Source: a virus
Strand: one strand, 5' to 3'
Length of the DNA stretch: 64,000 nucleotides
Virus record (IMG/VR): IMGVR_UViG_3300027759_006101
Span: 186,001 to 250,000 of that record
Below, piece after piece: positions 1-64,000 of the stretch; positions within the stretch are counted from its first letter, which is position 1; the number at the start of each line of letters is the position of its first letter. The translations under genes and the position numbers were made by a program. The notes under the pieces are model-generated. The model had not been told where the DNA came from. It searched no databases and was given only the letters and a program-made list of their open reading frames with translations.

Positions 1-361
1 TTGGTCTTACAGCATCCCACTTAACACCCCAATTATTAAGGTTCCAAGAATACCAGTCATGATAACCTGTTTCCTCGAACGCTTTGATGTTTTGAATAAT
101 CTCTTTAGCACGATGAACAACCCACTCATCATCACAAGTAGCAACTTCCTCTAATGTAAGAAAATTAGTATTCTTGTGCTTATTCACTTCATTGATATAA
201 TCACCTGGAGCAAGATGAGGAGATGATGTTCCCTTTAAAACTTCAGGCATAGGGATGAAGGAGTTGAACAATCCTTCAAGATTGACTTTCTCTTTAAAAA
301 CATTATACTCTTCCTGTGTTTGGAAAATACAGGTGAGTTCGTTCATTACCCAGTTAGGCAT
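1..361 (-). CDS. DUF1281/Api92-like domain protein, 3' end outside window
   Basis: The protein starts MPNWVMNELT and reaches a Trp-rich segment, WYSWNLNNWGVKWDA, near the window edge. An MPNWxxN start together with a W-x-x-N-W-G-x-K-W-D motif is characteristic of the DUF1281 (Api92-like, ferredoxin-fold) family of phage and plasmid proteins, whose function is not established. The start at 361 is preferred over the internal Met at 346 because it restores the family N-terminus. It overlaps the stop of the upstream gene by 16 nt. The sequence GAAGCCAAAAG just precedes the start. The C-terminus is missing because the gene runs off the window. Confidence 0.75.
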   Translation of the reverse strand, partial: MPNWVMNELTCIFQTQEEYNVFKEKVNLEGLFNSFIPMPEVLKGTSSPHLAPGDYINEVNKHKNTNFLTLEEVATCDDEWVVHRAKEIIQNIKAFEETGYHDWYSWNLNNWGVKWDAVRP

Positions 362-588
362 CTTTTGGCTTCTTTCTCGTACATCATAAATGTACAGGAT
401 GTTATATCATCTACAACAGTGTATTGCCAGTAATTAAGGGATATATTTCTCTTGTAGAAATTATATCCCTTAAAGCTCTTATGATAGAAATTAAATGTTA
501 CTTGGTCCCACTCTAAGTATTTAATTTCTGCAGCAAGTTGTTTTGCTGCACTAGTCTTCAAAAAATTCTGCATCATCATAGCGCACAT
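346..588 (-). CDS. Small hypothetical protein
   Basis: An 80-residue protein rich in Tyr, Phe and Lys (segment YHKSFKGYNFYKRNIS) with no recognised domain. It overlaps both neighbours in a compact minus-strand chain. Several Met codons follow the first (residues 4, 5 and 6), so the start is uncertain. The overlap of nearly 40 nt with the upstream gene argues that a later Met may be used. Its place within a gene chain supports it being real. Confidence 0.5.
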   Translation of the reverse strand: MCAMMMQNFLKTSAAKQLAAEIKYLEWDQVTFNFYHKSFKGYNFYKRNISLNYWQYTVVDDITSCTFMMYEKEAKRCLTG

Positions 589-790
589 TAGTTATGCTAT
601 GATTTTCCATTTCCTCGAATTGATGAACAATATCATATCCACCAGCACCAGCTTCAGCAACAATACACATTTGCAGCATATACATTATGTCATTGAATTC
701 TAATGCATATAATTTACCAGCAACATCATAGTGCTTTATTACGTCATCAGGTATTTCCATTGTACCTGTAATTTTAAAATTGATTTTCAT
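551..790 (-). CDS. Hypothetical protein, paralogue of the next upstream gene
   Basis: A 79-residue acidic protein. Its N-terminus (ITGTMEIPDDVIKHYDV) aligns with that of the gene at 787-1041 (VVAEFTVPDGVILHDTV), so the two look like a tandem duplication that has diverged. Start and stop overlap by 4 nt (ATGA), which implies translational coupling. The sequence GAGGAAGCCAA precedes the start. The function is unknown. Confidence 0.65.
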   Translation of the reverse strand: MKINFKITGTMEIPDDVIKHYDVAGKLYALEFNDIMYMLQMCIVAEAGAGGYDIVHQFEEMENHSITNVRYDDAEFFED

Positions 791-1041
791 TTGGCTTCCT
801 CAAAATCAATATACTCTACATTTGATTCCATACTAATATTTTTTATCTCGAATTCCTCAATGCTAGAAATATCATTAGGAAATCTTAATAAGTCTTCTGG
901 AAAGGATGGGTCAATTTCTATGCAATCAAAAGAAATTTCTGGATGAAAGAATACACCCTCTGCCTCGAAAACTGTATCGTGCAAAATAACACCATCAGGA
1001 ACAGTGAATTCTGCGACAACTGTAACACGCATCTTTTTCAT
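787..1041 (-). CDS. Hypothetical protein, paralogue of 551-790
   Basis: An 84-residue acidic protein, first gene of a four-gene minus-strand chain that runs off the left edge. It shares the pattern [ILV]-P-D-[DG]-V-I-x-H with its downstream neighbour. Its start is preceded by an ATTAGAG element and by GAGAGCCAAT. A structured leader lies directly upstream at 1042-1182. No domain is recognised. Confidence 0.65.
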   Translation of the reverse strand: MKKMRVTVVAEFTVPDGVILHDTVFEAEGVFFHPEISFDCIEIDPSFPEDLLRFPNDISSIEEFEIKNISMESNVEYIDFEEAK

Positions 1042-1182
1042 ATTGGCTCTCTCTAATGTAATATATCATAAGAGACATAATAACGCAAACAATAAAAGCT
1101 TCTTTATTGGGAGGGAGAACGACATTGTTCTCCCTCTAATCGCTACAGGACAAGAAGCCAAAATCATCCTGTAGCAATCTTT
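1042..1182 (-). promoter_or_regulatory. Structured leader with three consecutive stem-loops
   Basis: Three perfect inverted repeats lie in 90 nt: GCTACAGGA (1142-1150) with TCCTGTAGC (1167-1175); GAGGGAGAAC (1111-1120) with GTTCTCCCTC (1127-1136); CAATAAA (1090-1096) with TTTATTG (1103-1109). In the minus-strand transcript the first loop displays UUUUGGCUUCUUG, which is complementary to the GAAGCCAAA found before several start codons nearby. None of the hairpins has a convincing U-tract in the minus direction, so a regulatory leader is more likely than a simple terminator. In the plus direction the last hairpin is followed by TTTTT. Confidence 0.5.
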
Positions 1183-1857
1183 TTAAAAATCAAAGTGCAA
1201 TTGATTCTCTAAACAAGAAGACCAATACCTCGAATTTTTATAACCTTGTTTGACATCCCAATAAATACATCTGGCTATATAATTGGGTGCTTTCATTTTC
1301 TCTGCTCGATAATGCCATTTTCTTTCGCCTTGTTCATACTCGGCAACATCTTTAGAGTTATCTTTCTTATATCCCTGTTCATTCATTCCAAGTAAACGGA
1401 GCATATGAACATCAAGACATACCGCTTGACATTTTTCTGGATAACATAATTCAAGAGCAAAACTTGTTTTTGCTAATCCAATTCCCCACAATTCAAGAGA
1501 GAGACGATTGCGAAACTTAAACCAGTTCTCTCTATTAGTCTTTTTAAACTTTTCTGGATTCGCCCAAAACTTACTCGAAAAGTCCCAAATATACTTTGTG
1601 CGCTGATTATGACAACCTGCTCTACCTATATATAATAAATGAGCAAGTTGGTCTTTATCACTAATCCAAGACTCGAAATTCTTGATATGATTGTATGCAC
1701 GAACATTACTTTCCCACGTAGTATGAATTGATGTATATGCGAACAACCATCTTTGGAAAAATTCTCCATCTGTCTGTGGAGCAATGTTATTCCAATACTC
1801 TTTATATCCATTCACCTTATGGCTATCAACACTCTCTAAAACACTCTGGAAGGTCAT
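1183..1857 (-). CDS. HhH-GPD-type DNA glycosylase-like protein
   Basis: A 224-residue protein with LWGIGLAKTSFALELCYPEK followed by VCLDVHMLRLLG in the middle. The pattern of a Gly-rich helix-hairpin-helix, then a buried strand ending in L-D-x-H, is the signature of the endonuclease III / HhH-GPD superfamily, which excises damaged bases. The Asp in CLDVH is the likely catalytic residue. No Fe-S cysteine cluster is visible at the C-terminus. The spacing is similar to the second HhH protein in this window (33307-33948). GAAGCCAAA lies just before the start. The family is probable and the substrate unknown. Confidence 0.55.
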   Translation of the reverse strand: MTFQSVLESVDSHKVNGYKEYWNNIAPQTDGEFFQRWLFAYTSIHTTWESNVRAYNHIKNFESWISDKDQLAHLLYIGRAGCHNQRTKYIWDFSSKFWANPEKFKKTNRENWFKFRNRLSLELWGIGLAKTSFALELCYPEKCQAVCLDVHMLRLLGMNEQGYKKDNSKDVAEYEQGERKWHYRAEKMKAPNYIARCIYWDVKQGYKNSRYWSSCLENQLHFDF

Positions 1858-1912
1858 TTTGGCTTCGACCCTTTCGTTTGATGTCTTATAGTATCAGATG
1901 TTTAAGGGTGTG

Positions 1913-2215
1913 TCAAAAGATTTTTTTCTTAATCTCGAAATAATGGTCATGAATTTTATTATATAATCGTTTTGAGATTGTTCTTGCATCGATACAAGAT
2001 TTATCTTTTATATTATAATATGATATAATGCATGTAGGGCTATTAAAATGATTAGATATATGTATTTGGGTTTTCTTATCTTTTAAATATATTACTCGAA
2101 AGTTTGGTGCCTCTAATTTGCCGCAACGTTCATCAAGCTTATATAATTTAAAAAGATTGCTCGAAAAGGTGGCTTCATCATCTTCTTCTATTAGTTCTGG
2201 ATATAAGGTACTCAT
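1913..2215 (-). CDS. Hypothetical protein
   Basis: A 100-residue protein with an acidic N-terminus (PELIEEDDEA) and a basic C-terminus (FEIKKKIF). No domain is recognised. Its start overlaps the stop of the upstream gene by 4 nt. CTCGAA motifs occur twice within it and once at its start region, in different frames. Confidence 0.55.
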   Translation of the reverse strand: MSTLYPELIEEDDEATFSSNLFKLYKLDERCGKLEAPNFRVIYLKDKKTQIHISNHFNSPTCIISYYNIKDKSCIDARTISKRLYNKIHDHYFEIKKKIF

Positions 2216-2433
2216 TTTAAAAGTCCTAGTAATCTTTCTATTACTCTTGCAGGCACGTTTTTTAAATCTAACTCAACGTTTACCATTAAAGACTGTTCTC
2301 CAATTAAATCTTTATTTTGATATTCTACTTTTTGATAATTAGCTGTCTCAAAACTCTTTAATAATAATTGAAATAATAACGCAGCTTCATCGTCATTAAG
2401 AATTTGCGCTAGCGCTTGAATCTTCTCTTTCAT
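2212..2433 (-). CDS. Small hypothetical protein, one of a tandem pair
   Basis: A 73-residue, mostly helical protein starting MKEKIQALAQILNDDEAALL. It resembles the next upstream protein, which starts MKEKFLQLSDSLNEIESDNI, in both N-terminus and length, so the two probably arose by tandem duplication. It overlaps both neighbours. The function is unknown. Confidence 0.6.
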   Translation of the reverse strand: MKEKIQALAQILNDDEAALLFQLLLKSFETANYQKVEYQNKDLIGEQSLMVNVELDLKNVPARVIERLLGLLK

Positions 2434-2608
2434 CTGTAAATAAATTTAATACCTTATAAATAGTGCTGAGCTCAAAATCCTGAATTGAAGTGTGTAAATT
2501 GATCTTATCATCTTCCCAGGACTCAAGCAAATTTGTTAGCAGTGTGATAATATTATCTGATTCAATTTCATTTAAGGAATCAGACAGTTGTAAGAATTTC
2601 TCTTTCAT
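2396..2608 (-). CDS. Small hypothetical protein, one of a tandem pair
   Basis: A 70-residue acidic helical protein, paralogous in its first 20 residues to the gene at 2212-2433. It overlaps the end of the UvdE gene upstream by 29 nt and the start of its paralogue downstream by 38 nt, which points to co-translation. No domain is recognised. Confidence 0.55.
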   Translation of the reverse strand: MKEKFLQLSDSLNEIESDNIITLLTNLLESWEDDKINLHTSIQDFELSTIYKVLNLFTDEREDSSASANS

Positions 2609-3497
2609 TGTATCTCTTTAATATATCTAATATTGCGTAGTCTTTATTCTTTAATTCTACATCAAACAATACATCTTTATCATAATGTACTGGAAGATTC
2701 TCGGCCATATCACTGTGAGCTCTAGTTCCATTCTTGCCTTCAGAGTAATGGAATATAGGAGCACAATTCCAGGTAGAAAATGCATCGAAAAACGCATCCT
2801 TATGAGAAGTTCCGTGATTCAACATTTCGTGATGCAAATTATCAAATGTAACGGGAATTTCACACCTATTATAAAAATATTTTTTAAGATTAGATACAGT
2901 CCAAGTATTGCCAGTATCGTTGTTCTCTAATACTAGTCTACTCTTTACACTTTCAGATAAGCGCTCGAAATTTTTAATAAACGTTCCTGATAAATCTTCT
3001 GCATCTCCTTCTTTACGTATATGTATATTTAAAGGATTGTAATGGGACCTACTTAAATCTAATCTATCAAATATTTCCCCGTGCATTTCTAAATCAATTA
3101 AGGAATGTTTTATTTTAACGTCGTCATCAGAGGTAAGAGTTATATATTCACTAGGATGTGCGCTTACTCTAATACCTGTTTCTTTAATCGTATGGGATAA
3201 ATCTTCTATTGATTTATTAATAAGATTATAATTTGGCAGATCTTCCAGGGCCAACATTACTTCAGGATGTTTTATTACTGGAGTTAAATCGCTCGAAAGT
3301 CTATATCCCTGAATATTATTAGCAGCACAATGACGAACGATTTTCTCAGACACAGTAAAATTATTAATTATTATCTCTGACAGCTTCTCTAATGATTCGG
3401 ATCTTTCTTTACTCGAAAAAGATTTATAAGTCATTGTTCGAAATTTATGGCCCTGTTCTGCCAAAATGTTCGAAATGCAGCATAAGGAAAGATTCAT
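2580..3497 (-). CDS. uvsE: UV damage endonuclease (UvdE/UvsE family)
   Basis: The protein has 305 residues, the usual length for bacterial UvsE. UvdE enzymes are TIM-barrel endonucleases that nick DNA 5' to UV photoproducts and other lesions, starting an alternative excision pathway. Family motifs seen are YRLSSDLTP (65-73), a HPSEY loop (114-118), LVLENND (189-194), FDNLHHE (218-224), HYSEG (250-254) and AHSDM (260-264). These supply the His, Glu and Asp metal ligands of the barrel. It is transcribed divergently from the gene at 3514 and heads a minus-strand chain of small genes. Confidence 0.9.
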   Translation of the reverse strand: MNLSLCCISNILAEQGHKFRTMTYKSFSSKERSESLEKLSEIIINNFTVSEKIVRHCAANNIQGYRLSSDLTPVIKHPEVMLALEDLPNYNLINKSIEDLSHTIKETGIRVSAHPSEYITLTSDDDVKIKHSLIDLEMHGEIFDRLDLSRSHYNPLNIHIRKEGDAEDLSGTFIKNFERLSESVKSRLVLENNDTGNTWTVSNLKKYFYNRCEIPVTFDNLHHEMLNHGTSHKDAFFDAFSTWNCAPIFHYSEGKNGTRAHSDMAENLPVHYDKDVLFDVELKNKDYAILDILKRYNEREILTTV

Positions 3498-3513
3498 ATA
3501 AAGATGATATCAT

Positions 3514-3927
3514 ATGCAGGAAGAAAACACTAATATTAAGAAGTTATTTCCTATGAACGAAGAGATTTTAAAGAAGCTCGGTTATAATAGTATTGCTCTC
3601 GAAATGCTTTTAAAAAGAGAAGCTCAAATTGATCCTAGAGATATTATAATGCCAGGAGAAGATAGATCTAGTATTCAACAAGATTATAGTAATGTTGAAA
3701 TTGTATTAGAAAATTTAAAATCTCAAATTATTCAAATTTTAAATACAGCTAAATCTCTACCTCAATTCTTAGAAGGTGAAGAAGGTCCTGATGATTCTGC
3801 ATTCTATGATTACAGAAGATCACTAGTAGATAGTTTAGAAGAAGCGGGAAATAAAATATCTACATTACTAATAGAAAATAATCAATCTAGTAGTGCTGAT
3901 GAATTAGATAACTTTTTACAGCAATAA
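3514..3927 (+). CDS. Hypothetical acidic protein
   Basis: A 137-residue, largely helical acidic protein with a possible coiled-coil in the centre (NVEIVLENLKSQIIQILNTA) and a Gln/Ser/Asp-rich tail. No family is recognised. It stands alone between a short divergent promoter region and a strong intrinsic terminator, so it is probably a monocistronic unit. A TATAAA box lies about 11 nt before the start, implying a very short leader. Confidence 0.65.
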   Translation: MQEENTNIKKLFPMNEEILKKLGYNSIALEMLLKREAQIDPRDIIMPGEDRSSIQQDYSNVEIVLENLKSQIIQILNTAKSLPQFLEGEEGPDDSAFYDYRRSLVDSLEEAGNKISTLLIENNQSSSADELDNFLQQ

Positions 3928-3930
3928 TAA

Positions 3931-3962
3931 AAAAGGATTCTTCTAGAAAGAATCCTTTTTTA
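3931..3962 (+). terminator. Intrinsic terminator
   Basis: GGATTCTT pairs with AAGAATCC across a 5-nt loop, flanked by an A-run and a T-run. It lies right after the stop at 3927. Confidence 0.9.
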
Positions 3963-4011
3963 TTTAATTCCACAATTAAAGTGTTTAGGGAAGAGTAGAT
4001 TCAGTACTTCA

Positions 4012-4683
4012 TTGTCTTATTCGTCTCTTCAATTAGATCTTATCAACTCTATCCTGTATAATCCTTTTATGCTAGACAATTATGAAAAAGATTCTAATGG
4101 TGTAATATTTCAAAAAGATAGAGAACCATTCTTATACGATTATTCTTACGCAGACAATTATAATACACTTCCTACAAATGATATTATGTCTCACTTGCGT
4201 TTAGGCTACATCATTGGTTCTTTGGGAAAAATGCCAGAATCAATTTTAGATGTTGGATATGGTAATGGTGCTTTTTTAAATTTAGCAAAAAATTACTCGA
4301 AATGTTATGGACACGATATTTCTCATTATCCAATTCCAGAAGGTGTTGAATTTGTAAAAGATATATCTGAAAAACATTTTGATGTAATAACTTTTTTTGA
4401 TGTATTAGAACATTTTCCCAATCCATACTTCCTCGAAAATTTAAATTGTAATTATATTGTTTGCTCTCTACCACATTGCTATAATTTTTCTGATGAATGG
4501 TTTGAGAATTGGAAACATCGAAAACCAAATGAACATCTTTGGCATTTTAATCAAGAATCTTTAATTAGGTTCTTTGATGCACAAGGATACTCAGAAGTCA
4601 ACACCTCTAATTTTGAAGATGTAGTGAGAAAGAGTAAAGAAGAATACTCTAACATTCTTTCTGGAGTGTTTAAGAAAAGATAA
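4012..4683 (+). CDS. Class I SAM-dependent methyltransferase
   Basis: A 223-residue protein with motif I ILDVGYGNGAFLNLA, an acidic motif II region (YGHDIS) and FDVITFFDVLEHFPNP. This is the Methyltransf_23 pattern seen in enzymes that methylate sugars or small molecules. A following PHCYNF and a conserved WHFNQESL fit that family. It starts with TTG, as no in-frame ATG precedes the domain, and has no clear ribosome-binding site. The gene contains two plus-strand CTCGAA motifs in two different frames. A role in glycan or surface modification is possible but not shown. Confidence 0.75.
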   Translation: MSYSSLQLDLINSILYNPFMLDNYEKDSNGVIFQKDREPFLYDYSYADNYNTLPTNDIMSHLRLGYIIGSLGKMPESILDVGYGNGAFLNLAKNYSKCYGHDISHYPIPEGVEFVKDISEKHFDVITFFDVLEHFPNPYFLENLNCNYIVCSLPHCYNFSDEWFENWKHRKPNEHLWHFNQESLIRFFDAQGYSEVNTSNFEDVVRKSKEEYSNILSGVFKKR

Positions 4684-4709
4684 AAAAGAGGAGCAAAGCT
4701 CCTCTTTTT
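4684..4709. terminator. Bidirectional intrinsic terminator
   Basis: GAGGAGC pairs with GCTCCTC over an AAA loop, with A- and T-runs on both sides. It separates the convergent genes at 4012 and 4712. Confidence 0.85.
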
Positions 4710-4711
4710 CT

Positions 4712-4939
4712 TTACGCTGCTAGTAAATCTAAACTGAATTGTATTTGTCTCATTACAGGGATAAAATCATTAACATCGATTTTCTCATCTTGTAATACCT
4801 CGAAAATCTTTAGCGCATTATATTTAGCACTATCTGGCATATCTGAGCAATTGTAAAAATAAGAAACATAGTCTATCAAAGCATCATATAACATTTTATT
4901 TTTCTTTGTCATCTCCCACACCTCAAGATATATTTTCAT
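4712..4939 (-). CDS. Small hypothetical protein
   Basis: A 75-residue helical protein (MTKKNKMLYDALIDYVSYFY near its start). A downstream Met at residue 10 is an alternative start. No domain is recognised. It lies downstream of the NrdG-like gene on the same strand, 44 nt away, and may be co-transcribed with it. Confidence 0.55.
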   Translation of the reverse strand: MKIYLEVWEMTKKNKMLYDALIDYVSYFYNCSDMPDSAKYNALKIFEVLQDEKIDVNDFIPVMRQIQFSLDLLAA

Positions 4940-4983
4940 TAATATCTTTTACTCGAAATCCTATCCTAATAACTCTTTTATTC

Positions 4984-5559
4984 TTATTTCAAAATTACAC
5001 CTAAATCTTTTAAAACTTTCCTCGAAATGTTAGGAAAACCAGTCATAACTATTTTATCACTCTCTAAAGAAAGTTCTATCTCTTGATCGAAAAATAACTC
5101 TTCCTTGGAAATCTTATTAGAGAAGAAATAAAACTCTTGATTAAGGCTACCTCTAAGAGAATCTTCTGTCTTATACTCTTCCTCATACCGTCCATCAATT
5201 AAAACATCTATATACTCTAAACATTTTTCTCTAAGAGGATTTTCTCGGATTTCATTACGAGAAAATCCAGTAAACAATATAATTCCTTTAGGGAGTTTTA
5301 TTTCTTTTAAGAGAAATAAAAGCTCTAACAATTCTCTCTCTTGCTCTAAAGGATCTCCGCCAGATATTGTTATTCCATCTACCTCGAAATTTTTTATTAG
5401 CTCGAAAATTTGTCTAGGAGAAAGTTCTTTATAAACTTCATAGCTCCAAGTCTCAGGATTAAAACAATTCTTACATCCTTTAGAACAACCTTGAGTCCAT
5501 AATACAAATCTTAATCCTGGGCCATTTACTTTACTTAAACAATAACCTCGAATATTCAT
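4984..5559 (-). CDS. NrdG-like radical SAM activating enzyme
   Basis: A 191-residue protein carrying the radical SAM cluster motif C25-x3-C29-x2-C32 in WTQGCSKGCKNC, followed by FNPETW and a GGDPL SAM-binding motif (67-71). VLIDGRYEEEYK and LRGSLNQ are typical of the anaerobic ribonucleotide reductase activase (NrdG) group, which installs a glycyl radical on class III reductase. No NrdD is in the window, so the partner may lie elsewhere in the phage or in the host. The start at 5559 is preceded by ATTAGAG and TTTCGAGCC elements. Confidence 0.75.
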   Translation of the reverse strand: MNIRGYCLSKVNGPGLRFVLWTQGCSKGCKNCFNPETWSYEVYKELSPRQIFELIKNFEVDGITISGGDPLEQERELLELLFLLKEIKLPKGIILFTGFSRNEIRENPLREKCLEYIDVLIDGRYEEEYKTEDSLRGSLNQEFYFFSNKISKEELFFDQEIELSLESDKIVMTGFPNISRKVLKDLGVILK

Positions 5560-5614
5560 AGGCTCGAAATCTGTCTCCCCTCTAATGATAAAATGTTGAA
5601 GCTAAATAAGAAAG

Positions 5615-5642
5615 ATATTCTTATGCACTAACATAAGAATAT
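5615..5642 (-). promoter_or_regulatory. Perfect 11-bp hairpin upstream of the NrdG-like gene
   Basis: ATATTCTTATG (5615-5625) and CATAAGAATAT (5632-5642) flank a 6-nt loop. It lies 56 nt before the start of the NrdG-like gene and may be an operator or a leader hairpin. Minus-strand bases after it are T-rich, so weak termination is also possible. Confidence 0.5.
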
Positions 5643-5940
5643 TCTAAAAGAAATAGGCTCGAAAATTTGGCCTCTCTAATTGTTTGGGAGATGAAGGTAA
5701 AGATTTATCTTACATAGAATAATACTTATTACGTCCCAAAATTTATAGTTCAATTTAGATTGTTCTCGCTTTTTCTTAAGAGCCCCGATAACTGAGACCA
5801 ATCTTTCTTCTAGTGTGAACAATCTTTATCTATATTAGACCATTCTTTAATCTAATATTTCTTTTTTTTCTCTATGGTAATAATTATTTTTCTCCCTTAT
5901 TAAAAAGCTCGAAATATATTTTCTTTCTTATATAACAAAA

Positions 5941-5979
5941 AATAGATCCCTCGAATTTGAAGGATCTATTTCTTTTTTA
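5941..5979. terminator. Hairpin with T-runs on both strands
   Basis: AATAGATCC pairs with GGATCTATT (5962-5970), followed by TTTCTTTTTT on plus and TTTTTTG on minus. The loop contains CTCGAA. It resembles a bidirectional terminator although no gene ends next to it. Confidence 0.6.
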
Positions 5980-6058
5980 ATAATGGTGTTTTAGGATATG
6001 TATTGTTCTATAATGTGTTAATATATTCCTTCTCTAATAATGTAATAAAAATATTATT

Positions 6059-6096
6059 CTCCATATAGTCTCCACCCTGTCTCCACTCAACCTCCA
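6059..6096. repeat. Four phased 5-mers at exact 11-bp spacing (iteron-like)
   Basis: CTCCA begins at 6059, 6070, 6081 and 6092, with TCTCCAC or CCTCCAC context at the last three. A fifth copy lies at 6145. One-turn spacing places all copies on one DNA face, as in iterons or operator arrays. A 20-bp AT palindrome follows directly. Confidence 0.65.
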
Positions 6097-6100
6097 CTAG

Positions 6101-6124
6101 TATTATAATTTTGTAATTATAATA
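6101..6124. repeat. Perfect 10-bp AT palindrome
   Basis: TATTATAATT (6101-6110), loop TTGT, then AATTATAATA (6115-6124). It immediately follows the phased CTCCA array. It could be a duplex-unwinding element or a protein-binding dyad. Confidence 0.6.
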
Positions 6125-6374
6125 TGTGAATAATGTTATAAGGTCTCCACTGTTTTTATATTTTCTTTTTTCTGTAAATTTTTATGCTCAAAAGGTATCA
6201 AAAACTTATATTTGAGGATAAGTCTGTATTAATGCAAGGTAGCTGATTCATTAAAGGAATATGTTTCTTATATGTAGAAGAGACAAAGTCTTTATATAAT
6301 TTTAATAGTGTTTGATATGCTCGAAAATTGTTTTACTCTAATGGTGTTTATAAAAGCTCGAAATATATTGTTGT

Positions 6375-6521
6375 TTAGTGGTGTATTGTTTTAGTTTGTA
6401 ATATTTCATCTTGGTATAGTAGATTATTAATTATTTTGATTGTTGTTTGTTTTTCTTTAATGGCGAAAAATAATATAATGATGAGAAAGATTAATGTTAT
6501 GTATGGTTTTATGTTTTTCAT
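6375..6521 (-). CDS. Small membrane protein
   Basis: A 48-residue protein (from the Met at 6521) with one hydrophobic segment, PYITLIFLIIILFFAIKEKQ, near its N-terminus and a Lys/Gln-rich tail. This start is preferred over the longer frame from 6578 because it follows an ATTAGAG...TTTCGAGC element like that before the NrdG-like gene. Similarity to a family is not recognised. An opposite-strand frame overlaps it, so it is only moderately certain. Confidence 0.45.
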   Translation of the reverse strand: MKNIKPYITLIFLIIILFFAIKEKQTTIKIINNLLYQDEILQTKTIHH

Positions 6522-6546
6522 TATTTGCTCGAAAATGTTTGTTTCT

Positions 6547-6645
6547 CTAATAGTGTTTTTGAAATTTATATTGTTCATCTATATTGTCTATGATAAATCT
6601 TTCTATATGGAATTTTAAAGATGTTTGTTCTATGTAGTCTAACAT
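6547..6645 (-). CDS. Putative 32-residue microprotein
   Basis: The frame reads MLDYIEQTSLKFHIERFIID and then a Lys/Gln-containing tail. It starts 10 nt after an ATTAGAGAGAA element resembling the one before the gene at 1041, and it stops inside the next ATTAGAG element. Its context is the only support, and such a short frame could be chance. Confidence 0.3.
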   Translation of the reverse strand: MLDYIEQTSLKFHIERFIIDNIDEQYKFQKHY

Positions 6646-6752
6646 TTCTTTTGTTCTCTCTAATGGGTTTTTTAAATTGCTCAGAATATTATATAAGCTT
6701 TTCTACTAATGGGCAAAAAAGAAATGCTCGAAAAGTAGATGGATAATTTAAG

Positions 6753-6758
6753 TAGAAT
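6753..6758 (+). promoter_or_regulatory. Candidate -10 box TAGAAT
   Basis: TTTAAGTAGAATA sits 9 nt before the start at 6768. Nearly the same string (TTTTAAGTAGAATA) lies 9 nt before the start at 9233. The shared element suggests co-regulation of these two tagged genes. Confidence 0.5.
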
Positions 6759-6767
6759 ATATATTGT

Positions 6768-7352
6768 ATGGATAAATTATTAAAGGTTGCAAGTTTATTA
6801 GATAATCTTGGTAGTTATGTTTTATCTGATAAGTTATATAAGATTGCTGAATTGTATATTCCTCCTGTTGAATTTTATGAGGGTGTTGACAAGAGGCATT
6901 ATAATGATTACAGGGCTCCGGGAAGTAAATCTTATGATGAGATGATGATTTCTCGAATGAAGAATATGCCTAAGAATTTATCAGGTACAGCCGTTATGGA
7001 TGGCAGTATGTATCGTGACAATCCATATACTCCGAAAGAAATATTAGATATTAGAAAAAAATTAATCCCTACTAATTTCAGGAATGAGATTAGTCGTTAT
7101 GAGAGTGGGGATAGTGTAAGTAACAGTAGTAATCCGAGAAGTTTTGTTACTAGTTTATTTGAGTTTGGTAGAAAGAATGGGATGAATAATTTGACAGCTG
7201 CTTTTGATGCTTATGCTGATAGTGGTGCAACATATAATAATCAGAGTATAAAGAATATCCCTCAATTAAAGAAATTATATATGCAGATAAAATCTAATCC
7301 TCGAATGTTTAGTGAGACAGAAATTGGAGATATGTTGGAAGTTTTGTTTTAA
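6768..7352 (+). CDS. Tagged hypothetical (probable virion) protein
   Basis: A 194-residue protein of unknown fold. Its N-terminus, VASLLDNLGSYVLSDKLYKI followed by A-E, is closely similar to that of the gene at 9233 (LAEHFDNCGDYELSDKLFKI followed by A-Q), while the bodies of the two proteins are unrelated. The remainder is hydrophilic, with Asn/Ser-rich stretches. It is transcribed from its own promoter and ends at a bidirectional terminator. I infer a virion protein from the shared N-terminal segment; no function can be assigned. Confidence 0.7.
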   Translation: MDKLLKVASLLDNLGSYVLSDKLYKIAELYIPPVEFYEGVDKRHYNDYRAPGSKSYDEMMISRMKNMPKNLSGTAVMDGSMYRDNPYTPKEILDIRKKLIPTNFRNEISRYESGDSVSNSSNPRSFVTSLFEFGRKNGMNNLTAAFDAYADSGATYNNQSIKNIPQLKKLYMQIKSNPRMFSETEIGDMLEVLF

Positions 7353-7356
7353 AGAA

Positions 7357-7390
7357 AAAAATCCCTCGAATCTTTAATCGGGGGATTTTT
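7357..7390. terminator. Bidirectional intrinsic terminator
   Basis: AAAAATCCC (7357-7365) pairs with GGGATTTTT (7382-7390) between the convergent genes ending at 7352 and 7390. The loop carries a CTCGAA copy. Confidence 0.85.
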
Positions 7391-9150
7391 TATTTAATTA
7401 TTTGTTTTATTTTATATGCTGCTTTTGTATATATGCCTGGGTTTACAGTTTCAGGAGTGGATGTGTAATTTGGCACGTATTGTTCTGAGAGTAATCTTAA
7501 AACAAAATCCTGAAATTGTTCTTCAAAATCAGCTGCCTTACGTCTTGCAAAAAAGGGAATTCTTTTAATTGGTATTGAGAAATAATTTGCAAAGTTGTTT
7601 TTAATTTGATCAGAAACAATTTTATTTGTAATATCCATCTCTGTGTTTGGTCTTGCGTAATAATGATCACTTCCATCAAATTCTAAAATATATTGAATTC
7701 TTTTACTACTGTCTAAAACAACAGCATCAAAAGAATATGATAGTGGATCAAAATTATTATTATTCAAAAAGATAGAATAAGAATCTGCAAAACCATCTTT
7801 ATTAGGTGTGTAAGTTGTACATTTCCATTTAGTGCAGGATCTCATTTCATCATTTGCAGTTTCTGCACACTCTAGCTCAAACTCATATAATTTTTTATCT
7901 TCGAAATCTGGATCTTCAGGTGTAAGATTTTTTCTATACGACCAGCCATCTTTTACTTCTGGGATTTTTTCAAATTCAGTGTTAGATAAATTGAAGCAAT
8001 GGATAGTTTTTCCATTTCTTTCGATTACTGTTTTATGTGATTTTATGCTACTAAAGAGATAAGTAAAAATGTCTTTGTTTCTATCTTTTTTGATTTGTGT
8101 TTCAACAAACTCTTCGAATCTGGGATCGAGTTTACATAGAAATCCTTGCTTAAAAAATAAATTTTGTGGAAGTATATTTTGAGTAAGATTGGTTTGTTGA
8201 ATGTTAAAAAAAACTTTATCACCAAGACTTGATGTTGGCTCTCTTTTATCAATGATCAATTCTTCGTAAACAGTTTTTAAATCACTATTAAATGGATCTC
8301 TTAATTGTCTGAGTGATAATATATGATAATTTTCATTGTTGAAATTATATATTGATATTTCTTTATTATTGATATCTATAATTTTATCATATTTTTGTTC
8401 TACAGATATTTTATATGTTCTTTCAGTAATGTCTTTTGGTAGTGTTCTTAGGAAACTTTCCCAAGCAATAGGATTTTCTCTGAATGATAAAACTTTTGGA
8501 TTCATTTCATTCCTAAAGATATTTAATTGTTGTTTGTCTAGAGCATTAAGATTGCTTTTAGATTTTAATTGATACCACACATCATTAAAATAATATTGTT
8601 TTGGCAAACCTTCATATACTGTTTCAGAAAATCTATTTGATATTATATTTTTATTTTTCATATCTCTTAAAATATTTAAGAATGTTTGAGCATCAGGAGT
8701 TATAAAGTCAATTCTGTATTTATTATTTATTTCATAATCAGGATAACGTATATTTTTATTGTTTTTTCTAATAAAAGGTATAGGTTGCACTCCGAGTTGT
8801 GCATATGCATTTTGTATTATATCTAAATTTGGAAGATCTTTTAATAAGGGTTTTCCAATTCTTAGTATTAAAGTATTATTTTGTCCAGGTTCTGTGTTTA
8901 TATCAGCAAAATAATGTGGTGAAGAAGAATAAAATTGTGTAAGTTGAGTTGCTTTTTCTTGAGATAATCTTTCAATAAAAATTTGTTTACTTGCAAATTT
9001 AGTTTTTGATAGTAAAGTTATGTGATCTTTTGTATCTTTTAATAAATTGTTAAATTCTTCTGGGGATAGATCATTGACTGAAATAGGAGCTGGCATATCG
9101 TATTGAACGATTTTGCTTTTTGGCATTCTTATCTTGATTCTATAATACAT
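7390..9150 (-). CDS. Large protein with C-terminal PD-(D/E)XK nuclease-like segment
   Basis: A 586-residue protein. The first ~400 residues match nothing I know. Around residues 475-545 it has SYSFDAVVLDSSKRIQYILE followed by FDGSDHYYAR, then an Asp/Lys-containing helix and IPIKRIPFFARRKA. A strand ending in Asp, then an I-L-E-F-D-G-x-x-H-Y strand and a later K-R-I-P strand, is the pattern of Vsr-like or DUF2726-like PD-(D/E)XK nucleases. It starts MYYRIKI, which loosely recalls the MWYR starts seen later. The gene is a single minus-strand unit between two plus-strand tagged genes. Nuclease activity is an inference. Confidence 0.55.
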   Translation of the reverse strand: MYYRIKIRMPKSKIVQYDMPAPISVNDLSPEEFNNLLKDTKDHITLLSKTKFASKQIFIERLSQEKATQLTQFYSSSPHYFADINTEPGQNNTLILRIGKPLLKDLPNLDIIQNAYAQLGVQPIPFIRKNNKNIRYPDYEINNKYRIDFITPDAQTFLNILRDMKNKNIISNRFSETVYEGLPKQYYFNDVWYQLKSKSNLNALDKQQLNIFRNEMNPKVLSFRENPIAWESFLRTLPKDITERTYKISVEQKYDKIIDINNKEISIYNFNNENYHILSLRQLRDPFNSDLKTVYEELIIDKREPTSSLGDKVFFNIQQTNLTQNILPQNLFFKQGFLCKLDPRFEEFVETQIKKDRNKDIFTYLFSSIKSHKTVIERNGKTIHCFNLSNTEFEKIPEVKDGWSYRKNLTPEDPDFEDKKLYEFELECAETANDEMRSCTKWKCTTYTPNKDGFADSYSIFLNNNNFDPLSYSFDAVVLDSSKRIQYILEFDGSDHYYARPNTEMDITNKIVSDQIKNNFANYFSIPIKRIPFFARRKAADFEEQFQDFVLRLLSEQYVPNYTSTPETVNPGIYTKAAYKIKQIIK

Positions 9151-9217
9151 TTCATAAGTTTTATACGTTATGATGTACTGCTATCCCTCGAAAAAGTGGG
9201 AGATTTTTCTTTTTAAG

Positions 9218-9223
9218 TAGAAT
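9218..9223 (+). promoter_or_regulatory. Candidate -10 box TAGAAT
   Basis: It lies 9 nt before the start at 9233, in the same sequence context as the box at 6753. No Shine-Dalgarno sequence is visible between it and the start. Confidence 0.5.
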
Positions 9224-9232
9224 AAATATAGT

Positions 9233-10294
9233 ATGGAAAACTTTATTTATTTAGCTGAACATTTTGACAATTGTGGTGATTACGAGCTTTCAGACAAACT
9301 ATTTAAAATAGCGCAATTAAGTACAGTCCTTCCAAATAATTCCAAAGGAATTCCAAAATATTTAAAAGCCTTAAATCCTATGATGGGAATAGCTTTATCT
9401 CCCGAAGGTTTAGCTATTGAAAAAAAAGTTATAGATGAAGCTCAAGCTAATCCAGTTTATCAGGGAGCTAGTAAAGTTCAAGAATTATCAGAACAAGTTA
9501 AATCTCCTGTAAGTAATGCAAAAACAATTGCTTCAATTGGAAACTTAACAGGTTGGTTTACTAAAAATATTCCCTCAATGATAAAAACATTAGATGCTGC
9601 TGAACAAAAGCTTGATGTGTTTAGTAAGTATCCACTTGCACAAAAAGTTTTTCAAACTTTAGACATTGTAAATCTTATCAAAGATTCAGTTGAATTTTTA
9701 ACAAATATTTATAAGTCGGGATTTAATGCAATGTATAAAAATGACCCAGGCGGAGTAACAAAATATTTAGCTAGGATCGTTAGTACTTTTACAAATCCAA
9801 ACTTGACAAAATATTTTCCTCCTATATTGCCATTACAACCACAATTGATGGCTTTAAATACATTAAGTTCGGGAATGGGTTTAATGGTTAGTGGAGCAGA
9901 ATCCCTTGGAACATTTTATGGAAATATGGAAAATAAAGGTAGTAATAGAATAGAACAAATTCCACAAGCACAAGCATATACTAGCCAAGGAATGAAAGCT
10001 AAAGGTGCCACGATGCCATTAGATGAATTAGCGCTAAAGTATGGTGAAGTTTATAATGTTTTGTTAGATTATGTAAATAAAAAAGCCACAGTTCCAGAAA
10101 TGATTACAAAACTTGGCAATGAGCCTGGAAGAATGGCTTTGATGAGTGCTCACATTGCTCAAGGTATTCTTCCGCCAGCAAATGGACAGTATCAAATTTC
10201 CAGCTACAAGAGAGCCCGTGATCAAGCTCAAAAACAAAATCAAAAGAATTATGTTTACAGTCCTGGATCTGGAGGAATGGGATATTCAAGATAA
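9233..10294 (+). CDS. Tagged hypothetical (probable virion) protein
   Basis: A 353-residue protein. Residues 1-28 form the shared N-terminal segment ending SDKLFKIAQL. The rest is mostly helical with moderately hydrophobic stretches (PNLTKYFPPILPLQPQLMAL, MGLMVSGAESLGTFYG) and a Gln/Lys/Gly-rich tail ending GSGGMGYSR. No domain is recognised. The amphipathic helices and tag suit a structural or ejected protein, but that is an inference. Confidence 0.65.
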   Translation: MENFIYLAEHFDNCGDYELSDKLFKIAQLSTVLPNNSKGIPKYLKALNPMMGIALSPEGLAIEKKVIDEAQANPVYQGASKVQELSEQVKSPVSNAKTIASIGNLTGWFTKNIPSMIKTLDAAEQKLDVFSKYPLAQKVFQTLDIVNLIKDSVEFLTNIYKSGFNAMYKNDPGGVTKYLARIVSTFTNPNLTKYFPPILPLQPQLMALNTLSSGMGLMVSGAESLGTFYGNMENKGSNRIEQIPQAQAYTSQGMKAKGATMPLDELALKYGEVYNVLLDYVNKKATVPEMITKLGNEPGRMALMSAHIAQGILPPANGQYQISSYKRARDQAQKQNQKNYVYSPGSGGMGYSR

Positions 10295-10912
10295 TTAGTT
10301 GTCTTGTAGTCTTTTTCTTCGATTAGTCAGTGTCTCATCTTCATAGCACCAGTATTTAGGGCCTTGAATTTCTTTTTGAGAAATAAGTCCTGTTTTTCTT
10401 GCAGCTTCTGTTAGGGTAAGTACTTGAGAATTAAATAAAACTGTATTTTCTGAAAATACAGTGCAAGTAATTTCTTCATTTTTACAAAAGTAAAGTACAG
10501 AGCCTAGTGGGATATAAGCTTTCGAAAAAGTAAAATTAGCTTCTCTTTTCCTTGCAACTTTTTCTATTTCTTTAAGTTCATCTGGTTCAATGTATGTATT
10601 TTCTTCTGGAGTAACATCTACAGGATTTGCCAAAGAAAGTGCTGTTTTAACTTGTTCTGGATCCACGTTAAAAAATTCACGTCTAGGATTGACTCTACTC
10701 GAATTAAATAATTTGTGAATAGTATCTTCAACTTTTTGTGCATTTTGGACTTTGCAAGCGTAATAAATTCCAAATGGATATGGAACTGATGTTGATGAGG
10801 ATAGTTCTTTGACTCTTTCCTTAACATCATTCTTTTCAGTAAATCCAATCTTATAAATATCTGGCATACCAATATTGCTTAAAATATAAACTATTCCTAA
10901 ATTTTCATTCAT
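10295..10912 (-). CDS. GIY-YIG nuclease-like protein (T5orf172 type)
   Basis: A 205-residue protein starting with VYILSNIGMPDIYKIGFTEK, the T5orf172 variant of the GIY-YIG fold. An Arg/Leu helix (DVKERVKELSSSTSVPYPF) and ARKVED-like elements with EFFNVDPEQV follow. The C-terminal ~70 residues (PLGSVLYF, then LTEAARKTG and YWCYEDETLTNRRKRL) match the small companion domain often attached to this nuclease in phages. Such proteins may cleave DNA or act in host exclusion; the actual role here is unknown. It is convergent with the gene at 9233, with the stop codons adjacent. Confidence 0.75.
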   Translation of the reverse strand: MNENLGIVYILSNIGMPDIYKIGFTEKNDVKERVKELSSSTSVPYPFGIYYACKVQNAQKVEDTIHKLFNSSRVNPRREFFNVDPEQVKTALSLANPVDVTPEENTYIEPDELKEIEKVARKREANFTFSKAYIPLGSVLYFCKNEEITCTVFSENTVLFNSQVLTLTEAARKTGLISQKEIQGPKYWCYEDETLTNRRKRLQDN

Positions 10913-10947
10913 AAAAAGATTATACGTTTAGGTAATAATATTTGAAT

Positions 10948-11424
10948 TTACATTTCAGATAAATGTTTCATTCCGTATCCCACCCAGTTTACAAAGTCTT
11001 CAATAGTAAATACTTTGATAATCTTTTTGCTATTGGGGTCAAGATACTTTTTATTATTTGCAGCTGTCCTAATCCACTCGAAAGCTTTAGGTTTATATCC
11101 TCCGCCATCTAGTATGATTATGATTTCGTCTTCTGCCCATACTTCTGCAGCATTTTGTAGTAAGTATGGGAATTTTTCATCTACACTTCCAGATACACTT
11201 TGCCATTTACATTCAATTCTTATTTTTCTGTCATCAAAGCAGATTAAAAATTCTGTACGGCATTTGCTTCCATAGATTGAGATGTATGGAATGTGTTTAA
11301 TGATAGTGCGTTCTGTATCATTGTTTTTGATATAATCTGCGTAAGAAATTTCTCGAAACTTGTTGCTGATAAAGAAATCATAAACAAATCTTTCTAATTG
11401 TTTTCCGCTTTTTGTATCTGGCAT
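10948..11424 (-). CDS. PD-(D/E)XK endonuclease-like protein paired with Dam
   Basis: A 158-residue protein (from MPDTKSGKQL). Residues around CRTEFLICFDDRKIRIECKW give an Asp followed by E-x-K on successive strands, the active-site pattern of PD-(D/E)XK nucleases, and QSVSGSVDEKFPYLL follows. The start at 11424 is chosen because it lies 1 nt after the Dam stop with AAAGG upstream; the longer frame would overlap Dam. Directly downstream of an adenine methylase, it could be the restriction half of a type II-like pair. Confidence 0.6.
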   Translation of the reverse strand: MPDTKSGKQLERFVYDFFISNKFREISYADYIKNNDTERTIIKHIPYISIYGSKCRTEFLICFDDRKIRIECKWQSVSGSVDEKFPYLLQNAAEVWAEDEIIIILDGGGYKPKAFEWIRTAANNKKYLDPNSKKIIKVFTIEDFVNWVGYGMKHLSEM

Positions 11425-11425
11425 A

Positions 11426-12235
11426 TTATTTACCTTTATATATTGCAAGCAATTCAGGAGCGTTCTTCCTATTTTCTGCTTTACTTGCTATAGTTCTCTT
11501 AACGTCAAAAGAAATTATATCATCTGCGTCTTTATATATATCTCGAATATCTTTTGTATCGTGATTTGATATTACAACAGTGCAAGAACGTTCTTTAGAA
11601 TATTGTATTGCTAAATCTCTTAATTGCAAGTGTTCTTTGATAGAAAAATCGTTTGTAGAGTATTTACTAAAATCAGCAGTATCAGTAAGTGGTAAGTATG
11701 GTGGGTCGCAATAAATTACTGTATTTTCATCTGCTTGTTTGAAAAGTTCAGAAAAATCTTCATTAAGGAATACAAAATTATTTTTAGTATAATCATGGAA
11801 TTCAATAATTTCTTTCTCTGGAAAATAAGGTGCTTTAAATTTGCCAAAAGGCACGTTAAACTTACCTTTACTATTGTATCTACATAATCCATTGAAGCAG
11901 TGTCTATTTAGATATAAAAACAGTGCAGATTTGAGATTTTTATCAGGGGTGTTATTATATAGTTCACGTAATTCATAAAATCTTGTTTCTTCATTACCAT
12001 TTAGGAAAAAGTCTTGCGCTAATTTTATAAACTCTGTGGGATTTTTTTGAATTAGCTGATACATATTAATCATATCAGCATTAATGTCATTACAAATATA
12101 TTTTTTAAAATTTGTATTTAGTGAAACAGCGCAACTTCCAGCAAAAGGTTCAATTAATGTTTCGCCAACAAGGCAAGGAGCAATTTTCTCAATGATGGAA
12201 GATTTATTTCCAGCCCATTTCATAAACGTTTTCAT
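11426..12235 (-). CDS. dam: DNA adenine methylase (Dam/D12 class)
   Basis: A 269-residue N6-adenine methyltransferase. Motifs in order: KWAGNKS (6-12), EPFAGS SAM-binding loop (29-34), CRYNSKGKFNVPFG recognition segment (118-131) and the catalytic DPPY (177-180). The arrangement is that of E. coli and T4 Dam, which methylate GATC. Phage copies protect the genome or alter regulation. GATC sites are present in the window, so they have not been purged. The gene is first in a two-gene unit with the nuclease-like protein. Confidence 0.9.
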   Translation of the reverse strand: MKTFMKWAGNKSSIIEKIAPCLVGETLIEPFAGSCAVSLNTNFKKYICNDINADMINMYQLIQKNPTEFIKLAQDFFLNGNEETRFYELRELYNNTPDKNLKSALFLYLNRHCFNGLCRYNSKGKFNVPFGKFKAPYFPEKEIIEFHDYTKNNFVFLNEDFSELFKQADENTVIYCDPPYLPLTDTADFSKYSTNDFSIKEHLQLRDLAIQYSKERSCTVVISNHDTKDIRDIYKDADDIISFDVKRTIASKAENRKNAPELLAIYKGK

Positions 12236-12254
12236 AGGGCTATTATATCACAAA

Positions 12255-12282
12255 AAAATCCCCTCATTTCTGGGGGGATTTT
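12255..12282 (-). terminator. Intrinsic terminator
   Basis: AAAATCCCC pairs with GGGGATTTT. It lies after the stop of the gene at 12288 and before the dam start, on the minus strand. Confidence 0.8.
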
Positions 12283-12287
12283 ATTAT

Positions 12288-12746
12288 CTAGAAATCTGAG
12301 TCTTTATCAAAGTATCCTTTCTTGTCATCACCATACATATCTTCATCGTCTTCTGGTGATTCATAGTCGAATTCATCTTCTTCAGGTCCCATATCGAAAT
12401 CATCTTCCATATCTTCGGCATATTCATCATCTTCATCAAATGACATTTCTGATGCTCTGCCAGATTCTTGATTTAGGATATTCATAATAGAAGAAATATC
12501 CTCGTCATTAAGATCGCCTTCAGAATGTGCCTTCATAAGAGAATCAATAAGTGTGTCAAATTCATCTGTTTTAGCATCCAAATCATCTGAAGCTTCGTCA
12601 TCTGGATTGTATACCATAGGATCGAATTTATCGTCCATCATATCTTCGGCTATTTTTGTCAAAGAGTTTGCTTCGCCGTGAAGTTTAGAATTGTCAAGAA
12701 GGTTTGCAATCTTGATTAATTCTTTAGTAATTATCAATCTGTTCAT
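12288..12746 (-). CDS. Tagged, highly acidic protein
   Basis: A 152-residue protein. Residues 9-34 carry the N-terminal segment (LIKIANLLDNSKLHGEANSL, then TKIAEDM). The remaining two thirds are extremely rich in Asp and Glu (runs such as DEDDEYAEDMEDDFDMGPEE), giving a strongly negative tail. Such tails are seen in DNA mimics, scaffold proteins and chaperone-like virion proteins. No specific function is claimed. It is divergent from the glycosyltransferase gene. Confidence 0.65.
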   Translation of the reverse strand: MNRLIITKELIKIANLLDNSKLHGEANSLTKIAEDMMDDKFDPMVYNPDDEASDDLDAKTDEFDTLIDSLMKAHSEGDLNDEDISSIMNILNQESGRASEMSFDEDDEYAEDMEDDFDMGPEEDEFDYESPEDDEDMYGDDKKGYFDKDSDF

Positions 12747-12833
12747 AAAAACTTTTTCCTTATTCGGATTTATAATTTATTTTTACAAGTAAGAAATGTT
12801 TTTTCCTGGCATTCAAAATAAAATACAAACTTG

Positions 12834-12839
12834 TATAAT
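12834..12839 (+). promoter_or_regulatory. -10 box TATAAT, leaderless arrangement
   Basis: TATAAT ends 6 nt before the ATG at 12846, so transcription would begin at or next to the start codon. A longer frame starting TTG at 12831 would overlap this box and is unlikely. Confidence 0.6.
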
Positions 12840-12845
12840 AAGAAT

Positions 12846-13595
12846 ATGAAATTCAATACTAATCTTTCTGCTCCTGTGGCAAGTCCTGTAATTGGTGCGC
12901 CTGTAAGAAAACCAGTAGTAGTTTGTTGTATTCCCGGAAAAGAATTTACCCCTGGTTTTTTTGATTCTTGGACAAAGCTTACACTTGCTACTTCTCGTGG
13001 TCTTCCTTTTGACATCATTGTTTCACGACATTATTCTCCTGTAATTTTTCACTGTAGAGCAAACTTACTAGGTGCTGACAACAGAGCAGGTGTTCATCAA
13101 ATTCCATTCCAAGGAAAAATTGATTACGATTACATTATGTGGTTTGACTCAGATATCGTTTTTGAGCCTGAGCAAGTATTACAGCTTTTCACAAAAATGC
13201 AAAGAGATCGTTCGTTGGAAGTTCTTTGTGGAATTTATCTTACTACTTCTGGCACTCACTCTACCATTGTCAAGGATTGGGATTTGGATTTCTTCTTAAA
13301 GACGGGTATGTTCCCATTCTTAAGTCCAGCAGATTTAAAGAACATTGCAAGCGAATCACCAAAGAAGCTTGCTGAAGTATTCTACGCAGGTATGGGCTTT
13401 ATGATGTGTCGAAAAGGCGCATTGGAGAAAGTTACATATCCTTGGTTCGAGCCAGCAATGCACGAAATTGATATCAGTCGTGATTTTTCATCAGAAGACG
13501 TTTCATTATGTTGGAAGTGGAAGGATGCTGGAGTCAAGGTTTGGGTTGATCCTGAAGTTATTGTCGGACACGAAAAACAAATTATCATCAGATAG
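12846..13595 (+). CDS. GT-A fold glycosyltransferase-like protein
   Basis: A 249-residue protein. VVVCCIPGKEFTPGFFDSW begins the nucleotide-binding half, and YIMWFDSDIVFEP contains the D-x-D metal and sugar-nucleotide motif of GT-A glycosyltransferases. FYAGMGFMMCRKGALEKV and SSEDVSLCWKWKDAG follow, as in phage glycan-type transferases. The E-D-x-x-x-C-W motif is the usual acceptor-side acid region. It may decorate DNA, virion proteins or host surface; nothing decides between these. A strong terminator follows. Confidence 0.7.
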   Translation: MKFNTNLSAPVASPVIGAPVRKPVVVCCIPGKEFTPGFFDSWTKLTLATSRGLPFDIIVSRHYSPVIFHCRANLLGADNRAGVHQIPFQGKIDYDYIMWFDSDIVFEPEQVLQLFTKMQRDRSLEVLCGIYLTTSGTHSTIVKDWDLDFFLKTGMFPFLSPADLKNIASESPKKLAEVFYAGMGFMMCRKGALEKVTYPWFEPAMHEIDISRDFSSEDVSLCWKWKDAGVKVWVDPEVIVGHEKQIIIR

Positions 13596-13596
13596 T

Positions 13597-13627
13597 AAAA
13601 AAGGTCTCTTTCGAGACCTTTTTTTAT
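13597..13627. terminator. Bidirectional intrinsic terminator
   Basis: AAGGTCTC (13601-13608) pairs with GAGACCTT (13613-13620), with A- and T-runs outside, between convergent genes. Confidence 0.85.
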
Positions 13628-13893
13628 TTGTAAAACTTTTCCAATTTATTTTCTAACTGAGCAAACTTTATAAAATATGGAACAAGTGAAGATAGTAATT
13701 CTGTTATCTCATTGATATTTTCTAATTTATCTTTTGATTCATTGTCTGTGTCAATCAAATTTTCAGAAACAACGTGCATCTTGAATTCTTCTGCTTTAGA
13801 TAATACAGGAGAGAAATGCTCGATAAAACTAATGAAAGAGCCTAATAATTCTTGATGTAAAACTTTATCTATTTCAATGCCAACATTTTTCAT
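13624..13893 (-). CDS. Hypothetical protein
   Basis: An 89-residue acidic helical protein (FISFIEHFSPVLSKAEEFKM; ELLSSLVPYFIKFAQLENKL). It is last in a chain of minus-strand genes from 15841. It overlaps the previous gene by 4 nt. No domain is recognised. Confidence 0.6.
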   Translation of the reverse strand: MKNVGIEIDKVLHQELLGSFISFIEHFSPVLSKAEEFKMHVVSENLIDTDNESKDKLENINEITELLSSLVPYFIKFAQLENKLEKFYK

Positions 13894-14348
13894 AACTTTG
13901 CCTCTAATATTTTAAAACTCATATCGTAGAAATCAGATAATAATTTTTTGTGCTGATTTTCATCTTCTAAAAAATTATGAGCCCAATGAACTGAAATAAT
14001 AGCATATTTATCATCAGTAAATCCCCAAGATACATTGATTCCATTAGTGTTGCATAATGGCAATGGGGTTATTTCGTCAATTTTGGGGTCTAAAGTATTA
14101 AATAACAATCCTAATAAGACAGGAATGCATTTTTTCTTAACAATAAATACAAAATAAGGCAGTGATTGTGAATTATCATCATGGTTATGTCCTTCACAAC
14201 TAAACAAAGTCCAGCACCAGGAAGATTTATTGATGTTTTTGATAGTTTCTTTGATGCTTGTATCTATAGAGCTGTCAGCATCAAAGTCGTATTCGCTTGG
14301 ATCATCAAATTTAATTTTGTTTAGAAAATCTTTAAGACTTGATTTCAT
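13890..14348 (-). CDS. Hypothetical protein with conserved-looking core
   Basis: A 152-residue protein. SSWCWTLFSCEGHNHDD in the centre, then VFIVKKKCIPVLLGLLFNTL and VSWGFTDDKYAIISVHWAH, give an alternating alpha/beta pattern. The Cys/His residues could bind metal. It resembles small phage proteins of unknown function. Four-nt overlaps on both sides imply co-translation with its neighbours. Confidence 0.6.
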   Translation of the reverse strand: MKSSLKDFLNKIKFDDPSEYDFDADSSIDTSIKETIKNINKSSWCWTLFSCEGHNHDDNSQSLPYFVFIVKKKCIPVLLGLLFNTLDPKIDEITPLPLCNTNGINVSWGFTDDKYAIISVHWAHNFLEDENQHKKLLSDFYDMSFKILEAKL

Positions 14349-14590
14349 AGGTTGATTGTATCGTCTTTTCTAAAATCTTGTTGTTTGTTAATTGCAACAA
14401 TCAATGAATCTTTAAAATAAATACCTGAGGTAGTAATTTCATGAACATCGATAGAGCATTCTCTATTATTATCTACAAAATCATCACGAAGATCATATAA
14501 TAGGAATTCCTTACCATTATAAATTACTGATAAATTTTCAAAATAAAGATCAATGAGTTTATCGATTGCAGAAACATCACATACTAACAT
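14345..14590 (-). CDS. Small hypothetical protein
   Basis: An 81-residue acidic protein beginning MLVCDVSAIDKLIDLYFENL. No domain is recognised. It is coupled to both neighbours: a 4-nt overlap downstream and a TAATG junction upstream. Confidence 0.6.
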   Translation of the reverse strand: MLVCDVSAIDKLIDLYFENLSVIYNGKEFLLYDLRDDFVDNNRECSIDVHEITTSGIYFKDSLIVAINKQQDFRKDDTINL

Positions 14591-15177
14591 TATTGAGTGT
14601 ATCCTATATTTAATCTACGAATAAGATGGGTGAAATTATAATTGCGAACAAGATGGTAAAGAAAATAAGCCCGTCTACCAAAAGAAAACGCACGAAATTC
14701 GGATTCTGTTTTAAATACTTGTGTACCATCATCATATTGGCTTGGAGTTCTGATGCCGACTTTTGCCCATTCTTTTTGTTTGGTAAATCTACTCTCTATA
14801 ACAGACAAAAGAAAATCCCATTCTTCTTGGTTATATCTGTCATTTTCTGGCTCTAAAAACTCATCAAATTCAATCTTTTTATGAGAGAATGAGCTTTTAT
14901 GAATAACGACATAAATCTCTTGTTTATTAGCTTTTTCAACTGGTGGTAATTCTAGAGACCAGCCTATATATTTTGAAACACAATATTCAGGAGCAGAATG
15001 ATTTTTGACTCGCATTTGTCCTGTCTCTAAATTAATCATATGATCAATGCAATAATGATCGTGGAATTCAGGGACTGTATCAGAATCTGTCTCAAACGAT
15101 TCAACAAATTTGAATTCAGATTTGTATTTTTCTGTGCTTGGTACGTATCGCCAAAAAGAATGTTTGTATTTAGCCAT
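14590..15177 (-). CDS. Hypothetical protein
   Basis: A 195-residue protein rich in aromatic and charged residues (KHSFWRYVPSTEKYKSEFKF; EEWDFLLSVIESRFTKQKEW). The C-terminus is basic and aromatic (YFLYHLVRNYNFTHLIRRLN). No domain is recognised. It overlaps the upstream gene by 8 nt. Confidence 0.6.
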   Translation of the reverse strand: MAKYKHSFWRYVPSTEKYKSEFKFVESFETDSDTVPEFHDHYCIDHMINLETGQMRVKNHSAPEYCVSKYIGWSLELPPVEKANKQEIYVVIHKSSFSHKKIEFDEFLEPENDRYNQEEWDFLLSVIESRFTKQKEWAKVGIRTPSQYDDGTQVFKTESEFRAFSFGRRAYFLYHLVRNYNFTHLIRRLNIGYTQ

Positions 15178-15841
15178 TTTTTATAATCTTAAGTCTAGGT
15201 AGTGTTCCTATATTCTTGATTATATCATCATTATCAATACTGTCAATGCACTTACAAATGTCATAAGCCCATTTCGCTTTACGATTAATAAATTTATCTT
15301 CAATTGAAAAATAATAATTACTTTCAACTAAATTTCTTGCTAACAAACCAGCTGCAAATAAATCTGTTTCAAAATCATCTAAAGTGTTGTATTTTTTAAA
15401 AGATATTATATAAGAAAAATCTCCAACTAAGATTTTCCAATACAAAGTGCAAGCTATATTTATAATACGTAATTCATTTTCTGATAATTTGACATTAATA
15501 TTATTAATTCTTTTATTTTTCATAATTATGCCAGTATCAATAAATTTTTGCTTTACATCTACTAATAAAAAACCAAAATCTCCCAGTTGTAAAACATTTA
15601 ATAATTTGTTATTATAATGTTTTACTTGCATATCTGCTAAAAAATGATGAAGCTTAATCATTCTTGAGTCAAATATTTCTGGGAGATCGATTTTGTTTTC
15701 TAAATAAGTTTTTTTATTTTCTATGAATAATGATTCTATTCGGGTAAGTTCGCCTTTACTAATTGATTTCAAAATATCCAAAGATTTGGAAATAAGTTTG
15801 ATGTGAGCAATCTCAAATCTTATTTTGAAATCATACAACAT
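15170..15841 (-). CDS. Hypothetical helical protein
   Basis: A 223-residue, mostly alpha-helical, Lys/Ile-rich protein, with features such as LISKSLDILKSISKGELTRI near the start and AAGLLARNLVESNYYFSIED later. No motif of a known enzyme is seen. It lies 1 nt downstream of the gene at 15843 and begins the overlapping chain that ends at 13624. Confidence 0.6.
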   Translation of the reverse strand: MLYDFKIRFEIAHIKLISKSLDILKSISKGELTRIESLFIENKKTYLENKIDLPEIFDSRMIKLHHFLADMQVKHYNNKLLNVLQLGDFGFLLVDVKQKFIDTGIIMKNKRINNINVKLSENELRIINIACTLYWKILVGDFSYIISFKKYNTLDDFETDLFAAGLLARNLVESNYYFSIEDKFINRKAKWAYDICKCIDSIDNDDIIKNIGTLPRLKIIKNG

Positions 15842-15842
15842 A

Positions 15843-16391
15843 CTAATCTAAAATTTCAAAACTAAAGTCCAAAGGACCAAAAACTGTTATTGCAATTTCT
15901 TCTTCTGTTGAGAGTGGGTATTTAAATTTATAATATGACAACCAATCACTAATTACTGGTGGCTTTGGAGCTAAACCATTTTGAACATAGTACTGAGTTA
16001 AGTTTTTATAAGTGCGATTGTCAAAAGGATTTACGTTAAAAAGAACTAAATCTTCTTCGTTAGTTGTAGGTTGGCTAAGGGTAACTATATAGTTTTCCAA
16101 TTGTAGTTTATTTTTAAGCAAATATTCTTCAAGCTTTTTTGAGTTATCTGGAAGTTCTTCCAATAAAGTTCCTTTTTCGTAAACTTTATATTTTCGTGTG
16201 GATTCAACTTCTGCAACGTTTGATTGTTCAACAGGCTCTGGCATTTCTTCAGCAATAGCTTCTACAATTGAATCAAATTCTTTCTTAGCTTCCAAATCTG
16301 ATATAAGCTCAGAAGAAATTTCGTTATTATCAACTACAAAAGGTTCGTCAATTTCAATATGTGGAATATCAACTTTTTTAGGTCTTGGCAT
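15843..16391 (-). CDS. Hypothetical protein with acidic low-complexity N-terminus
   Basis: A 182-residue protein. MPRPKKVDIPHIEIDEPF is followed by a Glu-rich linker (AEEMPEPVEQSNVAEVEST), then a more globular part with KYKVYEKGTLLEELP. The MPRPKK start resembles other virion-associated leader sequences but matches nothing specific. It is first in the chain 13624-16391. Confidence 0.6.
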   Translation of the reverse strand: MPRPKKVDIPHIEIDEPFVVDNNEISSELISDLEAKKEFDSIVEAIAEEMPEPVEQSNVAEVESTRKYKVYEKGTLLEELPDNSKKLEEYLLKNKLQLENYIVTLSQPTTNEEDLVLFNVNPFDNRTYKNLTQYYVQNGLAPKPPVISDWLSYYKFKYPLSTEEEIAITVFGPLDFSFEILD

Positions 16392-16422
16392 TTTTGTTTT
16401 TCCTTACCGCTAGTAAAAGAGA

Positions 16423-16764
16423 TTAATTACTTATTTTTTTTACTGCTCTCCATAAACTTATACCTATTATTACATTTAGCATCAATAATATCAGAGCTAA
16501 ATGGTAATTATTTTGAATATATTTATATAAGAATGGTCCAAAAGCAGAGGATGCAATAATACTGGCCATTGTGAAAAAAATAAATTTGAGCATTATTTTA
16601 GAAGAAAACTCATCTTTATATTTTTCAAAGTGCTTACATCTTTGGCAAGTTTTGTCAAATGTGTCAGTAGTAAATGGCTGTTTGCAAAATGTACAAATTT
16701 CCCACCACGGCTTATACGTGTGGGAACTTTTACGAGATATGAGTGTTTTATCAATTAAACTCAT
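16423..16764 (-). CDS. Zinc-ribbon protein with two transmembrane helices
   Basis: A 113-residue protein. Residues 20-45 hold C-T-F-C and C-Q-R-C pairs (WWEICTFCKQPFTTDTFDKT, then CQRC), a four-cysteine zinc ribbon. Two hydrophobic segments follow (FIFFTMASIIASSAFGPFLY and LALILLMLNVIIGISLW), with a basic C-terminus. It is probably an inner-membrane protein with a cytosolic zinc knuckle. The role is unknown. Confidence 0.65.
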   Translation of the reverse strand: MSLIDKTLISRKSSHTYKPWWEICTFCKQPFTTDTFDKTCQRCKHFEKYKDEFSSKIMLKFIFFTMASIIASSAFGPFLYKYIQNNYHLALILLMLNVIIGISLWRAVKKISN

Positions 16765-16775
16765 ACTTATATTAT

Positions 16776-16806
16776 AAAGGGGAAGATAAAATTTATCTTC
16801 CCCTTT
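16776..16806. terminator. Long perfect hairpin terminator
   Basis: AAAGGGGAAGATAAA (16776-16790) pairs with TTTATCTTCCCCTTT (16792-16806), a 15-bp stem. It follows the exported-protein gene on the minus strand. Confidence 0.8.
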
Positions 16807-16815
16807 AGTCTTAAG

Positions 16816-17337
16816 TTAGAATACTTGCTTTACGAAATTACGTACAGTTTTCTCAGCTTTCGCCGGAGTACTCATAACGTTGCGAACAAGAGTCATAGGA
16901 TCAACAGCCACTGCAACTGTTGGGTAGTAAGAATTGTTGACATTGAAACCACGTTGCAATTCAACGCCACGTACAGTGACACCAGCAGCAACTGAAAGAC
17001 CTGGAGCAACTGGCCCAAATTCAACCATTGCAGAAGCACCAGCATATGCCTTGTCTACATTCTTATTAGTTGAAAGTGTTGCAGTTGTATAGAATTTCAG
17101 TCCTTGAAAGCTGAATGATTGCAAAGTCTTTTGTACTGCACCATTACCATTCTTATTATCATAGATGCCAACAAACTTTACATCATTGACGCTCTTAACT
17201 TCAACGCCATATGACTTAGCATGAAAAGTGCCAGTGCCTTCCTTGACTGGAGGCTTTGCTGGTCCAAAGATTGGATCTGCAGCAAATGCTGATGTTGCAA
17301 CACAAAGTGCAACTAATGAAAGTAAAATATTCTTCAT
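16816..17337 (-). CDS. Exported protein with Sec signal peptide
   Basis: A 173-residue protein. MKNILLSLVALCVATSAFA is a textbook signal peptide with an A-x-A site before ADP. The mature part is rich in Val, Gly, Ala and Ser with alternating hydrophobic residues (ASAMVEFGPVAPGLSVAAGV), suggesting beta structure. It ends in Phe (NFVKQVF), as many outer-membrane proteins do. Export during infection, perhaps to alter the envelope or block superinfection, is a hypothesis. The gene follows the ECF-like sigma gene by 34 nt. Confidence 0.7.
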   Translation of the reverse strand: MKNILLSLVALCVATSAFAADPIFGPAKPPVKEGTGTFHAKSYGVEVKSVNDVKFVGIYDNKNGNGAVQKTLQSFSFQGLKFYTTATLSTNKNVDKAYAGASAMVEFGPVAPGLSVAAGVTVRGVELQRGFNVNNSYYPTVAVAVDPMTLVRNVMSTPAKAEKTVRNFVKQVF

Positions 17338-17371
17338 TTTATTTTTCCTTTTTCAAATGAAACTTTAACCA

Positions 17372-17947
17372 TTATACCGTTGTTTCTTCATATCTATGAG
17401 AAATTTCACGGTATTTTTCTTGCAACAACTTCTTAGCCCTAAAGACACGAGATTTAACAGTGCCAATTGGAATTTTTTGTTGAATTGCAATATCTTTGTA
17501 GTCTACATCGTGAACTACATTCAATTTAAAAGTATTTACGTGAATATTATCTTCAAAATGAGACAATAATTCTTTGACTAAATTAGTTTGACTATCAAAA
17601 TTACACAAAGTTTCAGAAAAGTCATCCACCGAAATTTGCTCAAATAGAAATAAATCTTCAGAAGAATCTAAAGTATATTCATTTTTATTGTATGTTTTTC
17701 TAAATGTATCAAGATACATATTAACAGCAATTACAGTAAGCCAAGTTTTTAGCGAGGAATCACCTTGCCATTTATCAACAAATTTTACTGCTTTAATAAT
17801 TGCATTTTGCACTGCATCTTCAACATCTTCTCTTCTGGCTTTGGGAAATTTTCTAAACAAGTAATTATGTAAGAATTCTCTATAACTACAAATTTGTAAT
17901 TCTTTTGTCATTGCATTTCTAATGAATAATCGCACAAAGGTTTCCAA
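17372..17947 (-). CDS. ECF-like sigma-70 family factor
   Basis: A 191-residue protein. The region 2 core is REDVEDAVQNAIIKAVKFVD followed by SSLKTWLTVIAVNMYLDTFR, giving the -10-recognition helices. Region 4 has YKDIAIQQKIPIGTVKSRVF and RAKKLLQEK, the helix-turn-helix that contacts -35 DNA. No region 1 or 3 is present, as in extracytoplasmic-function sigmas. It is likely to redirect host RNA polymerase to a phage gene class. It overlaps the NMAD1 gene by 40 nt, so a later start (M13) is possible. Confidence 0.85.
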   Translation of the reverse strand: METFVRLFIRNAMTKELQICSYREFLHNYLFRKFPKARREDVEDAVQNAIIKAVKFVDKWQGDSSLKTWLTVIAVNMYLDTFRKTYNKNEYTLDSSEDLFLFEQISVDDFSETLCNFDSQTNLVKELLSHFEDNIHVNTFKLNVVHDVDYKDIAIQQKIPIGTVKSRVFRAKKLLQEKYREISHRYEETTV

Positions 17948-18438
17948 TAACTCAATGCTTTTTCAAGAAACACCAAACCATTTTCAGTATCATTGTTTTT
18001 CCATAACATTGCCTGAAAAACACAATAATAAGAAAGACTTACTAGATTTTCTTGAGCACGATTAGATAAATTCTCATAAAAGTTTGAATGTGGTTTTTTA
18101 ATTTCCTGAATGAGACAAGACATCAAAATAGCATAGTTAGCAAGATCAATTACTGTATCTTCAGCTTTTTCAGAAAGAACAAGATATTCTTTTTCTTTGA
18201 GAAAGTTTTCAAGACGAGACATTTTATCGCCAATTCTTACTAAACAACCTCGCCAAGCATCAATCCCAGCATCCTCACACTTGCGCAGATTGCCCATAGG
18301 AAGACCAGTAGCAGAATAATCATTATCCTTTGCTTCGTAGACTGCTTGCATATTATCAAGAATATCTAAAGCTGTTTCGTCTTTAAACATACTTTTGATT
18401 TCGAAAATAGTTTTATCGTAAAATTTATTTCTTGACAT
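17908..18438 (-). CDS. NMAD1 / DUF1599 nucleotide-modification-associated protein
   Basis: A 176-residue helical protein. KDNDYSATGLPMGNLRKCED, then CLVRIGDKMSRLENFLK and AEDTVIDLANYAILMSCL, match the 'nucleotide modification associated domain 1' pattern (Asp-Tyr, R-x-x-D-K-x-x-R-L, D-x-x-x-D-x-x-N-Y). These helical-bundle proteins are found near base-modification genes in phages. The companion gene four positions later in the transcript path is GMP reductase, which fits a purine-pool role. Confidence 0.75.
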   Translation of the reverse strand: MSRNKFYDKTIFEIKSMFKDETALDILDNMQAVYEAKDNDYSATGLPMGNLRKCEDAGIDAWRGCLVRIGDKMSRLENFLKEKEYLVLSEKAEDTVIDLANYAILMSCLIQEIKKPHSNFYENLSNRAQENLVSLSYYCVFQAMLWKNNDTENGLVFLEKALSYWKPLCDYSLEMQ

Positions 18439-18727
18439 AATTCATAGTCCATCCATAGTTTTCTGAGTTTCTTGGACTCCATTCTACGGTAACTTTATAT
18501 GGCTTTTCAACTCTGACTAACCACCCAGCCGAAGAAGCCTCAAATTTATCTTGAGGTAAATCATAATTTCTCAAGATAGCTCGATATAAATCTTCTACGA
18601 TAGTTAAATGAGATTTTTGTGAATCAAAGCGACTTTTACATCCTCTTTCCAAAATCATAAAATCAAAATTGACTAATGCCTTATTTAAAGCATCGTATTG
18701 TTCTTCGGTAAAAAATCTTTTAATCAT
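18425..18727 (-). CDS. Hypothetical protein
   Basis: A 100-residue protein with a helical N-terminal half (FFTEEQYDALNKALVNFDFM) and a Trp-rich beta-like end (YKVTVEWSPRNSENYGWTMN). It overlaps the NMAD1 gene by 14 nt and is 2 nt from the GMP reductase gene. No family is recognised. Confidence 0.6.
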   Translation of the reverse strand: MIKRFFTEEQYDALNKALVNFDFMILERGCKSRFDSQKSHLTIVEDLYRAILRNYDLPQDKFEASSAGWLVRVEKPYKVTVEWSPRNSENYGWTMNYVKK

Positions 18728-18729
18728 AT

Positions 18730-19731
18730 TTATCTCCTTGGTGGTAATGAGTTTTGTTTAATTTCAAAAACACCATTGCCGATGAAGTTAGTAAGTGTAT
18801 CATAACCGCCATAAGAAACAGCAGAAGATATACCACCCCACAGTTCATCGACAAGTGTTTCAAGGGGGCTTAATTCATCAAGAATTGTTACTTCTTTCCC
18901 TTCTGAATGTCGATATGCTTTGCCAGTGGAAAGAATCTGCTGTTTATGAGATGCACCACCCCAATAAGTACCATCGCCTATTTGATGAGTCTCTGCTTCA
19001 AATGCTTTAGCAAAATATCCACCCATCATTACATAATCAGCGCCAGCACCAAAAGCTTTAGCAGCATAGCCAGAATTCTTTATTCCACCATCAGCAATAA
19101 TAAATGGTTTATGCCTATGATCTAAAAAAGGATCCCAAGGATTAGACTGGTCAATTTCCATAATTTCAGTAATTGGCCCACGATTGTATCCAGTAGAATC
19201 ATTGGTTGCACAAGGACTACCACCAGCAATACCTACACGGACATATCTCATAAATGTTTTATCAGTTCTGATTGCTGACAACATCTGAAAACCACGTTCA
19301 GAGTGTACGTTGCCCATCATCAAATTGTGAATTCTTGCTCTGTCGGAAAGCTTAATGACACAATCGTTAATTTCTTGATGCATATAGCCATTTGCCATAT
19401 CAATCAACCAAGACGTTGCTCCTGCTTCGGCTAACGCATCAACTCTGTCCCAATCATTTAAGCCTATGGAAACAAAAACATTTCTGCTGTTAGGTAAAGA
19501 ATTATAAAGCTCTACTTGCTCTTGGATAGAACAGAAGCGATGTAGACAGACAGTGAGACCAAGTTCGTTAGCTTTAAGAGCAAATGTCTTTCCTACAATT
19601 GCTTCCATAGGAGATACAATAATCCTATTTAATTCAACAGGAATATCTTTGCGTGACTTAACTTTACAAGGTTGAGCTACAAGATTTACATCATTGTAGT
19701 AAATAGATTTTGTCTTAAGTATTTGTGCCAT
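18730..19731 (-). CDS. guaC: GMP reductase / IMP dehydrogenase-family enzyme
   Basis: A 333-residue TIM-barrel protein. GIAGGSPCATNDSTG carries the catalytic Cys174 in the conserved G-G-S-x-C loop. Other family segments are IIVSPMEAIVGK, FVSIGLND, GNVHSERG and FIIADGGIKNSGYAAKAFGA followed by GADYVMMGGYFAKAFE. The length suits GMP reductase, which lacks the CBS domains of IMP dehydrogenase and converts GMP to IMP with NADPH. In a phage it would rebalance the guanine pool. It is first of the block ending with the sigma factor and exported protein. Confidence 0.85.
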   Translation of the reverse strand: MAQILKTKSIYYNDVNLVAQPCKVKSRKDIPVELNRIIVSPMEAIVGKTFALKANELGLTVCLHRFCSIQEQVELYNSLPNSRNVFVSIGLNDWDRVDALAEAGATSWLIDMANGYMHQEINDCVIKLSDRARIHNLMMGNVHSERGFQMLSAIRTDKTFMRYVRVGIAGGSPCATNDSTGYNRGPITEIMEIDQSNPWDPFLDHRHKPFIIADGGIKNSGYAAKAFGAGADYVMMGGYFAKAFEAETHQIGDGTYWGGASHKQQILSTGKAYRHSEGKEVTILDELSPLETLVDELWGGISSAVSYGGYDTLTNFIGNGVFEIKQNSLPPRR

Positions 19732-19837
19732 ATGGTACCCTTCAAAATAATATTATAGCTTACAAACAAACAATGCAAGAGGAACTATGAAAAAAAAGTA
19801 AGAAGAAAACTTTATAAATCCTAAAAAGGAATTCACT

Positions 19838-20344
19838 ATGAAAAGACAAATTATAGCAAAAATTAATAATATTGCTAATCAATTAGACAGTAGCGGGTTT
19901 TACGTTGAAGCAAATGCTCTTACAAGCGTAATGAAGAAATTGGCTTTTGACCGTGATTTTGACGAAGAAGGCACATACGACGAAATGTTTGGGGAAATGG
20001 ATGATGATCGTGAGCCAAACCTTCCTGATCCACCTGGAAATAACTCAAATGTTGCAGTGCGCAAAGGTGATAGAGGTTTTTACGTAAGTGCAACCTTATC
20101 AACAGATAAAGATAATATTTATCTTGGCGAAAAACATGGAAGAGAATCAGCTGGAGGATACATGGCCAAGTTTGAAAATAATAAAATGGATGCTATTGTA
20201 TATGCACAAGAATGGGCAGATGAACTTGGAGAAAAATACGATATTTTATTCACAGTTAAAGATAGAACAAAGCCAAGACCTTTTATGCCTGATACTGGTG
20301 CTATGGCGTATGAAAGAGAAAGAGACGAAAAATCTAGTTATTAA
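19838..20344 (+). CDS. Tagged hypothetical protein
   Basis: A 168-residue protein. Residues 1-37 form the N-terminal segment (INNIANQLDSSGFYVEANAL, then TSVMKKLAF). An acidic linker follows (EEGTYDEMFGEMDDDRE), then a beta-like domain with VRKGDRGFYVSATLSTDKDN. AAAGGA precedes the start, so this gene has a normal ribosome-binding site. A strong terminator follows. Confidence 0.65.
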   Translation: MKRQIIAKINNIANQLDSSGFYVEANALTSVMKKLAFDRDFDEEGTYDEMFGEMDDDREPNLPDPPGNNSNVAVRKGDRGFYVSATLSTDKDNIYLGEKHGRESAGGYMAKFENNKMDAIVYAQEWADELGEKYDILFTVKDRTKPRPFMPDTGAMAYERERDEKSSY

Positions 20345-20346
20345 AC

Positions 20347-20378
20347 AAAAAAGGGGAGATTTATTCTCCCCTTTTTTT
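20347..20378. terminator. Bidirectional intrinsic terminator
   Basis: GGGGAGA (20353-20359) pairs with TCTCCCC (20365-20371), flanked by A6 and T7, between convergent genes. Confidence 0.9.
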
Positions 20379-20976
20379 ATTTTGTCTTCTTGCTTTCAAT
20401 CACAGTGTCGATGATTCCATATGCCTTTGCTTCATCTGCGCTCATATAGTAATCACGGTCACAATCATTTCGAAGCTTCTTTACTGTTTGTCCTGACTTT
20501 ACAGAAAGAATTTCAAGCAACTGGTCATAAAGCTTATTAGTCTCTTTTACTTGAATGTTGATGTCAGCAGCTGTTCCACGATATCCAGATGATACTTGGT
20601 GAATCATAATACGAGAGTGTGGAAGTGCAGAACGAGTACCAGTTCCTCCACATAATAGGATTGCTCCCATACTAGCAGCAGTTCCAACACAGGTAGTATT
20701 AATTGGTGCAGAAATGGTGTGCATAACGTCATATAATGCTAAACCATCTACTACACTTCCTCCTGGGCTATTAATGTAAAATTCAATAGCCATATGAGGA
20801 TCTTCACGATCAAGAAACAACATCTGCATAATACAGAGGTTCATAGAATGTTCGTTGACTTCTTCGCCAAGGAAAATGATGCGATCCTTGAGCAAACGTG
20901 AATACAGATCATAAGCACGTTCGCCTGTAGCAGATTTTTCGAGAACTGTTGGAATAATCATATATTGATTATCCAC
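20377..20976 (-). CDS. clpP: ATP-dependent Clp protease proteolytic subunit
   Basis: A 199-residue ClpP. The catalytic triad is Ser102 (GTAASMGA), His126 (MIHQ) and Asp175 (DRDYYM). FYINSPGGSV is the oxyanion and substrate strand. The start is GTG at 20976 or ATG at 20961; the family N-terminus (MIIPTVLEK) favours the second or an early GTG. ClpP forms a 14-mer degradation chamber that needs an unfoldase such as ClpX; none is in the window. Phage copies may serve as prohead proteases or act with host ClpX. No signal sequence is present. Confidence 0.9.
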   Translation of the reverse strand: MDNQYMIIPTVLEKSATGERAYDLYSRLLKDRIIFLGEEVNEHSMNLCIMQMLFLDREDPHMAIEFYINSPGGSVVDGLALYDVMHTISAPINTTCVGTAASMGAILLCGGTGTRSALPHSRIMIHQVSSGYRGTAADINIQVKETNKLYDQLLEILSVKSGQTVKKLRNDCDRDYYMSADEAKAYGIIDTVIESKKTK

Positions 20977-20987
20977 TATATTTTCGA

Positions 20988-21755
20988 TTATGTCAAGCTT
21001 AATATTTTTGGATTTGGTGAAAGTATTTCAAATTCATCAAAAAATTCAACATTGTCATAAAACAAATGATCTGAGCCATATAGTGTATTTATCCATTTAC
21101 CTAATTCACCGATTCTAGGAGCATTTAACACAGATGCCATTGTAATTGGAGCTGTAGCATTAAATAAATTCATTTTAGCGCTGTTGATTATAGTAAGTTG
21201 TTCTTCTAAATTCTTGCAAACTAATAAATCTATTTTTTTCTTAAGTGGGAAATCATCATAGAGCTTTTCATCATAAGTAATAAATAATTTTTTATCATAT
21301 TGTTCAAACAACTGCAGGTATTGTTTTTCAACAAAACTATTAAAATCAAAAAGTGGTTTTCTATGAACAATCAAGTGATCTTTGTATTGATCATTTTTCT
21401 TCCAATTTAAAACTTTAAAATTTTTTGGAATAGTTGGACAATTTGGAAAAGCTGTATGCAAAAATATTGCCCAGAAAGGACGAGTACACCACATTCCATT
21501 AGTGCGGAATAAATTTAAATCATAATCAATTTTTTCGCCATTGTAAATTTGAAATGATTGGGTAAAAGATTGCGAAATAATAATTTGATACAAGCTATGA
21601 TAAGTATCTTCTAATCCAGTGCTAAATTTATCAAACTTTTCAGTTATATATATGTTAGATTTTACTCCATAAAAATAATACAAATATTTGGGGACAGTAA
21701 GCATATGGAATAAATCACCAAGCTTAGGGCCTATTAAAATATTTTTTGTTTGCAT
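20988..21755 (-). CDS. Possible glycosyltransferase-like protein
   Basis: A 255-residue protein. The start, LIGPKLGDLFHMLTVPKYLY, resembles the glycine-rich first loop of GT-B enzymes such as heptosyltransferases (G-x-x-G-D). A later AKMNLFNATAPITMASVLNA recalls the donor-site helix where Ser/Thr precede a conserved 'G-x-x-H/M-x-A'. Both halves are short for a full GT-B fold, so the call is tentative. It sits between clpP and the small heat-shock gene on the same strand. Confidence 0.4.
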   Translation of the reverse strand: MQTKNILIGPKLGDLFHMLTVPKYLYYFYGVKSNIYITEKFDKFSTGLEDTYHSLYQIIISQSFTQSFQIYNGEKIDYDLNLFRTNGMWCTRPFWAIFLHTAFPNCPTIPKNFKVLNWKKNDQYKDHLIVHRKPLFDFNSFVEKQYLQLFEQYDKKLFITYDEKLYDDFPLKKKIDLLVCKNLEEQLTIINSAKMNLFNATAPITMASVLNAPRIGELGKWINTLYGSDHLFYDNVEFFDEFEILSPNPKILSLT

Positions 21756-21773
21756 AAATTTATGATACAGAAT

Positions 21774-21806
21774 AAAAAAGGGGAAGAATTGCTTCTTCCC
21801 CTTTTT
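21774..21806 (-). terminator. Intrinsic terminator
   Basis: GGGGAAGAA (21780-21788) pairs with TTCTTCCCC (21793-21801), with A- and T-runs. It follows the hsp20 gene on the minus strand. Confidence 0.85.
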
Positions 21807-21808
21807 GT

Positions 21809-22306
21809 TTATGATTTCTTGATTGAAATCTTCTTAACTGTTTCTTTTGGTTCTTCAGCTTTCAGAATAATCTTTTTGAAAGCTAATTTCAAGACACCAT
21901 CTTCTAAATGACAAACTTCAGGTTCAAGTTCAAGATCATCTGGTAATTGAATTGTTCTTGTAAAAGCAGATTGTTTTAATTCCTTAAGATGATAGAAATA
22001 ACTTTTCTCTCTTAAAATTCTTGAACTTCCAGTAATTGTAAGAAGTTTTGTTTCCTTGACAACTTCAATGTCAAGATCTTTTTCTACAACACCTGGTACA
22101 GCAAAATCCAAGCAGAAATAAAAATCGTCTTCAAAGATATCCATTTTTGGATAAGAAGTGTTGGAATGAATAAAGTTTTTACGATTACCTAAAAAATCGT
22201 CAAAAAACTTATTAATAATCTGTTCATGTTGAGCCATGATCATATTACGTTGTGGCATTAAAATTCTACGCTGAGGTAGATTTAATACATCATCTATACT
22301 AGCCAT
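21809..22306 (-). CDS. Small heat shock protein (Hsp20/alpha-crystallin)
   Basis: About 165 residues. The alpha-crystallin domain runs from YPKMDIFEDDFYFCLDFAVP through KDLDIEVVKETKLLTITGSS to LPDDLELEPEVCHLEDGVLK and LAFKKI. The V-L-K-L-A-F strand matches the family G-V-L-x-[IV] region. A C-terminal KKISIKK gives an I-x-I oligomer anchor. The start at 22306 is chosen because GGAG sits 6 nt upstream; the earlier ATG at 22318 would place that signal inside the gene. It acts as an ATP-independent holdase. Confidence 0.85.
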   Translation of the reverse strand: MASIDDVLNLPQRRILMPQRNMIMAQHEQIINKFFDDFLGNRKNFIHSNTSYPKMDIFEDDFYFCLDFAVPGVVEKDLDIEVVKETKLLTITGSSRILREKSYFYHLKELKQSAFTRTIQLPDDLELEPEVCHLEDGVLKLAFKKIILKAEEPKETVKKISIKKS

Positions 22307-22345
22307 ATATTTCTCCATTTGCGCCCATTAGGTACGCTTGATAAT

Positions 22346-22395
22346 AGGTGTCTGAAAGATCACCTGAGTGAATGCACTCAGTAAATATTATACCA
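22346..22395 (-). promoter_or_regulatory. Promoter and hairpin leader of hsp20
   Basis: On the minus strand an extended -10, TGGTATAAT (box at 22387-22392), is followed at once by a perfect hairpin, CTGAGTG (22364-22370) with CACTCAG (22375-22381). A second stem, AGGTG (22346-22350) with CACCT (22361-22365), overlaps it by 2 nt, so the two may exclude each other. The leader runs about 75 nt to the start codon. Confidence 0.55.
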
Positions 22396-22424
22396 AGTTT
22401 AGAGAAAAATATTCCTTTTAAATA

Positions 22425-22448
22425 AAAAATCCCCCGAAGGGGATTTTT
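22425..22448 (-). terminator. Intrinsic terminator
   Basis: AAAAATCCCC pairs with GGGGATTTTT over a tight CGAA loop. It overlaps the end of the LysM gene on the minus strand. Confidence 0.85.
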
Positions 22449-22449
22449 A

Positions 22450-22947
22450 TTACATTTCTGGCATTTCAGGCATTTCTTCTGCCATAAAATCCATTGGACT
22501 TTCTTCTAATGAGCTTTTCATTGCTGGAACTTTAAGTTTAGTTCCAGGTTGCAAAACATTTTTAGGGTTGATTTGAGGATTTAATTTTAATAACATTTGT
22601 AAGCTTATTCCCTTACGTGATGCGATTGAACTTAATGAATCGCCTTGGGAAACTGTATACACCCCAGGAGCATCTTTCCTTGGTGCTGGACCTAAATTTA
22701 TTGTTTGACCTTCATAAAGTACATTTTTAACTCCAGGATTGTATCCTTTTAATTGCATGACTGATACGCCAGTTTTTTCAGCAATGTCTCTTAAAAATTC
22801 TCTAAAATCTGTAACTTTATATGTTCTCTTTTCCTGTGCAACTTTCATAAATTCATTGTGAAATTTTGACGCTAAAACAAAATCACCATCTTGTGCGCAT
22901 TCATTTGCAATTTTATTAATTTGAGCTAATTTTTGAAACTTTGACAT
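22450..22947 (-). CDS. Tagged protein with two LysM domains
   Basis: A 165-residue protein. Residues 1-37 are the N-terminal segment (INKIANECAQDGDFVLASKF, then HNEFMKVAQ). LysM 1 is at about 41-88 (ends NVLYEGQTINLG) and LysM 2 at about 93-140 (GVYTVSQGDSLSSIASRKGI). LysM repeats bind N-acetylglucosamine polymers such as peptidoglycan. The tail is Met/Glu/Pro rich. A virion protein that docks on the cell wall during entry is likely. It is the clearest functional clue among the tagged proteins. Confidence 0.8.
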   Translation of the reverse strand: MSKFQKLAQINKIANECAQDGDFVLASKFHNEFMKVAQEKRTYKVTDFREFLRDIAEKTGVSVMQLKGYNPGVKNVLYEGQTINLGPAPRKDAPGVYTVSQGDSLSSIASRKGISLQMLLKLNPQINPKNVLQPGTKLKVPAMKSSLEESPMDFMAEEMPEMPEM

Positions 22948-23054
22948 TATAAAATCCTTATCTAATGTAGATATTTACTAATTTATTCTACTGGTTAAAA
23001 ATAAAAACCTTTAAAAAATTATTTCTATTTTCTTAAAATAAAAATTTATCGCAG

Positions 23055-23060
23055 TATAAT
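23055..23060 (+). promoter_or_regulatory. -10 box TATAAT, leaderless arrangement
   Basis: The box ends 7 nt before the ATG at 23068. No Shine-Dalgarno sequence fits in the gap. It drives the operon 23068-24481 ending in nusG. Confidence 0.6.
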
Positions 23061-23067
23061 CTTTTGT

Positions 23068-23613
23068 ATGAATTATGATTTATGTGATTTGTTAAATAGA
23101 AAAATGGAAAATGCATTTAGCTATATTGCTAATGATTTGCCAAGAAATTCTATGCTTAAAAATACCAATATCATAGATGAATTTTTTGAATATGTCTCTC
23201 CAGATGAATATATCGAAACTATGGAATCTGAAGATTGTGAACACGAGTGTTATGGGTTTTGGATATACAGAAATGGAAAAATTTCAAATCAAATTGAAGA
23301 TTTTGACAAATCTGCTAGAAAAATTACCAGAGAACTTGCTAACATGAGCTTTTCAAACAGTCCAGCTCTTGATATAATGTATTTTTCTGGTTGTATGAAA
23401 GTTTTTATTTCCAAGAATAAAGCGATTTATGTAGAAACTTGCATTAGACCAACTCTCGACCAAATGTTTGCAATTAAAGATTTAGAAGCAAAATTTTTAG
23501 TAAAATCAGGTAAATTTTTGTGGAGAATCATCGAACGCAAAAAGAAATCATTGTGTCACGATGGCATTGGAAGTAACGCACTTCACGATTTTAAATGGGG
23601 GAAGATTAAGTAA
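23068..23613 (+). CDS. Hypothetical protein in nusG operon
   Basis: A 181-residue acidic/aromatic protein. A Cys/Glu-rich patch (MESEDCEHECYGFWIYRNGK) lies near residue 50, with later hydrophobic strands (ALDIMYFSGCMKVFISKNKA) and a basic C-terminus. No domain is recognised. It is the first gene of a three-gene operon with TAATG coupling to the next. Confidence 0.65.
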   Translation: MNYDLCDLLNRKMENAFSYIANDLPRNSMLKNTNIIDEFFEYVSPDEYIETMESEDCEHECYGFWIYRNGKISNQIEDFDKSARKITRELANMSFSNSPALDIMYFSGCMKVFISKNKAIYVETCIRPTLDQMFAIKDLEAKFLVKSGKFLWRIIERKKKSLCHDGIGSNALHDFKWGKIK

Positions 23614-23948
23614 TGAAAAGTAATTATGTTCTTATGAGTGAGCAAGAAATCAATTTAATCAAGAATAGATTGAAAAATGACAAAGATATTGACGTGAATA
23701 ATTTCATTCACAAGCTTGACTATTACAAGAATTTGTGCACCAAAGAAAATATTAAAAAGAATTTAGAATACAAGACAACTGCAATTAGCAAGCTCAAATC
23801 TTATGATGTTGATTCTATTGATAATGAAGATTTTATTGTTGATGATGATGCAATGATTTCCACTATGAAGGATGGAGCATATGTACAAGTCTGGATGTGG
23901 GTGGAAAATGCTACTAAGCCTAAAAGAACGAGGAAGAAAACAGTCTAA
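23613..23948 (+). CDS. Hypothetical protein in nusG operon
   Basis: A 111-residue helical, Lys/Asp-rich protein with a very basic C-terminus (KPKRTRKK). No family is recognised. Its stop overlaps the nusG start (TAATG), so it is co-translated with nusG and may work with it, for example as a nucleic-acid binding partner. Confidence 0.65.
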   Translation: MKSNYVLMSEQEINLIKNRLKNDKDIDVNNFIHKLDYYKNLCTKENIKKNLEYKTTAISKLKSYDVDSIDNEDFIVDDDAMISTMKDGAYVQVWMWVENATKPKRTRKKTV

Positions 23949-24481
23949 TGGTCAAAGAAAATTGGTATGCTGTTCACGTTCTTTCTCAATATGAAAATAA
24001 AGTAAAGAGCTATATTGAAAAAGTCAAGAAAGAACGTGGATTTGAAGATAAAGTTACAGAAATTATAGTTCCTGTTGACACAGAAGTTAAGAGAGTTCAA
24101 GGAAAAAAAATTGAAAAACAAAATAAAGTTTTTCCTGGATACGTTCTTGTCAAAATGAAATTAGATGATGAAACTTTTAACTTTATAAGAAGAGTTCCGG
24201 GAGTTACAAATTTTGTTTCATCTAGTGCAAAAAAACCAGTAGCACTTAAGGACTCTGAAATTAAAGCTATCTTAGATTCCCTTGACCCAAACAAAGGATT
24301 CACTCCTAAAAAGAAGTTTTCAAAAGATATGCTTGTAAGAATTATTGAAGGCCCGTTTTCAGAGTTTACTGGTAAAATTGAAACTGTTTACGAAGATAAA
24401 GAAATACTCAAGGTAATGATTTCCTTATTTGGCCGAGATACACCAATCGAAATTGAATACGCTCAAGTTGAAAGGATATAA
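23948..24481 (+). CDS. nusG: Transcription elongation factor NusG
   Basis: A 177-residue full-length NusG. The NGN domain (about 1-110) has WYAVHVLSQYENKVKSYIEK, FPGYVLVKMKLDDETFNFIR and VPGVTNFV. The KOW domain (about 125-177) has VRIIEGPFSEFTGKIETVYE and ends IEIEYAQVERI. Host NusG binds the RNA polymerase clamp, promotes processivity and couples to Rho or ribosome. A phage copy could redirect elongation or antitermination on phage operons. All expected segments are present, with no frame damage. An intrinsic terminator follows immediately. Confidence 0.92.
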   Translation: MVKENWYAVHVLSQYENKVKSYIEKVKKERGFEDKVTEIIVPVDTEVKRVQGKKIEKQNKVFPGYVLVKMKLDDETFNFIRRVPGVTNFVSSSAKKPVALKDSEIKAILDSLDPNKGFTPKKKFSKDMLVRIIEGPFSEFTGKIETVYEDKEILKVMISLFGRDTPIEIEYAQVERI

Positions 24482-24509
24482 AAAAAGCTCCCTTTTGGGA
24501 GCTTTTTTT
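24481..24509. terminator. Bidirectional intrinsic terminator
   Basis: AAAAAAGCTCCC (24481-24492) pairs with GGGAGCTTTTTT (24497-24508) between convergent genes. Confidence 0.92.
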
Positions 24510-24511
24510 AT

Positions 24512-25534
24512 TTAGTATGTTTCGTAAGTTTCTGATACTGGAAGTATTTTATTGAATGTTACTAATCCATCAGCTGCTACAGCTGAAAGATTGAATCTTA
24601 CCCAATATCTTTCAGGATTAGGCGGAAGAACAACAATTGGATATCCACCAGCAATTATTCTATTTTGTTGAACTGTTAATGGATCGTTAGGAAGTAAAGT
24701 GTTAGCGGAAAAATCAGCTTTTACTGGAACCCATGTTGAACTACCAAGACCAGAGCCTTCTACAATGCCAGAGAATTTCATAGTATCTGAATTACCTGTA
24801 GAAGTATCATCAATTACTGTAAAGGAAGACCAAGCGGTCCCACTCCAAACTTGTCCTAGTAAATTAGCAGGAGCAGTAAGGCCAGTACCAACTTGGAATT
24901 CCCAGTGATCAATTTTCTTTCTTGACCCAATATAGATATAGTCTGTTGTAGCATTAAGGTTAAATTGAGAAGCATTTTCTCCACCATTACCTTTTGCAAT
25001 ACCTGTCACATCGTATATTGTTCCAGCAGTACCGCCAGTTCCAGTTTGTGCTTTTCCAACCAAAACTCTATAATCATCAATACTTTCTATACCTTGAGTA
25101 TCAGATCTAGGATAATCTAAAGGTAACGCTTTCTTACCAATCGCTGATATTCTTAAGGCAATATTGCTTCTAGACTCAGTAAATGTAAAAGCAACATTTA
25201 AGAAAGGTCTATTATATAATTGTTCGTGGTAAATTGCAGGATTAAAACCCCATCTGGCAATGAAAGATTCTGCAGCGGTAGCATTTACATCTGTGCCATC
25301 TCTGTAAATTAAATGAGCTTTACCATCTGTAGTACTATTTCTGTAATGAGCTCCCGTATTTAAAATACTAAATGCAGATACTGTAAATGCTGTGCCTGAT
25401 ACATTTGTAATTCTTAATTCATCTATTGTTGATTGGGGATACCAAGGTATAGTTGCATATACAGATGTGCCTGAAACTGTAAATCCAACTGATGACTTTA
25501 ATATTTGATTATATAAACCATTGACGACACTCAT
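24512..25534 (-). CDS. Probable tail/virion beta-structured protein
   Basis: A 340-residue protein rich in Thr, Ser, Gly and Val with no helices of note (FTVSGTSVYATIPWYPQSTI; GTGLTAPANLLGQVWSGTAW). Composition and beta-sandwich-like periodicity match phage tail accessory and receptor-binding proteins, and resemble the tail genes at 54592-61544 in style. No enzymatic motif is seen. It is a single gene on the minus strand, separate from the other tail genes. Confidence 0.6.
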   Translation of the reverse strand: MSVVNGLYNQILKSSVGFTVSGTSVYATIPWYPQSTIDELRITNVSGTAFTVSAFSILNTGAHYRNSTTDGKAHLIYRDGTDVNATAAESFIARWGFNPAIYHEQLYNRPFLNVAFTFTESRSNIALRISAIGKKALPLDYPRSDTQGIESIDDYRVLVGKAQTGTGGTAGTIYDVTGIAKGNGGENASQFNLNATTDYIYIGSRKKIDHWEFQVGTGLTAPANLLGQVWSGTAWSSFTVIDDTSTGNSDTMKFSGIVEGSGLGSSTWVPVKADFSANTLLPNDPLTVQQNRIIAGGYPIVVLPPNPERYWVRFNLSAVAADGLVTFNKILPVSETYETY

Positions 25535-25642
25535 AAATGATGCTCCGTTTTAGCAGACTTCTTATTGATTATTTTTCTTGCGAGAGCTTTTTATTTCCTT
25601 TTATCCATTGACTTTCAGCAATGGTTTCTGTAAAATAAGATT

Positions 25643-25692
25643 GTTCAAGAGTATCGTCTATGTAAAAAGGGAAAGGCGCTCTGCTCTTGAAC
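25643..25692 (+). promoter_or_regulatory. Long stem-loop before thyX
   Basis: GTTCAAGAG (25643-25651) and CTCTTGAAC (25684-25692) form a perfect 9-bp stem around 32 nt. It ends directly before AAAGG and the start at 25706, so folding could control access to the ribosome-binding site. Confidence 0.5.
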
Positions 25693-25705
25693 AAAGGTAT
25701 AAATT

Positions 25706-27088
25706 ATGAAAATACAATACGTTTCAATATGCCCAACTGAATCTGCTAAACAAAATGATTGCTATGCATTAACTCCCGAATTACTTGCAGCCACAGGAGC
25801 TCGTTATTCTAGGAATAATGAAGGGCTTGATGCTATTGTATCAAAGATTGATTTCTCAAATACAGACAAATCAGTTGATGGTATTTTCAAGATGGTAGAT
25901 TACGGACACGCTTCTATTGCGGATATGGCTCCAGTCGCCTTATTTATTGATGATATCTCTTTGTTTGCAGCATATTTTCTTTGGACATTAGCTCCTACTG
26001 CTGGTGGACAAGAATGTTCAACAAGATACATTAAGTTAGATGCTAATAGTGTAGTTGATGATGACACTTTAGGCATTCCTGAACATTTAAAATTAGATTA
26101 TTGGAAATATGTTGAAAAATCATTTCAATCTTATGAATTAGCACTTGAATATTGGACTGATCTAGGCAATTTACATCCAGAATTAACCAAAATATCATCT
26201 CTTTTGCTCAATTCGTCATCTGATAAAGATAAGAAACAAGTATCCAGAATGATGCGTAATTTTGCATTTGACAGAGCTAGAGTTTATCTTCCTGTTTCTG
26301 CAATGACTGGCGTGATGATGATTCAATCTGCTCGTGCTTGGGCAAATATGTCAGCACATCTACAGTCTCATTCTTTACGTGAATTGAACCTTATTGGTAA
26401 AGAAATTGAAGAAAAACTAAAGATTGGTGCATCACGACTTGTAAAACATTGTCGTCCAACACAAGCAATAAAAGATTTTTATTCTTTTGAAAATAACTTT
26501 GAGAAAAAGTATTGCAAAATGAAGAATAAGTTCTTGCCTTCTTCAAATCAATGTGATACTTCACTGAAAGTACATACAAATAAAAAACTTGACATTGAAG
26601 CTTTATCTTTCAGAACTAATAGATATTCTCCATTTGGTCATACAATATCTCAAATTCCAGTAACATTTAGCTGGGAAGGTATTACATTTGGAGAAATAAG
26701 AGACCTAAATCGTCATAGAACTGGCTCTAAGTATTGTTCTCTAGTTCCAATAGGCTTTTATGGTGCAACAGATCAGATTCCAAACGAACAGTCTGCAGTT
26801 TCCGAAAAAATAAATCTGTTGCATAGTAATTTCAGCCAATCATCTGAAGCTGCAAGAAAACTTATGAACTCAATTCCAGAATATATTTATTTTACTTCTT
26901 TAGGTCATAAATATTTCTTTGAGCATACAACTACTGCAAATAATTTTATTTACGAAATGGAATTAAGGACTGGAGTTGGTTCTCATTATAAATATGCAGA
27001 ACATTGCCATAAAGCTTTAGAACTCTGGTATCAAAAATATCCTCAAACAAATGGGTTAATATTTGAAGGCAGCGCAGAACCAGAATAG
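25706..27088 (+). CDS. thyX: Large two-part ThyX-like flavin-dependent thymidylate synthase
   Basis: A 460-residue protein, about twice the size of typical ThyX. The first half has YGHASIAD (66-73) and TAGGQECSTRY (98-108). The second has an R-H-R motif near residue 335 (LNRHRTGSKYCSL) and a later EHTTTANNFIYEMELRTG and AEHCHKALELW. ThyX uses FAD and methylene-tetrahydrofolate to make dTMP. The canonical R-H-R-x7-S motif is split and altered between the halves, as in duplicated forms where each half contributes. AAAGG lies before the start. It supports phage DNA synthesis. Confidence 0.8.
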   Translation: MKIQYVSICPTESAKQNDCYALTPELLAATGARYSRNNEGLDAIVSKIDFSNTDKSVDGIFKMVDYGHASIADMAPVALFIDDISLFAAYFLWTLAPTAGGQECSTRYIKLDANSVVDDDTLGIPEHLKLDYWKYVEKSFQSYELALEYWTDLGNLHPELTKISSLLLNSSSDKDKKQVSRMMRNFAFDRARVYLPVSAMTGVMMIQSARAWANMSAHLQSHSLRELNLIGKEIEEKLKIGASRLVKHCRPTQAIKDFYSFENNFEKKYCKMKNKFLPSSNQCDTSLKVHTNKKLDIEALSFRTNRYSPFGHTISQIPVTFSWEGITFGEIRDLNRHRTGSKYCSLVPIGFYGATDQIPNEQSAVSEKINLLHSNFSQSSEAARKLMNSIPEYIYFTSLGHKYFFEHTTTANNFIYEMELRTGVGSHYKYAEHCHKALELWYQKYPQTNGLIFEGSAEPE

Positions 27089-27808
27089 TTAGATTCTGTA
27101 GTAAAGCTCAAAACCTTCTATGGATTTTATTTGCATAGAGTAATTAGAAACAGTAGTAGGTAAATCAAATAACATAATGCAGTCATCGTGTTCTTTGATT
27201 CTATTGTAATAAAAATTGATTTTTGTCAAATAATTATTTTTATTATGTTCAATTATTATATTTTGCAACTCAAATGGCATAAACTCACAACTAGCATCCA
27301 TAATTAGATTTTTTTCAGGTAAAAGTTCTTTCATTGCTATTTTGAAATCTCCATATGAAATTAGCTCACCATTCATAGCTTGCGAAATGATGTCTGAATA
27401 ATTAGTTATGGATTGTTTTATGTCCAAAGGTTCTAGAACACTATTGAACACAAAATCTGCTCGTGAAATTGAAAATAAATAATCTTTATTTGTATGTTCT
27501 CCATTCAATAAAGAATGAAAACATTGCTGTAAATCATTTAAGCTTAAAACATTATTTGATAAATATACAGCAATGTTTTCATAATTAGGTAAAGAGTAAC
27601 ACAGAATTAATCTTTTCAGTAAATTTGTGTCATCATCATAACTTTTTATTTCCAAAAAAGAATCAGTATCAATTGTAAATCTTGAGGTTTTGGAAGCTTC
27701 AAAACCTACCAGAATAAAATATCTGTGGTAGTTAATTTGACTGGTCTGATAAGCTACTTTTTCAAGCTCTTCCTGCGATTTTATTAAGAAACACACTAGA
27801 TTGTTCAC
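27089..27808 (-). CDS. Hypothetical protein
   Basis: A 239-residue acidic protein (LVCFLIKSQEELEKVAYQTS near the start; LSLNDLQQCFHSLLNGEHTN in the middle). No domain is recognised. It is a single minus-strand gene whose stop abuts the thyX stop and which is divergent from ruvB. Possible promoter elements lie in the 82-bp gap. Confidence 0.6.
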   Translation of the reverse strand: MNNLVCFLIKSQEELEKVAYQTSQINYHRYFILVGFEASKTSRFTIDTDSFLEIKSYDDDTNLLKRLILCYSLPNYENIAVYLSNNVLSLNDLQQCFHSLLNGEHTNKDYLFSISRADFVFNSVLEPLDIKQSITNYSDIISQAMNGELISYGDFKIAMKELLPEKNLIMDASCEFMPFELQNIIIEHNKNNYLTKINFYYNRIKEHDDCIMLFDLPTTVSNYSMQIKSIEGFELYYRI

Positions 27809-27850
27809 GACTGTTTTATACAGGCTGAAGTTTGCAATTTGGTCAGCTTA

Positions 27851-27859
27851 TGATATTAT
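27851..27859 (+). promoter_or_regulatory. Candidate extended -10 for ruvB-groEL
   Basis: TGATATTAT (TGn plus TATTAT) lies 31 nt before the ruvB start, and AAGG lies between them. Confidence 0.45.
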
Positions 27860-27890
27860 CGTTATATCGAATCCGAAGGTTTATTACTAA

Positions 27891-28973
27891 ATGACTACAC
27901 AAGTGAATAATATGGACACTGACTTTAGGCCAAAAACATTTGATCAAGTTATTGGTCAAGAAGAAATTAAAGAGAATCTTAGACTTAAAATTACTGCTTT
28001 CAAGAAGACACAAAAAAGCGTTGTTCATATGCTTTTCCTTGGATTTTCTGGTGCGGGAAAGACAACTCTTGCAAATGTAGTGGCAAATGAAATGGGTGTT
28101 ACTTTTCATCAAGTTATGGCTACCAGAATTAAAAACTGGAATGATTTTTACGCAATTCTTCGCAACGTAGAAGAAAACGATGTCCTGTTTATTGATGAAA
28201 TTCACGCATTGTCTAGTGATGTGCAAGAAAATCTTTACGGTGTAATGGAAGATTTTAAATGTACTATCGAAGACAAGAATCTCCAGCGCCAAAGAATTAT
28301 CAATCTACCAAAGTTCACTCTTATTGGTGCAACTACGCACACTGGCGACTTAAAGACCGCCTTGCTGTCACGTTTTCAATATAAAGGACAGCTTGTTCCT
28401 TACACTGTTGACGAGCTTACAAATATGGCAATAACTGCTGGAGAAAGAGTTTACAATCTTGACATTCCTGAAGATATTGCTCGTAGAATCGCCCAGCTTT
28501 CACGTAAAACTGCCAGAATCTGCTACACTCTTCTTCGCCACTTTGTAGATATCGCTGAGGCATCTACTCCTGGTAGAGTTACTAGAGATATGCTTACCAA
28601 AACATTATTGTATAAAATGCTTAGACTGCACCAAATAGACCCTATTGTAGGTCTTGACTATGCAAGCCGAAATTACATTACAAAAATGTTACGTGAGAGT
28701 CGGCCTTTAGGTAGTCGCTCCATCGCAAATATGTGTCAGGAACAAGAAAGTACCGTCATATCAATGATTGAACCATTTCTTCTTTCTGATATAACTCTTG
28801 AATACATAAACCCATCAAATGGACAAACTGTTGTTATAATTTCACCATTTGTTCGTATAACAAGTAAGGGGAGAATTGCGTTGGAAGCTGCTTACAAATA
28901 CATTAAGCTCTGCCAGTCTCTTCAGAAGCAAGGTTGGTTTAATAATGAAGCCTTGAGTGTCAAACCGGAGTAA
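27891..28973 (+). CDS. ruvB: RuvB Holliday junction branch-migration ATPase
   Basis: A 360-residue AAA+ protein. RPKTFDQVIGQ opens the domain; Walker A is GFSGAGKTTL (51-60), Walker B is LFIDEIHAL (99-107), and GATTH is the sensor region. The C-terminal winged-helix part has GRVTRDMLTK, PLGSRSIANMCQEQESTVIS and EPFLL, as in bacterial RuvB. RuvB hexamers drive branch migration with RuvA and, with RuvC, resolve junctions. Neither RuvA nor RuvC is in the window, so host partners or distant genes may serve. GroEL follows after 2 nt. Confidence 0.9.
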   Translation: MTTQVNNMDTDFRPKTFDQVIGQEEIKENLRLKITAFKKTQKSVVHMLFLGFSGAGKTTLANVVANEMGVTFHQVMATRIKNWNDFYAILRNVEENDVLFIDEIHALSSDVQENLYGVMEDFKCTIEDKNLQRQRIINLPKFTLIGATTHTGDLKTALLSRFQYKGQLVPYTVDELTNMAITAGERVYNLDIPEDIARRIAQLSRKTARICYTLLRHFVDIAEASTPGRVTRDMLTKTLLYKMLRLHQIDPIVGLDYASRNYITKMLRESRPLGSRSIANMCQEQESTVISMIEPFLLSDITLEYINPSNGQTVVIISPFVRITSKGRIALEAAYKYIKLCQSLQKQGWFNNEALSVKPE

Positions 28974-28975
28974 AT

Positions 28976-30589
28976 ATGCCAGCAAAACAATTATCTTTCA
29001 ATGATGATGCACGACAAGCTATGGGTCGTGGAGTTGATATCGTAAGTAACGCAGTAAAAACCACATTAGGCCCTAAAGGTCGCAATGTAGTCATCCAATC
29101 ACCTTCAGGGCCAATTGTTACTAAAGATGGCGTAACAGTAGCTAAACACGTAGAACTTGAAGACCCTTATGAAGATTTGGGTGCACAATTATGTAAGCAA
29201 GTTTCCAGCAAGACTAATGATGTAGCTGGTGACGGAACTACTACCGCTACGGTTCTTGCGCAAGCTTTAGTTAATGGTGGCCTTAAATATATTTCTTCTG
29301 GTGGCAATCCAATCAGCGTTAAGGTTGGTATGGAATATGCTGCAAATAAAGCAGTTGAAATTATTGAAAGTCTTGCAAAACCTATCGAAAGCAAAGAACA
29401 AATTACATTTGTTGCAACTATCTCAGGCAATGAAGCTGAAGTTGGACAAATTGTTGCTGATGCTATGGAAGCTGTTGGCAAAGATGGTGTCATTACCATT
29501 GAAGAATCTAGAGGTCGAGAAACATGCTTATCACTTGTTGAAGGTATGAAATTTGACAAGGGTTATGTTTCTGCATTCTTTGTAAATAATGCAGAAAAGA
29601 TGCAGTGTCGTCATTCAGAACCATTTATTCTTCTTTATGATGGCAAAATTTCAGACCCAGCAGAAATTCTACCAATTCTCACTAAGGTAAACGAGCAAAA
29701 GAAACCCATCGTAATCGTTGCTGACAATGTTGACGGTCCAGCTCTTCAAATGCTCGTTATCAATGTCCATAAGGGTGCTATGCCTTGGGTTGCTGTAAAG
29801 ACTCCTGGATTTGCTGGACAAAAGAAAGAATATCTTTATGACATTGCTGCTTTAACTGGCGCCGATGTTATTTCCTCAGAGATGGGAACTACTCTTGAAA
29901 ATTGTACTATTGAAAATTTAGGTAAAGCAAAAAGTGTTATCATCAACAAAGAAACTACTACTATTATTGGTGGAGAAGGTGATGACGTTAAGATTGAAGA
30001 TCGTATTTCTCAATTAAAAGTTACTCTTTCACAAGTAGAGAGTGATTATGAAGCTAGAATGCTCAATGAAAGAATTGCAAAGCTTTCGGGTGGTGTTGCA
30101 ATCATTAAGGTCGGCGCCAGTACTGAAGCAGAATTAGTTGAGAAGAAGTATCGATATGAAGATGCTTTGGCTGCTACTCGTGCTGCTGTTGAAGAAGGTA
30201 TCGTTCCTGGTGGTGGTACAACTCTCTTACGTATTTCTCAACAATTAGAAACTATGAATGTTCTCACTGAAGAAGATGAGAAAGTTGGTTTTGAAATTGT
30301 TAGAAAAGCACTTATGGAACCTATCAGACAAATTGCTTTCAACGCTGGTATTAGTCCTGATGTTGTTGTTGATACAGTGTGTTCAAGAGACAACGGAATT
30401 GGACTTAATGCAAGGTCAGGTAAGTATGTTGATATGATACAAGAAGGCATTATCGATCCTGCTAAAGTCACTCGTTCAGCTGTCCAAAATGCAGTATCAA
30501 TTGCTGTTTTAGTATTGACTACAGAAGCCTTAATTGTAGACAAGCCAGTAACAAATGAAAAGGTCTTAATTCAAGAAGGAAGTTTCTAA
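28976..30589 (+). CDS. groEL: Chaperonin GroEL
   Basis: A 537-residue GroEL. GPKGRNVVIQS, then KDGVTVAKHVELEDPYEDLG and DVAGDGTTTATVLAQAL (ATPase core), the apical region and VEEGIVPGGGTTLLRIS with LNARSGKYVDMI all match the family. The usual Gly-Met repeat tail is absent; the protein ends EGSF. Phage GroELs fold phage proteins, some without a GroES partner. No groES is next to it. It is translationally linked to ruvB, an unusual arrangement. Confidence 0.95.
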   Translation: MPAKQLSFNDDARQAMGRGVDIVSNAVKTTLGPKGRNVVIQSPSGPIVTKDGVTVAKHVELEDPYEDLGAQLCKQVSSKTNDVAGDGTTTATVLAQALVNGGLKYISSGGNPISVKVGMEYAANKAVEIIESLAKPIESKEQITFVATISGNEAEVGQIVADAMEAVGKDGVITIEESRGRETCLSLVEGMKFDKGYVSAFFVNNAEKMQCRHSEPFILLYDGKISDPAEILPILTKVNEQKKPIVIVADNVDGPALQMLVINVHKGAMPWVAVKTPGFAGQKKEYLYDIAALTGADVISSEMGTTLENCTIENLGKAKSVIINKETTTIIGGEGDDVKIEDRISQLKVTLSQVESDYEARMLNERIAKLSGGVAIIKVGASTEAELVEKKYRYEDALAATRAAVEEGIVPGGGTTLLRISQQLETMNVLTEEDEKVGFEIVRKALMEPIRQIAFNAGISPDVVVDTVCSRDNGIGLNARSGKYVDMIQEGIIDPAKVTRSAVQNAVSIAVLVLTTEALIVDKPVTNEKVLIQEGSF

Positions 30590-30629
30590 TTTTTCATAAT
30601 ATATTTCATACACCAGATTATAAATTAAG

Positions 30630-30635
30630 TATAAT
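30630..30635 (+). promoter_or_regulatory. -10 box TATAAT
   Basis: It lies 25 nt before the preferred start at 30661. GGAGGG, a strong ribosome-binding site, lies between box and start. Confidence 0.5.
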
Positions 30636-30660
30636 ATCTATGAGTGTGTGGAGGGTTATT

Positions 30661-30825
30661 ATGGAGATCAGAAATCTTAGAATCAAGCTTTCAAAAGGGC
30701 AATTATTTACAGTCAGCGCAATACTTCTTGTGCTGACTTCTGTTTCATATCAGCTTTATTTATTGCGCAAGCATAATAAAAAAGAGGAGATGGGAGAAGC
30801 ATATTTTGTTTATCCCGAAAACTAA
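30661..30825 (+). CDS. Small single-pass membrane protein
   Basis: A 54-residue protein. The basic N-terminus MEIRNLRIKLSKG is followed by one hydrophobic segment (FTVSAILLVLTSVSYQLYLL), then RKHNKKEE. The start at 30661 is chosen because GGAGGG lies 9 nt upstream, whereas the upstream ATG at 30640 overlaps the promoter region. It is coupled to the nuclease gene (TAAATG). A holin or spanin role is possible but unproven. Confidence 0.55.
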   Translation: MEIRNLRIKLSKGQLFTVSAILLVLTSVSYQLYLLRKHNKKEEMGEAYFVYPEN

Positions 30826-31182
30826 ATGACAGAATTTTTATATCATTACAAAATGACAGTAACCAGAGTTGTTGATGGAGATACAATTTATGGTGATGTT
30901 GATCTTGGTTTCAATTTTGGTGCAAGAAAAATGGAGTTTAGACTTGCTGAAATAAACACACCTGAAATCAGAGGTGAAAATAGAACGGCAGGATTAGCTT
31001 CAAAAGAATATGTTGAGAGTAAAATCTTAAATAAAGAAGTTTGTATCTTGACCAAAAAAGATACTAAAGAAAAGTATGGTAGATATTTAGCTTGGGTATA
31101 TTACAAAGAAGCAGAAAATCTTTGGGTTTGTTTAAATCAAAAATTAGTTGAGTTGAATCTAGCTGTGCCATTTATGGTATAG
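30826..31182 (+). CDS. Staphylococcal nuclease-like (SNase) protein
   Basis: A 118-residue protein of the thermonuclease fold. VTRVVDGDTIYG holds the first catalytic Asp region, FRLAEINTPEIRG the Arg and Thr-Pro-Glu motif, and EKYGRYLAWVY the second Arg. Catalytic elements (D, R, E, R) appear intact. It lacks a signal peptide, so it is probably cytosolic. It could degrade host DNA or process phage DNA. Its stop codon is within the promoter of the next gene. Confidence 0.8.
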   Translation: MTEFLYHYKMTVTRVVDGDTIYGDVDLGFNFGARKMEFRLAEINTPEIRGENRTAGLASKEYVESKILNKEVCILTKKDTKEKYGRYLAWVYYKEAENLWVCLNQKLVELNLAVPFMV

Positions 31183-31183
31183 T
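31175..31183 (+). promoter_or_regulatory. Extended -10 TGGTATAGT, leaderless arrangement
   Basis: It ends 6 nt before the ATG at 31190 and overlaps the stop codon of the nuclease gene. Confidence 0.45.
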
Positions 31184-31189
31184 GTATGT

Positions 31190-32374
31190 ATGGCATTTTA
31201 TAGGCGATTATTTATTGATTTTAATTCATTCTATGCTAGTGTGGAACAGCAAGATAATGAACAGTATCGTGGGAAGCCTGTAATTGTAGTTCCTGTTGTT
31301 TCTGACTATACGTGTGCAATTGCTGCATCATATCAGGCTAAAAGACTTGGGGTAAAGACTGGAACCCGTGTAAAAACGGCGAAGGAAAAAATCCCAGGTC
31401 TTTTTGTTTGTGGGGCTAGACCTCATCGATATGTAGAAGTGCATAATAAAATAGTTGAAATTTTATATCGTCATTTTGAAAAAGTACAAGTTCTAAGTAT
31501 TGATGAAATGGCTTGTGAAATTGATGAGGACGATGAGTTTGAGTGTGAAATGATAGCAGCCTTATTGAAGCTTGATTTGATGGACGAGTTGGGAGAGCAT
31601 ATGACTTGTTCAATAGGTGTTGCTAGAAATGTATTTTTGTCTAAAGTAGCTGCTGATATGGAAAAGCCTAATGGATTCACTGCCCTGGGCCAAAAAGCCC
31701 AGGAGCAGTTGGAGACTTTAGGCTTGACAGATCTTCCAGGAATAGCAGAAAGAATGGAGGCTCGTCTAAATAAATCTAAAATAAAAACTGTTAATGATTT
31801 ATTTAGTATGGAAGAGTTGAAATTGAAAAAAGCTTGGGGGAGTATAATTGGTGCTCGTTGGTATCATATGATTCGTGGGTCTTTGCAATGTGATTACGGT
31901 TTATCTGGAAATGACATACCTAAATCATTTGGGCATACTCACGTTTTACCCCCTAATAAACGAGATGATTCTGGTGCTTACGAAGTTTTTGAGGCATTAC
32001 TCTATAAAGGCTTAGAAAGGCTAAATAAGAACAGAATTGGGGCTAAAAGAATATCTGTTTATTTATCTTGGCGCAATACTGAAACTAAACGAAGAGGTAC
32101 TTATAAAAAAGTAAGTCCTATTGCTATTGCTTCAATGGATTATACTTATTGGTCTGTCATTGCTAATTCTTTATGGAAAAAGATGCCAGAATTAGATTTG
32201 AGAGCGATTCCTTTAATTGTTGGCATTAGATTTACAAGAACAATCAAACAAGAAGATATAAACTTACAGCTATTTGATTTGGATTTTTTTCCAACATTTG
32301 AAGCTAAAGAATTATATGAAGTTCCTGATAGAATTTCTTTTGGGGATCCTGGAAGACTGTTTGATGATGTATAA
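31190..32374 (+). CDS. dinB: Y-family translesion DNA polymerase (DinB/Pol IV-like)
   Basis: A 394-residue protein. DFNSFYASVEQ (D10) and SIDEM (D105, E106) supply the catalytic carboxylates of the palm. GVKTGTRVKTAKEKIPG is the fingers region and CSIGVARNVFLSKVAADMEK the palm/thumb junction. A C-terminal little-finger region follows from about residue 240. Y-family polymerases bypass DNA lesions. No clear sliding-clamp-binding motif is seen at the C-terminus (ends RLFDDV). It fits with uvsE and the glycosylases as a repair set. Confidence 0.85.
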   Translation: MAFYRRLFIDFNSFYASVEQQDNEQYRGKPVIVVPVVSDYTCAIAASYQAKRLGVKTGTRVKTAKEKIPGLFVCGARPHRYVEVHNKIVEILYRHFEKVQVLSIDEMACEIDEDDEFECEMIAALLKLDLMDELGEHMTCSIGVARNVFLSKVAADMEKPNGFTALGQKAQEQLETLGLTDLPGIAERMEARLNKSKIKTVNDLFSMEELKLKKAWGSIIGARWYHMIRGSLQCDYGLSGNDIPKSFGHTHVLPPNKRDDSGAYEVFEALLYKGLERLNKNRIGAKRISVYLSWRNTETKRRGTYKKVSPIAIASMDYTYWSVIANSLWKKMPELDLRAIPLIVGIRFTRTIKQEDINLQLFDLDFFPTFEAKELYEVPDRISFGDPGRLFDDV

Positions 32375-32392
32375 GTTGATTGAGGTAATGTT

Positions 32393-32707
32393 ATGAAAAT
32401 TAATGTTGAATTTGACAATTTGACTGAAGCTCAAGCTGTGGCATTAGAAGAATATTTTGCAGTTTGGATGTTTTTAAAAGAAAAACAAATGAGTATGTGG
32501 ACTGCATTTTTTGCTGATACTGCAATTGACTTCAAGCCTGTTGTTAAAGTAAATGGTGAAGATCCCAAGCGATTTATGAAAGACATTGGACTCAGAGTTG
32601 GCAAAGTAAAGTTTGTAACTGACAGTGGTGATATTCAAGACGATATGTATTTGCTTGATTATGAAAGAGTAGAAAAAGCAATAAATGAAGACAGTACAGA
32701 AGGATAA
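32393..32707 (+). CDS. Hypothetical protein
   Basis: A 104-residue acidic protein, MKINVEFDNLTEAQAVALEE, followed by an aromatic segment and DIGLRVGKVKFVTDSGDIQD. No domain is recognised. It overlaps the next gene by 23 nt. Confidence 0.65.
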   Translation: MKINVEFDNLTEAQAVALEEYFAVWMFLKEKQMSMWTAFFADTAIDFKPVVKVNGEDPKRFMKDIGLRVGKVKFVTDSGDIQDDMYLLDYERVEKAINEDSTEG

Positions 32708-33338
32708 GTACCTTCCAGAGAGTGTCAAAATTAAGATTGGCAAGAATATTTTTGACGCTGATGTAGATGTTCTTATTGCGTCTATGACTCATCAAGTAAT
32801 CCATAAAAATAACAGTCTTTATAATTCTGAAGATTTTGGCTTAGTTTTTGATATAACAAGAGCAGAAGTTACAAGTTTTCTTGAAAGCAATTATGATGAA
32901 GGTGCAGAATATTTTGATTTATTTGAAGATTGGGTAAGTCTTTTTGATGAATATCAAAAGAATAAAAACAAATTGTTCTGCAAAGACTTAATTATAACTT
33001 TCCCGGACAAAACAAAATGGCAAGTTAGGATTTTAGATGTTTTATCTTTAAGAAATAAACTGTCGGGTGATGAAAACTCTGAAGTTGATTTAGGCGATGA
33101 ACTGCTATTGGATGATCAAAAACTTTTAGCTTGGATTGATGAAAATCTCTCTTGGGAAGAATTATCTGAATATGCTGAATTCCTCAAAGAAACAAGACAA
33201 GAAAATACAAGAAAAAAGAATTTTCAGAAAGCAAAAAAAGAAATTAAACAATGGTCTAAGCAATTATCGATATTTGATTTTATCCAAGTTGGTGATATGA
33301 TAATTAGTGAAGATGAAGATGATGACGACGAAGATTGA
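32685..33338 (+). CDS. Hypothetical acidic protein
   Basis: A 217-residue acidic protein. The middle has alternating helices (AEYFDLFEDWVSLFDEYQKN) and the C-terminus is a Lys-rich helix followed by an Asp/Glu run (ISEDEDDDDED). It overlaps the HhH gene by 32 nt. The function is unknown. It belongs to the plus-strand repair/regulation block 31190-34951. Confidence 0.6.
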   Translation: MKTVQKDKYLPESVKIKIGKNIFDADVDVLIASMTHQVIHKNNSLYNSEDFGLVFDITRAEVTSFLESNYDEGAEYFDLFEDWVSLFDEYQKNKNKLFCKDLIITFPDKTKWQVRILDVLSLRNKLSGDENSEVDLGDELLLDDQKLLAWIDENLSWEELSEYAEFLKETRQENTRKKNFQKAKKEIKQWSKQLSIFDFIQVGDMIISEDEDDDDED

Positions 33339-33948
33339 CCCTTACAAGATAACTAATTATAACAGGACAGAGGAAGAGCTTCAGCTTTTCCTCTTGTTTT
33401 GCATTGTAGTGGCTGGAAAAACTGCATATATACAAGCAGAGAAACTTGAACAATTTTTAATTTCTGTAAACAAAAGATTGTTAATGCCAGAAAATGTAAA
33501 GCCATTTCAAACAATTAAAAGCGCAGAACAACACGGTATTTTGTTTGAAGAAATTAAATTAGCAAAACTAGGTCAATACAAAAAAATCTTTTCTGGATTC
33601 AAATATATTTCTGAACGTGAATATAACTTGAACAGAATGACACCAAAAATACTAGAAGAAATTCCTGGTGTTGGAATGAAAACAAGTAGATTTTTCCTAT
33701 TGCATTCAGACACATTTTATAAGGACAAAATTGCAATATTAGATACTCATATTTTAAAGTTTATAAAAGAAAACATTGATGATAGAGCGCCTAAATCTAC
33801 TCCTGTAATCCCATTGACCTATAGATACTGGGAAGATATGTTTTTAAATTGGTGTGCAAAGAATAATAAAAATGTTGCAGATTTTGATTTAGAAGTTTGG
33901 AAGAGTTTTGCGAGAACAAAAAAAGAAGTTGTTGCATCTAATAGCTGA
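33307..33948 (+). CDS. HhH-GPD DNA glycosylase-like protein
   Basis: About 213 residues. MTPKILEEIPGVGMKTSRFF contains the helix-hairpin-helix P-G-V-G-x-K, and IAILDTHILKFI contains the L-D-x-H catalytic Asp, as in endonuclease III and MutY. No Fe-S cysteine loop is visible. A start a few codons in (33319 or 33322) is likely because the first Met codons lie within the acidic tail of the preceding gene. It is the second such protein in the window. Confidence 0.65.
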   Translation: MKMKMMTTKIDPYKITNYNRTEEELQLFLLFCIVVAGKTAYIQAEKLEQFLISVNKRLLMPENVKPFQTIKSAEQHGILFEEIKLAKLGQYKKIFSGFKYISEREYNLNRMTPKILEEIPGVGMKTSRFFLLHSDTFYKDKIAILDTHILKFIKENIDDRAPKSTPVIPLTYRYWEDMFLNWCAKNNKNVADFDLEVWKSFARTKKEVVASNS

Positions 33949-33957
33949 GGGCAAACA

Positions 33958-34527
33958 ATGATAGCTATTGATAAGCGGAAAGAAGAAAAAGTTTTACGTG
34001 ATTTTGAAAAGTTGATATTCAAATTAGCTAACAAACAATATCTTCGCTACAACAAGAAATATCCTTTAGAAGATGTTTTGCAAGAAGCTAAAATAAGTGC
34101 AATAAGAGCCTTTAGGAATTATGATCCTAGCAAAAACACAAAGCTCATTACTCATCTTTACAATTATATCAATTTTTACTTAAGCCACTATTTTAGAAGC
34201 GACACTGGATTGATCAAAATTCCATCAAGAGTTTTAGACAATAAAGAAAAGATTAAGCCAGAAATAGTTCAAAATGATTTTCTTTATGACAATTCCACAG
34301 AAAATCATCCTTTTGAAGATATTAGTTCTTATGAAAATAAAATATTATTAGACAATATGCTTTGTCAATTAAATAAAAAAGAAAAAGAAATTTTGAGCTT
34401 AATTTATTTGCAAGGTTTTACTTACGATGAAGTAGCTATTATGTACAATGTAAGTAGACAGGCAATTAACAACACTGCAAATAAAAGTTTAAAAAAATTA
34501 CGAGAAAAAATGTCTGTGTCAAATTAG
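33958..34527 (+). CDS. Sigma-70 family factor
   Basis: A 189-residue protein. Region 2 shows PLEDVLQEAKISAIRAFRNY then YNYINFYLSHYFRSD. Region 4 shows LSLIYLQGFTYDEVAIMYNV then SRQAINNTANKSLKKLREKM, a helix-turn-helix. A linker with acidic residues replaces region 3. With the factor at 17372 there are two divergent sigma factors in 17 kb, suggesting separate gene classes. GAGGG precedes the start. Confidence 0.85.
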   Translation: MIAIDKRKEEKVLRDFEKLIFKLANKQYLRYNKKYPLEDVLQEAKISAIRAFRNYDPSKNTKLITHLYNYINFYLSHYFRSDTGLIKIPSRVLDNKEKIKPEIVQNDFLYDNSTENHPFEDISSYENKILLDNMLCQLNKKEKEILSLIYLQGFTYDEVAIMYNVSRQAINNTANKSLKKLREKMSVSN

Positions 34528-34534
34528 GCTTGAA

Positions 34535-34951
34535 ATGTTAAAAAATAGCTATCTTTATCAATCTTTTATAAATGCATACGGATATGAAGTTCAGGCAAAA
34601 TATTGTTTTGAATCTGAGCTAGTTGAAATTCCAAACACTGAAATGTATTTGGAAGTAGATTCTGGGATGTGGGTAATTTATTCAGAAGATACAGACAGTA
34701 TTGATATGATATTGCACGAAGATTTTATAGTTAATTATAATCCAGTTGACAAAATTGCAACAAATTATTTAGAATTTGTAGTAGATTCAATTAGTTCTGA
34801 TTATTCTCCGGTTACAAGTAATCTTGACGAAGTACTTATAGAAACTGTTGAAGAGTTTGTAGAAAAAGAAATCAGCTTAAGTTTCTTAGAGAGACTTAAG
34901 CTGATTTGGAAGATTATTTTGGGAAAGAAAATTTATATTTCTAAATATTAA
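34535..34951 (+). CDS. Hypothetical acidic protein
   Basis: A 138-residue acidic protein, with MWVIYSEDTDSIDMILHEDF mid-way and a hydrophobic/basic C-terminal helix (LSFLERLKLIWKIILGKKIY). It lies 7 nt after the sigma gene, so it may be an accessory or anti-sigma factor, but there is no direct support. Its last part carries a perfect 13-bp inverted repeat. Confidence 0.6.
   Translation: MLKNSYLYQSFINAYGYEVQAKYCFESELVEIPNTEMYLEVDSGMWVIYSEDTDSIDMILHEDFIVNYNPVDKIATNYLEFVVDSISSDYSPVTSNLDEVLIETVEEFVEKEISLSFLERLKLIWKIILGKKIYISKY
34869..34907. repeat. Perfect 13-bp inverted repeat inside a gene end
   Basis: AAATCAGCTTAAG (34869-34881) and CTTAAGCTGATTT (34895-34907) flank a 13-nt loop. They lie within the last codons of the gene at 34535. 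No T-run follows. Confidence 0.6.
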
Positions 34952-35550
34952 ATTTCGCTTGGTTCTTCTTCCATATCTTCTGGCATTTCTTCATCTTGAG
35001 CACTCATCATTTGGCTTAAGATTTCGTAAGCTGCAGTAATAACATCTTTATCCTTTTGTTTTTCTTCTTCTGGCAATTCAGAATAAGGTACGCCTAAAGG
35101 ACCATCTTTTGCCCAAGAGTTTCTTGACAACCATTGCTCGTGAACTTCAGAAGCAAGACCATCAATATTGCCCATTGCATTATCCATATTTTCAGCTACT
35201 AAACTAATAGCTGATTCTGCTTGAGCTTTATTTTCTGCTTGCCATTTTGGTGGTAAGTCAGTGTAAGATGTATTCAAGATATCAACTTGCCCACCCATAC
35301 CGTCATCTTTCATTCTGGTTGGATTTTCATTACCTTTGGCTGATTCTCCAGCTCTGTAGCCTGATGCCCAATTCTCGTGTAATTTTGAAGCTAACATACT
35401 TACAGCTTTTTCTAAACCACCCGAAAGCATAGACAAACCAATGCCCATAGAGACCTTAACGAATCTTTGTCTCTTCTCAGCTTTTGGAAAAAGTTTTTTT
35501 ACTTCGATGACATTTCCAGCAAATCTAATCATTTTTTTATTCCTTTTCAA
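34948..35550 (-). CDS. Protein with two RyR (ryanodine-receptor) domains
   Basis: A 200-residue protein. Two similar units are visible: LASKLHENWASGYRAGESAK (then LPPKWQAENKAQAESAISLV) and LASEVHEQWLSRNSWAKDGP (then YSELPEEEKQKDKDVITAAY). The V-H-x-x-W and Y-x-x-L-P-x-x-x-K-x-x-D pattern is that of the RyR domain, found in phages as well as in ryanodine receptors. Residues 28-34 read RFVKVSM, the tag-like processing motif. The C-terminus is acidic. The function in phages is not established. Confidence 0.7.
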   Translation of the reverse strand: MKRNKKMIRFAGNVIEVKKLFPKAEKRQRFVKVSMGIGLSMLSGGLEKAVSMLASKLHENWASGYRAGESAKGNENPTRMKDDGMGGQVDILNTSYTDLPPKWQAENKAQAESAISLVAENMDNAMGNIDGLASEVHEQWLSRNSWAKDGPLGVPYSELPEEEKQKDKDVITAAYEILSQMMSAQDEEMPEDMEEEPSEI

Positions 35551-35843
35551 AAAGATAAATTTTTTATATCTTCAACTCTTAAATTTTTCAAGTCTAAAGA
35601 GCCATATACCAAACCATTTTTTTGCCAAAATTGAGTATTGTGTAAATGCATAAAAACATAATACAAATATCCAGGATCCAAAACATTTAGTGAATCTTCT
35701 TTAACTTTTATTCCTATTTTTTTAGCTATATTTTCAGAATCTTTTGTAGGTTGGCCCAAACTTTTTTCTGAACCTCTTGCGTAAATCCAAAAATCTGCTT
35801 CAGACAAACCATATTTTACAATACAATAATCATCTAATTTCAT
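35547..35843 (-). CDS. Hypothetical protein
   Basis: A 98-residue protein, MKLDDYCIVKYGLSEADFWI, then GSEKSLGQPTKDSENIAKKI. It has a YLYYVFMHLHN hydrophobic patch. No family is recognised. Four-nt overlaps with both neighbours show tight coupling in the 34948-44958 operon. Confidence 0.6.
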   Translation of the reverse strand: MKLDDYCIVKYGLSEADFWIYARGSEKSLGQPTKDSENIAKKIGIKVKEDSLNVLDPGYLYYVFMHLHNTQFWQKNGLVYGSLDLKNLRVEDIKNLSF

Positions 35844-36631
35844 TTCATTCTTTTTTCTAAAACTTCTCTGACTACGCCAGATACATCACCAGAATTGAAT
35901 GGATTGATATTGTTTTTACGTAACAATAATGCAATTTCTGCCATTTTTGCGTCTTGGCTTTTGACTGCTTTTTCATATAGATTATTTCTTGCTTTAACTG
36001 CAAATCTGATATACCTAAGATATTCTCTTTCAGTCATTTCATCTTGATTTGCATCTGGAAGTTTTTGCAAAATCTCAGGTGCTGAAGTGTCTTTGCCAGT
36101 AAATGGATCTCCTGGACCTGTTAAGCCTGGTTCTATCGAATCTGTTACAGACATTAAAGAGCCAACTGTTATAGCTCTAGTCATTTCCTGAACAATCGTA
36201 TCAATATCATTAAAGTATTTGCTGAGATCAGATGTTCTTTCTTCATCCTCTTCGCCCATCAATGCAACTTTTACAAATCTCGGGCTTTCATTGCTTGTAA
36301 CAATTCTAAACCTAGATGTATTAGAAACATTAGATTTTCCGCCAGCTTGTTCTGTATACTTTGTTACATTAGGCTTTTTATCTGGGTTTGGATCTCTTTC
36401 TTTCTTTCTCTTTTGACGAATTCTATTTTTTCTTTGTCTGTCAGATAAATTTTTAGCTTTGTTGGCAGGAGTACATACAGGCTTCTTACCTTTTGAAGTA
36501 TCTCCTCTTCCACAAGGTTCAAATCCCTTACCCTTTTTCTTTGGTCTTGATACATCCACCCACTTTTCTTTCTTAAACCAATCATCAAGTCCGCCGTGAT
36601 TTTTACATTCAACAATTCGCTTAATTTCCAT
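35840..36631 (-). CDS. DUF5872-type basic protein with internal processing-like motif
   Basis: A 263-residue protein. Residues 13-75 (EKWVDVSRPKKKGKGFEPCG, then KKPVCTPANKAKNLSDRQRK) match the DUF5872 pattern, a Cys-containing basic module found in phages and large DNA viruses. At about residue 117 RFVKVALMGEED resembles the end of the N-terminal segments elsewhere, so cleavage between the halves is conceivable. The C-terminal half is helical. A virion or DNA-binding role is an inference. Confidence 0.6.
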   Translation of the reverse strand: MEIKRIVECKNHGGLDDWFKKEKWVDVSRPKKKGKGFEPCGRGDTSKGKKPVCTPANKAKNLSDRQRKNRIRQKRKKERDPNPDKKPNVTKYTEQAGGKSNVSNTSRFRIVTSNESPRFVKVALMGEEDEERTSDLSKYFNDIDTIVQEMTRAITVGSLMSVTDSIEPGLTGPGDPFTGKDTSAPEILQKLPDANQDEMTEREYLRYIRFAVKARNNLYEKAVKSQDAKMAEIALLLRKNNINPFNSGDVSGVVREVLEKRMK

Positions 36632-36632
36632 T

Positions 36633-37055
36633 TTAATCGTCAGCTCTTTTAATAAATCTTGTTTTCTTACTTGGATTATTATGTAAAGTTTCTAAGTGAT
36701 GTTTTGGAATCATATTCATAACTTCGACATGATTTTTGTCTTCATTATAAAAAATTAAGTGATCGTCATCTACTGCAGCTGGACTGTGCATCATATCGTC
36801 AGAAGTTTCTTCTCTAAAATCACTTATAGTTTCAGTATCTTCCCAATGTCCATCTTTATCCACTTCATAAGAATCAGCGTCAAATTCATCTAGAGCTTGA
36901 TTAAGATTCATAGGAAATTTCACATTATAATCTTTATCAAACTCTGAGGCTTGTTTCATAAAAAGATTATGAACTACGTTTGCTTCAATTATGTTGCCTT
37001 CGTTTTCTAACTTCTCAACTAATGATGATAAAAATCTTAATTTATTCGTATCCAT
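36633..37055 (-). CDS. Tagged hypothetical protein
   Basis: A 140-residue protein. The N-terminal segment (LSSLVEKLENEGNIIEANVV, then HNLFMKQASEF) is followed by an acidic, Asp/His-rich body. No fold is recognised. Its start is coupled to the small upstream gene by a TAATG junction. Confidence 0.6.
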   Translation of the reverse strand: MDTNKLRFLSSLVEKLENEGNIIEANVVHNLFMKQASEFDKDYNVKFPMNLNQALDEFDADSYEVDKDGHWEDTETISDFREETSDDMMHSPAAVDDDHLIFYNEDKNHVEVMNMIPKHHLETLHNNPSKKTRFIKRADD

Positions 37056-37222
37056 TATTTGCTCTTATAGATTGCTTTTGATACTTTGATAAAAACTTTA
37101 TGCAATGCTTCAACTTCTTTGGTCATTTCTGGATCTTTTTCAAGTTCAGCAATGACATCGTTGATTGCTTTAAGTGGATTTGATTGTGCTTTTTTATCTT
37201 CAACAATATTTTTTTCTTCCAT
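37055..37222 (-). CDS. Small helical protein (55 aa)
   Basis: A 55-residue frame reading MEEKNIVEDKKAQSNPLKAI, then an acidic helix, then LHKVFIKVSKAIYKSK. The F-I-K-V-S element matches the ends of the N-terminal segments (F-M-K-V-A, F-V-K-V-S). Stop and next start overlap as TAATG, and the gene lies 4 nt from the gene above. Coupling on both sides makes it likely to be real. Confidence 0.55.
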   Translation of the reverse strand: MEEKNIVEDKKAQSNPLKAINDVIAELEKDPEMTKEVEALHKVFIKVSKAIYKSK

Positions 37223-37226
37223 ATAT

Positions 37227-38087
37227 TTATCCTATATTGATATTAATATTTGCAGCTTTACTCTCAAAAGAACCATTAGAAGCTTTATATGTAAATGAGT
37301 CAGTGCCAATTACATCTTGATTAGGAGTGTATGTAAATACATCTCCAGACTGACTTACAGAACCATTAGCTGGATTACTTGAAACAGAATATGTCAATGC
37401 TAAATCATTAGGGTCTGTTGCGCTAAATGGTAAAACTACTGCAACGTTCATTCCAGTTGTTAATGAAAAAGACGATGCGCTTGGAATTTGAGTAGGAACT
37501 GCAATTGTAACAATCGCTGTATTACCCACAATTCCATTGTCGTTTGTAGCAGTGTAAGAAAATGAATCTTGACCGGCGAAACCAGCATCAGGAGTGTATG
37601 TAAAAACTGGGCTTGATAATGTTCCAGCTCCAAAATCAACATTTGCCATTTCGATAGTGACTGAACCATTTGCTGGTTGGTCTACAATTGAAAACGTAAA
37701 AGGAACATTGTATGGGTCATATGCACCGATTGTAATTGCTACAGGAGTTTCCATTTCAGTTGTTACAGAAGCATCTTGACATTTTGGGTTTTGCACTGGA
37801 TCATCATAAATCATCACAGCGTTTGCCCATTCTGACCTTTGCATCAATGCACTGTAAATACAAACTCTAAAATCATATGAAACAGATGCATCAATATCAT
37901 AAAGAGACATTCTAGTAGTTCTTCTCTCCATAATTGATTTACCATCAAGTTTGGCTTGTCTGTCTAAATACAAATCCATAGAGGCGTTGACAAATGGATT
38001 TTCGTTACAGATAACTTCAACGTAGCCTAAATACCAATAATTTCCTGACACACCTGTTGATAGAGATGTGTTGAGTTCAAATGCCAT
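37227..38087 (-). CDS. Virion protein with two cadherin/Big-like domains
   Basis: A 286-residue protein. A unique N-terminal domain (about 1-105) is followed by two immunoglobulin-like repeats, each ending in VFTYTPDAGFAGQDSFSYTA and VFTYTPNQDVIGTDSFTYKA respectively. The F-T-Y-T-P-x5-G-x-D-S-F-x-Y signature is that of cadherin-like Big_9 repeats, common in phage surface and tail proteins that touch cell-surface glycans. It is adjacent to tagged genes. Confidence 0.75.
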   Translation of the reverse strand: MAFELNTSLSTGVSGNYWYLGYVEVICNENPFVNASMDLYLDRQAKLDGKSIMERRTTRMSLYDIDASVSYDFRVCIYSALMQRSEWANAVMIYDDPVQNPKCQDASVTTEMETPVAITIGAYDPYNVPFTFSIVDQPANGSVTIEMANVDFGAGTLSSPVFTYTPDAGFAGQDSFSYTATNDNGIVGNTAIVTIAVPTQIPSASSFSLTTGMNVAVVLPFSATDPNDLALTYSVSSNPANGSVSQSGDVFTYTPNQDVIGTDSFTYKASNGSFESKAANININIG

Positions 38088-38369
38088 TTACTTTTCCTTT
38101 CTCCAAGTTCCACCTTTTGATTTATACTGTTTAGCAGCCCAGCCATTTGCATAAGCTGAAGGATATACATCAAATTTAGCTTTTGCTTGTGCTTTACAAC
38201 TTGACCATAAAGATGGATTGTTAGGAACGTTTTTTCCTGAACTTTTTTTCTTTTTCTTAGCAGAAACTTTCACAAAAACATCGTGAATTTCCGCTGCTAA
38301 ATCCTCTTTGCCATTATTTTCAAAAAAAGAAGCAATCTTGTGCAAACTATCGAGAATATTATTGTTCAT
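38088..38369 (-). CDS. Tagged small basic protein
   Basis: A 93-residue protein. The N-terminal segment is LHKIASFFENNGKEDLAAEI followed by HDVFVKVSA. After a Lys run it has PSLWSSCKAQAKAKFDVYPS, then AYANGWAAKQYKSKGGTW, a basic module often found in phage and large-virus virion proteins. It is probably a DNA-packaged or injected protein. It ends 1 nt before the start of the Big-domain gene. Confidence 0.65.
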   Translation of the reverse strand: MNNNILDSLHKIASFFENNGKEDLAAEIHDVFVKVSAKKKKKSSGKNVPNNPSLWSSCKAQAKAKFDVYPSAYANGWAAKQYKSKGGTWRKEK

Positions 38370-38436
38370 TTTTTTATCCCAAGAAAAAATTAATCTTACT
38401 TAGAATATTATAAATAATAGTTGTGAGTACCTGGAA

Positions 38437-38691
38437 ATGAATAACGAGAAAAATACAAACTGGCCTATTTTGATTGGCAATATTTTAATTTGGATGAACT
38501 TTGCAACTTGTGCTTGGGAGTTAAAAAAAACATTATTTGAAAAGGGAAATAATTCTTCTTATCAAATTCAATCAAGCAAAATTAAGATTGGTGGTTTAGA
38601 AAATAAAAATTCTAAAATAACTGTAGTAGAAGATAAAGAAAAAGTATATTTTTCTTACGATCCTTGTGAAAACCTAAAGAAGGAAAAATAA
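38437..38691 (+). CDS. Small membrane-anchored protein
   Basis: An 84-residue protein. A hydrophobic segment near the N-terminus (WPILIGNILIWMNFATCAWE) is followed by a hydrophilic Lys/Ser-rich tail. No signal-peptidase site is evident, so it is likely a membrane anchor. A second small membrane protein follows after 2 nt. The pair may be lysis or envelope proteins, but this is unproven. Confidence 0.55.
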   Translation: MNNEKNTNWPILIGNILIWMNFATCAWELKKTLFEKGNNSSYQIQSSKIKIGGLENKNSKITVVEDKEKVYFSYDPCENLKKEK

Positions 38692-38693
38692 TT

Positions 38694-38861
38694 ATGGATA
38701 TTTTATTTTTTTCAATAAATATAATTGGCTGCTTAGTATATTTTTTATTTTCATTCAAGTCTCATCAAAATAAACGTCAGGTTGAACAATTTTCAAATGA
38801 TGAGACTGAACTGCAAAAAATAGATAATAGATTATCTCAATTAGAAAAACAACTTAAGTAA
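38694..38861 (+). CDS. Small membrane protein with coiled-coil tail (55 aa)
   Basis: The frame reads MDILFFSINIIGCLVYFLFS, a transmembrane helix, then a basic turn and a heptad-like tail (LQKIDNRLSQLEKQLK). It starts 2 nt after the previous gene. Membrane anchor plus coiled-coil recalls spanin-type subunits or membrane tethers; no homology is claimed. Confidence 0.5.
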   Translation: MDILFFSINIIGCLVYFLFSFKSHQNKRQVEQFSNDETELQKIDNRLSQLEKQLK

Positions 38862-38862
38862 A

Positions 38863-39165
38863 TTAAAAATCTTGATCAATAAAATCTAGTAATTGATCTT
38901 TTGTCAACTTGCCAGGTTTTCTTGCGATCATTTCTCCATTGTTGAAGAGAATTGTTACTGGAATACTCTTGACATCAAAATCTTCAGCAATTTCAGGAGC
39001 AACTTGACAATCTACAGAAAAACATTTTACTTTGTCATTCTCTTCTGAAAACTCTTTATAGATTGGAGCATAAGCTTTGCAAGGTCCGCACCAAGATGCT
39101 TCGAACTTTACTAAGCATTTTCCATCACTGATACTGTCGTAAAAATTTGTTGAATCTAACTTCAT
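38863..39165 (-). CDS. trxA: Thioredoxin
   Basis: A 100-residue protein with the active-site WCGPC (C26, C29), the cis-Pro loop KSIPVTILF and GEMIARKPGKLT. It is a full-length thioredoxin that reduces disulfides, for example for ribonucleotide reductase. The adjacent genes are membrane proteins and an HNH nuclease, so its partner is not indicated. It is a single minus-strand gene. Confidence 0.9.
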   Translation of the reverse strand: MKLDSTNFYDSISDGKCLVKFEASWCGPCKAYAPIYKEFSEENDKVKCFSVDCQVAPEIAEDFDVKSIPVTILFNNGEMIARKPGKLTKDQLLDFIDQDF

Positions 39166-39191
39166 TTTTCTTTCCTAATATTTTTTCAATA

Positions 39192-39200
39192 TGGTATAAT
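39192..39200 (+). promoter_or_regulatory. Extended -10 TGGTATAAT
   Basis: It ends 10 nt before the ATG at 39211. No good -35 hexamer is found at the expected distance, consistent with an extended -10 promoter, and no ribosome-binding site is visible. Confidence 0.65.
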
Positions 39201-39210
39201 TTCATTTGAA

Positions 39211-39723
39211 ATGAACAGAATTTTACTGCTTAATTTAAACTACGAGCCATTATACGTTTGTTCCTTATCTAGAGCGATGAAATTGTTGATAATGGGCAAA
39301 GCTGAGACACTTCATTTCAAAGATGACACGTATTTTTTTACAGGAGCTGGACAACAATATCAAGTTCCTTCTGTTATTAGACTAAAATATAACATCAAGA
39401 AAAAAGGCAACCCAGTTTACAAAGTTAGTAGAATGGGAATTTTCAGTAGAGATAATTTCACTTGCCAATACTGCGGAATAAGAAAACAGAACTTAACTCT
39501 TGATCACGTACATCCTAGACACTTAGGAGGACAACACGTATGGGAGAATCTAGTTACTTGTTGTTCGGATTGTAATCATAAAAAAGGCGGAAAGAAGTTA
39601 GATCTTACTGGAATGAAATTGCTCTCCAAACCCAAAGTGCCCAGATATACCTTTAATTACTTGCTTAACAGGCCAATTGATAGAGAAGATGAGTATTGGT
39701 CTTATTACTTGACTGCATACTAA
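39211..39723 (+). CDS. HNH endonuclease
   Basis: A 170-residue protein. C85-x2-C88 and C118-x2-C121 form a zinc site. L-D-H (98-99) in LTLDHVHPRHLGG and N113 in WENLV complete the H-N-H active site. The N-terminal half (YEPLYVCSLSRAMKLLIMGK) matches the group of HNH proteins widely found in bacteria and phages. A stand-alone nuclease; homing or packaging-linked roles are possible. Confidence 0.85.
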   Translation: MNRILLLNLNYEPLYVCSLSRAMKLLIMGKAETLHFKDDTYFFTGAGQQYQVPSVIRLKYNIKKKGNPVYKVSRMGIFSRDNFTCQYCGIRKQNLTLDHVHPRHLGGQHVWENLVTCCSDCNHKKGGKKLDLTGMKLLSKPKVPRYTFNYLLNRPIDREDEYWSYYLTAY

Positions 39724-39749
39724 AAACGGAGGGTTTATCCCTCCGTTTT
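39723..39749. terminator. Bidirectional intrinsic terminator
   Basis: AAAACGGAGGG pairs with CCCTCCGTTTT (39739-39749) between convergent genes. Confidence 0.9.
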
Positions 39750-40895
39750 GTATTTTCCACCACTTCTTTTTCTTTTGCAATATTGTTTCTGAGAAAAGCC
39801 TTTTGGATTACTGCAATTAATGCTTCCTTTGTACTTTGTTGACCATCTCTTTTTCATTTTGCCAGTACGAGGAGCATTGTAATCTTTTTTTGCTTCTTTG
39901 AATTGATCAGATGTTTCTACTGGCTCTTTCATAAACTCTTCAAGAAATTTTTGAAAATTATCATAAATAATTTTGTATACATTTCTTCTCATTTGTTCAT
40001 TTTCAGTATGTTGCAAAATTTGTGATATTAAGTATTCACCTTGCCAACTTATATCCTTGAGTACATTAGATGCATTTAAACTCATCGGATCTTGAATAAC
40101 AAATTTTAAAGCTTTTATTATGGATTGCTTATCTAAGAAAGAATATTTTTCAGCAAACTTACTAAATACGGCTGGACTGAAAAAGTCATTTATGTCAGAA
40201 AGAAGTGTGCTGTATTCTTGAGGATGATTGACATTGTAATAAGATATAACGCTCTTTTCATCTTCACCAGTGGCCAATCTTTGGAACACTTCGTAAACTT
40301 GGTCTGGTCGCTTAATTAATGTATCAACAAATTTTGCTACTTGTTGTGCCTTTCTATCTGGAGGCAATCTCATAAATAAATCTTTTTCTTTAGTTGATAA
40401 AAAATCATATACCATCATAAGCATTAATTTATCTGGGCTATCTTTTAGTTTTTTAGTGTCAGGATCTACCAATTGTTCTTTGTATTTACTAAAATAATCA
40501 GCAGCCATATCAAGTATTAGATTGCTTATATAAGGTTTTCTAAAAGTGCGGCCTTTGTCTACTGAGTGTCTTAATTCGTGTTTGATTGATTGAGCCATAT
40601 CATCAATAGTGTCACCACGTTGCAAATCTCTTAATCCAACTTCTTTTGTTTTTGGATCAAATGTTGCTAAAGCTTTATCAGTTCTAATTGGTACAAATGA
40701 AGAAATGTAGTTTTGTAATTTTGATTTTGCTAAATTTTCATTTAATGTATGAAAATATATAATTCCAAAATTAGGACTTACACCAGATTGTAACAACGCT
40801 TCAAGTTCAGCGTCAAAGTCATAATCTTTGCCTTCATTTTCAGATATATACTTTTGTAAATCTATAGTGCCATAAGCAGCAAATTTATACCACAT
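39735..40895 (-). CDS. MWYK-start protein with HExxH zinc-protease motif
   Basis: A 386-residue protein beginning M-W-Y-K-F-A. IKHELRHSVDKG (H106-E-L-R-H110) is a zincin metal site, and the surrounding helix fits a metallopeptidase. The next ~200 residues are helical and unrecognised. The C-terminus is basic (RSGGKYK) with C-S-N-P-x8-C, a Cys-rich basic module. It is last in the MWYR operon. A capsid-maturation protease is one idea, though the motif may serve another function. Confidence 0.55.
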   Translation of the reverse strand: MWYKFAAYGTIDLQKYISENEGKDYDFDAELEALLQSGVSPNFGIIYFHTLNENLAKSKLQNYISSFVPIRTDKALATFDPKTKEVGLRDLQRGDTIDDMAQSIKHELRHSVDKGRTFRKPYISNLILDMAADYFSKYKEQLVDPDTKKLKDSPDKLMLMMVYDFLSTKEKDLFMRLPPDRKAQQVAKFVDTLIKRPDQVYEVFQRLATGEDEKSVISYYNVNHPQEYSTLLSDINDFFSPAVFSKFAEKYSFLDKQSIIKALKFVIQDPMSLNASNVLKDISWQGEYLISQILQHTENEQMRRNVYKIIYDNFQKFLEEFMKEPVETSDQFKEAKKDYNAPRTGKMKKRWSTKYKGSINCSNPKGFSQKQYCKRKRSGGKYKTEG

Positions 40896-41664
40896 CTGTA
40901 TCTGTCTCCAATGAACTAGTACTATAAGTTTGAGGTATTTTCACAGAATCCTTATATTTCTGCGTTTTATTATATGGAAGTCTCTTTAATCTGTGCTTGA
41001 CCATAAAACTATCGGGAGGAATATCGCCACTACCCATCGCATCAAATCTTGCTGGTACAAGTTCATTTGGCATCTTTTTTGATAATTCTTCTCTTTCACT
41101 TCTCGGAGTTTTTTCGTCAATTTTATAGCCGAAAGATTCAGAAGGATCATAAGATTCAACAGGTAAACCAAAGACTGAATTTCTTACTTCGAAAGCATCT
41201 TTGGAATGAACATCTCCAGAAATATACTGTATTTGAGGTTTATGATTTTGAAGAAACTTTTTCATTTCTTGATATAATTTTCTTCCCAAACCCCATTTTG
41301 CTCTTGTAATAGAAGATTCATCAACATCATATCCAGCATTTCTAAGTTCATCAGTCAAATCCATTTTATTTCTATCTGCTGGATTGATTGGTTTTTCCCA
41401 TTCTTCTCTTCCTGGTCTTAATGGATACTCATTCAAAGATACTAACTGAACAAAAGCAGTGTCTGAATAATCTTTGGCTTTAAAATCTATATAACCTAAA
41501 ACTCTACCGTAAAGATTTGCTTTTATAGAGTAAAGGTATTCATTATAGACTTCGATATCAAATTGAATATTTTTTAAGTCAAACGGCTTAGGTTTAATAT
41601 CAGGAAAATCCATATTTATTTGACCAGAAGGATCAACTCTTGTAACTGCTTCCCTGTACCACAT
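40885..41664 (-). CDS. MWYR-start protein with GNAT-like segment
   Basis: A 259-residue protein starting M-W-Y-R-E-A-V. Residues 121-134 (RAKWGLGRKLYQEM) match the acetyl-CoA binding R-x-x-G-x-G/A loop of GNAT enzymes, and HSKDAFEVRNSVFGLPVE matches the final motif. Preceding strands (VLGYIDFKAKD) are consistent. An acetyltransferase, possibly virion-associated, is plausible; no substrate is suggested. It overlaps the next gene by 11 nt. Confidence 0.55.
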   Translation of the reverse strand: MWYREAVTRVDPSGQINMDFPDIKPKPFDLKNIQFDIEVYNEYLYSIKANLYGRVLGYIDFKAKDYSDTAFVQLVSLNEYPLRPGREEWEKPINPADRNKMDLTDELRNAGYDVDESSITRAKWGLGRKLYQEMKKFLQNHKPQIQYISGDVHSKDAFEVRNSVFGLPVESYDPSESFGYKIDEKTPRSEREELSKKMPNELVPARFDAMGSGDIPPDSFMVKHRLKRLPYNKTQKYKDSVKIPQTYSTSSLETDTDVV

Positions 41665-41888
41665 TAGCGCTTATCCTCGTATCTTGGAAATAAATGACCA
41701 ACTGCTGCTTCATATAATACTCTGGAAACATCATCGTCATTAAGCGCCATTTTTCTCACTCTATCTGCCATATAAAAAATATCTACACTATTAGCATAAG
41801 GGAATATATCTTGTAAATGATCTTTCAATGGTTTAGATTCTCCATTGAAAAAATAATACTTAACTTTTCCAGATTCTCTGTACCACAT
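41664..41888 (-). CDS. MWYR-start small protein
   Basis: A 74-residue protein starting M-W-Y-R-E-S, then FNGESKPLKDHLQDIFPYAN and AAVGHLFPRYEDKR. No family is recognised. It joins its neighbours by one-base TAATG-type junctions, typical of this operon. Confidence 0.6.
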   Translation of the reverse strand: MWYRESGKVKYYFFNGESKPLKDHLQDIFPYANSVDIFYMADRVRKMALNDDDVSRVLYEAAVGHLFPRYEDKR

Positions 41889-42529
41889 TATTTATTTTTT
41901 GCCTCTAGATAAAGCTTGATAAATGTGATTTCAATTTTATTTCTTATATCTTCATCATTAGAATATGTTTCTGACAAAAGCATTTCTTCAAGTTTATCTC
42001 TGTCAATTTTTTGACCAGATATAGAACTTAATTCATAAGTAAGATTTGGTATTTTATAAACAATGAAATTTTTAAAATGATCATCTACTGGCTGAGACAT
42101 TTCATTTTCATAAGTTTCAAACCAGTCGCTGTCTATTTGATTAGCAACTTTTCTAAATAAAGGAATAAGTTCTCTTTCTTTAGCATCCAAGTTAATTCCA
42201 TTGTCTACCAATCTTCCTTGCACTTCATCAATTTCGATTGGATGCATATAAGTACTACCTCTTTCCAAAAGGTCAGACAAGAAATCAGCTGGTTTGGTTG
42301 ATTGATTTAAAATTCCCAAAACTGTTTGTTTCAATGGAGGTGAAACACTATCTAAAATTTCAGGATAGTCTCTTGCCATAGCTACTAATGTTGGAAAAAA
42401 CTCAACCTCACTTATCTCTCCGGATTCAATTCTCTGATGTAAATTTGCAAGAAGCGGATGCATTTTTACTTTTGGTTCTTCTATTTCAAAAGGAGGCTTA
42501 GAAGTGTCAATGGCTTTTCTGTACCACAT
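41888..42529 (-). CDS. MWYR-start hypothetical protein
   Basis: A 213-residue protein starting M-W-Y-R-K-A-I. Mostly helical (PLLANLHQRIESGEISEVEF). Around residues 21-55 the pattern 'L-x-x-[RK]-[IL]-E-x-G-E-I-S-E-x-E-F' recurs in the product of 43228-43989 (ADLRAKLERGEISEDEFNNL), so the two share a short helical module. No enzyme motif is seen. Confidence 0.6.
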   Translation of the reverse strand: MWYRKAIDTSKPPFEIEEPKVKMHPLLANLHQRIESGEISEVEFFPTLVAMARDYPEILDSVSPPLKQTVLGILNQSTKPADFLSDLLERGSTYMHPIEIDEVQGRLVDNGINLDAKERELIPLFRKVANQIDSDWFETYENEMSQPVDDHFKNFIVYKIPNLTYELSSISGQKIDRDKLEEMLLSETYSNDEDIRNKIEITFIKLYLEAKNK

Positions 42530-43228
42530 TTAATAATCTCTCCATTGTCTCATAGTAGATGGTTTCTTTTTTCCGTGCATTTCAAATTGCTTGATATCAT
42601 TTTTAAAATCAGCAGCAGCATCAATGTCGTAAACTTCGTCAAATACACCTTTGCCAGTTCTTACTTTAAATCTTATATTTTGAGGTTGCAACAAATGGAC
42701 AATTTCAAATAATTTTTGCATTTGTGTAAATGTTGGAACGTGTACAGCATTTACAGTCATCACCGAACCCATATTGCTTATTCTGATACCTTTGTCAAAA
42801 TAATCGTGAAGAATTTCAGTTACAGCGTCCTCTTGTTCCATAAAAGGTTGTTCAGGTCCAGAATCAAAATTTATTCTTTCTGCATAATCCATTGGGCCAT
42901 AAGCTTTATCTGGCAAGTTTCTGATATTATACTTTTCTGATATTTCTGGATTGTCACGAAGACTTTTACGAGTTTGTTCTAATACTTTATCGATATAATT
43001 GCTATGACTTGAACCTTGATGAATACCTCCAGAACCAGTAAGAATTAAGTGATGATCTCCTTTGGAATGGTCTATTTGATCAACTGGCTGAGGAATATTT
43101 GCTCTGACTAAATCTTTAAAAACATCATCTGGAACACCCGGTTTTTCAACTGGTGTAGGAGCATTTGGTTGTTCTGGTTCCTTTAGCCCAAACAATTCTG
43201 CAAGATCAATAGCAGTTCTATACCACAT
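42530..43228 (-). CDS. MWYR-start hypothetical protein
   Basis: A 232-residue protein starting M-W-Y-R-T-A-I. A Pro-rich linker (KEPEQPNAPTPVEKPGVPDD) follows. The body contains SGGIHQGSSHSNYIDKVLEQ, with possible substrate-binding loops, and ends with a basic tail. The function is unknown. Its start overlaps the previous gene's stop as TAATG. Confidence 0.6.
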   Translation of the reverse strand: MWYRTAIDLAELFGLKEPEQPNAPTPVEKPGVPDDVFKDLVRANIPQPVDQIDHSKGDHHLILTGSGGIHQGSSHSNYIDKVLEQTRKSLRDNPEISEKYNIRNLPDKAYGPMDYAERINFDSGPEQPFMEQEDAVTEILHDYFDKGIRISNMGSVMTVNAVHVPTFTQMQKLFEIVHLLQPQNIRFKVRTGKGVFDEVYDIDAAADFKNDIKQFEMHGKKKPSTMRQWRDY

Positions 43229-43989
43229 TATCTGACCTTAGAAACAAGAATTTTAACAAGAACATTTTCCAGCGCTGTATTTACGTTTCTTTGATTAACA
43301 TTGGCCTCTTCTAATGCTGTAAGAACTTCTTGTTCCGTCACTTGAATATCTTTATTGTAAGGTGAGCGTGAAGCTGCTTCTTCAATCATATCTACCATTT
43401 CAGGCACTCTTGATTTTAAATAATCATCAAAGTAATCATAGAAATCTTGGAATGGAGTTATTGCTCTAATTGCATCATTTATGGTTAAGTTATTGATTGG
43501 ATTTGCTTGAGCAAGATCTAGCAACATATCTCCTGCTTGTCCTGGGTAATTTACATCAACACCATTTTCTCTAAAAAAATCTTCTGCATCATCTTCAAGA
43601 TCTGAAATCCACATAACAGAAGTATCATCTGCGAATTCAGTTGCTTGTTCTAAAAAAGCTCTATCTTGTCCGAAAGTTTGAACACCAGATTCTTGCAATC
43701 GAGTTTGGAAATTATCAATATCTGCAGCATTAGCGACAGGAGTTGCTTCTACCATCTCAATAAAAAGATTGTTGAATTCATCCTCTGATATTTCGCCTCT
43801 TTCAAGTTTTGCCCTTAGATCAGCAAATTTATCTTTTCTTTCGTTTGGGACACTCATACCTAAAGGATCTTGTGAAAAATCAAAATCATCTGTTTGAGCT
43901 TGAACAAATTTAAAAATAGAATCTGAAGTACTATATTTGCCTTGTTTATCTAATTTGTTTGCAAGCTTAAGTAAATTGAAAATATTCAT
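43228..43989 (-). CDS. Tagged hypothetical protein
   Basis: A 253-residue acidic helical protein. The N-terminal segment (NLLKLANKLDKQGKYSTSDS, then IFKFVQAQ) is followed by an acidic region with LERGEISEDEFNNL, a module shared with the gene at 41888. The body is Asp/Glu-rich. No domain is recognised. Confidence 0.65.
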   Translation of the reverse strand: MNIFNLLKLANKLDKQGKYSTSDSIFKFVQAQTDDFDFSQDPLGMSVPNERKDKFADLRAKLERGEISEDEFNNLFIEMVEATPVANAADIDNFQTRLQESGVQTFGQDRAFLEQATEFADDTSVMWISDLEDDAEDFFRENGVDVNYPGQAGDMLLDLAQANPINNLTINDAIRAITPFQDFYDYFDDYLKSRVPEMVDMIEEAASRSPYNKDIQVTEQEVLTALEEANVNQRNVNTALENVLVKILVSKVR

Positions 43990-44558
43990 TATTTGCCTTT
44001 CAAGTTATCAGATACAGACCTGCCAGCTTCCCAATTTCTGCACGACCAGTAACGAGCTTTAGTTTTTGGCCCTGGATTATCGCAATTATGTCTAGCTCTA
44101 AAATTCTTTCTTCTATTTGGGTTGTTTCTTTTTATGCTGAGGCCTGGATCGCCGAAGTTAACTTTGATGATATTTCCCTTGTCATTCTTTACATAAACAG
44201 AAAATTTCTTTGGACCACCTGGAGTACGAAAAGGCTTATTAAGTTTCTTGCCTTTGTTCTTATCCGATGCTGTTTTATGTTCACTTTTTAAGTAATCAGA
44301 CACTCCATCAAGCATTTCTACAGCATTAGTAATCTTTGACTGAACCCAAGCCATAAGATTGCCTTCGCCTTCTTCACCTACGACATCTTCAATGTTTTCG
44401 ATTGCTCTTTCTGCTGTTTCCATTTGATTTCTGACCATATCGTATTCGTGATCATAATCATTGGAAGCAGTCTTTATCAAAGATGTAATTTTATCTGCTA
44501 ATCTATGTGCTTGATTGTTGTCAAGTTCGTTAGCTAAATCGGCTAATATTTCTAACAT
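43989..44558 (-). CDS. Tagged protein with basic Cys-containing C-terminal domain
   Basis: About 189 residues from MLEILADLANELDN, which is the tag start (a longer frame from 44618 overlaps the upstream gene and is unlikely). The segment ends ITSLIKTASND. After an acidic helical part, the C-terminal ~70 residues (KFSVYVKNDKGNIIKVNFGD, then NRRKNFRARHNCDNP and YWSCRNWEAG) are a basic module with two Cys that I have seen described only as a conserved unknown in phages and large viruses. It probably binds nucleic acid in the virion. Confidence 0.65.
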   Translation of the reverse strand: MLEILADLANELDNNQAHRLADKITSLIKTASNDYDHEYDMVRNQMETAERAIENIEDVVGEEGEGNLMAWVQSKITNAVEMLDGVSDYLKSEHKTASDKNKGKKLNKPFRTPGGPKKFSVYVKNDKGNIIKVNFGDPGLSIKRNNPNRRKNFRARHNCDNPGPKTKARYWSCRNWEAGRSVSDNLKGK

Positions 44559-44559
44559 A

Positions 44560-44958
44560 TTATATTCCTGCCTTGAAAGTAAAATCATAAGTAAAAGGCG
44601 TAAGTCCAACAGAAACAATTGGATTGTTTAATAGTCCAAATGTCACAACGCCTGTAACTGCTGTCCCTGCAGTTGATCCAATAGAGTTTAAGATTATAAG
44701 TCTTGCTGTATCTGCAAATGTTGACATTGTAGTATAAGCTAAACCACTAAAATTAGTTTCTACATAATCAACTGCATCTGAATAACTTGTAGTAGAACCA
44801 ATGCCCTCATAAAATGTAGTTAAATCAAAAATATTAAGGTATTTTTTAGTAAGGGGTGCGACTGAATTGGTCAATGTATAAAAAACTTCAACAATACTTC
44901 CAGATTTTGTGATTGAATTGATTGTGTAGTTTACAGAAACAGTTATTCCGATTGCCAT
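44560..44958 (-). CDS. Probable virion/tail protein
   Basis: A 132-residue protein rich in Thr, Ser, Val and Gly (GITVSVNYTINSITKSGSIV; TAGTAVTGVVTFGLLNNPIV). It looks beta-structured with no catalytic motif. First in the minus-strand operon that runs to 34948 with short gaps. Confidence 0.6.
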   Translation of the reverse strand: MAIGITVSVNYTINSITKSGSIVEVFYTLTNSVAPLTKKYLNIFDLTTFYEGIGSTTSYSDAVDYVETNFSGLAYTTMSTFADTARLIILNSIGSTAGTAVTGVVTFGLLNNPIVSVGLTPFTYDFTFKAGI

Positions 44959-45008
44959 AATAAACTCCTATACAAGTTATTTGTTCTTAAATCGAGAATA
45001 AAAATCCT

Positions 45009-45425
45009 ATGAAACGCTTTCTTAAATTTTGTTCAGATTTGGATGAATTAGGTTATATTGAGGAGTCTGATAAACTTTTTAACAAATATGCCTACACTCA
45101 TAATGAATTGTTGAAAAAGCAAATATTAATTCCATCTAATGTAAAATCAACTGCTACTAAAGCATATGGTTACAGAAATAAAGACATAAAATTTGGAACT
45201 ATAGAAGACATTGAAGTTGCAAGGCAGCTTACACAAAGAAGTTATCTTGAGCTTGATACTGTTTTGAAAATTCATAAAATTACAGCAAAAAAATGGCATT
45301 CTCGTAGTAAAAAAGATGACAATCCTACTTATTGGGAATATCTTTGTTATGGCGGGGATGATGGGAAAAGCTGGGCTGAAAATATAATAAAAATCTACTT
45401 ACAAAAGGAATGGAAAATTAATTAG
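45009..45425 (+). CDS. Tagged hypothetical protein
   Basis: A 138-residue protein. The N-terminal segment (FLKFCSDLDELGYIEESDKL, then FNKYAY) is related to those at 6768 and 9233. The body is Lys/Tyr-rich with HSRSKKDDNPTYWEYLCYGG, a pattern of aromatic residues around Asp-Asp. The last segment has a Trp-rich helix. No family is recognised. The non-coding RNA region begins immediately after the stop. Confidence 0.65.
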   Translation: MKRFLKFCSDLDELGYIEESDKLFNKYAYTHNELLKKQILIPSNVKSTATKAYGYRNKDIKFGTIEDIEVARQLTQRSYLELDTVLKIHKITAKKWHSRSKKDDNPTYWEYLCYGGDDGKSWAENIIKIYLQKEWKIN

Positions 45426-45432
45426 TTTGTAG

Positions 45433-45438
45433 TATAAT
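45433..45438 (+). promoter_or_regulatory. -10 box TATAAT for the non-coding RNA
   Basis: GTAGTATAATAATC begins 8 nt after the stop at 45425. No reading frame follows, so it likely starts the RNA at about 45445. Confidence 0.55.
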
Positions 45439-45444
45439 AATCTT

Positions 45445-46202
45445 GTAAGCAATTTGACAAAAGAATATGGAAATCGGTGGCTTGACGTCGTAAGATAATA
45501 ATAAAGGGATAAAGTAATTCTCTACTGCTCCCGCCAAATAAAATTGGTCAGTCAAGCAAGCTCAATCTTTGTGAGTTTCAAGCACAGAACTTGGAAATAT
45601 GGAATAAGATGAAAGCGGACTTATATACGCTGAATATAAGCCAAGCACAGCATCATCGAAGCCTAAAAGATGAAGAGTAATTATAAGGTTCGAGAAGTCA
45701 CGATTAAGAGCTTTATAGTATGATGAGAGGTTTTGCGGAAGATACAATTTAATTCCTTCCGTTATAGTCTCAAAATCAGGTCTAAATACTTTGTGGAGTA
45801 TTAGGCATTGAAGTGAGTTGTATTCCTTATCCAGGAGCAACAAGATACGCACACTTCTGTAGAGAGCGGGTATAGAATTATTAAAGAGATCGCAATCCGT
45901 TGATAAGATAACAATAATTCACTCAAGAAATAGACGTATCTCGTGTTAGTTGTAAACAATCAAAAAATAAAAAGTGTAATGCAACAAACACTTAAAACAT
46001 AGTGCAGATGCTTAAACATCTAAAATTTCACTTATGTTTAAAAGACTAACATTAGACTAGAAATGCCACTAGTTTAAAAAGGCGATTGTGTAGTTTGACT
46101 GTAAAGTGGATAAGCAAGCAATCTATAAGTTGCGAGTAGAGTAATCTTGCAAACGAAACTACAGGGCTAGAAATAATCTCATTCTAGCCCTTTACTTTTT
46201 TA
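45445..46202 (+). ncRNA. Large structured non-coding RNA (~750 nt)
   Basis: No credible gene occurs on either strand, yet many long-range helices can be drawn. GGTGG (45476-45480) with CCGCC (45531-45535) and CTTGAC (45481-45486) with GTCAAG (45551-45556) interlock as a pseudoknot. Others: CTCA with TGAG (45561/45572); CTTATAT (45620-45626) with ATATAAG (45634-45640); TGATGAGA (45721) with TCTC and ATCA (45768-45778) enclosing CGGAAG with CTTCCG; CTAAATACT (45782) with AGTATTAG (45797-45804); GAAGTG (45810) with CACTTC (45852); AAACATAGTG (45995) with CACTTATGTTT (46029), enclosing AGATG with CATCT. A promoter precedes it and an intrinsic terminator ends it at 46190. Size and setting resemble GOLLD and ROOL RNAs of phages; identity with either is not established. 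Confidence 0.72.
46164..46202 (+). terminator. Intrinsic terminator of the non-coding RNA
   Basis: GGGCTAGAA (46164-46172) pairs with TTCTAGCCC (46182-46190), followed by TTTACTTTTTT. Confidence 0.9.
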
Positions 46203-46245
46203 AGTGTCTATGATAAAAACATAGAATATTAATTTGAGGAATATT

Positions 46246-46701
46246 ATGAAAACACAATTTTTATTATTAACATTATCTTTATCTTCTTTGTGTTTTGGCC
46301 AACAATTTGGAAATAATTTTTCACAAAATCCATATTCAGAATCATATTTTGTAAAGCCTAATCAAACTTTATTAAATGCAAATGTAAAACTTAAAAAACT
46401 TCCAGGTTTTGAAGTAAACATTGATAGCTTGCATAAAGGCACAGATTTATCTGCATCAGAAAAACACAAATTGCTGATGGGTTACAATTATAAGTCACCT
46501 ATAGGTACGTTCAATTTTTCTGCCGGGAACACAAAAATGCCAGGATTTGTTGAAGATAAGAAATCACTTTCTGCATCTTATGTACTCAAAAATAAATGGA
46601 GTGATTTTAAATTTTCTTATGAAAATAATAATAATTTATTACCAAACTCTAATAAATTCAGTGACCCTAGATTAGTTGTTTCCGGTTCTTTCATTTTATA
46701 A
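46246..46701 (+). CDS. Exported protein with Sec signal peptide
   Basis: A 151-residue protein. MKTQFLLLTLSLSSLCFGQ is a clear signal peptide. The start at 46246 is chosen because GAGG lies 7 nt upstream; an upstream TTG in frame is unlikely. The mature part has alternating polar/aromatic residues (YKSPIGTFNFSAGNTKMPGF) and ends LVVSGSFIL, as expected of a small beta-barrel or outer-membrane protein. It is the second exported protein of this type (compare 16816). Confidence 0.65.
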   Translation: MKTQFLLLTLSLSSLCFGQQFGNNFSQNPYSESYFVKPNQTLLNANVKLKKLPGFEVNIDSLHKGTDLSASEKHKLLMGYNYKSPIGTFNFSAGNTKMPGFVEDKKSLSASYVLKNKWSDFKFSYENNNNLLPNSNKFSDPRLVVSGSFIL

Positions 46702-46703
46702 GG

Positions 46704-46709
46704 TACAAT
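46704..46709 (+). promoter_or_regulatory. Candidate -10 box TACAAT
   Basis: It lies 9 nt before the start at 46719, directly after the stop of the exported-protein gene. Confidence 0.4.
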
Positions 46710-46718
46710 GAACGTATT

Positions 46719-47612
46719 ATGGAAAAAACACCAGAATACGCATTAGAAGCTGGAATTGCTGTTTGGACTGCTGATAATCAAGATATTGTCAAGTGCGCTC
46801 TTGAATTAGCTACAGTATCAACTAACTTAGGATTAGTTGATACAAATCAAAACTCTTTTATGGGAATTGTTCCTACTGAAGTTTTTGGTCCAGATGGCAA
46901 TTTGATTCACGAATGTTTTTTAAACATCAATCATATGGCTTGGGGATATTTTAAGATTATCATCAAGTCAATTTCTCATTTTGAAGTAATTGCTCCAAGA
47001 CTTACTACTTTCAAGAATCAAATCTTGCTTTCACAACAAGAAGCTTTAGATTTCATTAAAGATCTTGCTACGTCTCTTGATGATTTATATCTGCTTGAGT
47101 CATTCCTTGAAAAAGAAGAAATTCGTGATGCTGAAAAATTACTTGAAAATATGCTTATTGGATATCACGAAGCAGTAAAGCACGAACTTATTTCAATCAA
47201 AGAATATATTTCTAGTTTTCCAGGCAAGATGTATATTCAAAGCACAAATAGTGATGACAAGCAATATATTGATGATATTCCTAATCGTTATGATTTAGCC
47301 TTACAACACCCTGAAAACTGGCATATCGAGTTCTTTGATGGCATCGGTACTACAGAGCAAGAAGATAAGGAATTTCGTAAGAGACTTTCAGAATTTCAGA
47401 AGCTTGAAAATCATTATGCTTGTAGGTTATATCTAGCACAGAAAATTGTGTTAGAATCTAAGCGTAGGTTGACTGTTTTGACAGATAGTGAAGTTCCTGA
47501 GCCTGATACTAGCGGTGAAGTCTTGTATGATAAAGGATTGGGACTTGCTCTTGTTCGACCTGTAATTCACTGTATTGGAATGAGAATAGATTATGAATTC
47601 TTATGTTCGTAA
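46719..47612 (+). CDS. Hypothetical protein
   Basis: A 297-residue, mostly helical acidic protein. Central helices (ALDFIKDLATSLDDLYLLES; LEKEEIRDAEKLLENMLIGY) and a C-terminal hydrophobic patch are seen. No domain is recognised. It overlaps the next gene by 20 nt and belongs to an operon ending with the Fe-S carrier. Confidence 0.6.
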   Translation: MEKTPEYALEAGIAVWTADNQDIVKCALELATVSTNLGLVDTNQNSFMGIVPTEVFGPDGNLIHECFLNINHMAWGYFKIIIKSISHFEVIAPRLTTFKNQILLSQQEALDFIKDLATSLDDLYLLESFLEKEEIRDAEKLLENMLIGYHEAVKHELISIKEYISSFPGKMYIQSTNSDDKQYIDDIPNRYDLALQHPENWHIEFFDGIGTTEQEDKEFRKRLSEFQKLENHYACRLYLAQKIVLESKRRLTVLTDSEVPEPDTSGEVLYDKGLGLALVRPVIHCIGMRIDYEFLCS

Positions 47613-48300
47613 AGATTATGCCAGAAAAACCAGCAACAAATACTCTCAGGCTCAACTTGATGTAGCAGGTAAATATTGCACAAAAATTATTTGCCTGTAT
47701 TTATTTAAAGAAATTGCGCCTGAATACACACTTGACTTGACTGAAAAATATATTTTTGGTGACATTATAACTCGTACAAATGATAAGTTTGTCCGAGCAA
47801 GTGAGAGTGAATGCAAGGGTACTAAGTTGTTTGATATGGTTTGGAATCTCAAATGGGAGCCAAACCTATTGAAAAAGAAAGGCTTAGAACAATTTAGCTC
47901 TATTTTTAAGACTGATGTTACAGGAAGTGTGGAAGTTTTAGATTATTCAAAAATAACTCAAACTTCAATATACACTGGACATAGACTTTCAAAACCAGAA
48001 GATATATTTGAATTTTATCATTTCCTCTTTCCTTTAGAAGAAGCAATGGAATGTATGAATAATAAAACTTTTCCCTCAAGGTTTATTTATTGGAAGTTGA
48101 ATCCTGAAATTTACGGACTTCAATATAAAGAAGAAATTTCATCTGATGCTGATGGAAATAAATTTAAGGAACTCAAATCCAAAGTTCCATTGAAGTATAT
48201 TGAAAGAATTACATTTAATTCTGACACAGGTAAATTTACAAGATTAGAAAAATATAAGACATACACTAAGAATGATGGAAACTTAACATATGAATATTAA
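47593..48300 (+). CDS. Hypothetical protein
   Basis: A 235-residue protein with a positively charged N-terminus (RKDYARKTSNKYSQAQLDVA). The middle has helical segments with WNLKWEPNLLKKKGLEQF. No domain is recognised. It overlaps the IscA-type gene by 11 nt, so the three genes 46719-48661 form one unit. Confidence 0.6.
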   Translation: MNSYVRKDYARKTSNKYSQAQLDVAGKYCTKIICLYLFKEIAPEYTLDLTEKYIFGDIITRTNDKFVRASESECKGTKLFDMVWNLKWEPNLLKKKGLEQFSSIFKTDVTGSVEVLDYSKITQTSIYTGHRLSKPEDIFEFYHFLFPLEEAMECMNNKTFPSRFIYWKLNPEIYGLQYKEEISSDADGNKFKELKSKVPLKYIERITFNSDTGKFTRLEKYKTYTKNDGNLTYEY

Positions 48301-48661
48301 AATTACAGACAAAGCAGCCGAATTAGTGAAAGATTCTATATCTCAAATTGAAACAGATGATCCACATCTCTACTTTTATGTAGCTGGAGGAGGTTGCTCT
48401 GGGCTTCAATACGGATTGGCTGTCTCTGAAGGTGAGCCGGAAATTGACGACATTATTGTTTATGACAATGATATCAAAATTGTAGTTGATGCAAAATCAG
48501 CAAAATATCTTGATGGTGCAATTATATGCTACAAAGAAGATGGATTGATGTCAGGATTCAAGATTGAAAATCCTAATGCTGAAAAGAGTTGTGGTTGTGG
48601 CAGTTCTTTTTCAGTTGACGGAGAAACTTATGACTCTTGTGGTGGCTGTGGATATAAGTAA
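48290..48661 (+). CDS. iscA: A-type iron-sulfur cluster carrier (IscA/ErpA family)
   Basis: A 123-residue protein. FYVAGGGCSGLQYG contains the first ligand Cys36 and CGCGSSF the second pair (C101, C103), the three-cysteine signature of A-type carriers. It hands [Fe-S] clusters to apo-proteins. Extra C-terminal Cys residues (DSCGGCGYK) go beyond the family. The radical SAM protein at 4984 is one possible client. Next to the SOD and Dps-like genes it suggests iron and oxidative protection. Confidence 0.88.
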   Translation: MNIKITDKAAELVKDSISQIETDDPHLYFYVAGGGCSGLQYGLAVSEGEPEIDDIIVYDNDIKIVVDAKSAKYLDGAIICYKEDGLMSGFKIENPNAEKSCGCGSSFSVDGETYDSCGGCGYK

Positions 48662-48873
48662 TCTTTCTTTATCCCAATAATCATATTGATAGCCTTTCCA
48701 AATTTAGTTTTACGCTGTTTTTTGGAAAGGTTTTCTTCTATTTTTTCAAGCTGTTCAACGCTCATCAACAAACAGATATCTAAACTCTTCACCATATCTT
48801 TTCTAGATAATTCTAATTCAGTGAGTTTTCTAGCCACCATTGCTTTGTAGCCGTCTGAGTCTGAATAATCCAT
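48628..48873 (-). CDS. Small hypothetical protein
   Basis: An 81-residue protein, MDYSDSDGYKAMVARKLTEL, then a Lys-rich helix. Its last ~11 codons overlap the 3' end of the Fe-S carrier gene on the other strand. It is coupled to the Dps-like gene (adjacent stop/start). No domain is recognised. Confidence 0.55.
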   Translation of the reverse strand: MDYSDSDGYKAMVARKLTELELSRKDMVKSLDICLLMSVEQLEKIEENLSKKQRKTKFGKAINMIIGIKKDYLYPQPPQES

Positions 48874-49247
48874 TACATCATTTTCAAACGATATTTTGTC
48901 TGATTTAAGATAGCAAGCATTTCATCTTTGATATTTAATAAATCAGTATCAGAATTTGAGTCTAATGATTGAGGAAGATAATTTATAAAATATTCAACTG
49001 CTTCATCGATAAATACATTGTAATCATCAGATAAATTTTCAAGATTTACAACAAAACCATTCTTGCCCATCAAAGCGCCATTCTTACCTTGAAAAACTTC
49101 TATGAAATCATCAATAAGTGGGTCAAGTGCTTCATAAGCTTTTCCGAATGCCTCGTGTTGAGCAAAAGAACCTGGCTTCTTTTGTGTTTGCCAATGATAA
49201 ACTCTAAACTGATTCTGTATTGTTAAAAGATTTGTAATTATATTCAT
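48873..49247 (-). CDS. Dps/ferritin-like protein (DUF5856 type)
   Basis: A 124-residue helical protein. The N-terminal pattern QNQFRVYHWQTQKKPGSFAQ, then HEAFGKAYEALDPLIDDFIE, matches Dps-like proteins, with H-W and H-E-x-F residues near the expected metal-binding interface. It may bind iron and limit oxidative damage to DNA. It overlaps the SOD gene by 4 nt, so both are made together. Confidence 0.65.
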   Translation of the reverse strand: MNIITNLLTIQNQFRVYHWQTQKKPGSFAQHEAFGKAYEALDPLIDDFIEVFQGKNGALMGKNGFVVNLENLSDDYNVFIDEAVEYFINYLPQSLDSNSDTDLLNIKDEMLAILNQTKYRLKMM

Positions 49248-49909
49248 TTGTAACTCTCCAAGGTTTCATTGACAAAATCCCAATTAATTAAGTTAACCCA
49301 TTTTTTTAAATATTTTTCTCTATCATTTTGATATTTTAAATAGTAAGCGTGTTCCCATAAATCACATCCGATTAATGGTTTGCCGCATTCTTCTATATAT
49401 GGATTGTTTTGATTTGCCATTGAAGACAGTTTTAGATTTCTACCATCTTCAGTGCATAACCAAACCCAACCAGAACCAAAATGATCCATTCCTGTTTTGA
49501 TAAATTCTATTTTAAACTTATCAAGTGACCCAAACTTCTTGTCAATAAGATTTTTTATAGCGCCAGAGTAGACAGGCTTTTCAGTAGTCATTACATTCCA
49601 GAAGAAAGAATGATTGAAATATCCACCAGCATTATTCTTAAACTTTTCTCTATCTTTTGCTGGAATCTTATTTAAATCTGACATTAATTCGACTAATGAA
49701 TTCTTTTGTAATTTTGAGTTTTCATCAACAATGCTCATCATATTATCAAAATATTTTTTCTGATGCTTTGTGTGATGAATTTTCATTGTTTCTGCGTCAA
49801 TTACAGGTTCTAGAAAAGAATATTCGTATGGTAATTTTTGGAATTCAAAACCGTTTGATTCTACTTTTTCTTTTTTTGATGAAAGTATTACAGTATTAGT
49901 TATAAACAT
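49244..49909 (-). CDS. sod: Iron/manganese superoxide dismutase
   Basis: A 221-residue protein. All four metal ligands are seen: H45 (IHHTKH), H100 (GGYFNHSFFW), D183 and H187 (DLWEHAYYLKY). FGSGWVWL and GCDLWEHAYY are family-wide. It has a ~20-residue N-terminal extension. It converts superoxide to peroxide and oxygen. SOD in a phage is rare, and its coupling to a Dps-like gene points to defence against oxidative burst in the infected cell. Confidence 0.92.
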   Translation of the reverse strand: MFITNTVILSSKKEKVESNGFEFQKLPYEYSFLEPVIDAETMKIHHTKHQKKYFDNMMSIVDENSKLQKNSLVELMSDLNKIPAKDREKFKNNAGGYFNHSFFWNVMTTEKPVYSGAIKNLIDKKFGSLDKFKIEFIKTGMDHFGSGWVWLCTEDGRNLKLSSMANQNNPYIEECGKPLIGCDLWEHAYYLKYQNDREKYLKKWVNLINWDFVNETLESYK

Positions 49910-50355
49910 TATCCACCCTGGACAAACACATTGTAATTACCTCTTTCATTTGGTTGATTACTCCATTGTAATTGTAAAACACCCTGATAAGAAGTTAAGT
50001 TATTAAATGCGCTTGTATTTGCTGCGCCTTGTTTGCACGATAGAATAAAGTTGCCCGGATTTACACCATTTCTAGCAGCCCACTCATTAAAGTTTTCTTC
50101 TGTGCCCATATCATTATTCTGCCCACTTAGAAAAAACTTTCCATTTTGGTCAACATTTCCGTGAACTATACTGACCATTTTCCCAGTAGTAACATCACGA
50201 ACAGTTACAGGCGCACCAGTTGTTTTGAACTGCTGAAGCTTTGGTAAATCTGCTTGAGAAATTTCTATACCCTGTCCACCACCTGAAATGGTTGATGGAT
50301 TAGAAGTAGTTGTCAAATTTTGTAAAGGCTGAGCTTGAGAATATCTGTACCACAT
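49909..50355 (-). CDS. MWYR-start small protein
   Basis: A 148-residue protein starting M-W-Y-R-Y-S-Q-A. A Ser/Thr/Asn/Gln-rich, Gly-containing body (GGGQGIEISQADLPKLQQFK) suggests beta structure or a virion accessory. No family is recognised. It overlaps the SOD stop by a base, so it is translationally linked with it. Confidence 0.6.
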   Translation of the reverse strand: MWYRYSQAQPLQNLTTTSNPSTISGGGQGIEISQADLPKLQQFKTTGAPVTVRDVTTGKMVSIVHGNVDQNGKFFLSGQNNDMGTEENFNEWAARNGVNPGNFILSCKQGAANTSAFNNLTSYQGVLQLQWSNQPNERGNYNVFVQGG

Positions 50356-50378
50356 AATATTTTTATTCTATGAAAAGA

Positions 50379-50918
50379 CTAACTAACCTTCCATTCAATA
50401 AAACTTTCATAAGAGATACATTCAGTACAAAGATCCTCTAATTCAGTTAATGCTTCAAATATATTTTCAACAAGAGCTGTATCATTTTGTGACAAATCTA
50501 TAAACTGCACTAACTTTTTATGAAACTTTTCTGGATGCATTTTTCCAAACATTGGGAGTTTCATTTCGTTTAAAATATCTCTAGCAATATTTTTTGGAAT
50601 TATAATTTGATTAAAATTTGTATTGAGATCTTTTGCTTGGATTGTGATCCTTACTGCATCAGGCAATATAAAATCCCAAGCATATTCTTTACAAAAAGGA
50701 AAATCCATATCCAGAACAAACCCAAGATTAGTGAACTCTTTTTGCCAATATGCCAAAGGATAATTTATAGAGTTTTTATTTTTGACAAGAGCCAACATTT
50801 CTTCTGGAAGTGTTGGCTCAATATCTGGATGAATATGAAAAGTAGCAGACCAAAGGACAGTATCTTTTACCTCGTCATCTCCTAAATCCACAGGCTGAAA
50901 AACTACGTGTTTTGACAT
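50379..50918 (-). CDS. Hypothetical protein
   Basis: A 179-residue protein. MSKHVVFQPVDLGDDEVKDT is followed by PLAYWQKEFTNLGFVLDMDF and FKKLVQFIDLSQ-type helices. No domain is recognised. It is joined to the coiled-coil gene by a TAATG junction. Confidence 0.6.
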   Translation of the reverse strand: MSKHVVFQPVDLGDDEVKDTVLWSATFHIHPDIEPTLPEEMLALVKNKNSINYPLAYWQKEFTNLGFVLDMDFPFCKEYAWDFILPDAVRITIQAKDLNTNFNQIIIPKNIARDILNEMKLPMFGKMHPEKFHKKLVQFIDLSQNDTALVENIFEALTELEDLCTECISYESFIEWKVS

Positions 50919-51196
50919 TATATTGTAGGTTCTTCAACTTCAGTTTTTTTGATATGTTCGTTTACATAAGTTCTCAAGAAATAGATTTCTTTTCTTAAAT
51001 CAGCTAACTCTCTATGTAAAGCTCCTACTTCTTCATTCATTCTATAGGGTGCTGGATCAACTATTGCATTTCTTCTATTTATAATGAGTTCAGCTTCTTC
51101 TTTAGTGAGATAATTTGACATTTCTTTTTTGATTTGTGTTATCATTTCATCAGTTTCAAGAAAAGAATAACTTTTTTGCCTATAAAAATGAGACAT
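50918..51196 (-). CDS. Coiled-coil small protein
   Basis: A 92-residue protein with a heptad-like helix at the C-terminal half (EEVGALHRELADLRKEIYFL) and an acidic tail. It directly follows the STN-domain gene, overlapping by one base. It may pair with another component of the exported system. Confidence 0.6.
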   Translation of the reverse strand: MSHFYRQKSYSFLETDEMITQIKKEMSNYLTKEEAELIINRRNAIVDPAPYRMNEEVGALHRELADLRKEIYFLRTYVNEHIKKTEVEEPTI

Positions 51197-51852
51197 TAGA
51201 AATTTCTTCCTCCGCCAAATCCACCATTACCAGAGAATCCACCTTGACTTCCCATCATACCGCCAAAGCCCCCCATTGCTCCTCCGCCCATTCCGTTACC
51301 AGCGCCCATTCCAAAGCCTCCATTGCCTCCCATAGCGCCGTTCCCAAAACCGCCAGCCCCACCAAAGCCACCTGTGCCCATTCCATTCATTCCACCTGTA
51401 TATCTACTAAATTGATTAATAAATAATATATTACCCAAAACTGCTTGTAAATCAAATGGATCTATATAATTTAAATGAATTTTTTCCCAAGCTCTAGAAG
51501 TTTTTGTTTCTATAATTAAGTCAGAATAATTAGTAGGCTCTGGGTTTGGTCCTATTACTATTTTTCTACTCTTTACAATATAAACATCATTTTCTTTAGT
51601 ATATGTAAGGGGAATTGTATTTGCTCTCATAACTAATTTGAGAGCATTTTCAAATGGTTGTTCTGAAAGATTCATTGAAATTACACCAGACACAGAGTTT
51701 TCAATGACATAACTTTTGATTCCAGCTTGTTTAAAAATCATTTCCAAGCTTGTTCTTACTGGCGCATCTTTTAACTCCATTGTTATATTAGATTGCGCAA
51801 AAGAGACTGAACAAATCACTAAAAGGACTAAGAGAGCAAATAACTTTTTCAT
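51196..51852 (-). CDS. Exported STN-domain protein with Gly-rich tail
   Basis: A 218-residue protein. MKKLFALLVLLVICSVSFAQ is a Sec signal peptide. The domain ITMELKDAPVRTSLEMIFKQ, then VSGVISMNLSEQPFENALKL, is the secretin/TonB short N-terminal (STN) fold seen at the start of type II secretion and pilus secretins. The barrel domain is missing; instead the C-terminal ~70 residues are almost all Gly, Met, Asn and Phe. A periplasmic protein that contacts a host secretin or makes a coat-like tail is a possibility. Confidence 0.72.
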   Translation of the reverse strand: MKKLFALLVLLVICSVSFAQSNITMELKDAPVRTSLEMIFKQAGIKSYVIENSVSGVISMNLSEQPFENALKLVMRANTIPLTYTKENDVYIVKSRKIVIGPNPEPTNYSDLIIETKTSRAWEKIHLNYIDPFDLQAVLGNILFINQFSRYTGGMNGMGTGGFGGAGGFGNGAMGGNGGFGMGAGNGMGGGAMGGFGGMMGSQGGFSGNGGFGGGRNF

Positions 51853-52214
51853 TTTTTCTTAGGCTCCACGTTATATATTTTTTTCTTGCCAATTGTTTCG
51901 ACAGTAAATGTTACATTGTATTTTGATGATAAGTACCCTATTGCTTCGTCAAGAGTAAAATCAACAAAACTGAAATTCTTCTTATCTAGCTTATCCAATG
52001 AACTGTCAATATATTTATTTCTTATATTAGCTTGCTTGAAAAAACCTTCAATAACTTCCTTGGCATTTCTGTAATATGTTGAATTTAAACTAATCAAAAT
52101 TTCTTTTTTTGGTTTTTCGTCAACTTGAAAGATTGGCTGAGCAGGCCGAGAAAAAGATTCTACTGGCGATAAAACAATACACAAACAGCCTAAGATAGCA
52201 AAAACATTATTCAT
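51849..52214 (-). CDS. Exported short STN-domain protein
   Basis: A 121-residue protein. MNNVFAILGCLCIVLSPVES is a signal peptide. A short STN-like domain follows (AKEVIEGFFKQANIRNKYID, then NFSFVDFTLDEAIGYLSSKY). No barrel is present. It overlaps the next gene by 4 nt and together they form a two-gene exported unit. Its homology to the gene at 51196 is visible by pattern only. Confidence 0.65.
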   Translation of the reverse strand: MNNVFAILGCLCIVLSPVESFSRPAQPIFQVDEKPKKEILISLNSTYYRNAKEVIEGFFKQANIRNKYIDSSLDKLDKKNFSFVDFTLDEAIGYLSSKYNVTFTVETIGKKKIYNVEPKKK

Positions 52215-52240
52215 TCTATTATCCTCTATATCATAAATTG

Positions 52241-52246
52241 TACAAT
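52241..52246 (+). promoter_or_regulatory. -10 box TACAAT, leaderless arrangement
   Basis: It ends 6 nt before the ATG at 52253; a TTG at 52238 would overlap it. Confidence 0.5.
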
Positions 52247-52252
52247 CCTAAT

Positions 52253-52540
52253 ATGAACTACGAAGATTTAGACGAAGAACAGCAATTAGAACTTCAAAAA
52301 CAATTTGAAGAAAATAGAAAAATTATTCTTGCTATGGATCCAGAAACATTTTTGGAGAGATTGGTAAAGATGCACGATTCTACTGATGTTATTTTAGAAG
52401 GCTATGATTTAGTGACTAACATTAATGAAGGACACGGAATTGCAGTAGCCGGATTAATTAGATTGAGAAATGCACTTATGGATAGCATTGAGTGGATTAC
52501 TACAAATCTAATTGCTGGTGATGAAGAAGAAGAACTATAA
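52253..52540 (+). CDS. Hypothetical acidic protein
   Basis: A 95-residue protein starting MNYEDLDEEQQLELQKQFEE. A helical body (MDPETFLERLVKMHDSTDVI) and an acidic end follow. First in an operon with the DUF1257/DUF2997 pair and endolysin candidate (TAATG junction). No family is recognised. Confidence 0.65.
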   Translation: MNYEDLDEEQQLELQKQFEENRKIILAMDPETFLERLVKMHDSTDVILEGYDLVTNINEGHGIAVAGLIRLRNALMDSIEWITTNLIAGDEEEEL

Positions 52541-52965
52541 TGTCTGCATATAAGAAGATTGAATGTGAAATTGTTGATAAAGAATGTTTATTAGAAGCAT
52601 TAAGTCTTCTTGGTTTTTATCCTGATGTTTTGAATGAGCCAAAAAACTTAAAAGGTTATAGGGGTGATGATCGGAAAGAAGTTGCCCATATTATTATCCC
52701 AAGAGACCAAGTCAATAAGTTCACTGGTGCATCTAACGACATTGGATTTTTCTGGAATGAAAAAGAGCAGAAATATGACTTTATTCTTTCAGATTATGAT
52801 AAAGCAAAAATTATGGATCAAAGAATTATTCAAGCATATGTAAAAGTTGCTCTGGAAAAAGCATTAGCCAAAAATGGATTCAAGATTAAAGTAAATATAA
52901 ATGATGAGGAATTCTTGAAACGAACTATGTCTGAAATGGAAATAGTTGCAAGAAAAATAATCTAA
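52540..52965 (+). CDS. DUF1257 (Ycf35-like) protein
   Basis: A 141-residue protein. LLEALSLLGFYPDVLNEPKN, then GYRGDDRKEVAHIIIPRDQV, an N-D-I-G-F-F element and IMDQRIIQAYVKVALEKALA match DUF1257, a family of unknown function. Its usual partners are DUF2997 and an AAA+ ATPase. The DUF2997 gene follows with TAATG coupling; no ATPase of that type is next to it. Confidence 0.75.
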   Translation: MSAYKKIECEIVDKECLLEALSLLGFYPDVLNEPKNLKGYRGDDRKEVAHIIIPRDQVNKFTGASNDIGFFWNEKEQKYDFILSDYDKAKIMDQRIIQAYVKVALEKALAKNGFKIKVNINDEEFLKRTMSEMEIVARKII

Positions 52966-53171
52966 TGGCAAAAGAAGTAGAACTTAATATCAAGATTGGT
53001 AAAGATGGAAAAGTTGAAGTTGAGCCTAAAGGTACATCTGGAAAAGAATGTTTAGAACTTATGAAATTTCTTGACAAAATTCCTGGATTTGTTGTGAAAG
53101 AAACAACCCCAAACAAAGATATGCAGGACGATTATAAAGAAATTGTTAATCAGGAGAATAAAACAAAATGA
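52965..53171 (+). CDS. DUF2997 protein
   Basis: A 68-residue protein. VELNIKIGKDGKVEVEPKGT, then GKECLELMKFLDKIPGFV, fits DUF2997, a small beta-strand protein that co-occurs with DUF1257. Cys at G-K-E-C is the family position. It overlaps the endolysin candidate by 4 nt. The pair's function is unknown. Confidence 0.75.
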   Translation: MAKEVELNIKIGKDGKVEVEPKGTSGKECLELMKFLDKIPGFVVKETTPNKDMQDDYKEIVNQENKTK

Positions 53172-53779
53172 ATCAAGTTAAACAATTTTTTTGGAAGTTA
53201 TTATCAACAGACAAATTTAATGATTTTTCAAGCTTAGCAGTAAAGACACCAGGCCCTATTAGCAAGAAAGCTGCTGTTGATGCTTGTGCGAAAGAAGTAT
53301 TAAGTGTAAGAGAAGATGGTGCTAATTCAGGAACTTTTGTAGAACGATATCTTTCTGCTGTTGGTCTTGGGGCTGGCAATCCTTGGTGTATGGCTTTTGT
53401 AGTTTTAAGATTAATTAAAGCTGCTCATTCATTAGCACTTACAATTCCAAATGAAATGCCAAGAACAGGAAGCACAGTAGTTTTTTCTAATTTTGGTAAG
53501 AAGAAAAGTTTGTGGATTAAAAGAGCTGATCTTGAGTTAGGTAGAGCAAGAATTCAAGAAGGCGATATTGTATTTTATTTCTTCGCTGCAAAAGGAAGAA
53601 TTGCTCACACTGGAATTGTTGTTGATGCTACTTCTAATAATGATTTTAAAACTGTTGAAGGTAATACATCTTCTGGTTTGAGAGATGTTGTTGATAGAGA
53701 TGGGCAAGGTGTTTATATGAAACAAAGAAGCATCTCATCTCTTGGTTTATTTGGTGGTGTAGTGAGATTACCTTACTAA
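53168..53779 (+). CDS. CHAP/NlpC-like cysteine hydrolase, endolysin candidate
   Basis: A 203-residue protein. NPWCMAFVVLRLIKAAHSLA carries the likely nucleophile C74, IAHTGIVVDATS the H147 and TVEGNTSSG the third residue E164. This is the pattern of CHAP/NlpC-P60 cysteine peptidases that cut peptidoglycan. Charge and length suit an endolysin. No signal peptide is visible, so a holin would be needed. It may instead be a virion-associated hydrolase. Confidence 0.65.
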   Translation: MNQVKQFFWKLLSTDKFNDFSSLAVKTPGPISKKAAVDACAKEVLSVREDGANSGTFVERYLSAVGLGAGNPWCMAFVVLRLIKAAHSLALTIPNEMPRTGSTVVFSNFGKKKSLWIKRADLELGRARIQEGDIVFYFFAAKGRIAHTGIVVDATSNNDFKTVEGNTSSGLRDVVDRDGQGVYMKQRSISSLGLFGGVVRLPY

Positions 53780-54592
53780 CTCTGCAATCAATACTTCTGT
53801 TTTATTCTTAGTCAACGAAGCAGCAATAACTCTTCCTGTAGCATCAACAATTTGAGAATGTCCTTGAAAATATAGGGGAAACATCCATCCAGCACAATAT
53901 GGCCTGACTATTGTAAAACCATTTTCTTTAGCCCTTTGTATCTGAGGAGTTTCTTTATTGTAATCAAAAGGATATCCTGGGAAAGGGCGCCATCCATTAG
54001 AAGGAGCAAATAAAATTACTGCTCCTTCTTTTTTAAATTTACTAATATAATAAGCATCATTTAAGTCGTAACAAACACATAGCCCTACTTCACCAAATCT
54101 TGTCTCTAAAACAATAGGCTCGTATTGTGTTTGTAATCTAAGAGCTTTTTCAAATCCAACAAGATATTTTTTTGAAGCTTTGCCTACAACATCTCCATTA
54201 GAATCTATTAGTGTCTGAGAGTTATAAATACCATCATATCTTTTTTCATAATATGTTCCTGAAACTATATGAACATTATATTTTTTTGCAAGATTTGACA
54301 TAGTTTGCAAAATAATTTTTTCTTGATTTTTGATATTAAACAATCTTAAAATAAAAGATAAATCTAACTTTGAAATAACTTTATCAAATAAAGATTCAAA
54401 ATTATTTTTGATGTTTAGTGATGATATTTTTTCTTGCTTTGCAAACAATAAACAATAATTTATATTTTCTGGGAAGCATATAATATCAGGTTTTATAAGC
54501 AAATTTTCAAAAACTTGTTTTTCTATGTAATATTGAAAAGATTTTTGAGAAAAACAATATTTAAGATTAAGTTGAACAGAAGCAACTTTCAT
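53768..54592 (-). CDS. Carbon-nitrogen hydrolase (nitrilase family)
   Basis: A 274-residue protein with the E-K-C triad: E42 in IICFPENINY, Lys141/142 in GKASKKYLV, and C174 in LCVCYDLND. SGTYYEKRYDGIYNSQTLID, FAPSNGW and the final Q-G-H-S-Q-I segment are typical. Nitrilases hydrolyse C-N bonds in nitriles, amides or N-carbamoyl compounds; the substrate here cannot be read. A phage copy is uncommon. It is convergent with the endolysin candidate, overlapping 12 nt. Confidence 0.82.
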   Translation of the reverse strand: MKVASVQLNLKYCFSQKSFQYYIEKQVFENLLIKPDIICFPENINYCLLFAKQEKISSLNIKNNFESLFDKVISKLDLSFILRLFNIKNQEKIILQTMSNLAKKYNVHIVSGTYYEKRYDGIYNSQTLIDSNGDVVGKASKKYLVGFEKALRLQTQYEPIVLETRFGEVGLCVCYDLNDAYYISKFKKEGAVILFAPSNGWRPFPGYPFDYNKETPQIQRAKENGFTIVRPYCAGWMFPLYFQGHSQIVDATGRVIAASLTKNKTEVLIAELVR

Positions 54593-56115
54593 TAGGTGTT
54601 TATAACTCTTCGTCTAAAGTAAAAGTCTTCGTCTCTTATGGCTAAAAACCAACCGTATCTAGCGCCATTAGCAAGAGTTGTATAGGTTACTGTAAAACCA
54701 TTTTCTCCAGTAAAGTTTTGTATATCACCTACTGCTTGAAGCGTTGGAGTTGTAGCAGTAAAACTCACAATACCATTAGTAGAAACTCTTCCTCTCATTG
54801 CATCATTTCCGTTAGTGTTGTTGTCAACGTTTCCATAAGATAAAGAAAATTGTTGCGATTTTTGAAATTCATACGTTGCACTTGTTACAGTCGTAGTAGC
54901 ATTAGATTGTAAAAGAAGTGCTGTATTAGAAGTAATTGAACTAACAACTCCAACAAGACGAAAATTGCTATCATACAAAGTGTCTGTGGCACCTAACTCT
55001 GAAAGAAAAGATGTGCCTGTACCACTTACAGAAGTATTAGCCGTGTTAGATGTAATAGTACCTGTTCCTGTAATGTTTTTTCCACCCAAACCATTTGCTG
55101 TAAAAAATGACATCACTTCACAACCATTATTAGCTGCTGTGTTTGTAGTGTTGAGAGTATTGGAGTGAGAAAAACAACCCAATACATGACAGGGCTTGAA
55201 TCCAACACCATAAGAGCTTGATGTTGTAGCAGTGCCCGTTGGAGATTGGAATGTTCCAGCTGCAAAAGATGGATCCAAAGTACGACCAAAACCAGCAGTC
55301 ATAGCTAAAAAAATTATTGAGTGTCCAGTATTCGCTGAACTTTGTGTCACTGCAAAACCAGTATCAAACATTGTTTGAAATTTAACACTTGATGTTGAAG
55401 CTAAAGTCAAGCTGCCATCGTCAGAGATTCTTGTTGTTACTGCGCTATTACCACCACCATCGTCTACATTCCTCCAGATAGCACCTACTTGAGATGTAAC
55501 AAAAGAACCGCCCGTAGAAGCTATTCTTACAGCTGCTCCAAAATGTAATTGCCCATCTGTTGTTTGAGCAGGACGTATATGAGAATATAAAATAGCATCT
55601 GGCTGAAATGTTGTTCCCACGACCGTTCTTGTATTTGCTGGAGGTGGAACTACGGTTTGTCCAACTGCACAAGTGAAGTCATCTCCTGCAAAAACTGTAA
55701 ATACTGCATCTAATGGTGTTTGCTGAGTGCCAACACCTTGATATGTGCCTAAAATAGTATCTTGAGCAAATCCTGTTAGCTGCCACTGTCTTCTGATAGT
55801 CTGTGCAGTATTTGTTGTAAATATTGAAACTGTATTACCGAAACTTGCTCTACTTACTACAGGGTCTGCAGCTTCCTCATTGCTTGTCCAAACGCAAGCA
55901 TTTGTAAGACCTGTACCTGCTATATTACTACCACCAAAACCAACTGAAAAACAAGGAAAGTCAGTAGTAGAATCAAAGTTATCAGGTTGTACAAAATTAT
56001 CTTGAGCGTAAACTAAGTAACCTTTAGGAACTCCAAATCCTGTTGGCAAACTAATGTTAAATGTACCACTTGCTTGAGCTGCAGGTATTCTGACAGATAC
56101 AATTCGAGTTTTCAT
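54592..56115 (-). CDS. Tail/fibre-type structural protein
   Basis: A 507-residue protein rich in Thr, Asn, Ser and Gly (GNTVSIFTTNTAQTIRRQWQ; NITGTGTITSNTANTSVSGT). The start MKTRIVSVRIPAAQASGTFN resembles structural phage tail proteins. It has no catalytic motif. The last residues FYFRRRVINT end just before the nitrilase gene. It lies downstream of the giant fibre gene on the same strand. Confidence 0.7.
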   Translation of the reverse strand: MKTRIVSVRIPAAQASGTFNISLPTGFGVPKGYLVYAQDNFVQPDNFDSTTDFPCFSVGFGGSNIAGTGLTNACVWTSNEEAADPVVSRASFGNTVSIFTTNTAQTIRRQWQLTGFAQDTILGTYQGVGTQQTPLDAVFTVFAGDDFTCAVGQTVVPPPANTRTVVGTTFQPDAILYSHIRPAQTTDGQLHFGAAVRIASTGGSFVTSQVGAIWRNVDDGGGNSAVTTRISDDGSLTLASTSSVKFQTMFDTGFAVTQSSANTGHSIIFLAMTAGFGRTLDPSFAAGTFQSPTGTATTSSSYGVGFKPCHVLGCFSHSNTLNTTNTAANNGCEVMSFFTANGLGGKNITGTGTITSNTANTSVSGTGTSFLSELGATDTLYDSNFRLVGVVSSITSNTALLLQSNATTTVTSATYEFQKSQQFSLSYGNVDNNTNGNDAMRGRVSTNGIVSFTATTPTLQAVGDIQNFTGENGFTVTYTTLANGARYGWFLAIRDEDFYFRRRVINT

Positions 56116-56132
56116 AATATTATTATAAAAAA

Positions 56133-59100
56133 TTAAACTTCGTTTAATGTAAATGACACTGAGAAGTTGGCGTGAGTAGCATTCAATAAATTAAAGTTCA
56201 ATCTCAAAAGATTTCCTGAAGTTACAAAAGTGCCTGCTACAAATGTGTTAGTTGTAGTCACATAAATGCCTGCACCAGAAAGGGTCAAACCTGAACCTCC
56301 AATTAAACTTGACCCTGTAGCAGCAAGAGTAAATGCTCCAGTGTCGGTCGAAGATCTTTCAAGTTGAATTCTTGAAGAGCCAGCAGATGGTGTTTCTACC
56401 CTTACATTAAATTCAGTAAGTATGAAAGTTTGCTTCGTAGCACCATCTTCAGAAGAGTCAGGTATTAGGTAAATTATGTTATCTGGACCGGCTGCCAAAG
56501 GTGTATATCCTGCTGCCATCCAAACATGGTGCTCCATTTTATTTCTTAGAACAACACGATTGCCTGTAACAGATGTAGTTGCTAATCCACCCTCCAGAGG
56601 GGCAAAGAACATATTTCCAGATGTATCAACTAATATTGTTGAATATCCATTACCGACAGGAGCTGTAGGTAAAGATAATGTATAGTTTGTAGCAACATTC
56701 GAAGCTTGAATAGCAGCGTATCGTGAGTTGTCAGCATTAAAAAATCTTACATCATTCTGCGCTCTCAAATCAAAGTTTGTAAATACAGAAATTGCAGTGC
56801 CAGCTTCGTGAATGTATATAGTGTCTGTAGCACCATTATTGACGGCAAATCTTATTGGGTGAGATGTTGTAGTACCCAAAACTAATGGCCCACTTGTAGC
56901 AGCCAAATAAGTTGCATTTGGCGCAAATAAGGCTCCTGAACCAGTAAAGGTACTAGAGTTCATACCAATTTCACCATAATTTGCAGCGTCTGTGCTTATA
57001 TCATTATTGACAACTAAATTGGCTGATGCACTAGTACCATTAGATTTATTTTGAATGACAAGTTGATTATATGAGTTGACAGTAGAAACAAATGAAGCTA
57101 GATTATTAGGAATGTTATAGCTTGGGGTTGTTCCTACAGATAAAGTAGTACCAACAAATAAACTCTTTGCAATTCCAGCCCCACCGTCAACTTGAAATGC
57201 GCCTGTTGTTGTAGATGTAGACTCTGTAGTATGAGTAATTTCTACTACTCCAGTTGAAGTATTGTTTGTAAATGTATTAGAACCAGAAACTGAAGCACCA
57301 GTTCCTGCATAATATGCTACTGAATATTGAGCATTAGGAATTGCTACTGTTCCTGAACCTGCTCCAGAAGAGCCACCTGATGGTGCAGCCACCCAAGCCA
57401 TAACTCCAGTGGTACTTGCAGACAAAAAGGATGTTCCAGTTCCAGAAGGGTAAGCAAGCGGAAGAGTATACGTCAAATTGGCTGCTTGTGAAGCGCTTGT
57501 TGTCAGTGTGTTGTTATTTGTTCGTGTTGCATATGAAGAGCTAGTAATGGTAAGGTCTGCAACTGTGGTTTTGCCAACATAATCCACTTTGAAAACTGAA
57601 AGATTAGATGGAGGTGAACCATTATCAAATTTTGCATCAATAAAGTTATATTGAGCTCCATTCAATGATGTATTACTCAGGGCTAAAAGTGTTCCAGTTG
57701 CAGAACCTGTAAAGTTTACAGAGTTATTTTCTCCTATCAATAATGCAAAATTTGTTGAACTGCCAGTGTTATAATTTATGGTTTTCAACATTCCAGTAGC
57801 GTTTGCATAATTGAAAGTCGATGACGCAGCAAAATTTCCAGTGCCAGAATTATATTGAACATCGCCAACAGACCCTGAAGGGGATCCACCACCACCACCA
57901 GCAGGAGCAGCCACCCAAGCCATAACACCAGCTTGTGTAGATGTCAAGAATGAAGCTCCAGCACTAGAAGGGGATGTTGGTGGAAGTATATATGTAGTGT
58001 TAACTCCAGACTGAGCGCTTGCAAATGCAGTATATAAACTACCGTTGAACATTTGTAATCTGCCACCAATGCTGACAGACAATCCAATTCCAACTCCACC
58101 TGTCGCTATTAAACCACCTACTCCAGGAGTTGTGGAATTGATATTTGACTCAAAGCGAGAAGCATCACCAACGTAAAGACTTCCACCAATCCCAGCTCCT
58201 CCTGTGACAGTTAAAGCCCCAGTTCCATTTGATATTGCTGCAATTGAAGAAGAAAATCTTGAAGCACCCGCAACATACAAACTCCCACCTATGCCAACTC
58301 CACCAATTGCTTGCAGAGCTCCAGTAGTAGTATTAATTGCTGCTGCCGTTCCAACTACTGTTATTGCTGTCCCTGCAGAAATTCCTACTGCAGCAAATGT
58401 TCCTCTTGCTGGATTTATTTGGATGGTATTTACAGTTGATAATCCTAAGCCTGTACCTGATGCTGCAGATATTACTGTTGGATAAAAGACTGCATCAACA
58501 ACGGTACTGCTAACTGCTACTGAGGATGCTGCTGAAGGAGGGACTGCAGCCCATATAGGTGCTGTACCCGGACCTTGGGCAGTCAGAACTTGATTTGTTG
58601 AACCAGAGGGAAGTTTACCTAATGATGTCGCAGTTGCAGCATATAATATATCCCCAACTGCATATGTATTAAATCCAGTACCACCGTAGAATGATGTGAT
58701 AGTGGAACCAGACCAAGTTCCTACAGTTACTAATCCATTATTTAGAACTACACCTGAAATGCTTGATGGAACTGATGTGCTAGTAAATACTGAACCACCA
58801 ATACCAACACCACCAGTTACTGTCAATGCTCCAGTTCCTGAACTTATGGATGAAGCGCTAGAGGTAAATCTTGAAGCTCCTCCAGCAAATACGGACCCAC
58901 CAATGCCTACTCCCCCAGTTACAACTAGAGCTCCACTGCCCACATCTATGGCAGCTGTAGTGGCTTCAAACTCGGATGGTAATGCTACATTTAAACTTCC
59001 GCCGATTCCAACGCCACCAGTGACTGTTAGTGCCCCGGTGCCTGAATTTAAAGATGCAATACTAGAAGTAAATCTAGAGGCTTCGCCTACATATAATGAA

Positions 59101-61544
59101 CCAGCAATTCCAGCTCCACCTGTCACGGTCAATGCCCCAGTTCCAATAGAAATTGCTGTGGCAGTTGAGGAGAACCTGGATGCTCCTCCTGCATTTATGC
59201 TTCCCCCAATTCCTACTCCACCAGTTACCACCAATGCGCCAGATCCAACATTTATTGAAGCTACCGATGATTCAAACTGTGAAGCAGATGCTACATACAA
59301 GCTTCCACCGATACCCACACCACCAGACACTGTAAGTGCTCCAGTTCCAGAAGATGATGCAACATTAGTGGCAGAGAATCTCGAAGCACTTCCTACAAAT
59401 AATGAGCCACCAATACCAACTCCTCCTATTACTTGTAGCGCCCCAGTAGTTGTGCTTGATGCTACTGCATTGCCTACTACAGTTATGGCAGTTCCAGCAG
59501 ATATACCAACTGCTGCAAAAGTTCCTCTAGCAGGGTTAATCTGAATAAAAGGAACTGTAGATAAACCTAATCCAGCGCCTGATACAGCGGACACTACGGT
59601 TGGATAAAAAACTTGATCTAATACGGTACTGATGACTGCTACCGATGATGCTGCAGATGCTGGCACTGCTACCCAAGTTACACCAGAAGGCGATGTAGCG
59701 CTGGCTGTTAGGACAAAATTATCTGAGCCAACTCCCTGTCTTATAAATGTATTACCAAAACCTACTAAAATATCGCCTTTTGTGTATGTGTTAAATCCGG
59801 TACCACCGTAAAAGGCCGTTATAGTTGAACCTGCCCAAGTCCCTTGATTCACCACACCCTGTATTACAGACAATCCCGAAATACTTGCACCAATTCCACC
59901 AACATACAAGCTTCCACCAATACCCACACCGCCAGACACTGTAAGTGCTCCTGTAGCAGAAGTTGTTGATACTGTAGCGTGAGATATATTTACTACACCA
60001 GTTGAAGTGTTGTTTGTAAACGTAGCAGAACCTGAAACAGAGGCGCCAGTTCCAGCATAATAAGCTACTGAGTGTTGAGCATTTGGAATTGCTACTGTAC
60101 CCGAACCAGCTCCAGAAGATGAAGATGCCACCATAGGAACCCAAGACATTACACCTTCCGCTGTTGATTGTAAAACTGATGATCCTGTAGCGGGAGTTGT
60201 TGCAGGAAGCGTATAAACTGTATTTCCTGTTCCTGAACTTACAAATGCTGTTACATTTGCTCCATTAAGTAATTGTAATCTGCCTGCCACACTAATTGAT
60301 TTTGCAAATCCAGCTCCGCCTGAAACTACTAAGCCACCTGTCGTAGATGATATAGAATTGTCAGTTGAATTGAACGTAGCTTTTCCTGTTGCTGCACCAA
60401 TATTCATTGCAGTAGCGGCACCAAATGCATTTATGGTTGTTGCATTTGTATTAAAAACAGCAAAAGTTGCGTCACCTGTAGTGACTCCTGTACCAAATGA
60501 AGGTTGAGTATTGAAGACTAAAACGCCTGAACCTGTTTCATCAGTTATTGCACTAAGTATTGCTGACGAGGTGGTTGAGGCAGAAACAGTACCAGAAGAT
60601 ATGGTCAATACACCAGAGGAAGAACCTAAGTTTTGCCCAGTTCCGCCATAAGTAGTAGATATAGCAGTACCGTTCCAAGTCCCTCTAGTTATTGTTGAAT
60701 TTGAAAAAGTGACGCCAGTTATACTTGCGCCAATACCTCCAACATACAAACTTCCGCCAATACCGACACCACCCGTGACTTTGAAGGCTCCGGTACTAGA
60801 ATCTGTTGCAACTGTAGCATGTGTAATACTTACTACACCTGTAACAGTGTTATTAGTAAAGGTATTAGATCCTATAACAGAAAGTCCAGTGCCAGGATAA
60901 TAGGCCATTTCATATTGGCCACCTTGTCCTACTCCAGCAGTGCTTCCTGTGCCTCCAGACCCAGTAGCAGTTGCCCAAGTAAGTGTAGCTGAACCGTTTG
61001 TTTGTAAAAATTGACCTGATGAACCATCTGTTGTTGGAAGCGTATATGTTATGTTTGTCGCAGCGTTAGATTTAAAGCCTGTGTAAAAAGTATTTCCAGA
61101 ATTATAAAGTAGTAAAGAATTTGCTGACCGTATTGATAAACTATTACTTCCTGATACTGCTGAATTACTAAAAATAAAATTATATAAACCATCATTGGAA
61201 GAAGCTAAACCAAAACTTCCCTTAAGATCTAATTTATATATAGGATTTGTTTGTCCAATTCCTACAATACCGCCATAAACTGCAAGGCCAACAGTTCCAC
61301 CAGCACTTGAAGACAATAATGGAACACCAGAAATATCTGACACAGCCCAGATTGTTCCTGAAGATAAGTTAGAGTCAATAGAAAAAACTTGTCCTTCATT
61401 ACTTGTGAAAGAAAGTGTATTATCATCTAAAACTTCAAGAGTAATAACTGATGAGCCAGCAGCAGAACCAGTAAAGACAATATTAGGATAAGTTGTCTTA
61501 TTTTTACTAGTTGTGATTCTTATATTTTTATCGGAGTTTGCCAT
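56133..61544 (-). CDS. Giant repeat tail fibre protein (1803 aa)
   Basis: A very long Gly/Thr/Ser-rich protein. From roughly residue 230 on it is built of repeats of the type GALTVTGGVGIGGSLYVGGA followed by S-R-F-[ST], each about 34 residues, with at least a dozen copies. Longer blocks such as NTSTGVVNISHATVSTTSAT and YGGTGFNTY also recur. A different C-terminal domain follows (PLEGGLATTSVTGNRVVLRN; GYTPLAAGPDN). Such regular beta-helical or collagen-like fibres bind host surfaces; the repeats can change by recombination. The N-terminus (ITTSKNKTTYPNIVF) is unique. Confidence 0.85.
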   Translation of the reverse strand: MANSDKNIRITTSKNKTTYPNIVFTGSAAGSSVITLEVLDDNTLSFTSNEGQVFSIDSNLSSGTIWAVSDISGVPLLSSSAGGTVGLAVYGGIVGIGQTNPIYKLDLKGSFGLASSNDGLYNFIFSNSAVSGSNSLSIRSANSLLLYNSGNTFYTGFKSNAATNITYTLPTTDGSSGQFLQTNGSATLTWATATGSGGTGSTAGVGQGGQYEMAYYPGTGLSVIGSNTFTNNTVTGVVSITHATVATDSSTGAFKVTGGVGIGGSLYVGGIGASITGVTFSNSTITRGTWNGTAISTTYGGTGQNLGSSSGVLTISSGTVSASTTSSAILSAITDETGSGVLVFNTQPSFGTGVTTGDATFAVFNTNATTINAFGAATAMNIGAATGKATFNSTDNSISSTTGGLVVSGGAGFAKSISVAGRLQLLNGANVTAFVSSGTGNTVYTLPATTPATGSSVLQSTAEGVMSWVPMVASSSSGAGSGTVAIPNAQHSVAYYAGTGASVSGSATFTNNTSTGVVNISHATVSTTSATGALTVSGGVGIGGSLYVGGIGASISGLSVIQGVVNQGTWAGSTITAFYGGTGFNTYTKGDILVGFGNTFIRQGVGSDNFVLTASATSPSGVTWVAVPASAASSVAVISTVLDQVFYPTVVSAVSGAGLGLSTVPFIQINPARGTFAAVGISAGTAITVVGNAVASSTTTGALQVIGGVGIGGSLFVGSASRFSATNVASSSGTGALTVSGGVGIGGSLYVASASQFESSVASINVGSGALVVTGGVGIGGSINAGGASRFSSTATAISIGTGALTVTGGAGIAGSLYVGEASRFTSSIASLNSGTGALTVTGGVGIGGSLNVALPSEFEATTAAIDVGSGALVVTGGVGIGGSVFAGGASRFTSSASSISSGTGALTVTGGVGIGGSVFTSTSVPSSISGVVLNNGLVTVGTWSGSTITSFYGGTGFNTYAVGDILYAATATSLGKLPSGSTNQVLTAQGPGTAPIWAAVPPSAASSVAVSSTVVDAVFYPTVISAASGTGLGLSTVNTIQINPARGTFAAVGISAGTAITVVGTAAAINTTTGALQAIGGVGIGGSLYVAGASRFSSSIAAISNGTGALTVTGGAGIGGSLYVGDASRFESNINSTTPGVGGLIATGGVGIGLSVSIGGRLQMFNGSLYTAFASAQSGVNTTYILPPTSPSSAGASFLTSTQAGVMAWVAAPAGGGGGSPSGSVGDVQYNSGTGNFAASSTFNYANATGMLKTINYNTGSSTNFALLIGENNSVNFTGSATGTLLALSNTSLNGAQYNFIDAKFDNGSPPSNLSVFKVDYVGKTTVADLTITSSSYATRTNNNTLTTSASQAANLTYTLPLAYPSGTGTSFLSASTTGVMAWVAAPSGGSSGAGSGTVAIPNAQYSVAYYAGTGASVSGSNTFTNNTSTGVVEITHTTESTSTTTGAFQVDGGAGIAKSLFVGTTLSVGTTPSYNIPNNLASFVSTVNSYNQLVIQNKSNGTSASANLVVNNDISTDAANYGEIGMNSSTFTGSGALFAPNATYLAATSGPLVLGTTTSHPIRFAVNNGATDTIYIHEAGTAISVFTNFDLRAQNDVRFFNADNSRYAAIQASNVATNYTLSLPTAPVGNGYSTILVDTSGNMFFAPLEGGLATTSVTGNRVVLRNKMEHHVWMAAGYTPLAAGPDNIIYLIPDSSEDGATKQTFILTEFNVRVETPSAGSSRIQLERSSTDTGAFTLAATGSSLIGGSGLTLSGAGIYVTTTNTFVAGTFVTSGNLLRLNFNLLNATHANFSVSFTLNEV
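58040..59420 (-). repeat. Tandem ~100-bp repeats inside the fibre gene
   Basis: Near-identical units coding for G-A-L-[VT]-V-T-G-G-V-G-I-G-G-S-[LIV] recur about every 100 bp here, with other copies at about 57.2, 59.9 and 60.7 kb. Identity is high at the amino-acid level and moderate in DNA, so unequal crossing over is possible. Confidence 0.65.
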
Positions 61545-61587
61545 AGGAGTATCTATATATTATTATAAAAAAATGAGCCTTAATCTT

Positions 61588-62256
61588 TTATGGTAATCTG
61601 AATCTACCTTTCATTGCATCGTAATGTTGTTTAACTTGTAAATCGGATAATGCATCACCTATATTCAACCAAATAAAACCAATAGCACCATCACAGCCAA
61701 TATAGTCAAACACTTTAGAGTCTCCAGAACCTGTACCATTAGCGCTTAATCCAGTGAATGTAGTAAAAACAGAACCATTTACATACATAGTAGCAGCGGT
61801 ACCAGAACGTGTATATGCATAGTGTCGCCAAACATCATCTGTCATACCAAGTCCAGAGGTAGTAAAATCAACATTATGATGTCTCATAGTTACCTGGCCA
61901 GCAGCATTATGGCTAAATGTCAAAACATTGGATTGAATCTGCATAATTGTAGAATCAGTCCCTGTCTGTGCTACTTTATAAGAAAAAAATAAAGTATACT
62001 TATCACTAGTCTCGTTTCCAACTTGTTCTATTCTTTGCGAGAATTGTTGCTTGCTTGTTTGCTTGACATATTTTGAAACTCCCGAGCCAGCAATTAAATT
62101 CGTGGTGTTTGTCATAGTCCAATCTGTATATCCTCTGAATCTAAAAGGATTATTAAATGTAAATCCAGTTCCAGGGTACAAAACATTACTAGATGGGTCT
62201 AAAATATTATCAAATGTTTCCCAATATGGAACATTGGGGCCGCCTTTTACTCCCAT
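61588..62256 (-). CDS. Concanavalin/LamG-like lectin-type tail protein
   Basis: A 222-residue protein. DDVWRHYAYTRSGTAATMYV followed by N-G-S is the LamG/lectin beta-sandwich core (W-x-H-Y-A-x-T, then x-x-Y-V-N-G-S). The C-terminus ends QHYDAMKGRFRLP, a terminal motif shared with both neighbours. It probably binds a glycan on the host. It begins at a TAATG junction with the upstream gene. Confidence 0.7.
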   Translation of the reverse strand: MGVKGGPNVPYWETFDNILDPSSNVLYPGTGFTFNNPFRFRGYTDWTMTNTTNLIAGSGVSKYVKQTSKQQFSQRIEQVGNETSDKYTLFFSYKVAQTGTDSTIMQIQSNVLTFSHNAAGQVTMRHHNVDFTTSGLGMTDDVWRHYAYTRSGTAATMYVNGSVFTTFTGLSANGTGSGDSKVFDYIGCDGAIGFIWLNIGDALSDLQVKQHYDAMKGRFRLP

Positions 62257-63521
62257 TATGGTAATCCAAATCTATTTTTAATAGAATTATATTGTGTAGA
62301 TATTTCTGTTGCCGTAAGCGCTCTGTTATATATTTGACAAAAACCAATATTGGCAGTAATTCCAGCATTGGAGCCGGAATCTGACTTTTCCATAAAAAAT
62401 CTGAATCTGGAAGTAGAATCATAAGTCATATCCGATGTGTCTGTTAAATTAGCACTATTTTCAGCAGATGTTCCAACAGCAGCACCATTAAAATAAATCT
62501 TAAATGCGCTTTCTACTCCTGCAATTGTTGTTGGAGGTGTGCCAGTATAAGTTATAGCGTAATGAAGCCAACGTCTATGATAAAGAGAATATCTTGTAAC
62601 ACCACCGGGATTTGTTCCTTGTGAATATCCAAAATCAAGATTGTCAGACAGATTACCCTTACCAGCATTCCAATGAGTGATGCTTGATCCTGTTGCTGGA
62701 AACCAAGAAGCGCTAAAATTGTATAGGTTATTTCTCCAACCATTATTTCCAATTATAATTGGGCCTGTCAAAACTGTACTGCCTGTAGAAGTTTGTAAAT
62801 CTGCTTTTAACTGCGATATATAAGGAACGAATCTATAAGTAGTAGATTTTTGAAGAGGGAAAATTGTAGCTGATGATGTGAATTCAAAAATATTACTATT
62901 TTGCCAAGTTAATATATATGTTTGCCCAAAACTTGATGTAGCACTTGTAGAAACAAAAGGTCCAGCTTGTCCACTAAAATATGTTTGTCCATAGTCTCCC
63001 CAAGATATAGCAGTTCCAGCATAGACCCTTCTGCCACCAAAAAATAAATCATTAGCAAGAACAAAAGTTAATTTAGTTGAAGATTCAGGATATAAAGCCC
63101 ATCCTTTATTATTGACAAATCCATTGACCATAAATCCAGATCTATATTCATTAGAATTATTCGCCCATTGCAAGACACAAATTACTGTAAACGGAGTGCT
63201 ATTATTCAATTCAAATGTAGAATCTTTAATTTCTCTTTCTGTTGTTTGTTGTGTATATGCTCCAGAAATAAATGATTTTGGAGGGTTTCTAATCAAAGGA
63301 GCAGTCCAAGCATCAGTTGCACCAGACAAATGAAATGACTGCATTAATTGATTGGGATTTATAGTGGATGAATATTTTTGCATACTAACACCTAATCCAC
63401 TTCCTAAATCAACGTATTGAAAAATTCTTTGAGAACTTGCATCAAATTCAAAGGTCAAGTTACTAGAAAAGTCTTGCCCTCTATTTTCACTTAATTTTCT
63501 TTGTCCAACTTTACTTCCCAT
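62256..63521 (-). CDS. LamG-like lectin-type tail protein, larger paralogue
   Basis: A 421-residue protein. RRWLHYAITYTGTPPTTIAG and FKIYFNGAAVGTSAENSANL give a second LamG-type core. ITANIGFCQIYNRALTATEI and then YNSIKNRFGLP form the closing motif shared with the genes on either side. The first 200 residues add a unique domain. Paralogy suggests repeated duplication of glycan-binding modules. Confidence 0.7.
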   Translation of the reverse strand: MGSKVGQRKLSENRGQDFSSNLTFEFDASSQRIFQYVDLGSGLGVSMQKYSSTINPNQLMQSFHLSGATDAWTAPLIRNPPKSFISGAYTQQTTEREIKDSTFELNNSTPFTVICVLQWANNSNEYRSGFMVNGFVNNKGWALYPESSTKLTFVLANDLFFGGRRVYAGTAISWGDYGQTYFSGQAGPFVSTSATSSFGQTYILTWQNSNIFEFTSSATIFPLQKSTTYRFVPYISQLKADLQTSTGSTVLTGPIIIGNNGWRNNLYNFSASWFPATGSSITHWNAGKGNLSDNLDFGYSQGTNPGGVTRYSLYHRRWLHYAITYTGTPPTTIAGVESAFKIYFNGAAVGTSAENSANLTDTSDMTYDSTSRFRFFMEKSDSGSNAGITANIGFCQIYNRALTATEISTQYNSIKNRFGLP

Positions 63522-64000
63522 TATGTTAGCCCAAACCTACTTTTTAAGGCATTATAATTTTTAGCGTGTTCAGCAGCAGAAAGTTGTCTATTGTATAAGA
63601 GGCACATAGCAATTCTCCCTTGAAAATCTCTTACTGCCCCACTATACCCTTCTGTCCCTAAAAAATATGTAAATGATGCCGGAAATGTTGTTTGATTAGT
63701 TCTATAAGCACCTAATATATTCCACCCATTTACTAAAGATGCACCATCAGCTACTGCTGAACCATTAACATAATAAGTAGTACCAGGATTTCCCCAGTCA
63801 TCACCATTAAGACCTGCTGACGCTCTAACAGTCCAAGGACCAGTGCCATTTGCATTATTAAATCTCATACTTTTATCTGTATTTGTAGTGTCATTTGAAG
63901 CTGCTATCAGACCTACCAATGCTGCATTACTGTTCAGTGCAAAATCAGGGTAAAATACAATAGTACAATCTAAATATTGTTGAGACAAAGTTGATGAAAT
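63521..64000 (-). CDS. LamG-like lectin-type tail protein, 5' end outside window
   Basis: The frame is open to the right edge of the window, so the N-terminus is missing. Visible residues end with IAMCLLYNRQLSAAEHAKNY and then NALKSRFGLT, the family closing motif, preceded by a Y-Y-V-N-G-S element as in its neighbours. It is the third member of the tandem lectin array. Confidence 0.65.
   Translation of the reverse strand: MSSTLSQQYLDCTIVFYPDFALNSNAALVGLIAASNDTTNTDKSMRFNNANGTGPWTVRASAGLNGDDWGNPGTTYYVNGSAVADGASLVNGWNILGAYRTNQTTFPASFTYFLGTEGYSGAVRDFQGRIAMCLLYNRQLSAAEHAKNYNALKSRFGLT

What the first reader, a model, noticed from the sequence alone, without database searches (positions are those of the whole stretch)
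39735..50355. Six proteins begin with M-W-Y-[RK]: a minimal version of the same signal?
Genes at 39735, 40885, 41664, 41888, 42530 and 49909 start MWYKFA, MWYREA, MWYRES, MWYRKA, MWYRTA and MWYRYS, then diverge. W-Y-R-x-[AS] has the same spacing as the F-x-K-x-[AS] end of the longer segment, but with no preceding helix. Finding six such starts among roughly 90 genes, five in one operon and one beside SOD, is far beyond chance. The operon holds tagged genes too, so both classes are co-expressed. If the protease recognises only this terminal motif, the short form would still be read, whereas sorting might need the helices.
Basis: partly seen in the sequence, partly recalled or inferred. Interest (0 to 1): 0.83.

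Follow-up and report, generated by a model that had tools for sequence, protein, structure and literature searches.

The report
Six-residue start tag in giant phages
In a group of uncultured giant phages at least two dozen unrelated proteins begin with almost the same six amino acids (M-W-Y-[R/K]-x-[A/S]), most likely a short address label that gets proteins loaded into the virus head and is then trimmed by the phage's own head protease; this could be checked in one purified phage.

Summary
In detail: six genes start MWY[RK]x[AS], all on the minus strand, with bodies not detectably related. The whole 358-kb genome has 15 MWY starts (12 with the full motif). Relatives bring the count to about 25 unrelated families. 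WY[KR]x[AS] is never internal in 332,000 residues.

The long helical tag ends in the same [KR]-x-[AS] in 22 of 24 families (shuffled 5.9; wrong spacings 2-5). One protein family carries the long tag in two phages and the short start in a third, so the two look interchangeable.

I found the phage's head-maturation protease. It starts MYRVAK, and a K-x-A near its start is invariant from here to Bacillus phage G. A predicted head-core protein is packed with conserved [KR]-x-[AS] sites; metabolic proteins are not. Bodies include an ADP-ribosyltransferase, a Nudix enzyme, HExxH proteins, a MuF-like protein and PcfJ, typical of injected effectors. Phage G has its own short start, M..[KRS]Lx[KR]x[AS].

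Best reading: a very short head-targeting leader, analogous to but not shown homologous with T4's capsid-targeting sequence, ending in the head protease's recognition site. Packaging and cleavage are inferred. The idea that sorting needs the helices is weakened.

The parts
40875..40895 (-). Short leader MWYKFAA of gene 39735-40895 (HELRH zincin-like body, Cys-containing C-terminal tail)
41644..41664 (-). Short leader MWYREAV of gene 40885-41664
41868..41888 (-). Short leader MWYRESG of gene 41664-41888 (74 aa)
42509..42529 (-). Short leader MWYRKAI of gene 41888-42529
43208..43228 (-). Short leader MWYRTAI of gene 42530-43228
50335..50355 (-). Short leader MWYRYSQ of gene 49909-50355, upstream of the superoxide dismutase gene
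43228..43989 (-). Operon gene with the LONG tag (MNIFNLLKLANKLDKQGKYSTSDSIFKFVQAQ); its homologue L112 in a related phage has the short leader MWYRLS instead
43989..44558 (-). Operon gene with the long tag (MLEILADLANELDNNQAHRLADKITSLIKTAS)
45009..45425 (+). Long-tag gene (MKRFLKFCSDLDELGYIEESDKLFNKYA)
6768..7352 (+). Long-tag gene (..SDKLYKIAE)
9233..10294 (+). Long-tag gene (..SDKLFKIAQ)
12288..12746 (-). Long-tag gene (..ANSLTKIAE)
19838..20344 (+). Long-tag gene (..ANALTSVMKKLA)
22450..22947 (-). Long-tag gene with LysM domains (..ASKFHNEFMKVAQ)
36633..37055 (-). Long-tag gene (..ANVVHNLFMKQAS)
38088..38369 (-). Long-tag gene, DUF5872-like C-terminus (sub-threshold Pfam hit)

Best explanation
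MWY[RK]x[AS] is a very short N-terminal leader that directs unrelated proteins into the phage head before DNA packaging. It ends in the recognition site of the phage's own head-maturation protease, [KR]-x-[AS], often followed by Q or S. By analogy with the ten-residue T4 capsid-targeting sequence, the aromatic front (W2-Y3) would bind the head core and the [KR]-x-[AS] end would be cut during maturation, freeing the protein for ejection with the DNA. The long tag is a helical hairpin ending in the same site and does the same job. SHOWN here: the motif, its strict N-terminal position, lack of relation between bodies, protein-level constraint, the shared ending with the long tag, one clear long/short swap, the presence of the protease, and motif enrichment in its neighbours. 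INFERRED: virion location, targeting, cleavage and ejection.
For: About 25 unrelated families start MWY; with one vote per family, position 4 is R/K in 23.4, position 6 A/S in 22.4, position 7 Q in 9.6, and nothing is conserved beyond (unbiased own-genome subset 12 of 15). Never internal: 41 N-terminal, 0 internal. In a head-module gene beside the portal gene, M1-W2-Y3 are the only invariant N-terminal columns while bodies fall to 31% identity. Long tag ends [KR]x[AS] in 22/24 families (shuffled 5.9; other spacings 2-5) and [KR]x[AS]Q in 11/24 (shuffled 0.3); AlphaFold gives a helical hairpin at pLDDT 81-89. Swap long/short in family 76. Protease: PHROG 18299 E=2.9e-21, His126 and Ser177-Met-Gly conserved and an N-terminal K-x-A invariant out to phage G gp19 and Tunturi_5. 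Predicted core protein: 24 motif sites against 10.4 shuffled, same in six homologues, wrong spacings flat, K/R and A/S interchange at aligned sites; over eight head-region proteins offset +2 gives 84 against 32-50 at other offsets, TerL shows no excess. Bodies: ART-PolyVal, NUDIX, PcfJ, HExxH and MuF-like NCHC by eye. Ten replication/metabolic proteins carry neither tag. Phage G, with a 47.5%-identical MCP, has 12 starts M..[KRS]Lx[KR]x[AS] against 1.4 shuffled, with ADP-ribosyltransferase-like bodies among them. Precedents: T4 CTS (PMC9026906); SPN3US AXE sites (PMC10052503).
Against: No virion proteomics or N-terminal sequence exists here for any member. The major capsid protein shows no obvious propeptide and no motif excess. 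A six-residue propeptide would be shorter than the known ones (about 10-20 residues in T4). The motif fits docking as well as cleavage, and in long tags it lies at a helix end. Some leaders vary (MWYSRIIESA, MWYNRTILAA, MWYRKVVS), with A/S further along. Part of the relatives' set was found with a pattern that presupposed [AS] at position 6. Phage G's leader shares only the ending, so common descent is not shown. The protease model was too poor (pLDDT 50) to confirm its fold.
Confidence: 0.52

Rival explanations
1. The leader is an uncut docking peptide: W-Y-[RK]-x-[AS] binds a head-core or shell protein and stays on the mature protein; the scattered [KR]-x-[AS] sites in core proteins are multivalent docking motifs rather than cleavage sites.
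For: The motif lies at the end of a predicted helix in the long tag, as expected of a docking face; long tags place it at discrete distances of 5, 6, 8 or 9 residues after the conserved A-D, roughly one helical turn apart; W2-Y3 are more conserved than needed for a P3/P1 protease site.
Against: K/R and A/S interchange with a Q/S preference just after looks like a protease subsite pattern; the protease itself carries an invariant N-terminal K-x-A; SPN3US and T4 proteases use P3/P1 motifs.
Confidence: 0.22
2. The leader sorts proteins to another place in the infected cell, such as a phage nucleus-like compartment or the membrane, not to the virion.
For: Jumbo phages can build a compartment with selective protein import (general knowledge, PMC12908238 abstract); virion location of the tagged proteins is unproven.
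Against: Ten proteins, several acting on DNA or nucleotides (RecA, clamp loader, RuvB-like, Y-family polymerase, RNR), lack the tags; the tagged set is effector-like and includes genes beside portal and terminase; MCP and protease relate to phage G. No chimallin/PhuZ search was made.
Confidence: 0.08
3. The start is selected for expression, for example efficient initiation or N-terminal stability, and has no address function.
For: It is strictly N-terminal, and several genes are translationally coupled.
Against: Synonymous codons vary freely; conservation extends to positions 4, 6 and 7; GroEL and the MCP, expected to be made in large amounts, lack it; the motif is shared with the end of a 30-residue tag; long and short forms swap.
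Confidence: 0.05
4. Common descent: the MWY genes are one very diverged duplicated family whose bodies no longer align.
For: Five of six lie in one operon; weak similarity between two bodies (41664 and 41888, E=0.02).
Against: Bodies hold clearly different domains (ART, NUDIX, PcfJ) and do not align.
Confidence: 0.03

Closest known systems
Capsid-targeting sequences of T4 internal proteins and Alt (PMC9026906, PMC7411985)
   Same: Short N-terminal peptide shared by otherwise unrelated head cargo, including an ADP-ribosyltransferase; the front part targets and the rear part is cut by the head protease; ten residues are enough
   Different: No sequence similarity; T4 cuts after [LI]-x-E (own knowledge), here [KR]-x-[AS]; six or seven residues instead of 10-20; at least two dozen cargo families; packaging and cutting not demonstrated here
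SPN3US prohead propeptides and AXE motif (PMC10052503)
   Same: Jumbo phage head; protease motif defined at P3 and P1 with Ser favoured at P1'; several sites per propeptide
   Different: Motif differs; SPN3US propeptides are mostly 111-254 residues
Polyvalent proteins (PMC5512222)
   Same: Same kinds of domains (ART-PolyVal, zincin peptidases, MuF), predicted to be injected with DNA
   Different: There many domains are fused in one polypeptide; here single-domain proteins each carry a leader
Bacillus phage G head module
   Same: MCP 47.5% identical, protease homologue gp19, its own short starts ending [KR]-x-[AS] on unrelated proteins
   Different: The leader front is [KRS]-L rather than W-Y; no MWY excess; no long tag found in the 41-kb stretch tested

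Membership tests
T4-type capsid-targeting sequence | Same N-terminal peptide on unrelated cargo proteins | tested here: met
   About 25 families
T4-type capsid-targeting sequence | T4-type sequence with gp21 cut site [LI]-x-E | tested here: not met
   Consensus is MWY[RK]x[AS]Q; no S77 peptidase found. It may work like a CTS, but is not filed as one
T4-type capsid-targeting sequence | Directs incorporation into the prohead | not testable with these tools
   Needs virion proteomics or reporter fusion
T4-type capsid-targeting sequence | Removed by the head protease | not testable with these tools
   Only indirect: protease present and motif enriched in its neighbours
Head maturation protease (PHROG 18299) | Family profile match | tested here: met
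   E=2.9e-21, residues 82-242
Head maturation protease (PHROG 18299) | Conserved candidate catalytic His and Ser | tested here: met
   His126 and Ser177 invariant over nine sequences including phage G gp19 and Tunturi_5; their catalytic role is inferred
Head maturation protease (PHROG 18299) | Assemblin/HK97-type protease fold | tested here: inconclusive
   AlphaFold pLDDT 49.8; no similar PDB sequence; no S78 Pfam match
Polyvalent proteins | Two or more disparate domains in one polypeptide | tested here: not met
   Tagged proteins show at most one recognisable domain each
Polyvalent proteins | Domain types typical of injected effectors | tested here: met
   ART-PolyVal 2.7e-10, PcfJ 2.3e-13, NUDIX 1.5e-17

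The most novel reading that the evidence does not exclude
Huge phages of several lineages, this clade and phage G at least, use a compact, swappable N-terminal packaging code: a lineage-specific front (W-Y here, [KRS]-L in phage G, a helical hairpin in the long form) joined to a common [KR]-x-[AS] end read by one family of head proteases. Dozens of separate effectors would be loaded one by one instead of being fused into polyvalent polyproteins.
Probability: 0.4. Interest if true: 0.85.

Novelty: new variant of a known kind. Interest (0 to 1): 0.74.

Why it matters
How jumbo phages select which of hundreds of proteins to load and inject is open. A six-residue leader turns this into a genome-readable label: it would nominate dozens of uncharacterised proteins as injected effectors, give a predicted protease specificity, and offer a very small peptide for loading foreign proteins into large capsids. 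Because phage G is cultured and its virions have been analysed by mass spectrometry (cited in PMC8570332), the parallel prediction there can be tested at once.

Tried and rejected
Pfam and PHROGs on the six bodies gave no confident hit. Pfam S78 and S77 searches missed the protease; it was found by synteny with Tunturi_5 and then by PHROG. The motif ATGTGGTAYMRN is not clearly enriched in phage G, Tunturi_5, LR745208 or Rctr197k. An N-terminal excess of bare [KR]x[AS] is not significant in untagged genes of the clade, nor consistently in those four phages; only the fuller phage G pattern stands out, and that pattern was defined after seeing phage G's first 40 kb. Wider searches for homologues of two bodies gave only one and five loci. 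No paper mentions the motif or a comparable jumbo-phage tag; the library lacks most subscription journals.
Full report
WHAT IS THERE. The window is bases 186001-250000 of a 358,269-base virus record. All six reported starts exist, on the minus strand, at the stated places. The five operon genes are packed head to tail: the ATG of one overlaps or abuts the stop of the one before, so the start sites are not a choice of annotation. The operon also holds two long-tag genes, 43228-43989 and 43989-44558.

IS IT MORE THAN CHANCE. From residue composition, Trp-Tyr should follow the start Met in 0.04% of genes. In the whole genome ATGTGGTAY occurs 17 times against 2 for the reversed control, and with the [RK]x[AS] part 11 times against 0. 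Fifteen of these open a gene of at least 74 codons and 12 have the full motif; this set is unbiased because only Met-Trp-Tyr was asked for. Codons for Tyr, Arg and Ala vary synonymously, so selection is on the peptide. Across the fetched sequence of this phage group analysed there (332,166 residues) WY[KR]x[AS] is found 41 times at the N-terminus in 23 families and never inside a protein.

NOT ONE FAMILY. BLAST clustering puts the six bodies in six families; phmmer without leaders gives nothing better than E=0.02. Recognised bodies elsewhere in the genome and in relatives are quite different: ART-PolyVal, NUDIX, PcfJ, HExxH proteins (by eye) and a MuF-like LHxxCHC protein (by eye). One vote per family over 25 families gives M-W-Y-[RK 23.4]-x-[AS 22.4]-[Q 9.6] and then no conservation. 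Part of that set came from a search that required [AS] at position 6, so the unbiased own-genome figure is the safer one. In the family next to the portal gene, M1-W2-Y3 are the only invariant N-terminal columns although bodies fall to 31% identity and some lose the middle.

THE LINK TO THE LONG SEGMENT. A profile of the long tag finds 24 families. Counting one member per family, 22 of 24 have [KR]-x-[AS] shortly after the conserved A-D of the second helix; shuffling gives 5.9 and the spacings [KR][AS], [KR]..[AS] and [KR]...[AS] give 2, 5 and 3. In 11 of 24 Q follows (shuffled 0.3), the same residue that most often follows the short leader. AlphaFold of one long-tag protein predicts two helices (3-17, 21-34; pLDDT 81-89) followed by mostly low-confidence chain, with K-F-A-Q at the end of helix 2. 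Family 76 is the critical case: the window gene and L096 begin with the long tag (..SDLVYKFVEAQTDNLDEDPLGIS), the homologue in the 316-kb relative begins MWYRLSKKIIKAEDEKDPLGIS. Family 57 gives a second, weaker swap (EYIKLAQ against NYKFSQ). So the short start can stand in for the long one.

THE PROTEASE. Pfam S77 and S78 models find none, but the gene between portal and the predicted core protein starts with a domain matching PHROG 18299, head maturation protease (E=2.9e-21), also similar to the annotated protease of Tunturi_5 and to phage G gp19. A candidate catalytic His126 and Ser177-Met-Gly are invariant over nine sequences, and so is a K-x-A near the N-terminus (IKTA, VKIA, LKTA), a plausible self-processing site. 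The protein itself begins MYRVAK. The fold could not be confirmed.

THE MOTIF IN HEAD PROTEINS. In the 562-residue predicted core/scaffold protein close to the MCP gene, [KR]x[AS] occurs 24 times against 10.4 in shuffles while other spacings are at expectation; six homologues behave the same, and at aligned sites K and R, and A and S, interchange. Over eight proteins of the terminase-to-MCP region, conserved K/R columns are followed at +2 by conserved A/S columns 84 times (sum over the table), against 32-50 for eight other offsets; the terminase itself shows nothing. This is what multiple sites of a protease reading P3 and P1 would look like, and SPN3US offers the precedent: AXE, with Ser at P1' (PMC10052503). 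A docking motif would look similar. That the 562-residue protein is a scaffold is inferred from its place and composition, not from a family match.

WHO DOES NOT CARRY IT. Ten confidently identified proteins (adenylosuccinate synthetase, clamp loader, dUTPase, both RNR subunits, ThyX, GroEL, RuvB-like, Y-family polymerase, RecA) have neither tag. The MCP has no obvious propeptide.

A CULTURED PARALLEL. The MCP is 47.5% identical to that of Bacillus phage G. Phage G lacks an excess of MWY starts but has its own: 12 of 434 ORFs begin M..[KRS]Lx[KR]x[AS] (shuffled 1.4, maximum 5; other spacings 1-5), with unrelated bodies; several carry the YH[GH]TSS signature typical of ADP-ribosyltransferases, as does gp53 (MKRLVKAEQQ..MHGTSS) (by eye). 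The pattern was drawn up from the first part of the genome, so that part of the count is not independent. Homology of the two leader systems is not shown.

MECHANISM. Best supported: a minimal head-targeting leader. In T4, ten residues of IPIII suffice, targeting resides mainly at residues 4 and 7 and processing at 8 and 10 (PMC9026906). Here W-Y would do the first and [RK]-x-[AS] the second. Shown: motif, position, independence of bodies, protein-level constraint, shared ending, swap, protease presence, motif enrichment. Inferred: head location, targeting, cleavage, ejection. The main rival is an uncut docking peptide.

VERDICT. Observation confirmed. Interpretation partly supported: shared terminal motif and a protease, yes; helices needed for sorting, not supported. 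It works like a capsid-targeting sequence but is not filed as one, because sequence, length and cut motif differ and packaging is untested.

Noticed in passing
L010:8637-11492 and L010:11485-14511 (own genome), also L124, L130, L131, L140: Long-tag-like hairpins (e.g. KSMVKIAQKLDFNYQYKLADKFTNILRKY) also occur outside the N-terminal 75 residues of roughly 1000-residue proteins whose own starts look like short leaders (MKRYSLRIVTAG, MFNNRIVIAN).
   Followed up: partly
L144:18704-19108 and L144:26331-27386 (LR745208, 485-kb huge phage): Two ORFs share the N-terminus MTTLRSKLIRLAH[ES][ND]P[AS]LRP[QH]LLPLLKEA, apparently another lineage's tag, again ending K-x-A.
   Followed up: no
L009:1119-3500 (own genome): The portal protein carries a C-terminal restriction-endonuclease-like domain (PF18741, E=6.3e-9, just under its cut-off; DUF559 4.3e-6).
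   Followed up: no
L159:2596-3495 continuing into L141: The head protease is the N-terminal part of a 1379-residue fusion, conserved in six relatives, instead of a separate small protein as in phage G.
   Followed up: partly
L076:15464-16336 against L009:5632-6498: In one relative a head-region protein starts MYRISQYQGAVASNP, while the homologue here starts MEPNNSEGPALASNP: a possible gain or loss of a leader.
   Followed up: no
39735-40895 (C-terminal 35 residues): C-terminal tail SINCSNPKGFSQKQYCKRKRSGGKYK is absent from the 90%-identical relative L096, so a tail module is gained or lost at the C-terminus too.
   Followed up: no
L013:1152-3650 (own genome): Five consecutive genes with near-identical long tags (MNKRQIIASLNKIANELD..) and diverging bodies.
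   Followed up: no

Follow-up and report, generated by a model that had tools for sequence, protein, structure and literature searches.

What does a huge phage carry in roughly 755 nt of DNA that lie between complete genes? The stretch analysed here (the window, 64,000 nt) covers positions 186001-250000 of a 358,269-base huge-phage record, and the interval in question is 45445-46200 on its + strand, a predicted transcript whose ends are placed by a promoter and a terminator. A preliminary description made from the sequence of the window had taken it for a non-coding, highly structured RNA of about 750 nt. That view was confirmed by comparison with shuffled sequences, by the finding of a homologue and by two-sided changes above expectation, and on this comparative evidence the interval is almost certainly a conserved structured RNA. 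The accompanying statement that no credible coding frame is present was likewise borne out by stops, codon-position counts, indels and the homologue. On the sense strand, runs without a stop reach at most 55 codons, and the one longer frame, on the minus strand (45562-45852), is interrupted by stops in the homologue and shows substitutions distributed 28/30/25 over the codon positions, with no bias. Indels between the two sequences measure 2, 1, 10, 3, 4, 2, 1, 4, 1 and 2 nt, mostly non-multiples of three, and on these combined grounds protein coding was rejected. The G+C content had been said to exceed that of the flanking genes, which is true though the difference is small (34.7% versus 30.7% and 31.6%).

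The comparison depends on a single relative. Related records were collected with the phage's terminase gene, and among 70 searched of the best 80 of 178 terminase-bearing records the RNA was found only in IMGVR_UViG_3300032245_001860 (315,852 bases; G001, the record of the window being G000). This homologue is full-length: it aligns with query positions 14-760 at 72% nucleotide identity (E 6.3e-105). Gene order around the RNA is largely the same in the two phages, their common proteins are about 30 to 87% identical (mostly 40-65%), and the closest shared gene upstream of the RNA is 45% identical in G001. The downstream neighbour gene was found in G001 only, among 23 of the related records and one other contig; most of these fragments therefore probably fail to extend as far as the locus, so that the absence of the RNA from them carries little information. 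Single-protein searches for relatives through the flanking proteins came back empty and an alignment search returned only the same phage, while a second neighbour gene retrieved one more contig, which stops short of the RNA locus. A third copy was sought by scanning viral and genome collections for conserved-motif patterns, which gave G001 and chance matches only, and by running a covariance model of the core against 18 records (four of them 485-735 kb long, and one of them ICP1), which gave only the two known copies. Short blastn matches to other phages in the phage collection were judged to be chance, and we found no prior description of this RNA in the open-licence literature.

Several measures indicate that the fold is conserved between the two sequences. 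The minimum free energy of the window RNA is -176, compared with -152 +/- 7.7 for shuffled sequences (z -3.2, better than 20 of 20 shuffles), and the G001 homologue alone gives z -3.5; the two-sequence consensus fold reaches z -10.7 to -12.3. With a sequence-only alignment and column shuffles the consensus z is -10.7 and two-sided pair changes number 37 versus 15.1 +/- 2.6, and five coding controls of 69-78% identity, given the same treatment, yield z values between 0.0 and -2.2, and their two-sided counts are close to those expected. The complement strand scores z -9.6, weaker than the sense strand; a structured RNA is expected to leave such a signal on its complement. Our model of the fold contains 144 pairs in 24 helices, with 99.3% of cells paired, 32 two-sided and 5 one-sided changes and 2 broken pairs, figures that are biased because the model was picked on the same alignment as its test; shifting partners by 1-3 columns leaves only 0-3 two-sided changes. 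A less biased test, using the fold of the window sequence only, gives 31 two-sided changes versus 18.2 +/- 2.9, the maximum in 2000 permutations being 28. Watson-Crick stems of at least 7 bp with a two-sided change number 5 versus 0.08 expected, and in the best single helix (45735-45741/45756-45762) 6 of 7 pairs are swapped on both sides. Hairpin loops stay constant while the sequences of their stems change. The preliminary description had proposed gathering homologues and examining the covariation of the helices, and with the one homologue covariation is present both in the 24-helix model and in the window-only fold.

The model divides the RNA into successive parts, all on the + strand. The 5' domain (45474-45557) holds the invariant UCGGUGGCUUGAC, helices 45481-45486/45551-45556 and 45506-45509/45529-45532, and a GNRA hairpin at 45487-45496 whose GUAA is replaced by GUGA in the homologue. 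It is followed by a multi-helix domain (45560-45678) with a closing helix, 45560-45570/45666-45678, that has 5 two-sided changes, and two hairpins (45576-45596 and 45620-45640) with 1 each. Next come a 12-bp hairpin at 45680-45719 (3 two-sided changes; loop core AGUCACG invariant), a stacked stem-loop at 45721-45778 whose inner helix is the best-supported one cited above, and a 9-bp hairpin at 45780-45806 (2 two-sided changes). The near-invariant core (45806-45875), identical at 68 of 70 nt, contains helices 45810-45815/45852-45857, 45817-45820/45838-45841 and 45824-45827/45833-45836. Within 45943-46052 the closing helix 45943-45950/46045-46052, with 2 two-sided changes, encloses an A-rich variable insert (45951-46044) of about 44-58% identity to the homologue. 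A hairpin at 46056-46073 (invariant loop AAAUGCCA, 1 two-sided change) precedes the 3' domain (46090-46162), whose helices 46090-46096/46156-46162, 46114-46118/46146-46150 and 46122-46126/46136-46140 carry 5 two-sided changes in total, the last of them closing the invariant loop AAGUUGCGA.

The RNA had also been credited with a pseudoknot, and one does covary, although not the one that was named. Helix 45843-45849/45935-45941 (span 45843-45941; AGAUACG/CGUAUCU, in the homologue AGAUAUG/CAUAUCU) is one of the five long stems counted above. It has 1 two-sided change, at a pair that falls in an almost invariant region, and is a pseudoknot because its 5' strand is enclosed by helix 45810-45815/45852-45857. 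The pairing originally put forward, GGTGG 45476-45480/CCGCC 45531-45535 crossing CTTGAC 45481-45486/GTCAAG 45551-45556, is formable in the window and is a possible pseudoknot; its bases hardly vary, so that covariation is silent for or against it, and the pair C45486-G45551 is lost in G001. Another of those five stems, the 7-bp candidate helix 45502-45508/46188-46194 (UAAAGGG/CCCUUUA) with one two-sided change, overlaps the 3' arm of the terminator and could be a closing helix, an antiterminator-like alternative pairing or chance. The invariant blocks 45518-45525 and 45859-45866 are complementary over 8 nt (UUCUCUAC/GUAGAGAG) with no variation, and might pair as a long-range or intermolecular contact. 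The two sequences have no self-complementary 6- or 8-mer in common, which gives no backing for symmetric kissing loops and is still compatible with other contacts.

Both ends of the predicted transcript had been anticipated, and both are supported. The sigma-70-like promoter at 45411-45438 on the + strand (TGGAAA-16-TATAAT) predicts a start near 45445. Since a scan of the window finds 15 promoter-like sites versus 8.2 +/- 3.0 expected, the match is weak from the window alone; the argument for a promoter is instead its position kept in the homologue, where a perfect TTGACA-16-TATAAT stands at the aligned place. The intrinsic terminator (46164-46200, + strand) consists of hairpin 46164-46172/46182-46190, with 3 two-sided changes that are compensatory, and a U-rich tail; a simple terminator scan skipped the hairpin, whose 9-nt loop exceeds the scan's maximum of 8.

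What such a unit might do can be narrowed to some extent. The product is very probably a free trans-acting RNA. The overall account that we prefer, with slightly less than even confidence, is an autonomous trans-acting RNA gene of a huge-phage clade that serves as a scaffold or as an assembling particle; a scaffold or assembly role, taken by itself, is suggested tentatively, by analogy with other large phage RNAs. A sigma-70-type polymerase holoenzyme would transcribe the free RNA, which would fold into a compact tertiary structure and act in trans, as is thought for GOLLD and ROOL. It might self-assemble or bind the ribosome, tRNA or a phage protein, as opposed to controlling one neighbouring gene, and the invariant loops on changed stems (AAAUGCCA, AAGUUGCGA, AGUCACG, AUCUCA and the GNRA loop) may be its contact surfaces. 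Nearly as likely as the scaffold or assembly role is another trans-acting function: the RNA could be part of a ribonucleoprotein (a packaging or virion RNA, for example, of the same kind as the phi29 pRNA), or it could be a ribozyme, or act as a regulator or decoy of a host factor. Such functions would fit a stand-alone RNA with conserved loops, situated between minus-strand gene blocks that include tagged, possibly virion, proteins. Against them, the RNA matches no known ribozyme or ribonucleoprotein RNA, and a non-exhaustive Pfam survey of the adjacent genes gave no RNA-guided nuclease, reverse transcriptase or obvious partner.

An unlikely alternative is that the RNA acts in cis as a leader, in the form of a very large riboswitch or attenuator, with its terminator controlling 46246-46701 or 46719-47612. 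The arrangement has features that would suit it: the terminator ends about 50 nt before the start codon of the gene directly downstream in the window (an exported protein, 46246-46701), the candidate helix 45502-45508/46188-46194 could compete with the terminator's 3' arm, and gene 46719-47612 is retained downstream of the RNA in both phages. In G001, however, the RNA is directly flanked by a 245-aa gene on its upstream side and a 283-aa one downstream, both unlike those of the window, the latter methyltransferase-like on our reading of its sequence. Although neither adjacent gene is the same in the two phages, promoter, RNA and terminator all persist, a pattern that favours an independent RNA gene over a leader serving a single gene downstream. 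Usual leaders are also far shorter than 755 nt of structure conserved throughout. Thus 45445-46200 looks like an autonomous RNA gene rather than a leader, with expression predicted.

If the RNA acts on its own, it is natural to ask whether it belongs to a family already described. No Rfam model, including those of GOLLD, ROOL, tmRNA and introns, matches it; when the record, window included, was scanned up to its last ~28 kb and both RNAs were scanned permissively, only tRNAs and chance matches came back. A tmRNA or self-splicing intron, identities that the preliminary description had considered incompatible with its reading, was rejected because ARAGORN and Rfam are negative and the RNA lies between complete genes, none of them interrupted. 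A divergent GOLLD or ROOL member, which had been offered beside a new class, is very improbable. GOLLD is often near tRNA genes, a common but not strictly defining setting, and there is no tRNA inside the window, the nearest one in the record being ~55 kb from the RNA. GOLLD (RF02032) is like the window RNA in being phage-borne and non-coding, at about 800 nt, with many helices, a variable linker region and a function that is unknown; ROOL (RF03087) is likewise phage-borne, has a length of about 600 nt and contains pseudoknots as well as a variable linker. Unlike either, the window RNA fails their covariance models and has no tRNA genes nearby. The GOLLD model (conserved 3' region, 416 positions) matched neither G000 nor G001 at E<=10, with control genomes giving only sub-threshold matches; the ROOL model (574 positions) also matched neither of them at E<=10, in a search without a positive control, and neither model matched the RNAs themselves with permissive filters. 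The failure of the GOLLD model weighs against membership, since universal conservation has been described for the 3' region of that family (PMC12286853). A divergent member would nonetheless fit the size, the phage setting, the pseudoknot and the variable internal insert, GOLLD and ROOL forming RNA cages with variable or disordered linkers (PMC12286853).

Long phage RNAs outside these two families offer a further comparison. Vibrio phage ICP1, which has no tRNA genes, makes an unclassified ~800-nt transcript (PMC7567579) that the window RNA resembles, and phage K has lncRNAs (PMC9241854); neither has blastn similarity to the window RNA in the phage collection, and ICP1 also fails the core covariance model. 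By size, non-coding character, conserved multi-helix fold, pseudoknot and phage setting the RNA falls among the large ornate phage RNAs, a grouping by function and not by homology. These comparisons support a new family within a known kind of large phage RNA; of the earlier pair of proposals, the new class stands and GOLLD or ROOL does not, there being no model match and no adjoining tRNA genes. Perhaps this undescribed family, sequence-unrelated to GOLLD and ROOL and of separate origin, builds an assembly of its own, made of RNA only or of RNA and protein, in cells infected by huge phages. Finally, that AT-rich intergenic sequence was over-read by folding is scarcely credible, since the single-sequence z of only about -3 that would allow it is outweighed by the compensatory changes and all comparative tests.

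Few phage RNAs of such size and complexity are known. GOLLD and ROOL are RNA-only cages, a 14-mer and an 8-mer respectively, whose purpose is unknown, and a further, apparently unrelated family would be a separate test of whether RNA assemblies are a general phage strategy. The defined ~755-nt construct can be made and imaged directly.

Other features of this phage were recorded alongside. The 5394-6733 region is marked by an AT-rich, nearly ORF-less 1.2-kb stretch (5560-6767). Most copies of GCTCGAAA in the window, 8 of 11 (0.95 expected), lie there; all 11 are on the + strand, and some are followed about 10-15 nt on by CTCTAAT. These repeats are possibly regulatory or promoter elements, and the region has no match in five related records. 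At least 12 otherwise different phage proteins (at 39735-43228, at 49909-50355 and at other places in the record) begin with MWY[RKS], and a second N-terminal motif, L..iA..LD..g.y..sD.l, was recognized by eye (e.g., at 6768, 9233, 43228-43989 and 45009); the two could be targeting or prohead-delivery tags. The window also encodes a GroEL-like chaperonin (28976-30589), a protein read from its sequence as IscA/HesB-like (48290-48661), and an iron/manganese superoxide dismutase (49244-49909).
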